The notes below the pieces were generated by a model that did not search any database, was not told the DNA's origin, and worked only from the letters and a program-made list of their open reading frames with translations. The translations under genes were made by a program, and so were the position numbers. This document shows positions 1-64,000 of a stretch of DNA of 64,000 bases, in pieces. This stretch comes from Henckelia pumila (taxonomy: Eukaryota; Streptophyta; Magnoliopsida; Lamiales; Gesneriaceae), in the NCBI RefSeq assembly GCF_033568475.1, contig NC_133122.1, forward strand, positions 18,160,206 to 18,224,205. Reading direction: 5' to 3'. The stretch's first letter is position 1. Each line of letters begins with the position of its first letter.

Positions 1-1256
1 TTGGAATGGAATGAGATTGGGAATGAAATGCTTGTTTTTTTATATTCCAACGATTGATACTATTAAAATGAAAAAGTAAATGAATGAAATATTTTTTAAT
101 AAAAAAATCATATTTTAAATGCATATATCAAAATAAGAGTAATTCATAAACTTTTTATTATTATTAATATTGAAGCTGTAGCAATTATTATAAAATTATC
201 ATTATATAGTTTCAATAATTTAAAATTTTATTTTATAATAATAATTTTTATTTTATTATAATAATAAGATAAAATTATAATATAATTTTTTAAATTTTAT
301 AATTTTAGATAAATAATATTAATTATTATTTTCAAAATAATAATAAATTTTTGTAATAAATAAATAAATTTTTTTTATAAATACTTTCATAAATAATAAT
401 AATAAATAAATTATAATATAATATAATAATAAAATAATAACATAATTATTTTTTATATATATTATAATATATTGTTATAATTATGTAAGTAAATATTAAT
501 TTAAATAATTTAAATATGAAAAAGATTACACATAAATATGAAAATGGGAGGGCTATTCCCATGAACTGGGAATGACCATTCCCCTTCTCATGCTAAACCA
601 AGCATGGATATAAAAAATGAGATGAAAATGTTCGTTCCATTCACACGTCATTCTCTTGTACCCCTAATAGACCGTACCAAACGGTCCAACTCAACAAATT
701 AAGGAATGTTTGCAATCACTAAAAAAAAATGATTGTTAGCTTTTGACTTAAAAAAATCATTTTTGTGTGTTTCTTAAATCTAGATTATGTGTTATCTTAT
801 GCTTAACTTAATTGAAATTCAAAAGTTAGTCATGTGGTGATTATGATTCTCCAAAAGTGATTCTAATAAGAAGGTCATTGTTAAAATCACTCTAATAACT
901 TATTTATCAAATACTACCAAACTTTGATTTTTAAATTTTCACATTTATTTCCAAATACTACCAACTTTTGATTTTTCTTAAATATTTTATAATCTATAAA
1001 TTAATCAAGCATAATCTATTCCAAACAGTTCCTAAGACTAATTTGGTAATTCCCCGTTACTCAACTCAAGTTTGGTTTGGCTTGGCGGCAGGCGCTATAA
1101 AAGTCGTACATTTGACCCAAAAAAAGGCCTAGACTACAATAGTACAGGGCCGGTTATTGCATATAAACAATAAATTTCCAAATCTCTCTTCATATTGAAT
1201 GCTATACATAGAAGTTCTCACGCACAGTCAATATCCAGAGAGAGGGAGGTGAGAGA
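1..1256. other. AT-rich intergenic DNA upstream of NodGS, probable MITE remnant at the left edge
   Basis: No gene is visible. Bases 1-500 are almost pure A/T. Bases 540-690 hold short GGAATG/CATTCC motifs in both orientations, and similar motifs occur at 1-35. This looks like the arms of a MITE, but I could not pair its ends or find a target duplication, so the identity is a guess. From about 1050 the sequence becomes less AT-rich and leads into the NodGS promoter and leader. Confidence 0.5.
1096..1102 (+). promoter_or_regulatory. Probable TATA box of the NodGS gene
   Basis: TATAAAA lies about 155 bases before the ATG at 1257, in a more GC-rich context than the flanking AT desert. The spacing leaves room for a leader of roughly 120 bases ending in GA-rich sequence just before the ATG. 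This is assigned on motif and position only. Confidence 0.5.
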
Positions 1257-4200
1257 ATGGATAGATTTGCGGAGCTGAGAGCGGCGACCAAGACGGCGGA
1301 GCTAGTGGATGCGCACGCTCACAACATTGTGGCGCTCGACTCCGCCTTCCCCTTCCTCAACTGCTTCTCCGAGGCCGCTGGCGATGCCTTATCCTACGCA
1401 CCCCACACTATCAACTTCAAGGTTGGTGTCCAATCTGAAGTCAACTTATCAGTTTCTTGTTTGTATTCACGAGCAATCAATTCTCTGTAACTTGGCACTT
1501 CGTGATCCGATGCCAGCTTGCGATTGATTCTGGCAAAAGTATGTTTAGAAACAGTACTGACATTGCATTTCAGCATTTGTCTCCAGAACTCTAGTTATCT
1601 TCGTTCATTGTCTTTCGTGATTTCGTATCTAATTCACGTGTACGTATAGAGAAGCTTGAAAGAAATTGCCGAACTTTATGGTTTGGAGTTATCCTTGAGC
1701 GCTGTTCAAGAATATCGCGCCAACTCTGGAGTGGAGTCGATCACTGCGAAGTGCCTCAAAGCAGCTGGAATTTCTACCATTTTGATTGATGATGGACTCG
1801 AGTTAGACAAAAAACACGATATTGAATGGCACAAAGCCTTTGTACCATATGTCGGTAGGATATTGAGAATTGAACGTGTGGCCGAGCAGATTCTCGATGA
1901 GGTGAGAATGAGATACTAGTCTATTTGTTTTGAGTTTAGCTGCAACGTCCATTCAGTACACATTCGCAATAAATTTGTCTAATGAAATAAAACCACTGAG
2001 GTAGGAAATCTGAACTTTAAAGTGAACATAAAATTTTCTCAATGTTGTGTATGAGTGAATGGGTGTCCCCCTTCCCCTGGTCCTCCATTGTCACCATGAA
2101 CGGTTAAAGATAATCCTACTATCACACCATCATAAATTTCTTTGGTTAGCCATTTTATTTTTATCCTTGAATTTTATGCATTTCTAGCATCATCTTAACC
2201 TTGTTCCTTATTTCTAGTTTCTCAGTGAATCAACATTTATGCAGAATAGCTTTTCTAAAGTCCCACTTCTTTATTCATCAATTGATGGTTCTTCAGATAT
2301 GTATTTAATTTCTACTGTGAATCCTAATTAGGGCAGTGCTAGTGGGACATGGACACTGGACTCATTTACAGAAATATTTGTGGAGAAATTGAAGTCATAT
2401 CCTTTCCATTTATTTAATATCTGTGAAACACCATCTTTGGGACCAAGTGCTGTGATTCTGCAATTAATCATTAGGTTCTTTATTGACATCCTTATCTAAC
2501 ACCACTCAAGCTGATAAGATTGTCGGCTTTAAAAGTATAGCTGCATATCGCAGTGGACTTGAAATTAATACAAAAGTCTCAAAGAAAGATGCTGAAGAGG
2601 GCCTTTATGATGTTTTGCAAGGTATGCCTTTCATACTGGATATGTGATGTAACCTGAGTTTTCAAAGAAGTATGATAGTTTTATGTTTCCAGCTGGAAGT
2701 CCTATTCGTATCAAGAACAAAAACTTTATCGATCACATCTTCATTCATGCATTGGAGGTTGCCCAACGGTTTGACTTGCCGATGCAGATACACACAGGGT
2801 AACGATTAATGAATATCAGAATATGTTTTCTTTGTGTGTTTTAATTTTAACTCAGTGATTTCAACGATTACAATACACCATTGCTTCAACAATCGACTAA
2901 CTTTTTAATTGGTTATCGTTAGCTTTGGTGACAAAGATCTGGATCTGAGGCTATCCAATCCCCTTCATCTTCGTAGTCTTCTCGAGGACAGTAGATTCAG
3001 GAAGTGTAGACTTGTGCTTCTGCACGCGTCTTACCCATTTACTAAGGAAGCGTCATTTTTGGCCTCTGTGTACCCTCAGGTGAGGTCATGAAGTTTTCAT
3101 GATGCCTATAAATAAGTCCACAACATAAGAGTCACATGTTTATCTTTGGAAACCTTCTGCTGTAGGTCTATCTGGACTTTGGGCTGGCAGTTCCCAAACT
3201 TAGCTTTCACGGGATGCTATCCTCGGTGAAAGAGCTCTTGGAGCTAGCACCAATAAAGAAGGTGAACTTCACCTACTTCTGTATATGTTCAATGATTAGA
3301 TTTTGCAGTCTTTGAATGTGATTTTAATAAAGAAAACACATGAATATTTCTGAATTCCAGGACCATAATAACTAGCTCTGTTTTAGCATTCTAGCCATTA
3401 GACGGAATTTTCATGTTCTCCTAAAACTTGAAAATAAGTGTTTTGTCACTTTCAGGTAATGTTCAGCACTGACGGGTATGCATTTCCTGAGACCTTTTAT
3501 TTAGGTTGGTCGGTTTGAACCTTGTATTGTGCCCTCTATCACATGAAACTATTCCTTGAGAACTTAATTATGTTTCTAATAATTCCAGCTGTGTAGCTTC
3601 CAGCTTTGCTTTGCTATAACAGAATATGATGTTTGCTTGTTGCAGTAGCAACCTCTTCTAGGAATAATACCTCATTTTATAATGGACCAAAATGAAATGG
3701 CATAGATGCAAAATGGCTCTTCAATGTCTCTCAATCATCATGGCCGATATTTTGGTCCGAATGAGGAATGGAAGTGGATTTTTAGATTTTGAATAAAAAC
3801 TTTCTTTCATTGTGGGCAATGCTTTGAAGTTTGGTTGATTAATTACTCATACATTCCCATGTTCTACACTTTGTTATAATAGAATACAATGGAAATCTGT
3901 AGAATTGAGCAGATTCAATAATTTTTTGATTGCTTTTTTGGGCATTTTGTGAGATTATAATTGCTTAGGTTTTCGTGGTGATAATTGTTTTTCAGCAATT
4001 TTGTCTTTAATTAGCATTTGAAATTTGGTGTGATTACCTGGGTAGGTGCAAAAAAAGCTCGGGAGGTTGTATTTGCTGTTCTGCGAGATGCATGCATTGA
4101 CGGAGATCTTTCAATTCCAGAAGCTCTTGACGCTGTTAAAGATATATTCTCCAAAAATTCACTAGAATTGTACAAGATTAAAGCTGCTTCAATGTCTCTT

Positions 4201-7200
4201 GATTTGGATAAGATGACAGGCTCTTCCTTTCTGAAGATAGATGACTATGTCCCCACCCAACATATTACTTTTGTTCGTATTGTTTGGGTTGATGCTTCTG
4301 GGCAGCATAGATGCCGCGTAAGAATTTTACCTTTGAAATTATTTATATTTCACTGGAAGCTTCATTGTCCTGAAGTTTTTTTTATCATCTTTCTACTCTC
4401 TCTAGTTTCAAAATAAATCCTACGCTTTTATTAGAACTTTTATGAATTAGAATGTTGAATAGAACTTTATTTCAAAGAAATGTACATATTACAAAATTTT
4501 GATGGTCATCCATGATTACTTCCTATGTATCACCAAGATATAACAAAGATCAAAGGTTCTTTTTCAGAGAGCTTCATGCTTTGGTTTTGTAACTAGCCTG
4601 CTAAAGTAGGGAGAAAAAATCACGATTCTATAATAATTGTGTTTCGGTAAATTGGTTGATTGCATAAATGTTGTGTGGTTAGAAAAGTTGAGAAATACTG
4701 AAAGAAAGATGCCCAGAAATGACTTGCGTTAAAGGACTGTTTTTGAGTTTTTTTATTTGTAGTTCCAACACCATTTAGGTAATGCACTGTAAGCATGCTT
4801 TGTGCTTCTATCTTCACCATTTATTTCAACGAGTCTGATTAATTCTTTTTATAGCTTTTGGAATGATAATCATGCACGCTTATTCTCTTGACAGGAATTT
4901 ATAATGCAACTTTATTCTGATATTGTCGGTGTTTTACATGTTAGGTTGTTCCTAAAAAACGCTTTTATGATCTTGTTACAAAGAATGGTGTCGGTCTAAC
5001 CTGTGCATCCATGGGGATGTCCTCACACATGGATGGTCCGGCTGATGAGACTAATCTAAGTGGAGTTGGTGAAATCAGACTCATACCTGCTATGCAAACC
5101 AAATGCCAGATTCCATGGTCTGAAGTTTCTCTTTATTCTCACCCTTGGTCCTTTGTTGTGGATGTGTGGGTGTGTGTCAAAAAAGTTATATTTACATGTG
5201 TGTGAGTGTGTCTTGGGAAGCATAAATATTTAATGATCTTACCTGCTTTTAACTGAAAAAAATAGAAGAGTGGACATCCTGATTGTATGTAATTGATTTT
5301 GATGACATCCTTAGAGTGAGGTTCATAAGGTACTAATAAAGCATAAAGTTAGTTTTCCTCTAAGTTGAGCTGCATAATACATGAATTTATGTATATTTTG
5401 TATGGTACTTTATGGCCCTAGCACCATTTTTCTAATGTGTTCACAACTTCACTATCTCTATCTGGAAAGTAAGCTCTGTTGCTCCATGGAACGAGGAACG
5501 CACATAAATAGCAATCAATAAGACGGATGGAAGGGAAAATAACCGTGATTTAACTTTGAAGCTAAAGTAGAAGAAGGTATATTGCTGACTTGGTGTGTAT
5601 TTTCCTATGATTTTACTTTCACACAGGGCAAAAGACCAGGAGATGGTTCTGGCCGATATGCAACTTAAACCTGGAGTACCATGGGAGTATTGCCCCAGAG
5701 AGGCGCTGCGAAGAGTTTCTAAAATTTTAAGAGATGAATTTAACTTGGTAATATCTGATCGCTTTTCCGGAATTTTTGAATTTTTGTATTATTTTATGCC
5801 AAACTTCTAGTCATGCAGGTAATGAACGCAGGATTTGAGAATGAGTTTTATCTCTTACGCAGTATGCTGGTGTATGTTTGAAGATCTTGTGATTTCTTCA
5901 TTATTCCAATTTCCAAGTTTCCTTGTGCATTGTTTGTAATTTGTAGTGAATCATGTAGGGATGGCGAGGAAAAATGGGTACCATTTGACAAAACACCTTA
6001 CTGCTCCACATCGTCATTTGATGCTGCTTTCCCTGTACTTCAAGAAATCGTTTCTTCTCTACAGTCCTTGAATATTGTGGTGGAGCAGGTATGTAGAAAT
6101 TATTGCTTTGGGCCATTTTGCATGGGTTGCTCTGGATGTTCATATGATTGGGGTGAATGTATGCTCTGACTATCATGAGTCGGACACGCTTATTAATATG
6201 ATATTGAAGCTGTAAGTCTATCTTGGGAGTCCTGCATATGTGCTTGAAAACATGTTCTGGCCTTGGATATTTAATTTCTGGTCTGATATGTTGAGCTTAT
6301 TAGAATGATTGTAGAATTGATTATCTTCCTATGTACCAAAACCAGCCTCTCGGTTGATAGGCGGTTTTCCTGGTAAATTGTCATCATGATCCGTGGCCTT
6401 TGTTTTCTCCTTTAAACCTCTTTGGGTTTTCTCCTAGAAAAGTTGAAATTTTTTTTATCCTACTATTCTCGTCTATTTATTTTTGTTTAACCAGTGACTC
6501 TTGGATCAATAAATTTGTTTACATTAAACTATATTTTACTGAAATAATGGCTAGGTATAATTTCAAAAACATAAAATTTTCTTATTATGTTCTACGTTCG
6601 AAAATTTTACAGGTGCATGCAGAAGCTGGGAATGGTCAATTTGAATTTGCGTTGGGCTACACAAACTGTGAGGCAGCAGCTGACAACTTAGTTTTCACTC
6701 GTGAAGTTGTTAGAGCTGTGGCAAGAAAACATGGATTGTTGGCGACATTTGTGCCCAAGTAAGTGTCGATGAAATATACTTTACATGCCTCATCAAGCAA
6801 TTTTTCTTTGTTTGCATTAGGCATTTGGTAAGGATTGAATGTAGGGGAGTTTGTAATATTTTTTGTTTTAATATGATAAATTGATAATGGCTCAATGTCT
6901 CATAGGAGATTCTTGAAATCGTGAGTTTTGAACACAACTTAAGTAAGCACATGATTAAGAATGTTAAGCATCTGATTTATTGAGAGTACATGCCATATTT
7001 GGGAGAAACATATGCCTTGGCAAGCTTTGTGTTTTGCATGGCATTTTTTGTTAACATAGATAGGTGCATAATTATGGTCAATTGTTGTTTAAATGAGGAA
7101 ATGGAAGGGCTTCAAAACTAAGAAATGAACGTCTTTGCTTTTCAAGATTCCACTCTCACGAAAATGCAAGCTAAATATCATAATCGGAAATACATTTGTA

Positions 7201-9054
7201 CCTTCAGAACTTGATGTGGCAGCTGCGGCTAGTTGGTTACAGATGGCCCTTACAGGACATATGCTGTCTCTGTCACGCATCTCCTTTCTCGAAAATAAGT
7301 TTATGTAATCCCCTCCCTTTCCTTCTAGGTACTCACTGGACGATATTGGCTCTGGTTCACATGTGCACATAAGTTTGTCTGAGAATGGAGAAAATGTATT
7401 TATTGCGCATGGGGGATCAACTAAATATGGAATGTCCGAGATTGGGGAGGAGTTCATGGCCGGAGTATTGAACCATCTTCCTTCTATATTGGCATTTACT
7501 GCACCAGTTCCAAACAGGTTTCTGTTTTATACTTCACATGTATAGTTGACGTTACTTCCTATTATCCATATGCTGTCCTTGGGTTTGAACTTTTTTACTT
7601 CTCCTCTTAATATGTGTAGTAGACCACTTGGTGTTTTCTTGCTTTAACTCATCCAAAATAATGACATTAAGTGTTTTCTGTCACCTGATGTGAAAATAAT
7701 AAACTGCTGTAATGCACCGATGTTTGTCGACTTGTATGTTTGGGGGTGTATTTGTGCACAGTCCGTGCTTGGCTCCAAGTCTTTATGTAGATTCTTGCGT
7801 GCTTTTCCTCACATTTTTACATACATTGTTTGGAACAACGATTCTTCTCACGCTAACATTGCAACTTTATTGTCCCAGATCAGCAGACATTGCTTAAAAT
7901 TTCAATTTAGAATGTGGCATTTCTTCATATATTCAAAGGCACACAACACGAGAATGATAAATATGGTTATCCGTAATATATTCTTCACGTGTTCTAAATG
8001 GAAATAATAAGTTATGATTCGCTCAAACTCATTCTTTTCAAATGTCAAAATCCTCTAGTTATGATCGACTTCAACCTAACATGTGGAGTGGAGCATATCA
8101 TTGCTGGGGACCGGAAAATAGAGAAGCTCCCTTGAGAACTGCTTGCCCACCAGGGACCCCCAGTGGCTCTGTAAGCAACTTTGAGATAAAGGTAGTGGAT
8201 GGTTGTGCAAATCCTTATCTGGCCCTGGCCTCTGTACTTGCTGCTGGAATTGACGGCCTTCGTAGGCATAGTAGTTTGCCTGAACCAATTTGTAAGTACT
8301 CTTTAACTTATCTATTTTGTTGGGACTATCACTCAATCAAAATTTTGAGGTTGTTGCAAGAATAAAAGATTTGAGGTTGCACGTTATATCAACTGTTTTT
8401 TCATACAATGGCTAGTTTGCTAACGCTTGGCTCTATATGAGATGTTGCTGACTTCCATTGCTCTGACTGAAGTTAGCATTTTGTCTAATTCTGCTCCATA
8501 TTTCATTTCTCCTTGAAAGGTGACAATCCTGATAATTTCAAAGATAAAGTTCAAAGGCTGCCAAAGTCGCTTTCTGAATCTGTAGAAGCACTTGAAAAAG
8601 ACCAAGTGATGAGAGCTTTGCTTGGTCAAAAGCTGTTGGTTGCCATAAAAGGAGTCAGGAAGGTACATACCAAGTATTTCTTGCTTTGATGTGCATAAAA
8701 TTTCAAGATCATTTGTTTTTATGAGGTGTTTGCAAACAGCAGTAAATAATTTGAACAGCTTGTGTTCTTAAGCTGGCATGCATTGCTAGCTTTCCTGCTG
8801 TTACAATCACCAATGAGAGAATACAGAAATCTGATAACTTCTTACGACAGAATGAAGATGATCCATGTGCAAGTATTTACTCTATATGCACGGTTTTAAC
8901 CATACATTCCAGATCCGCGTTTACGTTGTATAAATATCTTTCTTGCTCAGAAACTCAGCAAAAAAGTTGACTATAATTTCCTATGGTGCAGGCTGAGACC
9001 AAGTATTACTCTGAAAACAAGGATGCCTGGAAGAATCTTATTCACAGATATTGA
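1257..9054 (+). CDS. NodGS: NodGS / FluG-like protein: amidohydrolase fused to type-I glutamine synthetase
   Basis: Exons: 1257-1421, 1650-1901, 2332-2396, 2506-2621, 2693-2798, 2923-3079, 3166-3261, 3456-3504, 4046-4317, 4945-5117, 5627-5747, 5819-5871, 5947-6088, 6613-6758, 7329-7517, 8059-8291, 8520-8662, 8992-9054. All phases agree and give 846 residues, the usual length of plant NodGS (Arabidopsis At3g53180). The N-terminal half is an amidohydrolase/nodulin-6-like domain: VDAHAH metal motif near residue 19, then IHTGFGDKD and the MFSTDG aspartate. The C-terminal half from about residue 430 is a prokaryote-type (GSI) synthetase domain with GSGSHVHLS and NFEIKVVDG. Plant members are cytosolic, linked to root development and microbe responses; whether they make glutamine is doubtful. 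All introns are GT-AG except intron 3 (2397-2505), which fits AT-AC. The start of exon 13 could instead be 5956. Confidence 0.94.
2397..2505 (+). other. Probable U12-type AT-AC intron in NodGS
   Basis: The intron starts ATATCCTTT, the exact U12 AT-AC donor consensus. It ends CAC, with TCCTTATC (2489-2496; consensus TCCTTAAC) placing the branch A about 11 bases from the 3' end, the usual distance. Splicing here joins AAG-TC to T-CAA and gives LKSQADKIVGF, as expected for the family, in phase 2. I found no GT-AG pair nearby that keeps this frame. It is inferred from sequence only. Confidence 0.85.
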
Positions 9055-9890
9055 GGTGATTGCTAATCTCGTTTTCAAAATGCTTGTGTGTTCTAATATC
9101 CTGCTTGAAGCTTTCGTCGCCTGTTGACACAATGCACTAATAAAAGAGAGGGGCAGCCAGCAGCCTTAATCCATTGAAGATATTTACATGTTGAGAGTTC
9201 TCTATGTAGCAGCACTTGTGTCTTGTGTGAAAAGCCGTCCAGATTTCCACTGAGTGCTATCTCTTGTTGTATTGACACAAGTGTGCTCTAAATAAATTGG
9301 AAAATTTGCAAAAGTTTGTGGGAATAGAAAATTTCTGTTCACATTTTGAAAATTTGAACGAATATGACTAAATTTGTTGTTTGGAGTACGTATATAGAAG
9401 ACTAAACGTTGAAACATGAAAAATACTGAACTCATTAAATTTGCTCAGAGACATAGATTTACTGTTAAATTTGAAACTAAAATAGTCACCGGAACAAAAA
9501 TATGTTCAATTGAAATATAGCTTGTAGAACTAATTTTGCAAGTTAAATAAAAACACCGGCAAAATGGTAAATTGCGTAGTTTATTTACCAAGTGAGCCGC
9601 CGTGATTGTCATTTGGTCCTTTTCACTCAAATCCAATTGTGCAATCTCTACTTTTATCAAATGTTGAAACAATAATATTAGTGAAAAAAACTTATATGAG
9701 ATCATCTTATAGATCAATTCAGGGAGACAAACCTTCTACTCGATCTCTCATGAAAAAAAATTATTTTGTATTTCAAAAATATTATTTTCACTCTAAGCAT
9801 GGATTGACAATATAGAATTGGGTCACTTTAGATCTAATAACACTTGATTTTAAAAGATATATTTTACTTTCCATTATTTTTTAAAGCATT
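9055..9890. other. NodGS 3' flank and intergenic DNA
   Basis: This holds the probable 3' UTR of NodGS (AATAAA-like AATAAATT near 9292) followed by AT-rich DNA. Short ORFs on both strands show no family signature and are not called. Confidence 0.5.
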
Positions 9891-10268
9891 AACAAGGAAT
9901 CTTTTAGCTGCGATCGAGAGTGAAATCATTTCTGCTCGAGAACGACATCTACAACCTCATGTTATTACTTCGGATTCTCTTCATGTTGTGCAAGCAGTCA
10001 TGTGACCAAAAGAAGATCTTAGCTATGATGGAGCACTTGCTTCTGATGTTAGAAATTTATTGTTGCGGGATGGTGCTATCTCTCTACACCATGTTCGTAG
10101 GTCGACGAAGGATGTTGCTCATTCGCTTACTTTTTTTGCTATTTTTTTTTCTTGCCCCTTTTATTTGGGAGCGCGATAATTTTTTCTTTTAGATGATTGA
10201 TCTTGTAATTAAATACTTATTTACCTCATGATTTTAATAAAACGAGATCTACCTTTAAAAAAAAACAA
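9891..10268 (+). pseudogene. 3' end of a LINE-type element: RNase H-like domain remnant with poly(A)
   Basis: Translation from about 9907 gives AAIESEI, then TSDSLHVVQAV, an in-frame TGA near 10002, then EDLSYDGALASDVRNLL and HVRRSTKDVAHSLTFFAI. The DSLxVVQA and HVRRSxxxVAHSL motifs mark the RNase H-like C-terminus of plant non-LTR retroelements. A T-rich 3' UTR and an A-run at 10258-10268 follow. Only the 3' end is present, as is typical of 5'-truncated LINE copies. The alternative is a host RNase H-domain pseudogene. A CGTATGCACACTT motif is repeated at about 10272 and 10308; whether it is a target duplication is unclear. Confidence 0.6.
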
Positions 10269-13200
10269 AACTCGTATGCACACTTTTTTTTTTTTGAGTA
10301 CTCGTCGTATGCACACTTCTTACTCGTTCATTTGTGTTCACTCTAATTTCTAGTAGCATGCACCATGTGCTGGTTAATTAATTTGCTTTCAAAAGAAAGA
10401 AAGGGAAGACTCGACCGCACGAGATTTCATTTGATGTGTCTTCAGTCTTGTATTGTTGGTCTGCGATTCATTGTTTCATTTATTTATATAATAATAATAT
10501 ATATAATATAATATTTGATTGATTATGTGCCGTCCAAATGCAATCATGAGAGGACCACATCATTGTCTATGAACTGAAAATAAATGTGATTTGTCTTCCA
10601 CGGGGTTTTTTTAATTCTACATTTTTTAGTACATGTAACATGCCTTTCTGCAATCTTTTCATTATTTATTTATTTATTTATTAAAATGATGGCACATGGA
10701 GGAGCTAGACGGCTAAAAATAAATTCACCGCTACACTAGTGGCTCGATTAACATCCATCCAAACAAAGTATGAGACGTATATCTAAGGCGATATTTTCTA
10801 GCTAAGATATTTTTAGTATCAAAATTTAGAAACAATTAAAAATACTAGGGATACAATGAGTGTTTAATTTGATAGAATAGATACATTTTTACGGGATACG
10901 ATGTTAGTTCGAGAGTTTAACAAGAATAACAAATGTGAATTTCATTGTCAGATAAAAAAATTAATTAGAAATGCGACGATTGTTTCTAATATCTCAATTT
11001 CCAATCCATACTGTGTGTTTGCAATCAATTTGACAATGGTTGCAAATTAACTAGAGTCCGCAATAATAGTTATGTTATCAATTTCCAATTATGTATGGAG
11101 TAATTATACTCTATATACTACTTAATATATTTATTATATTATTATCTTTATTATCTATATTATGCCGTCCAAAAAAATTATCTATATTATACCATATTAT
11201 AATACATGAGATGTCTAGAGTAGCTATTTTTGGGATGGTGGTGTAATTTATGATAAACCCAAAAAATATCCCTATAAGATTCCAAAAATATTTCCTTTAT
11301 TTAATTAAAAAAATATCATAAAAACATATTTTAATAAAATTTTAGACATCTATATAACTAAAACATATATCGAACAAAATTACAGAGAGATGACTTAGGT
11401 ACCGTTTGAAGTTAAAGATGTGATAATAATATAGAGATAGATAATCTAATATGATAAAAAAAACATATATACTAAATGATAGTATTTGGTTTGATTGATA
11501 AATAAAAATAATAATTTATTTGTTTTGATCGATGAAATTTTAATAAGATGATAAATTATCATTTTGTCCTTTTAAATATTAAGAAATTTTGAATAATATT
11601 ATTTACTAAATGTAATATAGTAATTTAAATTTAATGATTTGATTGATATGAGATAAATAATTAATGTTTTGATTGATTTAATATAAATATTTAGTAAATA
11701 GATAAATAATATGACAAACTAAATATGAGATTGGATAATAATAATCCATTTAATATGAATATAACATTAAAAAAATAGAAAAAATACTACTTGACAAGCA
11801 AATATAAATATCAAGGTTCTAAAAAACGCGAAACGCGTCGAAACGTGAATATCAAGTTTCATATTTTTCAAGTTAAACGAGATTACTACGAGTTTAAATG
11901 CAAAAAAATATTTTAAATTTTTATTAAAATTTAAATTATATTAATTCAAATAATAAATAAAATGATAAAATTATCATAACTTTAATATTAAACGAATAAA
12001 TTTCAAGGTCTAAATAACATAAAAGTATTAAAATTATATTAATTAATAGTTTTCTACATATCTAAAAAATAACATAATAAAAATAAACTCGTTATCAATT
12101 AATAATATGTTCTACAAAGCGCAAAGCGCATCGAAGCATGAAAGTAAGCAAACGTATGTGGTATTAATAAGAGCTTAAACGTAAAAAAACGTTTCTAATT
12201 TAAACTAAAATTTTAAATATCTAACACAAATTAATGGAGTAAATAATGTCTAAATATAATAAATTTATCTGAATGCATTGATTTTTTGCCAAAGTCTAAT
12301 TCAATTTATTATATCCTTCATTTTATTTCAATTGTCATTAAATACAAAATCAATTTAACTATACTACTTTAAGATATTATTATTAATATTCTTCAATATG
12401 TACTGCATATACTCATCATTGTTACACTTAACTATCCAATATTGTACATTTTTTACATTGCTAGCATTATTACTTACTAATAAATTTGATAATTCATGTT
12501 ATTAATCAATTTTGGTATTTTAAAAAATTACATTTAAGCGTATTTAATGATACTTAATATGGTCAACAGGCGTTTGACCTTTTTCTTTTTACCGTTTTTA
12601 GTCGAAACGAGGCGTTTTAGAGAAGTTTCAAGCTTAAACGAGATTTAACGAGGTTTAATCAATTTTTTTAGAACACTGATAAATACACCTTCTCCATTAA
12701 TCTTGTTGCAAAAAAATTTCTCACTATAATTTATCTGATTAACGTAGTTTACATGCTAGTACGTTTCAAAAAAACTACTTGTACATTTGGGGTGGGACGA
12801 GTAATCATGATTGTTGATCATGGACATCCATCCCGTATATTTCTCTGGGCCCATAAAACAAATTAGAGAATTGTTAAAAGGTCCATTCCGACTGACCCAC
12901 AACCGAACATGGAGCCCAATCAGAAAACCCAAACTCACCCACTTCCAAAAACGAAAAAAATTCAAATTCACCCCAACTCTCCATTTAATTGCATATTAAC
13001 CCTGATACTAGAGTCACCGTCACCGTCACCCAAACGAAACACACGTTGTGGTTTTGTCGCTTAAACGGAATCAAGAAATCCAAAGAAGAAGACACCCGTT
13101 GTCTTCGTTGCTCTGCCTTTTCTCTATCTATACATACACGCAGTCATATCTATCTGTGCATATATAAAATATCATATATATGCCTGTGTGTCAGTGTAGC
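10269..13200. other. AT-rich intergenic DNA with degraded MITE-like pieces
   Basis: No gene is visible. A candidate element with GGTTCTAAAAAA / TTTTTTAGAAC ends covers about 11815-12675. The stretch 11395-11790 is a low-complexity ATGATAAA/TGATTGA mosaic that may be another decayed MITE. From 12990 the sequence shifts to the RAB gene promoter and leader, with TATATAAAATATCATATATA near 13159-13178. Confidence 0.5.
11815..12675. repeat. Candidate MITE with GGTTCTAAAAAA inverted ends
   Basis: The left end reads GGTTCTAAAAAACGCG and the right end TTTTTTAGAACACT, about 12 bp in inverted match. Near each end, and again at about 12110, there are AAACGCG/AAACGAG motifs (GCGAAACGCGTCGAAACG at left, CGAAACGAGGCG at right) in otherwise near-pure A/T DNA. 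No target duplication could be confirmed. Confidence 0.35.
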
Positions 13201-13425
13201 TGTAGAGAGAGAGAGAGAGATGAAAGGGAATAATGGGTTGAGCATGAAAAAGCTTCTTCACCTTTGCCTTTCCAACTCCCTCTCTTATTAATTGCAAATT
13301 CCCACTGTTTGAGGTTGTTGGGCAGCTTCAATTAGGGGAGTGTACTTTTTTCTCTTTGTGGGTTATTGTGGAAAAATATAATCTTGGTTGTGTAGAGAGA
13401 GAGAGTGAGTGAGGATCAACATTGG
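13201..13425 (+). promoter_or_regulatory. GA-rich 5' leader of the RABC2a-like gene
   Basis: Two GAGAGA tracts (about 13203-13220 and 13393-13407) lie in the probable leader before the ATG at 13426. GA tracts are common in plant core promoters and leaders. The short upstream ATG frames here show no conservation signal that I could judge. Confidence 0.4.
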
Positions 13426-15666
13426 ATGGCTTCTTCTGGTCTGGGGCAGAGCAACTACGATCTGTCTTTCAAGATCTTGCTCATCGGAGACTCTGCTGTC
13501 GGCAAAAGCAGTCTGCTTGTTAGTTTCATCTCTAATGTTGTCGACGATCTTTCGCCCACCATTGGTAATGATTCTGCGTTTTTCTTGGCTCCGAGTTTTG
13601 CTTCTTGTTGTCTGGTTCATCGAGCTAAGAAGGTTATAACTTATAGATTTTGGGATGTTGGGTTTTTGGCAGAAAGTGATGTTGATTATATCATGGGTTT
13701 GATTGATCCAGTTACTTATGAGATTACTTTGATGTTTGGATGATTTGATAGGGCTTTGGTTCCCATGTGTCCAAAATGACTTTTACCAAAAGTACTCGAT
13801 TATGATAAGTGGTCTACTTGTGCACATCTCCACACATGTAATTAAGCTGTATATATGCTGGGAATCAAAATCTGAGACATACACGTGAATTTGGTTGATT
13901 TTAAGTACCATCTTCATGAAGAATGATGGGAATCGCATGTGCTTAGTATTGGGCAATAAAGACTGGTTTTGTTTTGCTTGTTAGAGTTCTTTGTATCTTG
14001 CTTAGGATGGTGAGTGAAAATGTGATATGAGTAACTTCTACTGCTTCTTGTTCAATTGGTGGTGATCTAACTTTTGCTTTGATCTTAATTCTCTATCTTG
14101 TACAAGCTTTGAGTTGAGTTGAGTTGAGTTTGCACTTCTGGCAAATGCATAAAATATGCTGAAGCTGTTAGTTTGCAGGATATAATGCAACCAAAAACTA
14201 CATCGTCCATGTTTCCGGCTTCCGGATTGTCTTGAATTCGTAAAACTCATGTGTCCTTTTCCTTTGAACCCCTTGTGTGCATAAAACTATTGCATTATTT
14301 TTTCATTGTTATGTTTTGGATGATTCAGTAAGCTTTATATTCTATTTATACTTACCACACTGTGATTCGACTAGGTGTGGATTTTAAGATCAAGTTTCTC
14401 ACAGTTGGAGGGAAAAGGCTGAAGCTTACAATTTGGGACACGGGTACAGAAAGATCTTTGCAATTGTTCGACTTGAAATTTCCTTTAGGATTTTCCTTTT
14501 AAAAACACTTCACAAAAAAAATGTCGGTTCAAGAAACATGGCTTTTCCTTCTTTGTAATGCTAGATTGTAATGTCTTTTCAGCTGGACAAGAGAGATTCA
14601 GAACATTGACGAGCTCGTACTATAGAGGTGCTCAAGGGATCATTCTCGGTGAGTTACAGACGGATCAAAATTACTTGTCATTTCATGAAATTTTGTCTCT
14701 AATATTCCACCATGCTGATTTTCTCTATGAAGCAGAATCATTTTGTTTAGGAACTAGTTTTTACAGTGTGTGCATATTTATGAACAATTTGGTTTAAATG
14801 CATTTTCTTCTAGTTCTTGTCCTCGGTCATTCATTGATTAGCATTCGGAATTTTCTCCAGTGTATGACGTGACGAGAAGGGACACATTCACAAACTTGTC
14901 GGATGTGTGGGCGAAAGAACTGGAGCTCTACTCCACCAACGAAAATTGCGTCAAGATGCTTGTCGGAAATAAAGTTGATATAGTAAGTAAATGTGGTTTT
15001 GGTCTTTGTGAGGCTCGTTCTTGTTTCTTCTCTCATCTTTGGGGACCATTTCAGGAATCAGAACAAGTAGTGAGCAGAGAAGAAGGGCTTGCCCTGGCGA
15101 AAGAGCTTGGCTGTCTATTTCTTGAATGCAGCGCTAAAACTCGAGTAAATGTGGAGCAATGTTTTGAAGAACTCACGCAGAAGGTAAGCAAATACACGTT
15201 ACTTAAGTTTTGTTCTTAAGAATACAGCTCTAGATCTCGCTTATGGTGACGTTAAACAGTTGAGTCGTGCACAAGAAAGCTTTTATTTTTAAGAATACAA
15301 CTCTAGCTCATGAGCTCCATATATAAAAAAAATACCGGTAATATTTTATGTAACTTCATCGTTATATTATATTTATTAACATAATTTTATTTATCATATG
15401 ATATTTAATATTAATTTTGAGCTGGCGATCTCAGCTATAAAAAGCCCAAGCTTATGGAAATTAAGTTGATACTTGTGGCTCGACTCACGTTATGCGGCTT
15501 GCCCCTGTCTAAACCGTACTTACCAGGGCGTTGTTGAATGTTCTTTTTCCAGATTATGGAGGTTCCTCGACTTCTCGAAGAAGGGTCAACTGTAGTAAAG
15601 AGAAATATCTTAAAAAAGAATCAAGAACAGCGGACGCCGCCTAACAGCGGTTGTTGCTCCTCCTAG
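13426..15666 (+). CDS. RABC2A: RABC2a-like small GTPase (Rab18 class)
   Basis: Exons: 13426-13564, 14375-14443, 14583-14648, 14861-14982, 15055-15183, 15553-15666. They join in phase to 212 residues. All GTPase motifs are present: P-loop GDSAVGKSS at residues 21-29, effector PTIGVDFKIK, WDTAGQERFR, GNKVD, and ECSAKT. The C-terminus [12 protein letters not shown]...GCCSS carries the double cysteine for geranylgeranylation. The KIMEVP and VKRNILK segments match Arabidopsis RABC2a better than RABC1. Plant RABC2 binds myosin XI tails and is associated with peroxisomes and vesicle traffic; this is family knowledge. The ATG follows a GA-rich leader, and the MASSGxGQSxYDLSFK start matches relatives. 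No damage is seen. Confidence 0.95.
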
Positions 15667-16402
15667 TCCAGGTGGTTGCTCCAAGAAACAATGTAATAAT
15701 ATGGTCTCAACACTTGAAGTTCAGAATTTGTAAATCTGATAACAAACTTGCTTGCGATGCGCTACACATATGTGCTGCATCAAGTAGGATTTGGTAGCTT
15801 TTGTATAGTTGTAAACCAGTTTGGGTTTATGATCTCTATTTTCTGTTTGAAAGTTGATTGACTTCGCCCGTGCCACAGCCATGTCCATGTTCGTGTGGGT
15901 GCATTTTTCTTTGCCTAGATCTCCGAATTCGAGCACAAGCTCTTGCCATTCATAAATTTCATACATTCTCACCCGAATCAAAATTTTTAGCACATGGAAA
16001 ATAGATGGTTTTGGTTTCGGACACGGAAACAGAACCCCAGTGTCCGAAACCAAAACCCCAGCGGAGATTAAAAAATATATACCAATTTCTAATTTTAGTC
16101 GATGAATAGCAGTATCAAAATGATTCCGCAAGCGATTTAACTTTTAAGCGGGCACCGTTGTTCAATAAATGGAATCAGTAACACTTTTAACATACGTAAG
16201 CAGAGGAAAGGACACAATTGAACACAATCTCGTAATTAGGCAAGTAGCCTCAGTTCAAAAATAGGAACTCAGTATAAGGATGAAGAATCCGATCCGATAT
16301 ATCTTTCACATGGTCGCACTTGAAAATTTGCCACAGATGTATCTCAAAATTGAGAAAGAGCCTCAAGCCTTAACCCCAAGTAAGCTATTTTCAGTAGCAG
16401 GG
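15667..16402. other. Convergent 3' flanks of the RAB and ankyrin genes
   Basis: The two genes end tail to tail 736 bases apart, so this interval holds both 3' UTRs. No further gene is visible. The minus-strand frame at 15721-16131 has no recognisable domain and is not called. A perfect 18-bp stem hairpin lies at 16008-16058. Confidence 0.6.
16008..16058. repeat. Perfect 18-bp inverted repeat with 15-base loop
   Basis: GGTTTTGGTTTCGGACAC (16008-16025) is exactly complementary to 16041-16058. It sits between two convergent genes. Possible roles include a 3'-end or antisense-limiting structure, a tiny MITE, or a hairpin in one of the 3' UTRs. Confidence 0.8.
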
Positions 16403-18597
16403 TTAATGTACGGATAAAGCACCTGAAGCCATTTCCAATATTCTCCTAGCATCAGTTCCCGGCTCAGCAAGTTCAGTTGGAGTCTGTGAACGCTACTCAA
16501 TAAGTAACTTGGTGGTTTAGAAATAGAAACAGATCAAATCCCCACTCATATATTACCTTTCCATCTAAGTTTGTTGTCATGGGAGAAGCTCCATGAGCAA
16601 GCAACAAGCTTACGATATTCCCACATTCACCTCTAGCAGCATGGTGAAGAGGCTAAAAGATAGTTAATTTAAATGACCATCATTTTGATATTTCCTTTTT
16701 CCACAAGCTAAAGCAGTGTTATGACACTGGATGATTCAATCAATAAATGGGCAATACAGACTTACAGTGTCCCCATCCCCATCAACAGTTTCAAGCATTC
16801 TCTTAAGATGCTCTGGATCATTAGCATGATTTATAAGTTCGTGTACTATCTCTGAAAAACCTGCGAAGAAGCTTTCAAGTGTTGAAATGAGAGCATGTAA
16901 TATTTATGAAACAAGATTATGATAGGTACACAGATGGTTGATCAACCCACCTCCTGCACATGCATCATGCAGGGGAATTCCACCATCTTCATCCTTAACC
17001 TCCAAGTTGGCTCCCCTTTCCAACAAAAACTGCGGAATAATACAATTATTGGAGAAATTTAAAATGCACACAAATCGGTAACAGTAAAAACTTGAGAAAT
17101 AAAAACTGAAGATGGAAGGTATCCTGGGTTGAGATGATGTGACCTGCACACATGTCAAATGCCCATACAGGCATGTGAGATGAAGAACTGTGTCACCGTC
17201 CTCAACTGGTTCATCTACGCTGCCGTTAAAATTATCTGTAGTTCTCCATAGAATTTTGAACAAGTATTAAACCAAGATGAATGATTCTGCACAAATCTGG
17301 TGTAAGTGTCATAGCATGGCTCTAACTCACCCAAAAAAAAAATATTCAAAAGGAAGTTGAAAAATTACATGGTTACAACTGTCAAAGCACTATCCTCAAA
17401 AAAGAAAAAAAAATTCAAAACACTAGAGCCTTAACTATACAGGATGGAGAGCTTAACACTTTATTAAAAGCAAATATCGGTGGTAATGGTGCAAGTAAAA
17501 TGTCTAAAACTCACACAAAACTTCAAGCACCACAATACTAAAATCCTTGCCAGTTGTGGCACTGACAAGTGACACCAGAACCAAACATAAAAACTAGCAC
17601 TGCCCAAGTTTTTCAAACTGTAGAGCAGTCCGTGAGCCACAATTCGATCTCAAGGTGGCAGGAGCAGTTCGATAAATGCTCTCCACCATGTACTCACCAC
17701 AATGGAATGGATATTTACTAATCCTAATCATCTCAAACAATAGAAGACATAAAATATGCTCCAGAATTAACATCTCTAGTTATGCTTAAAATTAGAAACC
17801 GTGTCACTAATCAACTAAGTGTCTGAACCACGGTCAAGACAGCAACTTCAAGACAGGTCAAATAATAACTTTCCAAGGGCAAAAACAAGAGAAACCTGGA
17901 GCAGTCGAGCCACAAAGTTTTTTAATCGGAAAATTTTAAATTGAACGGTAGTAAAATAGAATTTAAAAACTCAAAAGGAAATTTTCCAGATCATGGATCG
18001 CTGCATGAGTTAGGAAGCAAACTGCCACTGTTCCAACAAAAAGTTGAACAGCTCCTGCGAAAACTAAGAATCACGCGCATTCTCAACAGCTGCAGGCTCG
18101 AAATTGAAGTACAGTCGAGTGCAAAGAAAACTCAATCAAACTCAAAATCAAAACCCTTGATTTTCAAGGAATCAGACTCTGTCAACTAAGTGCATGTCTG
18201 CACACAGCATTCAACCCAAGTCCCATGCTGAACATAGGCCGAGAGACTACGCTTATGAATTCCACGAAATTCACCGCAGAGTATCATTTGAATCAAAACA
18301 GATTTTCTTAATTAAATTTCCATGCACAACTTCAAGGCACGTTGTTGGCGCCAGCAAAGGAAAGCAAAAAAGCTTTGGGGAGTGCGCGCGCACGCGCATG
18401 AGAAAGTAGCGATTACCGAGGGCTATGCGGAGGGCGTTGACGTCACCGGACTCAGCGGCGACGACGAGGGGACGGAGGTGTGCAGGGGTTTCGGAGTGGT
18501 AGGTGTCATCTTCTTCCCCTAGCACGACCATTTCCTCTTCAAACAGACCGCCGTCTTCATCATCGCTGCCGTCGAGGCGACCATCCAGCACCGCCAT
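16403..18597 (-). CDS. Small ankyrin-repeat protein
   Basis: Exons on the minus strand, 5' to 3': 18597-18417, 17235-17144, 17029-16951, 16860-16766, 16652-16557, 16483-16403. All junctions are GT-AG and phases agree, giving 207 residues. The N-terminus is acidic (DDEDGG, FEEE, EEDD in the first 32 residues). Then come about four ankyrin repeats with DGDTVLHLTCLYGH, DEDGGIPLHDACAGG, DGDGDTPLHHAARGE and LDGKTPTELA. The protein ends LEMASGALSVH with no transmembrane helix, zinc finger or kinase domain, so it is probably a soluble cytosolic or nuclear adaptor. It resembles short plant ankyrin proteins, but I cannot name the exact orthologue. The ATG at 18597 is the first in frame. Intron 1 is 1,181 bases and contains nothing recognisable. 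Confidence 0.9.
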
Positions 18598-19058
18598 TAA
18601 CAAACAATTTCTATTCAACGGCGGAAGTCAGTCGGCAGTTGGCGACAGACCCAGGGTTTGAGAGGATACGTAAAATTGGGCTTTTGGTCCAAGCCTTTTT
18701 ATAGTTTGATCGATTGATTGATTGATTGAGGGATTTCTTTTGAAAATAAAATTAATTTTTAGTCAAAAAAAAAAAATCATAAGTTTCAGGTATTTACGTA
18801 TATTAATTAATTACTTTTTTCTCTCGTTTTCTTATTAGTATTACATAAATTATGTCATCCTAAATCATATCCTAAATCCTAAAACAGTAAAACGCACGTA
18901 TTTATCTAATACTAATAATAATATGTTTGAATGGAGTTTTATAATAATTATCATATTAAAAAAATTAATTATTTATATTATGTTTGTTTTTCAATTTATC
19001 ATTCAATAATTCAATCACCCGATCACATATGTTAGATAATTGCGGAATTGCCTAAGAT
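18598..19058. other. Upstream flank of the ankyrin gene
   Basis: This holds the probable promoter and leader of the minus-strand ankyrin gene, then AT-rich DNA up to the TTA target site of the transposon nest. A short ATTGATTG run lies at 18707-18728. No other gene is visible. Confidence 0.5.
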
Positions 19059-19296
19059 TTAGAGCCCGTTTGGAAACACTATATAATTTAAGAAAAGCCT
19101 TTTTGTTTTTTAAAAAAAGCACTTTTGTAATTATTTTAGTGTTTCGATTAGAGGTGTAATCGAGTCGAGCCGAGTAGCACACTACTCGAGCTCGAGCTCG
19201 ACTCATATTTAACTACTCGAGCTCGATCTAGACATCTAGTAGTAAATTTCGTGTTCGAGCTCGTATATAATTCGAGTACTCGAGCTCGAAAATTTT

Positions 19297-19432
19297 ATAT
19301 ATATATATATTAACATTCTTACAATTATTTTCAACTATTTTTTAGCTACCTCAATATTTGAGGTGTTCACCCGGGTTTTTAGTTAAAAAATAGTTGAAAA
19401 TAATTGTAAGAATGTTAATATATATATATATA
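19297..19432. repeat. Fold-back palindrome with two further copies nearby
   Basis: Arms of about 48 bases (19297-19343 and 19384-19432, cores CTTACAATTATTTTCAACTA and its complement) surround a spacer. The spacer holds a second stem, ACCTCAA/TTGAGGT (19348-19364), and the palindrome ACCCGGGT. Related single-arm copies lie inverted at about 31008-31075 and direct at 31638-31715. The family is unknown. Confidence 0.75.
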
Positions 19433-20825
19433 TATTATTATTTATATTGCAACAATTTTAGTAATTTGTCAATTTAAGTATTAACAGATTAGTCAGCATG
19501 GACATGACAAGTGTTCGTTTGTTAATAAATTTAATATTTATAAATTAAAATCATGGTTATCACATTGTTATATTTATAGATATCGCAAAAAATATCTTGA
19601 TGGGAACAAAACATTGTTTGTATTTATACATATTAAAAAAATATCTTTAACAAAACAAAATAGCTAAATATAATTACAGTTAACCGAGATTATGGAGGTG
19701 TGCATGCTTCATAAATACGTGAAAAAAGAGGTTGCACTGAAGGTGGATTTGTTGGAGCTTAATGTTCAGTATGCCAAAAATTGTTTACTTGTTTATCCTA
19801 GGAGGAGGCATTGCAAGTACGAGAAGTATGAACGACTACTGAGTGCAACGAAGTTTGAAGAGGTTTTTAGTCCTAAAGGCATTTACCTTCTTTCACTCAT
19901 CAAGCGGTACATGGTTCTATGTAAACTTTCTGCTGATTCAGTCATCTTAGAGAGTTCATCAGTAAAAGTGAATGTTTGGATAGATTTATAGAAATTGTCT
20001 ATTCTAAGAGAGATATGTGTAGCTAGGAGTCAAAAGTGAGATTTTATTCTCTCTTCTGTTCTTATTTTGTACTGATATAAATAGAATGTAATAGATTTAA
20101 GAAAAAGGAATGAGAAAGCTTATTTGTGATGTTGTTTATTACAAAAGAGGTAGATATTTTATGCTAAAATATATTTTACAATCATCTTACATATATTTTT
20201 TATATGCAACTAAGCATGTCCTGTAATAATTTTTTTAAAAAAAAACCTCACACATTCAAGAATATATATGTTGATTTCAATGTATATTATTAAAATCAAC
20301 TCCTCCTTCAACACCAGTGGCATAATCTTGCAAAAGTGACAGTTTTACATCCATATTAAACACTCTTTTAAAGATAAAAGTCTGGATTAAATTGAACAGA
20401 TTGTAACTAAAGTTAGTGGAGATTTCCAAACTTATGCATTTACCTTCCATTGATCTTATTACAGAAAGAAAAAATAAAAAGTTTCGTAATTTTGAGATAT
20501 TTATGAATCTCTTGAAAGAAATAATCTGCTATAAATAATGGTTAAAATGAACATGAAATTTAAAAGAATTTCGTAAAAATTGTAATTAATTGTATATTTT
20601 CAGTAACAAGTGGAATAAAACATTTTTAATTAAATTTTTGGAGCATTGTTAAGCAAGTTTAACAAGATGTTGAGAAGCGTAATATAATTATAATAGTGTT
20701 TACAACATTTAATTCAATATAAGAATTGAGAATGTATCAAACGAATGATTGTTAACTAATAAGCTATCTATTGTAAAGAGAATTTGATGTCGGTAAAACT
20801 TCATGGTAGACCACTTTCTTTTATT
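19368..20825 (+). repeat. Direct repeat R1 (about 1.4 kb) carrying a small unidentified ORF
   Basis: This stretch is nearly identical to 31638-31784 joined to 34914-36245 (repeat R2). Its first about 200 bases after CAGCATGGACATGACAAG also recur inverted at about 31430-31637, directly upstream of the Helitron coding region. That suggests R shares a 5' end or promoter with the Helitron. Similarity between R1 and R2 ends at about GGTAGACCACTT. R1 is immediately followed by the tail of the Helitron RPA-like gene on the opposite strand. Confidence 0.75.
19692..19991 (+). CDS. Unidentified 99-residue ORF in repeat R1
   Basis: The ATG opens MEVCMLHKYVKKEVALK and the frame runs 99 codons, rich in K, L, Y and E, with a basic YPRRRHCKYEKYERL segment near residue 35. 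I do not recognise the family. The same frame is kept over its whole length in repeat R2 with few changes. In R2 it is open 16 codons further because the stop here reads TGG there. This could be a captured host exon or part of an accessory Helitron gene. Conservation between repeats may only reflect youth, not selection. Confidence 0.4.
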   Translation: MEVCMLHKYVKKEVALKVDLLELNVQYAKNCLLVYPRRRHCKYEKYERLLSATKFEEVFSPKGIYLLSLIKRYMVLCKLSADSVILESSSVKVNVWIDL

Positions 20826-21260
20826 CATTTGATATTTAATTTAAAACTTAGTAGCAAACAACAAAGGAAAAATAAAGCATAAGAAAAAATTACTGAAACC
20901 AAAATGTCAAGAGCCTGGGAACTTGGCAGCAAACAACAAAATAAAATCAAAGTAAATGAAGCAGTTAAAGGAATCAAAATATCACAGCCTGTAAGGGAAC
21001 CAAAATATCACAGCCTGAAAATAAGTTGAGGGGTTAGTTGGACCTTGCTATTATTTGGTTATTACACTGATAGGGTTGTTTCAAACGCAGGAAGTGTTTA
21101 CTTTTGCATGGTGCAGTTGTTGATGTCGACTAAGAGTAACTTGTACCTGAAGAAATGGAAAACTTTAAGTTGTAATAGGTTAAATGATACGTAAATGAAA
21201 TTAATATGGATAGGAAATTATTTACCAAAAATTTTTTGGAGTACAAGGATGATATGTTTT

Positions 21261-24058
21261 TCAGTCTTCCTTATGAGCTTTGAAGCTTTTTTGTGCTGGC
21301 ATGTCTTTGGAATCCAAGCCTCTTTTACTGCTTAAACCTATTTGATATTCAGTTGTGTGTGTTGTTGCATGCTCCTCTGCTACTTTCGAAGTGCTTTCTT
21401 GGGAGTCAATCATGGCCATGTCTCTCACTAAATCTTTATCCAGATGTGAAGATGAACCTAATTCTTTAGAGCTATGTGTTCCTGATGAAGATTCATATTG
21501 CAAAAGACATGCCATGATTGTATTTCGAACAAAGGTTCTTCCTCTCGTTTCACTCTTCTTTGTTTTGATATGGAAAAGAAACCGTGAATCTTTGAATTTT
21601 TCGTTAATCATATACGACTTGAAATCTTCTTCCTAAAGGAAAATTGGATGCAGAAGTTATGGAAATGTTTCTGATGTTAGCATTATTTCTTCTTTTGAAT
21701 TAAATATACCTCATCTTCTGTGTGAATGATTTGTTCGGTTGATGTATTTAATAACACTTCTGCTTCTTTGTTTTCTATATAGGCAACCAAAGTTCCTGTT
21801 CCATCAAATAAGTTGACTTGGAAACGTAACCTGTACACATTTATTAAATAACAGCATGAGATAACAAAGATTTATGGTGGTAATTTACATATCATATCTA
21901 TAATGGATTTGGGTTTATAAGGTATTAAAATAACTTACAGTGGTTTGGGCTTGGGAAGTCGTTATTACAAAAAAAGACATCTGAATTCACATCCGTATAT
22001 AGCTCCACAACCTTTCAAGCAGTCTGGGCATGCTAAAAAGTACAGATGATGTTGTGGTTCTGAGATTTTGAGTGTAGCTTTAACATAAAACGATTTCACC
22101 TGTGATTGGAAATGTAGCCATTATAATATTTCTTTATGAGATTTAAATATAAGTGAAGTAAATTGTGAATGAATATTACCGTATCAGTTAAGCTCAGGAT
22201 TTGACTAATTTTTCGGATCTGTGAATCTGGTGGCTGCTCTATGTTTTGGTATGCTTTATCATACAACTTTTGTGACACAACATTTTTGATATAATCTTTA
22301 TTGTCCTTGATCCTAAATAGATGTTTAAATATTAGAAATTTAACTCCGATTATATTTGAATGTAGATATAATGAGAAAAAAAATACATGTACTGTAAACA
22401 GTAATTTTAGGCAAATGCAAAAGCAATTAACTTGGTAGAAAATTCAAATTTGGTTGTAGACAACATTGGGAACAAATGAGAATTTCCTTAATGTTGAAAA
22501 TATGTTGATTTGCAGTCTATTGTAACCTAAATTTAATAGATTTGATGGTTGTCAGCTACTGTTTATGAAGTTTGTTAAAAATATATTGGAGACAGAACTA
22601 AAATAAGGATAAAGATAAATTGAAAGTAAACTAAAATCTAAAGTGTAGTAAAAAAATTGATATAATATTATACACAAATTTGATAATATTATGGTAGAAT
22701 TTAGTTTTCAGTAGATATATTTTGCCTGCGAGTGATTTAACAAACAAGCAATGGTGTTTTAAAAAAAATTAGATTCTCGAAAAAAAATAATATCATGTTC
22801 TACAAGTTTTGTGGAATTATGTGCTTAATAACAGTTGCATTAAAGAATAAAAGTTGGTAATGTGAATATAGTTAAACAAAAATCAAGGGTAGCAGATAAG
22901 AGAATATTTTTAAAGAGAACAAGGAGTGCTTATGAAGCTTATAAATGACATTGTGTAAAGCTTTATTTACCATAATTTTAGATCTTCAGCTTCTGGTATC
23001 GGAGGGTGTAGAAGAATAGTACTGTTTGGTACTGTTGCGACAGATAACCCTATTTTTATAAAGTTTAATGAGTAAAAGCAGTTACAACAGAGATACTGTA
23101 ATCCAGTAAATATGATTTTTTAAGCATGCGAGAATAGAAAGAAATTACATTACCATAAAAGGTGTTCAATGAAAATCTCATTCCCAAAATAACAGGTATT
23201 TTGTGGACATTTTCAGACAAGTAAGGTCCTTCACTGTGCAAGAATTCTTCCCATAATGTCAGCAGCATTGGTCGGCGTCTATGTACGTAACAAACATGGA
23301 ATATCTCATACAATATAACAAGGGAGGAAATTTTGTTATTATATATATAAATTCACAGTTTTTATTTTAAGATAAGAGTGGTTTACTCTTGATTAACGAT
23401 AATGAAATCTTGTAAATTTCTTTTGTTTTTTTGGATGAGGCGCGGTAGGAAGACATGTATTACAGCACAAAGTAAATCTAAATTTAATAAACATAAATAA
23501 TTGAGATTAGTAAAATATGTCGTAATATAAACAAAAGAAAAAAATGTGGAGAAAAACTTAGCTGGTCTGTTTGTTTGTAACATCTGCGAATTCATGACAT
23601 TCTCTGAATGGTGTGAGCTGGTAAATGTTGTTGATTGACAGCTCATCCCATTGGCTTACAAGTTTGATGTAAGAACTTCGACTCATGACCATTTGATGTT
23701 GTGAAGTAGCAAGAATTGGTGTACTCTCAGTTATTTGCTTAATTCTTGCATTCCCTATAAAGTATGTCTTGTATAATTGAAGCATCTGATCCAATTGGTC
23801 AACATCTTTTTCATAAATAATGCTCTGCATGCTCTCATTCTGCATTAATAGAAAGCAAATGTTACATAAAGTTGTGCAGTAACAAATATATTTCAGTAAA
23901 TAGATATTACCTCTTTGTCAACTAAGACAAGTTTCTGATGTCTTCCCCATCTTGTCTGTCGAATAGGAGTTTTTTCTGACACGAGCACTTTCACAAACCA
24001 GCTTTGAATATTTGGGTTTAGATTTCTAAGTGTTGTGCAGGTATCTTCTATTGATCTT
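21261..24058 (-). pseudogene. Helitron-borne RPA1-like (replication protein A 70 kDa) gene, multi-exon
   Basis: Minus-strand exons carry successive OB-fold pieces of plant RPA1: SIEDTCTTLRNLNPNIQ and RQTRWGRHQKLVLVDKE (about 24052-23911), DQMLQLYKTYFIGNARI (about 23780), VIHVFLPRLIQKNKR (about 23440), RRPMLLTLWEEFLHSEGPYL (about 23280), STILLHPPIPEAEDLKLW (about 23010) and a zinc-ribbon CPDCLKGCGAIYGCEFRC (about 22020). They end in KKSETRGRTFVRNTIMA and a stop at 21261. Plant Helitrons often carry such RPA genes, thought to coat single-stranded DNA during rolling-circle transposition. Exon borders were not fixed, and a 5' start is not evident after the duplication at 23936-25010. Splicing could still yield a long product; I call it a probable pseudogene because its element is decayed. 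Confidence 0.7.
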
Positions 24059-25010
24059 TTTTGCCAAAAAACAGGAGAAGATAGTTGTTACTTTTAAAAA
24101 ATTTGTGGACAAATTTTTATGAATAAATAAATAGATACAAATAATGATTAGAATAAATGTGAACTTTGGAAAAATTTATTTCACAATATTTTTGTGTGAG
24201 GAATATAGTGGATTATATTTTCTGAATAAGAAAATGAAACGTAAGATTTTTAATTGAAGTTTTGGAAGAGAATTAAACAAGTTAAACAAAAAGTTCAGAA
24301 GTGTAATTTATCATCATGTGGGAATTTGATATTCATCTCACGTTAAAAGTTATTTATCTTAAAAAGAACTCGCTGCTTGTAAAACATCATGATAAATAAC
24401 ATTCTTTGTGTAGTAAGTATGCTGGATCAAAGGTGTTGGTGGTCTAATAAATACCTTTAACTGATCCATACTTTCACTGATGTCTTTTTCATCTTGTCTG
24501 TTGAATATGAGTTTTTCCTGACACACTTTCACAAACCAACTTTGAATATTTGGGTTTAGATTTCTAAGTGTTGTGCATGTATCTTCTATTGATCTTTTTA
24601 GCCAAAAAAAGAGGAGAAGATAGTTGTTACTTTTTAAGAAATTTGTGGGCATATTCTTATGAATAAATAAATAAATACAAATATTGATTAAAATAAATGT
24701 GAACTCTGAAGAAATTTATTTCACAATGTTGTTGTGTGAGGAATATAGTGGATTATATTTTCCGAATAAGAATAAGATTTTTAATTGAAGTTTTGGAACA
24801 TAATTAAAAAAGTTTAAGAAAAAAAAGTTCAGAAGTCTAATTTATCATAATGTGGGAATTTGATATTCATCTCACATTAAAAGTTATTTATCTTAGAAAG
24901 AACTCGCTGCTTGTAAAACATCATGATAAACAACATTCTTTGTGTAATCAGTATGCTGGATCAAGGGTGTTGGTGGTCTAATAAGGACCTTTAACTGATC
25001 TATACTTTTT
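23936..25010. repeat. Tandem duplication of about 535 bases within the Helitron
   Basis: Unit A (about 23936-24475) and unit B (about 24476-25010) match base for base over most of their length. For example, TTTGAATATTTGGGTTTAGA is at 24003 and 24541, and AACTCGCTGCTTGTAAAACA at 24367 and 24901. Each unit joins the start of the RPA-like gene to the tail of the helicase gene. At the inner junction the minus-strand frame 24652-24359 fuses RPA sequence (NLNPNIQSWFVKV) to helicase tail sequence (MDQLKVFIRPPTPLIQ). Confidence 0.85.
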
Positions 25011-28000
25011 GTTCTTGACAATGCAACATAAAGTTGACCATGTAAAAAAACAGGTTCCTTCAAATAGACACCAACAAAGTCTAGAGTTTGGCCCTGTGCT
25101 TTATTAATTGTCATTGCAAAATATAAACGTATTGAAAATTGTTTTCTTTTAAATGGAATGGATGTAAAATTATCGTGAGGAGTTTCTAGCGTGATACGAG
25201 GAATGAATACATGTTTTCCAGCATGTATACCAACTGATATTTCAACATAGATGACATTTGTATTGAAACATTTACAAAGAAGACGAGTGTCGTTGCAAAG
25301 ACCTTCACTTGGATTAATATTTCTAAGAAATATGATTGGTGCATTTAGTTTTAAATTTAGTTTGTGGGGAGGAAGTCCTTGAGGAGTTAAAGAATGAAAT
25401 AATTCTTCTTGGTCCGGTACAATGCATGTGTTTATGTTTTCATCACAACTGTAATATATCGTTTCCTCACCAGGAAATACATTAATAAATATATCATTAA
25501 TTTAATGGACAAACTCATTTCGTGTGGTAAGTATAGCTCATTTTACAAATAAAGAAAAATCTAAATTATCACTATTAATATTTGAGAATACCATTTTTAT
25601 TAATGTATTTAAAGATGCAATTTCATCCGTAAATGGAATGTTTACTTTTGAAGGAATTTGGATTTCATCTTTTTCGTTACTTTCTTCAACACCATCACCA
25701 ACTCTTAGTAAATAAGAAGAAAACTTAGGATCAAGTAATGCTCGCATATTTTGATTTAGTTTTATTTTCTCAAATTGGTTCCACAAAGGTGACATAACAA
25801 TTGAGGAATCTATTATATCATTTTTATTACTTTTAATACTCGCTGGTAATGTTTGACAAAAATCTCCACCGAAGACAATAATTTTGATACCGAAAATTGT
25901 TTGTGTGTTCATTATGTCTCTTAACATTTTGTCAAATTTTTCAATAATATTACGTTTAGCCATTGTGGCCTCATCCCATATTATAAGTTTTGATACTTTT
26001 ATTAAATAAGCTGTTGTGTTTTGTTTACTTATGCTACAAGGTTTGGAGTCATTTTCATCTAAAGGAATTTTAAAACGTGAATGTGAAGTACGCCCTCCTG
26101 AAAGTAAAGAGGTTGCAACGCCTGAAGTTGCTGTAGCAAGAGCTATATGACCAGCAGAGCGAATTGTAGCAAGAAGTGCTTTGTATAAGAATGTTTTCCC
26201 TGTACCGCCAGGACAATCGATAAAGAATACATGTGGTAAATTCTTATTAACATGATATAAAATTCGTTCGTAAGCATATTTTTGTTCTTTATTTAATTGT
26301 TCAGAAGAAAGGAGATATTTTTTAGGGATAATTATATCTCGTTCAGTTTCTAATTCTTTTGTTACACTATTATTGAAACTTGAACATATATAATCTGTTG
26401 TTGGAAAGAAGTCTTCAAGCCTTTTTCCCATTGAATGAAGATAGGATGAAATGATGTCTAAAACTTTGTGTCTAATTACATAAGGAGTAAGAGATTTTTT
26501 TTGTTCAAAATTTTGTGATAAGAAACTTTCATATTTGAGCCATAATTGTTTGGGATTTTTTGGATTGCAATAGACAAGGGCAGTAGCAAATAGTTGGCGT
26601 AAAGGAGCAGGCATTAGGTAAGCGGCAGCCTCTTGAATGCAGATGTCAACTGTGTTATCATTTTCCATTAATCCCAATATTTGTGTTGCTTTTAGAAATG
26701 TAGAGTAAGTTTTACCATTGATTGTTCGTAGGTCTTTGAAGGAAGTAGGTTTGCGAATATGCATGAGTAACAACTTAAGGTAAAACTTCTCGTCATGTGT
26801 TAGGTGATAGATATAAATTCTAGCTATAACTTTGTTTCTTTTACGTGGTTCCCATTCTTTTGTGTCACGGTGCCAAGTAAAGTATTCTGGGAATTCAACA
26901 TATAAGCAGCCAAGTTTTTTAGCATAGTCATTGTATTTATTCATATAAAAAAATTGTGTTGACATAGTTTTTTCAATTTTAGGATTGTTAGCAATGTTGG
27001 ATAGTGATTGATTGGCATTGAAAGTTATGAAATGATGATTTTCTAAATGAATTGGTAAAGATATTACAGATGGATGAACATGGTGGAGGTCAAAGCTAAA
27101 AATTCGCCAAATTGCTTCGGGAGGTGAAATCCATCGTGCACATTGGAAATTTTTTATTTCGTCAACTATTGAGTTTTCTTCATTTGGAGTTTATGTATAA
27201 AAAATTCTATCATGTCCTTTGTAAATATATTTGTAGATATATTTTACGGCTTCAATAGTTGAACATATTTCAACATTAATGTGACAATTAAATTTAGCAA
27301 GAAGATATGGGTTGTAAGGTACAACCCAACAATTATCAAGTTGTGAACCTCTAATGAAGACAGTGCGGTTGTCATTTCTACGTCGATATATTGGATATGA
27401 ATTTATGACATACTTGGTATTTTCTGAAAAATCTTTAGGGTAGTTAAATTTGCACAAATTGTTTTTCATACAAGCACATGATGGATTAAGTAAACCAAAA
27501 GGTCCATGTATCATATGTTTTATCAACAATGAGAATAAATATGGATGTGTTAACTGATTTGGCAATTCAGCACAAACAATTATATCAAAAGCTTCAGGAT
27601 AAAACATTTTTGATGCTTGGTTTAAAATGAGTAGAAAGTTAGCATGTGGTAAACCTCTTTTTTGGAATTCTATTACATAAGTATAAGCAATAACATGGCC
27701 AAAGATTGCATTTGTAAATAACTCATTTTTTAAAACTTGTAATTTCGCACGAAATATTCTAGCAATCAAATCAGGTCTATTTTGTATTTCATCGGAGGGC
27801 AAACATAAAGCTTTGATTTCTGGCCAATTCGGGTTTGAAGTAATTGTGAGGAAAATATCAGGTTTTCCATAACGTTGCACTAAAGTTATAGCATCCATAT
27901 ATCTTTTTCGCATATCTCTAGGTCCTCCTATAAACGATGCAGGTAATATCATACGTTTTCCAATATCACTACCTTTTTCAAATCCTTGTGACATACTGTC

Positions 28001-29996
28001 TAATAATCCAGAGTACAATTCATTACATAGACGATGTTGCATATCTGTACTTCTGAAAAATTCTAATCTAGAAGTTTCAATTTTGATGTACATATCTATT
28101 ATATACTGTTGTAGAAGTCTACCAGTATGTAGCAAGAAATATTTATCATTTTTACGTATTTGTAACTTGTAGCAATAATATTCACGAGCAGACACCATTA
28201 ACCTGTGGTTTTTTGTTCTATTTGAGGAGCTTGTACTTGCGCAATTTTGAATGTTATAAAAGCATTCACCATCGCATTTTGGTGTTGGAGTGATTTTTTT
28301 TTTTTTTGTCTTTCATTTAGTCTTTTAATATTTCGGTGCCAACCTGGTTCTCCATTTGAAAAAATAAGAGGATATTGCATAGGATCATAACAAGCAAAGT
28401 ATTGTTTAATTATTTGAGGTTGAGAATTTTTTGGATATATTAGTATGTGTTGAGTTGAATATTAGTTTCCTTCATCACTTTCTAACCAAATTCCAGCAAC
28501 TTGGGATACAGTAGGTTTATTAAAAATATGTTGATCGATAATAGGATCAGCTTGTAAAGCAATTTTATAATCGTACAAATTTTGAATATCACTAAGACTT
28601 CGGAAGAAATTTGCGTAAGGATTCACACTTAAAATATGAGTTATTTTTTGTACAAGAGGTTCTTTAAATTTAGAGCTAATATACATTCGATTTAAAACCT
28701 CATGTTCAGTGTCAAAAAAATAAAGCTGCAAGTTTTTGGGATTCTGATTATTTGATGGTATGAGTTGATCCATGAAGTGGTAAACCTGACCTTGTACGCG
28801 AAATGTGTAAATCCCATCATTTCTTGTAGCTAAAGTTTTGTCACAATGTACACCCATTGATGTGAATGCAAACATATTATTATAACTAAGAACACATTTA
28901 ATAAACTCTTTAGCATCACCAACATTACCAAGATATAGCTGAATTAAGTCATCAGGCATTTCAGTGTTTGAAAGATTTACATCTCCTAATGAACAGCAAA
29001 ATGTTGGATGAACAGCAAAATGTTGGTGGTTCCAGATAAATACGATGTGCATCACAAAATTTGCAGTTTGGAACATTAGGCAGTAAATCTGGACTACTCA
29101 TGTAATGGACTGGGCCTTTGCTCTACCCTCTCTGGGCTCTGCTCTAGCCCAACCATACTCATTATCTTCTCTCTCCTGGTAGAGAGTTTTATACCCTCCG
29201 CAGGATTCGAACCTTGCACTCCAGGATAAGTACAAAGTTCTATCAATCCTGGTACCATTGAGGAGATCTCCTCAATGGTACCAAGACTCCGAAAGAATAT
29301 GCACTTAAAGCCTGGTGGTGCATGTTCGAGTCTTGGGAAGGGCATGAAACTCTCCTTTCCAGGTGGAGAGAAGACCATGAGTATGGGTGGGCCAGAGCAG
29401 AGCCCGGAGAGGGCAGAGCAGAGGCCCAGTCCATTACATAAAAGGGCGCCCTTCTTGCAAGGATTCCAAAACAATTTTCGGAATTGAAATCGGACGAACG
29501 GATCAAAAGATATCACAATTTGAAATTGAAGAATGGACTTGAATTCTGCATTTCCCCTTTCTCTCGGTTCTTGGGTTGAATTTTCTGATGGAATATGTAA
29601 TAAACACGTTGGTTTCCATCTACATGCCAAGTGTAAGCAACTAATTCCAGAAATTGCACATTGGCCCCTCAAGTCTTCACTATTTGCAAATCGGTCCTCG
29701 ACAAACCTTTTTAATTCAATTTCAATCCTAAATAATTTAAGAATATTAGAATTTAATTCAAAACTCCAAAATTCTCAAATTAAATATACTCGAATTAAAA
29801 TTAAATAATTCTCGGATTAATTCAATTAATCCTGGGCCTTACAACTCACTACGTATCTTAATGGATCAACATCAACATTTTGTTGACAGGTTCTATTTGA
29901 AATTATAAACTTTTTTTGTTATCTACGGCGAACATTTTTAGCGAGTCTACGATCTTCGACACTACTGTATTTTCTTTTAGAAGTTTTTGTAGGCAT
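24893..29996 (-). pseudogene. Helitron Rep/PIF1-type helicase gene, disrupted
   Basis: It starts MPTKTSKRKYSSVEDRR (29996) and has a CKFCDAHR zinc-type motif near 29060, where an 18-bp tandem copy of CAACATTTTGCTGTTCAT shifts the frame. The Rep domain (28198-27191) has SFIGGPRDMRKRY, GLPHAN and the two-tyrosine KYIYKYIYKGHDR. The usual HUH motif is HAH; here the second His is Asn (codon at 27638-27640). The PIF1-like helicase (26965-24893) has Walker A PGGTGKTFL, Walker B IIWDEATM, GGDFCQTLP and a C-terminal NKAQGQT...YVALSRT. Breaks seen: stops near 28462, 27189, 25536 and 25507, a frameshift near 28200, and the solo LTR at 29101-29843. It cannot encode a working transposase as it stands. 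Confidence 0.85.
29101..29843 (-). mobile_element. Solo LTR (743 bp) in the Helitron gene, with a large internal fold-back
   Basis: Flanking ACTCA (29096-29100 and 29844-29848) is a 5-bp target duplication, and the Helitron reading resumes on either side. On the minus strand the element starts TGTAAGGCCCAGG and ends CCATTACA. No coding domain or second LTR is present, so it is read as a solo LTR, family probably Gypsy. The lower half (29101-29438) is a fold-back centred on a perfect 34-bp palindrome (29250-29283). It looks like an old fossil and non-coding. Confidence 0.7.
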
Positions 29997-31784
29997 AACA
30001 GCAAACTTAAAGTGTTGGATAAGGTATAATAATGTAAGCTAACTATAGTGATATTTATGTTTTGCAACAGTAAGAACTAAGATAAAAAGTTTAATTAAAT
30101 TAAACTAAGTAAAACACGCTATGATAGAAAGTTAATAAACTACTACACGATAGAGTTGGAGAAGACTAAGTATCCCTATATGTATCTATCGTTGAAGTTG
30201 TTGATTAAAGCATAAGTAAAGAAGTTTTTTTTTTTCCACCTAAGCAATTCTTAAATTTTGAGAGAGGAATATTTAATACTGTTGAACTATGCAAACAAAG
30301 GTTTTTTTCTTCTAAGATTGACACAATGTACAGAGGACAGTACGGTAATGCTTATAGTTGGTGATTGAAGTTTCTTAAAGTGTGTAGCAAAATATAAATC
30401 AGAAAACATTCCAACCTAGTTATGATCAATGCGAATAATGTTCAAAAAGTTGATAAAAAACAGGCTTTAATATAAAACAAAAACAGCTAGCTGCTCAATC
30501 ACTTCAATTAAATAGAAAATTGGCAGAAGGCACACATATATACAAAAAATTAGCAGACATAAAATTCAAAACAAAAACAAACCTGTAAGCTGGTCGAGCA
30601 GAAGAGCGCAACATTTATTTCACTGTTCAACTTTTCTGTAATGTGATCCAAATAATATCTGTAACCAAGTATTCCTAGTACAACATGCGTGCAAATCGTC
30701 ACAAAGTGATAAACATAATCTATAATTATTGAAAAGCGGAAACGAGCATAGCCCAATTATTTTTTTCATTTAATTAGTACCATAAGTATTAGTAAAACAT
30801 AGCTAAAAAACGATCAGCAGAACCCTTGCTGGGAAAAAAAGAAGTATCTGAAGTTCTGAACTAAATAAAACATAGATATAAGCAAAGAGAAATTTTTTTT
30901 TACTTAAATTAACCAAGTGGTAACCATAATTTCAGTAATATATTATACTCATCTTACAAATGATATAATTTTCAATAAATTCTTATTTTATTTTTATTAC
31001 TTTCAAGTTTAACATTCTTACAATTATTCTAAACTATCTTTTAACCAAAAAAACCCGGGTAAACATCTCAAATATTTAGGGAAGAAAGTAAATATGAAAT
31101 TTTTTGTGTTAACAAAAGGCAGATATAAAGAACATGTTCAAAAAATTTAGCAGAACTCACGGTTATCACTTTTTTCAAGAAAATTCCGACATAACCATTC
31201 GTTGAACACAATCACATTAAATCTAATTACAACATAAGGATGAAAGAAATTTCGAAAAAAGCGGAAATAAACCCACCGAGAACTGCAGCAGATCTGCACG
31301 GCTGAAAGGAAACCACTCGCAACGCAAAAAGTAACTACAAGTGACAGAAGAGAACTACTATCAAAGAGGAAAGCAGCAACGCAAAAAGTGACAGAAGAAA
31401 AATATTTTCAAATATTTCTGAAGCATGCACACCTCCATAGTCTTGGTTAACTGTAATTATATTTAGCTATTTTGTTTTGTTAAAGATATTTTTTTAATAT
31501 GTATAAATACAAACAATGTTTTGTTTCCATCAAGATATTTTTTGCGATATCTATAAATATAACAATGTGATAACCATGATTTCAATTTACAAATATTAAA
31601 TTTATTAACAAACGAACACTTGTCATGTCCATGCTGACACCCGGGTTTTTAATTAAAAAATAGTTGAAAATAATCGTAAGAATGTTAATATATATATATA
31701 TATATTATTTATATTGCAACAATTTTAGTAATTTGTCAATTTAAGTATTAACAGATTAGTCAGCATGGACATGACAAGTGTTCG

Positions 31785-34700
31785 TGAAACGACCCTAACC
31801 TCTAAACTTAAATAATAAAAGGAAATGCGGATTTTAAAAAAAAAATTTGTTATGACTTGTTTGTAAGTAGGTAAAACCTCTCTGTCACAGACAACAATTT
31901 AACCAAAAGCAATAAATGCGGTAATCATAACTACTGCGATAATCATAAGTACGAAAAGGAAAGACAACCACCCCCGGTTGCCAAAATAGCAATAACATGT
32001 TTGACAAATAAAATTTAGGAAAAACACATCCTGGCTATTACCAAAAATACATAAGTTTAAACTCTTTATTACATCATAACTAAAGCGGAAACATAGCAGC
32101 AACGGTCTTAGGGCCTCGCACCACCGGCGACCTCAACCTCGAGGAGCCTGCCCCTCGGTCTCAACAAACTGCTCTTCACCTGACAAACAAACAAGCATAG
32201 TGAGTCTAATGACCCAGCAAGTATAAACAGTGCTATAACAAGGGTGTAAAAAACTGCATTACTACTCAAAATACTATACATAATATACTTTGAAGCTTAA
32301 ACTGTAAACATGCGTGAAATAAGGGAAATGAGACAACATGCAAGTATGAACTCACACCAACTCACGCCATGAAACTTATGAACTTTCTTGACTTAACTGG
32401 AATGCATGCATAACATAAAACTGAATAAATTGAGACGAGTCAACTAATACTTGAAACTTTTTTTGCTTTAGAACTTAGATCCCCGAATTGTGACTCAAGT
32501 TTCGATCATGATCATGGCTGCAGTGCACTATGCCGGCAAGACGCCGAGATTTCTCCCAACGTGATTTGCCCCTTTACTTTCCTTTTTGGTAGGGGAGCCG
32601 AGATGAACCCGGCCGCTTACTACACGTCTTTTTTGGTAGGGGAGCTGGGATGTCTCCCCGCCGCTTACTACACGTCTATGGCAAGTGGGTGAGGCATCCC
32701 TCAACCCACATTGCCCTGTCCAGTCACAATCAACTCACTTTGTTCAAAAATATTTTCTTTCCTTCCATGACTCGACTCAAAATACTTAGCATGCAAGAAC
32801 TTGTAACGACTTCCTTTGAAAATATTGTTTGGCTCAAAGATGAAACTCACGCACACGAACATAAGAAATAGAACTCAACTCAAAAATATGGGTGCAAGGT
32901 GGGTGAGTGGCTGCCCCTAGGTGCTAACCCTACCTTAACTCAAATTCTTACATTCAAGGCAACAACCCGAGCAAATGCACCGAAAATCTCTTAACTCTAC
33001 CATCCCTTAACCTAATTCGACTCCGCTCGAACCGACACTCTCCAAACACTACCAACTAACCAATGGACCAATTTGTAACTTCATTTGAAAGCCCAAGCAA
33101 AAAGATCAAAAACTAAAATTGGACAGCCCACTTTACTCCTAAAAATTCTGCACCGACACCCTAACTTCAAAAATTCATAACTTATTGAAATCTTAGCCGA
33201 AACGAGCCCATTTTATACCGAAATGACCACAACATCATGAACTTGACTTAGGACCAGCCCATGACATGCCCAGACCTGATTTGGTGCCTCCCCTGTCCCG
33301 AAATCAGTAGCCCCTGCCCATTGAAACCATCACACCACTTCCCTTCTACCTTGAGGGATCAACTCCATACCCTTTTTTCCTTAAATCTACTTCATTCCAA
33401 ACCACCAAACACACTTATTAGCCTCTCTTAGGACTTAACACAAACACCTAGGCATCCACCTAGGCATCCCCTTACCACACCTCAACTCCACACTTCAAAA
33501 ATAACAAAATCATGCACCAATTGTGTCTTGATTCTTGACCAATCATTGAAACCAATTGCCAAACAATACAATGCACCAATCAACCCTTAAATACAGCCCA
33601 ATCATCATGTACAATTCGAAATTTTAAGCATGCAACTACTGAATTTTCGAAATTACTCATTTGCATTCAAAACACTTCATGCCCTCAATCATAATTCATC
33701 ATGCAACTTCTTTAAAAGTTATGGCAACTAAATTTCGAAATTTCCCCAAGAACCCTACTGAAATTTTGTTAAAAATTCGATCCTACAAGCATATAATAAC
33801 AAGCATTTCGAAAAATCACAAGAGGATAAGAGCAAGAACATAAATAGCTTGAATGAAAGCCCAAAAATTGCATATACTTGCCTTGACTTGTAAATAACCA
33901 AAAAAAACGAAAATGAAAAGGGGAAAGGGCTGGAACACTTGACCACACCCTAGCTAAACCTCCCTAGACGACTTCCCGGCGACGGCGGCGGTGGTGGAGG
34001 GCGGCGGCGGCGGCTGGAGCAAGGAGGAGGAGGTGGCCGATTGGTTGAGAGAAAAGGAAGGAGAGAGAGAATGGTGGGGATCGACTAGTGAGGGGTTATG
34101 GTGGCTAGGGTTCAATTAAAATGATTTAAGTTTTTTGTTTTAAAAGTTGTGTGTTGTGTGTATAAGTGTAAGCATGTAAAAGTAGGTGTGAGTGTGTTTT
34201 TAAAAGTACAACTCTATACAACTCTAAAGTATGGTGGCTAGTACTCATCTAATTTTTCTCTTACCTCCTACTAAACTTTCAAAAATAAAAATTCTTGGAA
34301 TTTATCGCCGAAATCCACCATCGCCAAGAGCCGGAACCAGAAGCCACTGTCTTAAAATTTTTAATAATAAATAACTTAAATATTTGAGCACTTAAAATTT
34401 AAAGAAAACTTAAGCAATTAATTCCAAGCAATTAAAATCATAATTATTAAAAAAAATAATTTTAGGTACTATCTTAGGAATTAAAATCAACACTTTAAAT
34501 ATTTGATGTCACTGCAATAAATGGAATATTTAAACAATAGCAGAGCGACTACAATAATTTAAACAACTAGACGAGCGTTGAAAATTAATTTAAATAAATA
34601 CACAAGCAGTATAAAAACCTTTAAAATGATTTGGACAGATAAAATAATTTAACTAAATAAGCTAGACATTTAAAATCATTTAAATAAATAAACTAAACAA

Positions 34701-34913
34701 TTAATTAAAATCATTTAAATAAGCAAGCTTATACCTTTAAAATATTTAAAATAAATAAGTTGCACAATAAAATCATTTGAATAAGTAAATGATATTCTAT
34801 TAACACATAATTCAAATAAATAATTTAAATCAATTAAACTTAAAAAAATAATAATCATAATATTTATTTAATTTAATATATGCGAATTAGTAGATTGGAT
34901 TTTAGGTACTACA
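31785..34913 (-). mobile_element. Solo LTR, 3.1 kb, probable Ty3/Gypsy
   Basis: On the minus strand it runs from TGTAGTACC to GGGTCGTTTCA, that is TG...CA, and is flanked by GTTCG (31780-31784 and 34914-34918). The same site is unoccupied in repeat R1 (19512-19516), which fixes both ends. No gag-pol sequence is inside, so only the LTR remains. The perfect target duplication suggests modest age. Confidence 0.85.
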
Positions 34914-35092
34914 GTTCGTTTGTTAATAAATTTAATATTTGTAAATTGAAATCATGGTTATCACATTGTTATATTTATAGATATCGCAAAAAATATCTTG
35001 ATGGAAACAAAACATTGTTTGTATTTATACATATTAAAAAAATATCCTTAACAAAACAAAATAACTAAATATAATTACAGTTAACCGAGATT

Positions 35093-35440
35093 TTGGAGGT
35101 ATGCATGCTTCATAAATACGTGAAAAAAGGGGTTGCACTGAAGGTGGATTTGTTGGAGCTTAATGTTCAGTATGCCAAAAATTGTTTACTTGTTTATCCT
35201 AGGAGGAGGCATCGCAAGTACGAGAAGTATGAACGACTACTGAGTGCAACGAAGTTTGAAGAGGTTTTTAGTCCTAAAGGCATTTACCTTCTTTCACTCA
35301 TCAAGCGGTACAAGGTTCTATGTAAACTTTCTGCTGAATCAGTCATCTTAGATAGTTCATCAGTAAAAGTGAATGTTTGGATAGATTTATGGAAATTGTC
35401 TATTCTAAGAGAGATATGTGTAGCTAGAAGTCAAAAGTGA
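35093..35440 (+). pseudogene. R2 copy of the unidentified small ORF
   Basis: The frame is open from 35093 for 115 codons and matches the R1 ORF (19692-19991) almost throughout. The ATG of R1 is TTG here, so the first in-frame ATG is codon 5 (MLHKYVKKGVALK). Where R1 stops, R2 reads TGG and continues WKLSILREICVARSQK to a TGA. Most differences between copies are single substitutions with no frameshift. Function is unknown. Confidence 0.4.
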
Positions 35441-36335
35441 GATTTTATTCTCTCTTTTGTTCTAATTTTGTATTGATATAAATAAAATGTAATAGATTTA
35501 AGAAAAAGGAATGAGAAAACTTATTTGTGATGCTGTTTATTACAAAAGAGGTAGATATTTTATGCTAAAATATATTTTACAATCATCTTACATATATTTT
35601 TTATATGCAACTAAGCATGTCCTGTAATAATTTTTTTTAAAAAAACCTCACACATTCAAGAATATATATGTTGATTTCAATGTATATTATTAAAATCAAC
35701 TTCTCCTTCAACACCAGTGGCATAATCTTGCAAAAGCGACAGTTTTATAATCTTGCAAAAGCGACAGTTTTACATCCATATTAAGCACTTTTTAAAGATA
35801 AAAGTTTGGATTAAATTGAACATATTGTAACTAAAGTTAGTGGAGATTTCCAAGCTTATGCATTTACCTTCCATTGATCTTATTATAGAAAGAAAAAATA
35901 AAAAGTTTCGTAATTTTGAGATATTTATGAATCCCTTTAAAGAAATAATCTGCTATAAATAATGGTTAAAATGAACATGAAATTTAAAATAATTTCGTAA
36001 AAATTGTAATTAATTGTATATTTTCAATAACAAGTGGAATAGAACATTTTTAATTAAATTTTTGGAGCATTGTTAAGCAAGTTTAACAAGATGTTGAGAA
36101 GCGTAATATAATTATAATAGTATTTACAACATTTAATTCAATATAAGAATTGAAAATGTATCAGACGAACGATTGTTAACTTATAAGTTATCTATTGTAA
36201 AGAGAATTTGATGTCTGTAAAACTTCATGGTAGACCACTTTTTTTTATGAATAAAAGATATATTAATAAATAAATAAATATTATATTATATTTATATATT
36301 ATATATATATATTTATATATATATATATATTTATG

Positions 36336-36369
36336 TGTGTTCGAGTAGCTCGCGAGCTACTCGAACACA
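36336..36369. repeat. Perfect 34-bp palindrome
   Basis: TGTGTTCGAGTAGCTCG followed by its exact complement, with no loop, in the right subterminal arm of the hAT-like element. It is made of the same GAGCTACTCG motif found throughout both arms. Confidence 0.9.
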
Positions 36370-36805
36370 GATATTTAAAACTTGAGCTTGATGGATGCTC
36401 GAGCTACTCGAGCTCGAGATCGATCAAATCGAGCTCGAGTCGAGCTTTGACGGAGCTACTCACAAGTTACTCGCGAATAGCTCGACTCGTTTGCACTCCT
36501 AGTTTGGATGGGCTTCTAAGTTCTTTAAAAAACACTTAATTAAGCTATAATTATGGCTTTTTTAGAAGCCAAAAAATGTGGCTTTTTAAGTGCTTTTATA
36601 ATTTTATTTATAGATAAGTGTTTTTCATTTGTTTATCAAAACACAAATAATATTCATCCAAACACATTCATCAATTAAATAAGTGCTTTTCATTTGTTTA
36701 TCCAAACACAAAAATACTACAACTTTATTAAAAAAACACTTTTAAAAGCCAACTTTAAAAACCTATTTTTTAAATAAAAATTTACTGTTTCCAAACGGGC
36801 TCTTA

Positions 36806-37596
36806 AATAAAGTTATTGATAAAGACACACACAACGGCGTGAATAGCATAATGAAAATTGTTGTTTTTAAAAAGTAAATAAATGAATAAGAATTTAAAGC
36901 TTGTAGTGTTATCAAAATTAGAATCTTTTAAATATTTTTTAAATCTATATCAATAATTATAATTAGTAAATGGTTATATCACTCTTAATTTAAAAAATAG
37001 TGTTAAAATTTATTAATCTAAAAACAACAAAAAATATCAAGTTCAAATAATTATCTGAATCATAAAAGCACGCGACGCGCATAAAAGAACACAAATATAG
37101 AATGAAAGTTAGGAAATTCTAGTGTTGGTGGAAAGTTTTACCACCATTGCAGTATTTGTTTTTAAAAAATAATTGTAATTTTATTTTTTAAAAAAAAACA
37201 AAATAAGAGGCCAATTCACACTTAATATAATTATTATAAATTTATATTTCAAAAAAAATAATTATAACTTTATAATAGCATATATATATATATATTAATG
37301 ATGATGATGATGATTATTATTTTTATTAGGATTTATATATAATGATGATGATGATTATTATTTTTGGGATTCAGAAAGTGAAGAAAAACCAAAACCGTGC
37401 AGACCACCCAAGCCCGAACCAACCGACCACACCTCCCAACGTCCGAACACCAATTGCCGCCAACCACCGCAACCCACCGGAGGCGACGAGGAGAAACCCT
37501 TAAAGCCGAAACAGTGCCGCCTGAAACAGTGCTGTTTCTGTTCCTTTTTAGTTCTTCGACGAATTGCAGGTGCTTGGAAAACCTCGGTGAACCGAC
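36806..37596. other. PRP16 upstream region
   Basis: AT-rich promoter DNA with an (AT)n run near 37280 and GATGAT tracts at 37295-37350, then a leader from about 37370 that is C- and A-rich. No other gene is visible. Confidence 0.5.
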
Positions 37597-46936
<9,340 letters not shown>

Positions 46937-47697
46937 TATATGAAAGATTGTCGACGATATTTACGCCATGGATTCTGTTTTTGTTGTCAATTAATATGAT
47001 TATATTTGCCGTCTGAAGTTTGTCTTGTCTTTTCTTGTTTACTGTACGGTGAGAACATGAAGAGCCCGTGAGAAGTGTGGGTCTGAGGATGAGCTTTTTC
47101 GTTTCGTTTCCACGGATGAAACCAGAAGAGCTTCATTCAATACTGTGAAATATAAAATGCAAATGAATTGAGTAACAATAAAATAATTTGGGATTATGAT
47201 TGGGTGTACATGTTCTCCAAGAATTGATGTTGATGAATTCTGCCTGATTTTCTATCCATCCACGTTTTGTGACTTGTGATTGATCATCTTCTTTGAAATT
47301 TTTTATGCGAGGTAGAACCCTTTCTATCCCTTGATCTATCTTACATATCCACGCACCTTGAGCAAGGATTTGCACGCGAATGGGTTAGAATATTTTACGT
47401 TGGTTCATGTAGTATTATCGTCTCAAAGGCAATCAATTTCATTTTGTTTGCTAGAATTTCCGTGCAAGGCCAAGCATAACTAGGTATTTGAGCTAAAGCA
47501 TTATAATAAAGTTATTGATAGCAATGTTCTTGAAAATCTCAAGAAGCGTTTTAAAGTAACAATCCAATTGCGATTTCTTACCTCTATTGAGAGTGTGAAA
47601 ATAAAATCGACCAAAGATACAACAGGAGGGACAAAAATAGCAACCAAAGGCAAAGATGCAATAGGAGGCTATAAGAAATTTCATTTCAGCACATAAT
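46937..47697. other. Convergent 3' flanks of PRP16 and the F-box/kelch gene
   Basis: Both genes end here tail to tail, 761 bases apart. The interval holds 3' UTRs and AT-rich DNA; the short frames have no domain signature. Confidence 0.6.
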
Positions 47698-49210
47698 TCA
47701 AGCTTTGATTGTAACGCTGCACAGGCACGATCCCGATGGCTTGATCTCGGAGGTCTGCCATTCGGAACCCGGGGCAGCATTTGGATCGTATAACAAAGTA
47801 TGATAACCAGGATCCTCCTGCAATGAAAACAACAAAAGTTTTCCATTCAATATGCCAAATCGAAATCCAATACTCGTGCTTCCTGTGACGGGAACAGGAA
47901 CCATCTTCCATGAATTGTCTGCAGGGTTGAATATAGCAAGTTTACGCTCGTTTTTCCATTCCATGCAACACAGCTTCTTTCCTAGTACTGCATGCGCAGT
48001 AACCATAACACAGCCGTTTTTTATCTGGCACCATGTGTGCCTATCAGGACTATAGATATCAACGAACCTCGAGTTTCCGATCGTGAAACTCGACCTACCT
48101 CCCATAACATAGAGCTTTCCCTCAAAGCCACAGGCAAAACATCCCCACCTTGGGCGCCGCAAACTCTCTATCACAGTCCACTTGTCGGTGTCAGGATCAT
48201 AAATCTCAGCAGATGAGAGAGAGTCTCCATCCTTCCCACACCCTCCAACCACATAGACCAAGCCATTCACCTCAGCACAAGCAAAGTCGTACCGCGCTAC
48301 ATTCATGCAAGTTAATCGGCTCCAGCTGCAAGAGTTAGAAATTTTGTCATGGATGAACCAAAAAAATTGACCTCTCAGTGTGTGGAGGAAGTTTGAATTC
48401 TGCTGAATGAGGTACATATAAATGCCCAAATTATTTGAAAGGTAAAAATATGTCAAATTAGTTGATGGAGAAACAAATCAATGAACATGATATAAATTTA
48501 CTGATGTAGATCAATGCTGATTTATCGTAAACCACATTAATTTGCACATGTTTAGAAGTTGGAAAAACCTATGATACATTCAGGCTCGGATAAAATAAAT
48601 CAGATAAGAAAATCAACTGTTTGAGCAAACAGAGATTAACGGTAACCAGTGAGGAAATGGAAATGGGACAAATTATGTGTTACCTGTTGAGGCAAGAATC
48701 ATATTGATAAACATCTGCTGAAACAGATTGAGTTCCATCAACCACAGAGTACCCAGCAATAACAAGAAGCTTTCCGTTGAGAACAACAACGCCAAAGCCT
48801 GCTATGACAGGACCAGGCATTTGTGGGAGTTGATGGTGTTTGTTTCCGAAACAATCCAGAACCTCCCAGTGGCTCTCTTTTCCATCAGCATCCATAGTAA
48901 GGATGTAAAGCCATTCCTCAAGCATCCCAGCTAGTTTTCGGATAGTGATGAACTCTTTGCTTTTGATAAAGGACCTCCAATTCTTGCACACGGCACCCAT
49001 GGAGGGAAAATAAGATCGAGGAACAAGAGAAAGGCAGTGCTTGGAGACATCATCAGGCAATCCAGGCAAGATTGGACTATGACAATCATCATCGATCTTG
49101 GAAGTTCTTAAGATCGAATCACTTTTAGCAGCCAGGGGGGCTTGTTGCATCAAATTGGAGAAACATATATCTGACTCTTTGACTCTCTTCACAGAAAAAG
49201 GGCCAGGCAT
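47698..49210 (-). CDS. F-box/kelch-repeat protein, At1g67480 type
   Basis: Two coding exons on the minus strand, 49210-48684 and 48325-47698, give 384 residues (Arabidopsis At1g67480 about 376). The F-box at about residues 48-90 reads LPGLPDDVSKHCLSLVPRS and SMGAVCKNWR. Kelch blades follow: GKLLVIAGYS, GLVYVVGGCGKDG, GKLYVMGGRSSF and GKLLLFSLQE, with WGCFACGF between. F-box proteins of this type link targets to SKP1-Cullin1 ubiquitin ligases through the F-box, while the kelch propeller binds the target; the target here is unknown. The start MPGPFSVKRVKES resembles relatives (MPG...). A 5'-leader intron is likely, with its donor at 50545-50546. Confidence 0.95.
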
Positions 49211-50994
49211 TCTTCAATATTCAGACTATCTAGTTTGACACCACGCTATCCTTGACAAATTCTTTAAAGACAAACACTAATTCAACTAAATGATTTTTGG
49301 ACACTAATTAAAGGAATTCATGAAATCCCTCGGTGATGTGAATTCTACGAGACCAAGGCAAGAAAGTTGTTGCAAAATGGATCTCATGATCTGCTAAGGC
49401 CGATGATTTATTATGCTTCATCCAATAAGATTCAAATTCCATACCACTTTCAGTGGTCCTACTATATTTCAATTTCTTTGAACAAACGAGGCAGGTGGCC
49501 AATTTCAACTCTTCGGAAGTATATTTCTTTTTACACATTTCCTGTGTACCTTAAGACACAAAAAGGAAATAAAACTAATGAAAATCAGGTACACCAGATC
49601 CAAAACTAGCCAAACACGAAACAGGAAAGTACCTGAAAAGGCCATAACCTAAGTGCTTTTAGCCCCCCGTCACTTCCATTTCTTCGAAATAAATGATAAC
49701 CTGAAGTATGTCACAAACATGAGAAATAGAGACAAAATAAATTAAAGCAGCTCATGTATTCCAGGAACTGGGAAAAAAAAGAGCAAAAGAATTTCTTTAA
49801 GATTTAGAAAAAAATTCAACTTTCAAAAGAACGGAGCTGAGAACCATGGAGATGTGCTTGACTTTGACTTGTCAAATTCTGCTGCTGAGCATAACTTAAA
49901 ACTCAAACCACCCATGGATAAAATTAATATACTGAAGTCAATAGCCAACCAACTTGATCTTGATAAATAAAAAAAAATAAAATCACGATCCAGCACATGG
50001 ATAAATAACTTGAGCTTTGAAAGAGGCAACCATTTACCTCACCAAACCCACTCCTCCAAACAGCCAACTACCAACCCATAAAAGAAGAATGAAAAAAGAG
50101 GTAATAATATTAGAACTATAAATCACTTTACCCATTCCAGATTCAACAAATTATGCTATTAGTAGCATTGGGTGGAGGTCAAATGACCCCAAACCAGATA
50201 AAACCCAATCAAGATATAATCCATCAGTCACTCGGCATTGTATGAAATGAGGAAAAATGAAACGAAAAAAACAAGAACCAGACTCATTCATAAAGGAAAC
50301 ACACACCTCAAAGTTCACAATTGCTCGCACAAAAATAATCAGATCTACACATTGGGAAGCATAACAAATCACATGGAAACAAATCAGTCAGATTTCGTTC
50401 GACAAGTAAAATCGCATAACCAAATTCAAACAGATCGAACATACTAATAAAAACACACACAAATTGCTACAAATATAATGTCGCAGTAAAAAAAAACAGA
50501 CAGTTTATAATCAGTTATAAATAAAGAAACGATGAAATTCATTTACCTTTGGAATTTGGAGAGCTTTGACGAAGCAGAAGGTAGAAGTGAAGAGCGATAA
50601 TAACAGCAAAAAAATGGGGAATAAATAAGGAGATGGGGAGAATGGATAAGAATTCAGTCAGAGATGGGAGAAATTGTGAAAGAATTGTGATGATCCTCAA
50701 AAAATGGTTAAGGCAATATTTATATATATATATATACACAGACACACATCATGGGATAGAATTTTAGACCAACCGGATAGAAAGACTCGCAGTGGTACAC
50801 TTTTCGAGGGCGCTTGATTCGTAGAATTAAAATAATAATAATAAATTATATATATATAATATAAATAACAATTTTATTTTTTTTTTGAAAAAATATAAAT
50901 AACAATTTAAAAATAATAGGATGATGAATAATTTAAAATTCCAGTGATACATTGGATGGAATTAACTAAGAGATTTAATAATTTTAAAATAATG
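49211..50994 (-). promoter_or_regulatory. 5' leader intron, first leader exon and promoter of the F-box/kelch gene
   Basis: On the minus strand CTCCAAATTCCAAAG|GTAAAT (exon edge at 50547) makes a good donor after a pyrimidine-rich, CT-type leader (about 50547-50695). A TATATATATATA run at about 50718-50737 could be the TATA region. The intron between the leader exon and the coding exon spans roughly 1.3 kb and holds no recognisable gene. Beyond about 50760 is AT-rich DNA up to the solo LTR. Confidence 0.5.
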
Positions 50995-51969
50995 TGAAAA
51001 TATGTTAAATTATTTTTATGAGTTAGTACGTGAATTATGTGATTTATTTGTATGTTTTAAATATTGTTTCGGTATTTAAATCGGTATGATGTGATTTATG
51101 AATTTATTTGAGAAAATCATTTGATGATCGCGTAGGCGGGACCGTGGACGGACGAGATGTTAGTTTTCACCCAAAATATTTTATGAGATTTTTAGGAGCC
51201 TTAAAATATTATTTTAAGGTAAGATTTTAAGAAAATTATGGTATTTATATATATGTATATTTATATGTCCGTTTTTACCCAAAATAAGTCATTTTAATAA
51301 CTTTTATTAAGCTTTAAAAATCCCATTAATTATAATTTCGGGATTTATTTAGTTTTAGCAAATTAGAATGTATTTTAAAGTTTAAAATTAGAGTATTTAA
51401 TTATCCTAATTATCTATTAATTATTTAACCTAGATTATCCTAAATATTATACCCTAAATCCCTCCCAAACCCACGCCTCACCTCTTAGCCGCCTCCATCA
51501 ACCTCTTCTCCACCATTTTCACGTTTCATCAGAGTTTTCCCAGCCCCATAGCCAATCTTTAAAGGTTTTTGGATTATTTAGAAGATCCGTTCGTCCCGGC
51601 GAGCCCGATACGCATCGTTCACGTCGTTTCGTCTAAATAATTATCAAGGCACGTTTCGAATCCATTCTTGGCCACCATTTAAATCATATTACAAAGATTT
51701 TATGCTTACAAGATCTGAATTCTGATATTGCATGTGTTATGATCTAGAAAAGAAAACATTAGAGTTCATGCATGTTCCTCACGTTTTTGCACTTCATGGC
51801 TCGGTTTTGCACTATTTTTGGACATGGCTTGGTTCGAACTGCTGTCTGATCGTTCATGGGTCTAGGTGGGTTCCTAGGGGTGGGTTTAGGCAAGGTGGTT
51901 CACAGCTGGAAGGGCTGGAACCAAGGGAAAAGGGGCTGGGACAGCAGCTAGGCGGGCAGAGGGAGCTGT

Positions 51970-52470
51970 CTGGTTTAGGGGCCTTGGCCGAGCCATGCAA
52001 GGCTTGGCTCGGGCCAGGACTGGTCCAAGGGATGCACTTGGACCCTGTGGTGGTCCAGGATCCGGATCTCCGGCCGTTGGTGGCCGGATCTGGTTGAAAC
52101 GTGCAAAGGATCATGGGCTGTCCAGAAAAGGGGGCTGCGCAGGTTGCATGAGGTTTAGGGGCCTTGGCCGAGCCATGCAAGGCTTGGCTCGAGCCAGGCC
52201 TGGTCCAAGGGTTGCCCCTGGACCCTGGGGTGGTCCAGGTGTCGGAGCTCCGGCCATGGGTGGCCGGAGCTGGTCGAAAAGTTAAGGGGAGTAAGGGCTG
52301 TTCCAGGGGAGGGGCTGCGTGGAGTTTTCTTGGGATTTAGGGGTTGTGGCCGAGCCAGGACCCAGACTGTGGTTGCACCTGGACCCTGGGGTGGTCCAGG
52401 TGCCGGAGCTCCGGCCGATGGTGGCCGGAGCAAGGTGTTTAAGTGGCTAAGGCGGCAGCTGCCGCAAGGG
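51970..52470 (+). repeat. GC-rich imperfect tandem repeats inside the LTR
   Basis: About three units of roughly 175 bases share GGCCTTGGCCGAGCCATGCA, CTGGTCCAAGGG, GGACCCTG.GGTGGTCCAGG and TCCGGCC..TGGTGGCCGGA. Several long frames on both strands run through this block only because it is GC-rich and repetitive. Confidence 0.75.
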
Positions 52471-53541
52471 GGTTTGAGGATAGGTTAGGGCCGGGTTCTA
52501 TGGTTTCAAGTGAGCCGGGCTCGGGTCTTTGGGTCCGGGTCCGGGTCCGGTCAAGTCTTGATGGGTCAAAATATTTTTAGTCCGGGTCTAGATTTTATTA
52601 TTTGGGCTTGGGTTTGTTACTTTAATTAATTAAGAGTTTAAGTAGTTAATTGATGGGTTGAGATTGTTTAATTAATTAATTGGACTAATTTAATGGGATT
52701 TATTAATTATGGAGGTGAGACCACTAATTTGTCATGGGCCGTGTGATCCATGAGAATTATTGGGCCAAGTTGTGTTGGTTTAGTACTTTTATCGATCTAA
52801 TTTATAAGTTAATGGTTAGTTAATAATTTTATTAATTCAACTTTAAGTTAATAAGTTGATGGGCCTAAATTATGTTTTAAGTGAGCCTATTAGTTTTTCA
52901 TGGGCCAGGTCAGGTTGGGCTTTTGGGGTTTTGAGTCAGTCTAGGAATTTATGGGTTTAAGTTCAGTGGTCAACAGCTAGAACAAGTCCATGGAAAATAA
53001 AAAGGGTCCGTAAATATATATTTAAATCATGCATGTATTTTATTAGTTATATAAGTATGATTTTTAAGAAAATAAATTAAATATATATTTACGGGCAAAT
53101 TTTCATGAAAATAAAGAAATAAGTGAGAATTTTCAAGTTCATGCATCATGTAAGAATTTTTATGATAAGTTTAAATGCATGTTAAGAAAAATATAATTTT
53201 TATGGAAGTTGAAGTGAAGGTAGAAAGTGATGTGGTTGGAGGCCGGGATACCTGGGCCCGATGACCTTCCTAATGATGTTTATGTATGATGAGCTTATGG
53301 ATCCAGCTGAGAGGGCGGGTGAAATGGCAGCACAGAGGTGGAAACCCCACCGTCGCGTACGTTGGTTTAAGATTGATCAATCGTTTAGTATGAGGCCACC
53401 GACATGGATACGACCTGTTGAGAACTAAGAAATCATGATAAGTCATTTTATGAGATTTATTAAGTATGATGATATATGTTATAGCATGATGATAAAGCAG
53501 TATAATTATTTATTTCATGTTTATATGCATATAATTTTAAG

Positions 53542-54102
53542 TAGGGGTGTTCAAACTTCGGATAAAACCGAAAAAACCGGAAATCCAAACCGAAAAAACC
53601 AAACACCGAACCAAACCGAAAACCGAAATTTGAAATTCGGATATAAATTTTAAAACCGAAATTTATTTGGTTCGGTTTCGGATTATATATCTCAAAACCG
53701 AACCGACCGAAAAAATCGAAATTTTATTAAATTAATAATTTTATTTATATAATTGTTTATATTATATATTTTATGAGATGATACCTAATGAATAAAGAAT
53801 CATTTTAAATAATTTTTAGTTGATTGTTGTTTATTTAAGTCATTTAGACTTTGAATTTAAGTATTTTACAAAAAAATCATTTAAAAAATAACATATTATA
53901 TTTTAAAATATATTTATAATATTAATTAAAATAATTATATCAAAACCAAAATAACCGACCAAAATAACCGAACCGATTTAGTAAAAAACCGAACCGAAGT
54001 AAAATGGTTCGGATATCGGATTATATATTTCTAAAACCGAAAATCGAAAAAACCGAAATAAAAAACCAAAAACCGGACCGAACCGACCGATGAACACCCC
54101 TA
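53542..54102. mobile_element. Non-autonomous hAT element (561 bp) inside the solo LTR
   Basis: Ends TAGGGGTGTTC (53542-53552) and GAACACCCCTA (54092-54102) are perfect 11-bp inverted repeats. Both sides carry the 8-bp duplication ATTTTAAG (53534-53541, 54103-54110). The interior is AT-rich with many AACCGAA/TTCGGTTT motifs near both ends and no coding capacity. This is a textbook hAT MITE, inserted after the LTR. Confidence 0.93.
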
Positions 54103-54744
54103 ATTTTAAGATCATGCACGTATAGTTATAATCACGTATTTTATATGATATGTGCTTGTCTGTGGTTTCATGTTGTTACATAAGGATAGAACGTGCTGAG
54201 CCTCTAGGCTTACTAGATTTAAATGGTGCAGGTGAGCAGAATGTTAATGAGGATAATGTGTTCCCGACTGGTGGCGAGGGCGTATGAGTATCCAGGCGGC
54301 TAGAACCCGTGACCATTGCTCTATGGTGATTTTTATGTTGAGATTTAGAACATTTGTTTCCGCACATGTTTATTATGTCAGATTTTTGTGTATGCATGGA
54401 TTTTAGATTTAAGTATTTATTTTCTAAGTTTGCATGGATGTTAGTTTTATTTATTTATTTTAATGTTTGCATGGATTTTGGTGTAGAATTATTATTTAGA
54501 AATGTCATTATGAAATTTTTATAAATGAATATTTAGTAATTAATTTTATGTATTTAATTGCATGTGTGTACTTTTATTGTATTTATTGTGCATTTTGTAT
54601 TTTAAATTAAGTAAAATTATTTTTTTAGTATGATATATATATGTATGGGCATATATATATATATATATTCATATTCATTATTTTATAGTTAGAGATTTTT
54701 TTTTAAAAAAATATTTCAATAGTAGTTTTAGGATGTTTCAAATG

Positions 54745-57086
54745 TTGAATCTCAAATGTTTGACAACTTATCTATCAATCAAATAAATCAAAAAATTCAG
54801 GACTTGTGAGATTATTGTTGCCACTGGTTAAAATTCGACAACTATGGAGTATGGAGACTCGATTGTTACGCACATATTTTTAATTAATATATATATATAA
54901 TTCACTTATTGAGGAATATTGATTTGGTGGTGGGGACGCGGGGTCCATGAGCTTTAGATCCAACGGTTAAGGTTGATTTTGTGAGATCAATTGATCTCAC
55001 AAGATAGATCTTCCAAAAAATAAGACCCTGAGAACTAATCTAAGGTTTGATTATCGTTAATCGCGAGTAGTTTTTTAATTTATTTAGATAAATTTTGAAG
55101 TTTATTTGTAATTATTTAGGCAGTTTTAGAAGTTTTATTTATAATTTTTTTGTTCGAGATAAACTAGTCTCGAGATCATGCTTAAGTTTCGTTAGTAATG
55201 AGGGCAATTACATTACATATTTGTAATTTGGTTCAAGATTATATTTGATTCTAAAAAAAAATTTTTAGTGGGATTTTAAATGATGCTATCATCATGGATG
55301 TATTTAAAATAAATTTACCACAATTATTATTGAGATATCATATTAGAATATGGAATGGATTCAAAATCGACTTGAATTTTTTCCATCGAAATAATTACAA
55401 AAATTTTAAACCAATGGATTTAAATATAAACTCTCAAATCCATTAATAATCTAAGAACAATCTTTTCACACGTATCTTAAAATAAATAAACAACCTTTTC
55501 ACACGTAGTCATGTTTTGTCAAGTAACATTTTAATGAAAATTCGTTGGCTAATTTTGCAATGTGTGGATCTTTATGGACCAACAAAATATGAAAATATAT
55601 ATGTGGCTAGGGAATTTTACGGAATGTAGACTTGACAAAAGCTTTTATATTTGCCCTTGAAACCTTATATTTAGCATAATTCCTTTTGTAATCACTAATC
55701 AGCATTAAAAATACCAATTCATGAACTTTTCAATACCCTAATTTTATACACAAATCAATGGAATTATTAAAGGGAAATTGTTTTTTTTTTCATATATATT
55801 TACTTCTTTTCGATTTTGATACTCTAGCTTATCAAATTTCTATTATATAGTACTCTAGCTTTTAATTTCTGATAAATTTGATCTTTTTATCACTAAAAAT
55901 AGTGATAACATTGCAAACATGAACACAAATACACCATTTAGCATTTCGCTCGAGGAAAGTTTCAAAAGTGAAGGGTTGCGAAGTAGTTTATTTTCTCGAA
56001 AAAGTAATTTGAATTAATCATAAATTCCTTCATCACTATTTGAATAGTATATTAAAATCAATCTAAAAAACATACAAAATAGGGAAAAAAATAGAGGATG
56101 TTTGGTTGAGCTTATAAACTCTACAAAACAACTTATACGATGTTTTACAACTTATATATGGAGCTAAAGGGTAACCTTGAGTTTTTTTTTATTTAAAAAA
56201 AGATCTTATTTCTCCAAAAATATCATTGCATATTTTCATAAATCCTCCCACTATGTCCTCCCATCATTAAATATTGAATAATATTTGTTTTAAAAAAATT
56301 CAAATGCTATCAAATTTTCTAAATTAAAATATAAAATAGTTATATTTTCTTACTATCGGTTATTCAAAAACTATTTTCAGATACCACCTAATGTGGAGAC
56401 CCCTAATGCGAACTACAACACAACGAGACAAACAAACCGAAATAATTTTTTTTTCAAACGGGGCCGCGCTCGAGCACAGCTTTTTGCCGCTCGAGCGGGA
56501 ACTGTTTCTGCTACAGTAAAACAAAGGGTAACTATTTAGTATTTATATTATCTTCTTAACAATATATCATTTTTTATCATTTTGACAATAAAAAAAAATC
56601 TTACAATACCAAACCTAAAAATTTTAAAGTTATTTAAAATAAGTTTATCCAAGTCATTTAACAGCGTATTTTTAAAATAAATCCCGACAACTTACAAACT
56701 CCTAAAAATAACTTTATATATAAACTCTAAAATAAGGTTAATGGTCAAACACCCTCTTACTCAATCATATAGCTTGAGCTAGTAATCCTTTGTGCTTTGT
56801 ATCACTATTTCTTAAATCTAATATTGTAAATAAACTGACAATAAATTTAATCATTACTATAACCATTAATTGTATACTCGATACGAATTAATAATCTCAT
56901 AAATGGAAATTCCTTCCAACTTTTGAAGACACAAATTAAAGAATCAATGAAGTTTACGATCTAATTGTAATGAATGATTGATTAACGTAAATCGACAGAA
57001 CGAATACACAATTTCGTTGCTAATAAATTGAATACACTCATCAAATTAAAGAATATATAATATTGAAGAACAAATCTAACACTGAC
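54745..57086. other. AT-rich intergenic DNA with a MITE-like block
   Basis: No gene is visible. A block at about 56095-56752 has GAGGATGTTTGGTTGAGC at left and GGTCAAACACCCTC at right, an approximate inverted match, and encloses a short GC-rich stretch (56455-56515, CTCGAGC motifs) that looks foreign to its surroundings. The rest is low-complexity A/T with the 3' flank of the zinc-finger gene at the right edge. Confidence 0.5.
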
Positions 57087-57863
57087 TCAGTAATGGCAAT
57101 CGATCAAAGAAGAGTTGGAGAAGACGATGACTTCTTCTTTCGAACCAAAAGGAAACAGCTTGGACTGATCCGAACAATCATGATCTTCCTGGGCTGCAGG
57201 GAGATTAAGGTCCAAGGACAAAAGATTCCTCGGCCTTTTGACTTGTCGAAACTCGCTACTTGCCGCCGCAGCGTGCGGCGGAGGAATCGGCCTGTGGCGG
57301 CGCATGTGGCCGCCTAAAGCCTGGCCGGAGGCGAATTCGGCTCCACACAAGGAACATTCATGGACCCTACATTTGTTTCTATCGAAAGATGGAATATTTG
57401 ACAAGGGAAGCGAAAGAGTACTCAATGATTCTTGCTTGTTTCTTGAAAACAATGGCGGCTTCTCTTCTAAGGGAAGCATTAATGTTTTATTACTGTTTTT
57501 TTTGTGGCTTGATCTGTGGCCTCCCAAAGCCTGGAATGAAGGGAAACTTTTGTTACAAGTCTTGCACTGGTAGTGCTCCGTCGCCGCCCGCGGCTGTGAT
57601 GATTTTCTTGATCCTCCTCCGGACAAGAGAATCAAGCAGTTGGCCATGTATTCCTCCTCCTCATCCGCACTGCTCGGCGTGAGCTCGCCTGAATTATCTG
57701 AACAGCCGGAGGATTCGACGCTCAATATCGATCCACCACCGCCAAACCCGCCGCCCGTGCTGTATGAGTTAGCGGCCAATATGGTTAATGCCAGCGGGGA
57801 GGAGGGCCTTGGCCGCTTGCTACGTTTCCCCTTGACCATGATCACTTCTTGATCAATTTGCAT
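57087..57863 (-). CDS. C2H2 zinc-finger transcriptional repressor, ZAT5 type
   Basis: A single-exon gene of 258 residues from the ATG at 57863. It has the plant C1-2i layout: basic nuclear-type box KGKRSKRPR near residue 11, L-box-like EEEEYMANCLILL near 68, and two fingers with the plant QALGGH helix (CKTCNKSFPSFQALGGHRSSH near 98, CSLCGAEFASGQALGGHMRRH near 169). An EAR repression motif LSLDLNLP follows near 215. Such proteins bind DNA as repressors in stress and growth responses; ZAT5 (At2g28200) has a similar KGKRTKR start. Intronless structure is usual in the family. A second in-frame Met at residue 9 is possible. Acidic and GC-rich coding DNA stands out from AT-rich flanks. Confidence 0.93.
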   Translation of the reverse strand: MQIDQEVIMVKGKRSKRPRPSSPLALTILAANSYSTGGGFGGGGSILSVESSGCSDNSGELTPSSADEEEEYMANCLILLSGGGSRKSSQPRAATEHYQCKTCNKSFPSFQALGGHRSSHKKNSNKTLMLPLEEKPPLFSRNKQESLSTLSLPLSNIPSFDRNKCRVHECSLCGAEFASGQALGGHMRRHRPIPPPHAAAASSEFRQVKRPRNLLSLDLNLPAAQEDHDCSDQSKLFPFGSKEEVIVFSNSSLIDCHY

Positions 57864-59871
57864 GATATATCCAAAGTGCTAGCTAGCTTGTTACTGAATA
57901 TGAGGCTTAAGGAGAAAATTTTGATTGCTATAATATTTCGAGGCTGAATTTAGGCTACAAGTTAACCATGTAAAAGTTTGTACTAAAGTAGAAAACTACA
58001 ATATGTAAACATTTATACACATAATTTTGGTGCATGTGTAGAGGTAGAGCATACAAGATAAGCTAAGTTGATTGTAAGTCAATCAAATCGAGTTCACCGC
58101 TAAATATCAAATTTAATTAATTTGATTGTTTATTTTATTTTAATTTACTGTCATTAGACGTTTCACGAGCTTGTTTATCTTTGTTCTTGTTATTATTAAA
58201 ATAAAATAAATTGTCTTCACTAAACCCACTGCGTGTTCTTTTTGAAAAAATAAATAAATAACCACACAATAATGACTATTTTTTAGAAAAATATACTGCA
58301 CAAGGGATTTTTTTTAAAAAAAAATTGCTACTGGTAGACATCTATGAAATTACAATACATATGATTGTTTTGTCATTAAAAATTAACCCAATATTTTATT
58401 CATACTTTAATGATTAATATGATGATCTTTATATATACCTGATTTTGGATCAAATATTTATATTGCCAAATTAATATGGTATATATGCATTGTAGCACAG
58501 AATATATATAAATACATACATATATATATATATATATATTAATTGTTTCTTAAAAAAAAGGGAAAATGGGAAAATTAAGTAAGAATTGGTTGGCTAGGAA
58601 GCAAAGGGATTGCTTACTTTTTGGGATGGCAATTGGATTCCTTGTGGATGATTAGAGTGAAAGGCTGGCACCGCAGAATTTGCGCTACCTTCACCTCCCC
58701 ACTACTTATTCCTCTTCGTTTTATTTTTTCCCTACTTATATTAAATATATATTGTTTATTTATTTATTTTTATAAGTTATTCATATTTTAATGTGCAGCT
58801 TCAGTCTAGCAAACCTGAAGTGAGATACAATGAATTCGGGCCCATAGAAAATGTAATTATAGTTTGAAATCTTTCTTGATTTGGATCTGTTTTCTCTGTT
58901 AGTTTTAGGGTAATATAGATTGAGTTTCTATTAATAAGAAAGTGTGTCGCTTTGCAATATTATTTGGACGGATTTTTATTTGAGACGATGGATTTCAAAT
59001 TCATTAATTTGTCTTGAGTAAATTTCAAGGTTACATTATATCAATATTATGGTGGATTAAAATATATCAATCATTTGAAATTCATAATTAATTTATTTCT
59101 CGAATAAGCTAAGATCTTTCTCTCCCTATCAGATACATCAATCCCATCATGATTTGAATAAATTTGAGTTTTGTTTTCAAAAATGACTAGTAAAATTCAT
59201 AATTTTAACTTTGTAGGAATTAATAATAAACAGCCACTTCAATTTTTTTGTCGTTTATTTAGAAAAAAACATTAACCTATTTATGACTTTTAAGAAAAGA
59301 CAAATAAACAAAAATAATATATTTTATAGGACCATAAAGCGTAATTAATCATATAATTGGTTTAAGAATGCCATTGGTTAAGGAATTGTCTCGGGCACCT
59401 AAAATGTCAGTAGAGTTGACTTTATCATTTTTATGAAAGACTTAATTACTAATAATCTAATATGATAATTATAATAATATTATTAATTATCTCAAAAAAT
59501 AATATTATTATTAATTATTGATAATAATTTGTCGGAGAAAATAAAATTCGAATCCCATGCCGGCCACGTTTAGCAATAATGCTGAAACTCTAAATTTTAA
59601 TAATCGGGAAAAACATTGAAAAACATTCTACGTGCACTCCAAGACTAACACAAAGTCACTAACTACGTACTATATATGCTCATTATTTTTATTATTATTA
59701 CATTGTTCAAAAATGTTTTCTTTACTATTATTTTCTATTGACAGCTTCCAATTTTAGTGATGTATGTTTTAATTTTTGTTATTTAAATTTTTCTGAAAAA
59801 CATTGACGTGATATTGTATATGCTAGTGTCACTCTCTAGCTGTTGTCGTATGAAAAAATGACTAGATTGTA

Positions 59872-59910
<39 letters not shown>

Positions 59911-60222
59911 CGAATTTAAATTGAATTTTGATAATATAAAAAAAAATTAAATTTAAAAAATAAAAATATTAAAGGAAAATTTCAATTTTTTTAGTCCAAA
60001 ATATTTATTTAATTAATCTGTTTAGGAGCCAATTACGTTGAGCTCGCATTATTTAGCAGATGTGAGATTCTCTTGCAAAGGAAATGTTCACGTAGTTTTC
60101 TTCCAAGAAAGATACCAATATATTTTTTATATAATATATGGAATTAGGTGTGCACTAATTATAATTTGTTTGAAATTAATCAACATAAAACAATTTGAAA
60201 GTAATGAGAATTAAGATGTCAT

Positions 60223-60256
<34 letters not shown>

Positions 60257-60402
60257 AGTTTTAAACTGCCGAACATATTCCTGCATATTTCATCCCTGAC
60301 CACGGGTTTTTGTTTTTGATTTTTCGCACCACTAGAACCCGACACCGGGTTTTAGTGGTCGGGCATGAAGTGGGCATCATTTGTTGGACAGATGAAAATT
60401 TC
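57864..60402. other. AT-rich intergenic DNA upstream of the zinc-finger gene
   Basis: This includes the promoter of the minus-strand zinc-finger gene and long A/T stretches. Microsatellites: (AT)n about 58517-58540, (AAT)n 59872-59906 and (AT)n 60226-60254. No gene or paired element ends were found. Confidence 0.5.
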
Positions 60403-60414
60403 TCTATTTATATA

Positions 60415-60605
60415 TCTATACTATTATATAAAGGTTGAGCCTATTATAGTAACTAACTTTGAGGACACCAAAATTCTTTATTCCATAATTACCCATTCTT
60501 CTCCATTATCTCAATAAACCTCTCTCTCAATTTATTTTTTGGTTTAAAAAAATAATATAAAAATCATTTATTTTACACATGCAAAGCATGTGCATTTTGC
60601 ACTAA
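60415..60605 (+). mobile_element. Small non-autonomous Helitron (191 bp)
   Basis: It starts TCTATACTATTATATAAAGG after an A and ends CACATGC-AAA-GCATGTG (stem at 60576-60592) plus CATTTTGCACTAA before a T. That fits Helitron rules: 5' TC, 3' hairpin about 10 bases before CTRR, and insertion between A and T with no target duplication. It has no coding capacity. Confidence 0.8.
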
Positions 60606-60924
60606 TATATAGAGGAAAGAATCTCCCCTTTAGACACCATTTTTTCATTAGCCAAAATTGCTCTTATGCGATATAAACATTATACTTTTTTTATTTATTT
60701 ATTTTTTTAAAATTTCGATATTTCAAATTTTCATATTTTTATCAACTAAATATTATAGATAAGATAAATTGATAAATACATTTAAAATTTATTTTTATAT
60801 TATTTTATAAATGAAAAAAATAAATTAAAATATTGTCGAAAAAATAATATTTATACATAATATACAATATTAAATATATTGTATGATTTTATACACACGC
60901 AACGCGTGTGTGCGATTATGCTAG
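60606..60924 (+). mobile_element. Second non-autonomous Helitron, 3' part
   Basis: The right end has the stem ACACACGC/GCGTGTGT (60893-60911), then GCGATTATG and CTAG (60921-60924) before a T, a classical Helitron 3' end. Its left part probably begins upstream of the 191-bp element, near TCTATTTATATA at 60403, which would make the smaller Helitron an insertion in it. The base before that TC is not A, so the true 5' end is uncertain. Confidence 0.65.
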
Positions 60925-61626
60925 TATATATAATATTTGCACTTTGAATTTTTTTTACTTCTTAATAATAAAAATCTATAATAATATATTTAGAAATTAA
61001 TGGTAATGAAAACAATTTACTGCAAACAAAAATATTTTCCATTGATTTTGGAAAACTGTTCGTGAAAATATATTTAATTAGGAATGCTATGGAGAATGAG
61101 ATATATGTGAGGTTATAATTCCTGGGGAGACATTTCCTGGTGAAATTATTTTATCATGCATGCATGGAGTTTAGTATTTCGCATATAATTAGATTGTAAT
61201 TGGATAGAAGTAATATTTGTTATCTATGTATTTAAATATAGTTTGATTGTTTAGTTATAACTTACATAAAAAAATTTAAATCCATCTAACTATTTTTTGC
61301 CGTATAATTATACTAATCGAAATAGATTTCAAATATTTAGAATGTTGAAGTACACCGCTGTAAACCTGTAATGTATTTTGATCACTACAAAATAGTGTAA
61401 ACAATCAGTGGATGAATTTGATTTTTTCTCTATTTAAATCATTTAACAATGAAAATAAATTCGAAATCATGGATCTCAAATTACTCCATCCAAGTGCATC
61501 ATGTGATTGCTAAAAAAAAAAAAAATCAACCATACATATATAGGTTTTGATACAATAAAAGGTAATTTGAAATGTTCCTTCTTCCCTTGCTCACAAAAAA
61601 ATAAAATAATAATAAGGGAGAAAAAT
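60925..61626. other. AT-rich intergenic DNA
   Basis: No gene, repeat pair or element end is visible, only an A-run near 61512-61525. Confidence 0.5.
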
Positions 61627-64000
61627 TGATGGGATCGAACACGGTATGTAGAGGGGGTGAATACACAGTTTAAAAGATTTCTTGAGCTACAATAGCTCGG
61701 TTCTTGAAATATTTAGCACCGATGAATTAAATCGAGTTTGGTTTTCAAACCAAGCGGAAGACACTCGAAATAATCCTTCGTAGAAACTAATTTATCATTT
61801 TGTAAATCATTTTAAAAGGATGCAAGTTGATAGATGAAAACAGTTTAGTTGAAGCATTTTATGAAACACATAAAATGCTTCAACAATGCAATCTAAAACA
61901 GAAGCAATGAATAAATGCAAGAAATAAAGAGACTCGGATTTGTTTATGGATGTTCGGAGATTTCAACAACTCCTACGTCACCCCTTCTTCCTCCTCGGAA
62001 GGATCCACTAGAAGACTTTGATTTATACAAGTCATTTGTACAAACCCAATCCAAGACTAGGACTTACCATTGCCTATCTTAGAACTCCTAGCCACCACTC
62101 GATTGTAGGCCGCAACCTCACAATCCGCATATAGTTTTACGTCTTTATGTCAAGACTACAAACACAATATTTAACGTCTTTGTGTAAAGACTCTCACTCA
62201 ACTAATCTATGAAATACATCTCTCTTTTATATGTGAGTGAGTTGGGTGTGAAGAACTTGACTTTTCACGCTCAAGAATTTTGATGGTTCTTCACACCTTG
62301 GGCTTTGCTCTCAACTAGCTGATTTCTTCAAGTAGGCTGCCCATATTTTTGATCTCCTTCAATAGCTTATGTTTGAACTCCAAGATGTTGTATTTATAGG
62401 CTCAAAGAGTGATATAACCGTTAGACACAAAAATAGAGCCGTTAAAATACTTTTGTAATATTTTTGTACCTTTTCTGGAGCTAAACTGAATTTCACTAAA
62501 CTTATCTTGGTAAACTGAATTTGGTGCAAAACTGATACTGTAGCAGTTTCGGCACTGTAGCAGTTGAGCGATCTTCAGTTTGGGTGGGTAAACTACTCTT
62601 GGTCAACTTCAGTTTAGGTAGTAGTTTAGCAACTTCCGAGACATGTGATCAGTCTAGCTCTGTATCTCTTGATTCGTTGATTTCTGGGCAAAGTGATTAA
62701 TACAAAATTTGTAGCCCTTGATCTTAGATTTCCAACGCCACCAGAATCAATCAATTCTGAGTTCATATGCAAAAGTTATAGTCGAAATACCAGAGCTGCT
62801 CAAAATCAGTTTAGCACAGAATCAATTGAGTGCATGCGAGTAGTTTAGTGCTATATCTCTTGATCCGTTACTTTCTGGGCAACGTTATAAACATAAAAGT
62901 TGTAGCCCTTGTTCTTAGCTTTCCACGGAATCAAGAATCACTCAATTCGGAGTTCATATGCGAAAGTTATTCTTAATAAACCAGACTGTTGCAGAAATTC
63001 TGCTCTGCAGAATTTCACTTCCGCACAAGTAACTTCAACTCCGTTTAGCATCTATTTAGAATCCGATTCAGTATTCAACTTGTGAATATGATTTGTAGAT
63101 CATTCTCTTATATTTCCAACGCATGGTGAATCGTTCCATTCGAATAATTGAGCTGCAAGATATGGCCAAATTACCAGAACTTCTTGAGGTAAACTGATGG
63201 TGTGTTTGCTGCTAAACTGATCCGATTCAATTTGGTATTGCGACGTCATTTTGGCCAAGATAACATCCGTTTTTCTCAACTGACGTGAGATACAATATGT
63301 TCCAAATTGGGTTTTATTTGTAGTTGCTTTGGCGGATAATCATTTGGATCACTGAGATGTAAGATATCATTAAAAAACTGAAGCTCGCCAGAAATTCAGT
63401 TTAGCTAATTTCGAGTTTTGGCTTCCATCTTGAGTTGACAACTTCACACTATAATAAATATGTTAGAAACACAATAAAAAGTTTTGTTATCATCAAAATC
63501 AAGATTTCTTGTGTTCCAAAAACCCAACAATCTCCCCCTTTTTTATGATCACAAAACTAGGATAAAAATATGAACATTTAAACTTAAGTAATGCAAAAAT
63601 CATTTTTTTATCTAACATATTTCTCTCCCTTTTTGTGTGAATCAAAAAGATTAAAAAAAAAAAAAAAACTCTCCCCCTTAAAATTATAATTAGCTCTCCC
63701 CCTATATTTTATAAAGGTAGAGGGGTGACTAACTCATGAAAACAACTTCAATTAAATATGTATGCAAAAAATAAATTTTCATCATCACTTGATTATTTTG
63801 GTAAAAGAGATCGCATTTCGGGACAACAATGCCGAAACAAAAAAAAAACAAGGGAAGTGTTTGAAAATATCACATACTATGAATTTTAGTCACTCACAAA
63901 GATCAAGAGATAATTAAAAATTGACTTGACCAAATCATCTTCCATATTTCTCTACTTTTGCCACCATATATAGTCAACAAGTATAAGTAGATCAAGAAGT
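61627..64000 (-). mobile_element. 3' end of a SIRE/Maximus-like Copia element, cut by the window edge
   Basis: The minus strand shows a polypurine tract (AAAAAAGGGGGAGA, 63544-63531) followed by an LTR starting TGTTGGGTTTTTGG at 63529 and ending about 61627 (..GATCCCATCA). This start and purine tract are typical of SIRE/Maximus Copia elements. Two further GGGGGAGAG tracts lie upstream (63671-63702). The LTR is about 1.9 kb and contains two to three diverged internal units near 62640-63200 (GTAGCCCTTG.TCTTAG.TTTCCA, GAGTTCATATGC.AAAGTTAT). The internal region continues past 64000, so wholeness cannot be judged. Confidence 0.65.

Follow-up and report, generated by a model that had tools for sequence, protein, structure and literature searches.

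A probable U12-type AT-AC intron in a plant NodGS gene

U12-type introns are excised by the minor spliceosome (reviewed in PMC3584512). Among them, introns with AT-AC ends commonly combine a ATATCCTT donor with a TCCTTAAC-like branch word placed 10 to 15 bases from the AC end; the lack of a clear pyrimidine tract, a non-zero phase, and the occurrence of one such intron among many of the GT-AG type are also common (consensus in PMC3488318). Minor introns are in addition biased in phase and toward early gene positions (PMC10639083). AT-AC splice pairs number 66 (0.05%) in the annotation of Arabidopsis Nd-1 (PMC5716242). We describe intron 3 of a plant NodGS gene, located in the 64-kb stretch of DNA that was analysed as a whole (the window), which is very probably a phase-2, 109-nt U12-type AT-AC intron. 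Its phase and early position agree with the published biases; it differs from the common pattern in that T replaces the second A of the branch word. The features, in window positions, are as follows.

1257..9054, + strand: NodGS coding region, 18 exons joined in frame, 842 codons and a stop
2332..2396, + strand: NodGS exon 3, 65 nt, ending in ...VEKLK and two bases of S161
2397..2505, + strand: intron 3 of NodGS, 109 nt, phase 2, candidate U12-type AT-AC intron
2397..2405, + strand: 5' splice site ATATCCTTT
2489..2496, + strand: branch-site-like word TCCTTATC, a 7/8 match to TCCTTAAC
2503..2505, + strand: 3' splice site CAC, 11 nt past A2494
2506..2621, + strand: NodGS exon 4, 116 nt, starting with the last base of S161 and then QADKIVGFKSIAAYRSG

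The exact donor, the CAC 3' end, and the near-consensus branch site named in the original prediction are all present at these positions. Bases 2397 to 2404 are identical to the donor consensus and are followed by T as the ninth base; donor base +5 is C. The sole mismatch of the branch word is a T where the consensus has its second A, and A2494 is therefore the expected branch point and likely the branch nucleotide. Either A of the consensus word can be used in U12-type branch sites (PMC3584512). The predicted spacing of 11 bases is right when counted from A2494 to the last intron base (2505), and this distance falls in the published optimum of 11 to 13 nt (PMC3584512). The 3' end, ...ACATCCTTATCTAACACCAC, is an AC end preceded by no clear pyrimidine tract, as judged by eye. 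It lies in a CACCAC sequence (2500-2505), which contains another in-frame AC end three bases upstream, at 2502, 8 nt past A2494; this is a possible alternative 3' splice site with a one-residue difference.

The exon ends of the gene were assigned manually, guided by splice sites and frame. In this model 16 of the 17 introns are GT-AG, intron 3 being the sole exception, and its excision, which rejoins the split codon 161, leaves a frame open over 842 codons. The N part of the protein matches PF04909 (Amidohydro_2; 8.6e-17) and the C part PF00120 (Gln-synt_C, the glutamine synthetase catalytic domain; 2.1e-92) in Pfam, an N-terminal amidohydrolase fused to a GSI-like ligase. The domain order and both main Pfam domains are those of plant NodGS and fungal FluG, and the protein shows nothing unusual in this comparison; Gln-synt_N_2, at 31.9 bits, does not reach its cut-off of 35.7 bits. 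The PDB match of the N part is the TIM-barrel hydrolase 2qpx, presumably the same protein as the Lactobacillus paracasei amidohydrolase or a sister of it. The N part of FluG has itself been likened to the L. paracasei enzyme (PMC6478659).

Retention of intron 3 leads to a stop after 194 codons, within the amidohydrolase part, so excision is needed for the full NodGS; stops likewise arise when exon 3, exon 4, or the two together are skipped. No second full copy was found in the genome with the first 426 residues as the query, since 8 of the 10 matches are the gene's own exons and the remaining 2 are short and weak pieces elsewhere. Joined exons 2 to 5 matched only the gene's own four exons, and no retrocopy with a spliced exon 3/4 junction was found in this way. 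We take At3g53180 to be the Arabidopsis NodGS; among the papers found to mention it, judged by their titles, none concerned U12 introns. The next gene downstream in the window (13426-15666, + strand) resembles, by eye, a Rab-type small GTPase.

The Pfam amidohydrolase match covers residues 216 to 380 and falls short of the junction, and a bacterial profile was therefore built instead. One pattern-seeded scan of a prokaryote genome collection gave 46 loci, 45 of them cyanobacterial and one from Chloroflexi by title. These intron-free loci mostly show 40 to 45% identity across most of the NodGS N part. The profile comprises the 40 open reading frames longer than 340 aa, leaving out two loci that were too short (L064 and L067) and four with no open reading frame by the rule used (L041, L058, L061, and L065). 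In pairwise alignment, 43 of the 46 loci extend across residues 150 to 175 and so span the junction; 37 of these are ungapped at residues 155 to 172, and 6 have a gap near the junction. The 2qpx protein also aligns through the junction, with small gaps just ahead of it.

Scored against this profile were the 135 open products of alternative junctions in the region (26 GT-AG, 5 GC-AG, 36 AT-AC, and the rest mixed pairs). The product of AT-AC excision at 2397-2505 ranks second with 388.6 bits, 0.1 under a GT-AC pair at 2394-2502 (388.7 bits). The bacterial profile thus points to a junction at this place, without single-base resolution. The exact junction is fixed by the splice signals, because the GT-AC combination is disfavoured and the donor of that pair, GTCATATCC, looks like none of the donor consensus sequences known to us. 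The disfavour of GT-AC among U12-type introns is described in PMC3584512. The claim that AT-AC excision restores both the frame and the conserved sequence is borne out, as the joined protein fits the bacterial homologs.

Three other ways of removing this sequence were weighed. The same U12 donor could be used with the first CAC of the pair, so that 2397-2502 is excised and the protein gains one threonine, in the main or an alternative product. Both AC ends of CACCAC are in frame and this product still reaches 385.0 bits, 3.6 bits worse than that of 2397-2505; its branch-to-end distance of 8 nt lies under the published optimum (PMC3584512), and we hold this choice very unlikely.

Excision of a nearby GT-AG intron by the major spliceosome, such as 2342-2474 or 2423-2510, would yield a different protein. 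The original prediction had found no GT-AG choice that restores the frame and the conserved sequence; this is too strong, because 26 GT-AG pairs keep the frame open, though the best of them on the bacterial profile (2423-2510, 378.3 bits) fits 10.3 bits worse than AT-AC 2397-2505. A small splice-site matrix was made from the 16 GT-AG introns of NodGS itself (leave-one-out range, 1.6 to 14.4). By this matrix the best GT-AG pairs, 2342-2540 with 6.5 and 2342-2474 with 5.8, lie in the lower part of the range of the real introns, 2 of 16 of which are lower. On the protein side, 2342-2474 reaches 377.7 bits and deletes the FxxxFxxxL stretch of exon 3, present (as L or I) in the relatives, and 2342-2540 deletes GFKSIA and is absent from the best 60 of the 135 products. 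It is protein conservation rather than splice signals that speaks against the GT-AG alternatives, which on this comparison appear extremely unlikely.

Removal of the AT-AC intron by the major spliceosome has a close to negligible chance: U2-type AT-AC introns are known (PMC2831892, PMC8280824), but in sodium channel genes every such intron carries G at +5 (PMC2831892), where intron 3 has C, and intron 3 carries a U12-like branch word at U12 spacing with, by eye, no clear pyrimidine tract before its AC.

The motifs were also compared with chance. The donor pattern [AG]TATCCTT occurs four times in the window (4 on the + strand and 0 on the - strand), and only that of intron 3 is accompanied, within 3000 nt, by a branch-like word (≤1 mismatch) with the matching end in range. 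The window was also resampled 150 times under a first-order Markov model and read on both strands; a chance candidate was defined as an exact 9-mer donor with a branch word of ≤1 mismatch within 300 nt and an AC 9 to 15 nt after the word's first A. The 10 comparable candidates found correspond to ∼1.5e-4 per 290-nt one-strand stretch, before any frame requirement. Genome-wide (884.7 Mb), the motif pair gave 4 matches, intron 3 included, against 4 in the reversed control; another spacing range, outside which intron 3 falls, gave 7 against 5, and the consensus branch word 24 against 10, a count inflated by near-identical repeat copies and double-listed places. Genome-wide motif frequency was rejected as support, the reversed control being about equally frequent. 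At this chance level the motifs alone cannot identify such introns here, and the U12 case rests on the place of the intron in the gene, that is, on frame and homology.

Components of the minor spliceosome are matched in the same genome. Above Rfam cut-offs there are one match to U12, one to U11, and three to U6atac. An exact GTCCCACATCG, which we take to be the plant snRNA promoter element, lies upstream of U12, U11, and one U6atac (at -76, -78, and -66, respectively). The third U6atac match (C77:6903317-6903454) is weaker (54.5 bits), lacks a GTCCCACATCG-like element (up to 2 mismatches allowed) in the preceding 120 bases, and is possibly a pseudogene. U4atac was not found in the genome, and the miss is no evidence of absence because the same search matched in no genome at all. 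The genome also holds a match to the CCDC84/CENATAC family and one to the U11-48K zinc finger (zf-U11-48K), the latter family being matched as well in one archaeal genome among the 14 controls. CENATAC is reported to promote the splicing of AT-AN minor introns in human cells (PMC8280824).

The snRNAs can pair with the elements of intron 3. For U11 the pairing capacity with donor positions +3 to +9 is 7 contiguous pairs, one of them a wobble; for U6atac it is 6 contiguous pairs with +4 to +9; and GUAAGGA of U12 can pair with UCCUUAU of the branch region, the last pair being a G-U wobble. The analysis establishes the sequence elements, the frame, the homology across the junction, and the snRNA genes with their pairing capacity; we infer actual use of the intron, its branch nucleotide, and its spliceosome class. 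The U11/U12 di-snRNP would bind intron 3 as a unit, with U11 base-paired to the donor starting at +3 and U12 to TCCTTA, and U6atac would then take the place of U11 at the donor. A2494 would attack A2397, and exon joining after the CAC that ends at 2505 would complete the serine codon. Intron 3 shows no departure from the known mode of minor-spliceosome removal, and the U12-type AT-AC reading of the original prediction is the best of those tested on donor, branch spacing, the C at +5, phase, early position in NodGS, snRNA pairing, and homology.

The bacterial loci also bear on the origin of the gene. At 25 of the 46 loci, the amidohydrolase gene is preceded on its own strand, within the 1.5-kb flank, by a GS-like gene, an order opposite to that of the domains in NodGS. 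A 26th locus (L067) has a short weak GS-like match only, and 20 loci have no GS-like match upstream, two (L023 and L064) with shorter upstream flanks. Because fungi also have FluG-like proteins and other bacteria also carry paired genes (PMC6478659), a plastid ancestry does not follow. If the gene is of bacterial origin, the intron would be a later gain. Gains of U12 introns are very rare, a single clear-cut case having been reported (PMC2831892), and in PMC2834692, which treats introns following endosymbiotic transfer, the main text contains none of the terms 'U12', 'minor spliceosom', and 'AT-AC'. A fuller scenario, in which the intron was gained as U12-type after a bacterial amidohydrolase/ligase pair had entered the eukaryotic nucleus, and in which the lone-A branch word and CACCAC make retention a dosage switch for NodGS, appears rather unlikely.

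A piece resembling part of the gene was also seen elsewhere in the genome. Related copies stand in open frames of 255 to 653 aa at five places (L101, at C1:70080835-70081152; L102; L103; L104; and L105 with L108), and four of them share 88 to 92% identity with the first along most of its length. In the two that were compared with NodGS (L015 and L017), the piece looks like part of exon 9 joined to exons 12-13 without introns, at 49 to 57% identity; a repeat may have captured it as a spliced gene fragment.

Intron 3 of NodGS is one more case of the U12-type AT-AC introns, a known minor class in plants. It has been proposed for the class that slow removal of U12 introns restrains expression (PMC3488318), and slow removal of intron 3 might have such an effect. 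The intron model yields the coding structure of NodGS in the plant studied. Ab initio gene callers miss noncanonical splice sites (PMC5716242), in line with the warning in the original prediction, and those limited to GT-AG would likely break NodGS at residue 161. Should other plants share the intron and fungal FluG lack it, it could date the gain of a U12 intron in a gene of bacterial ancestry.
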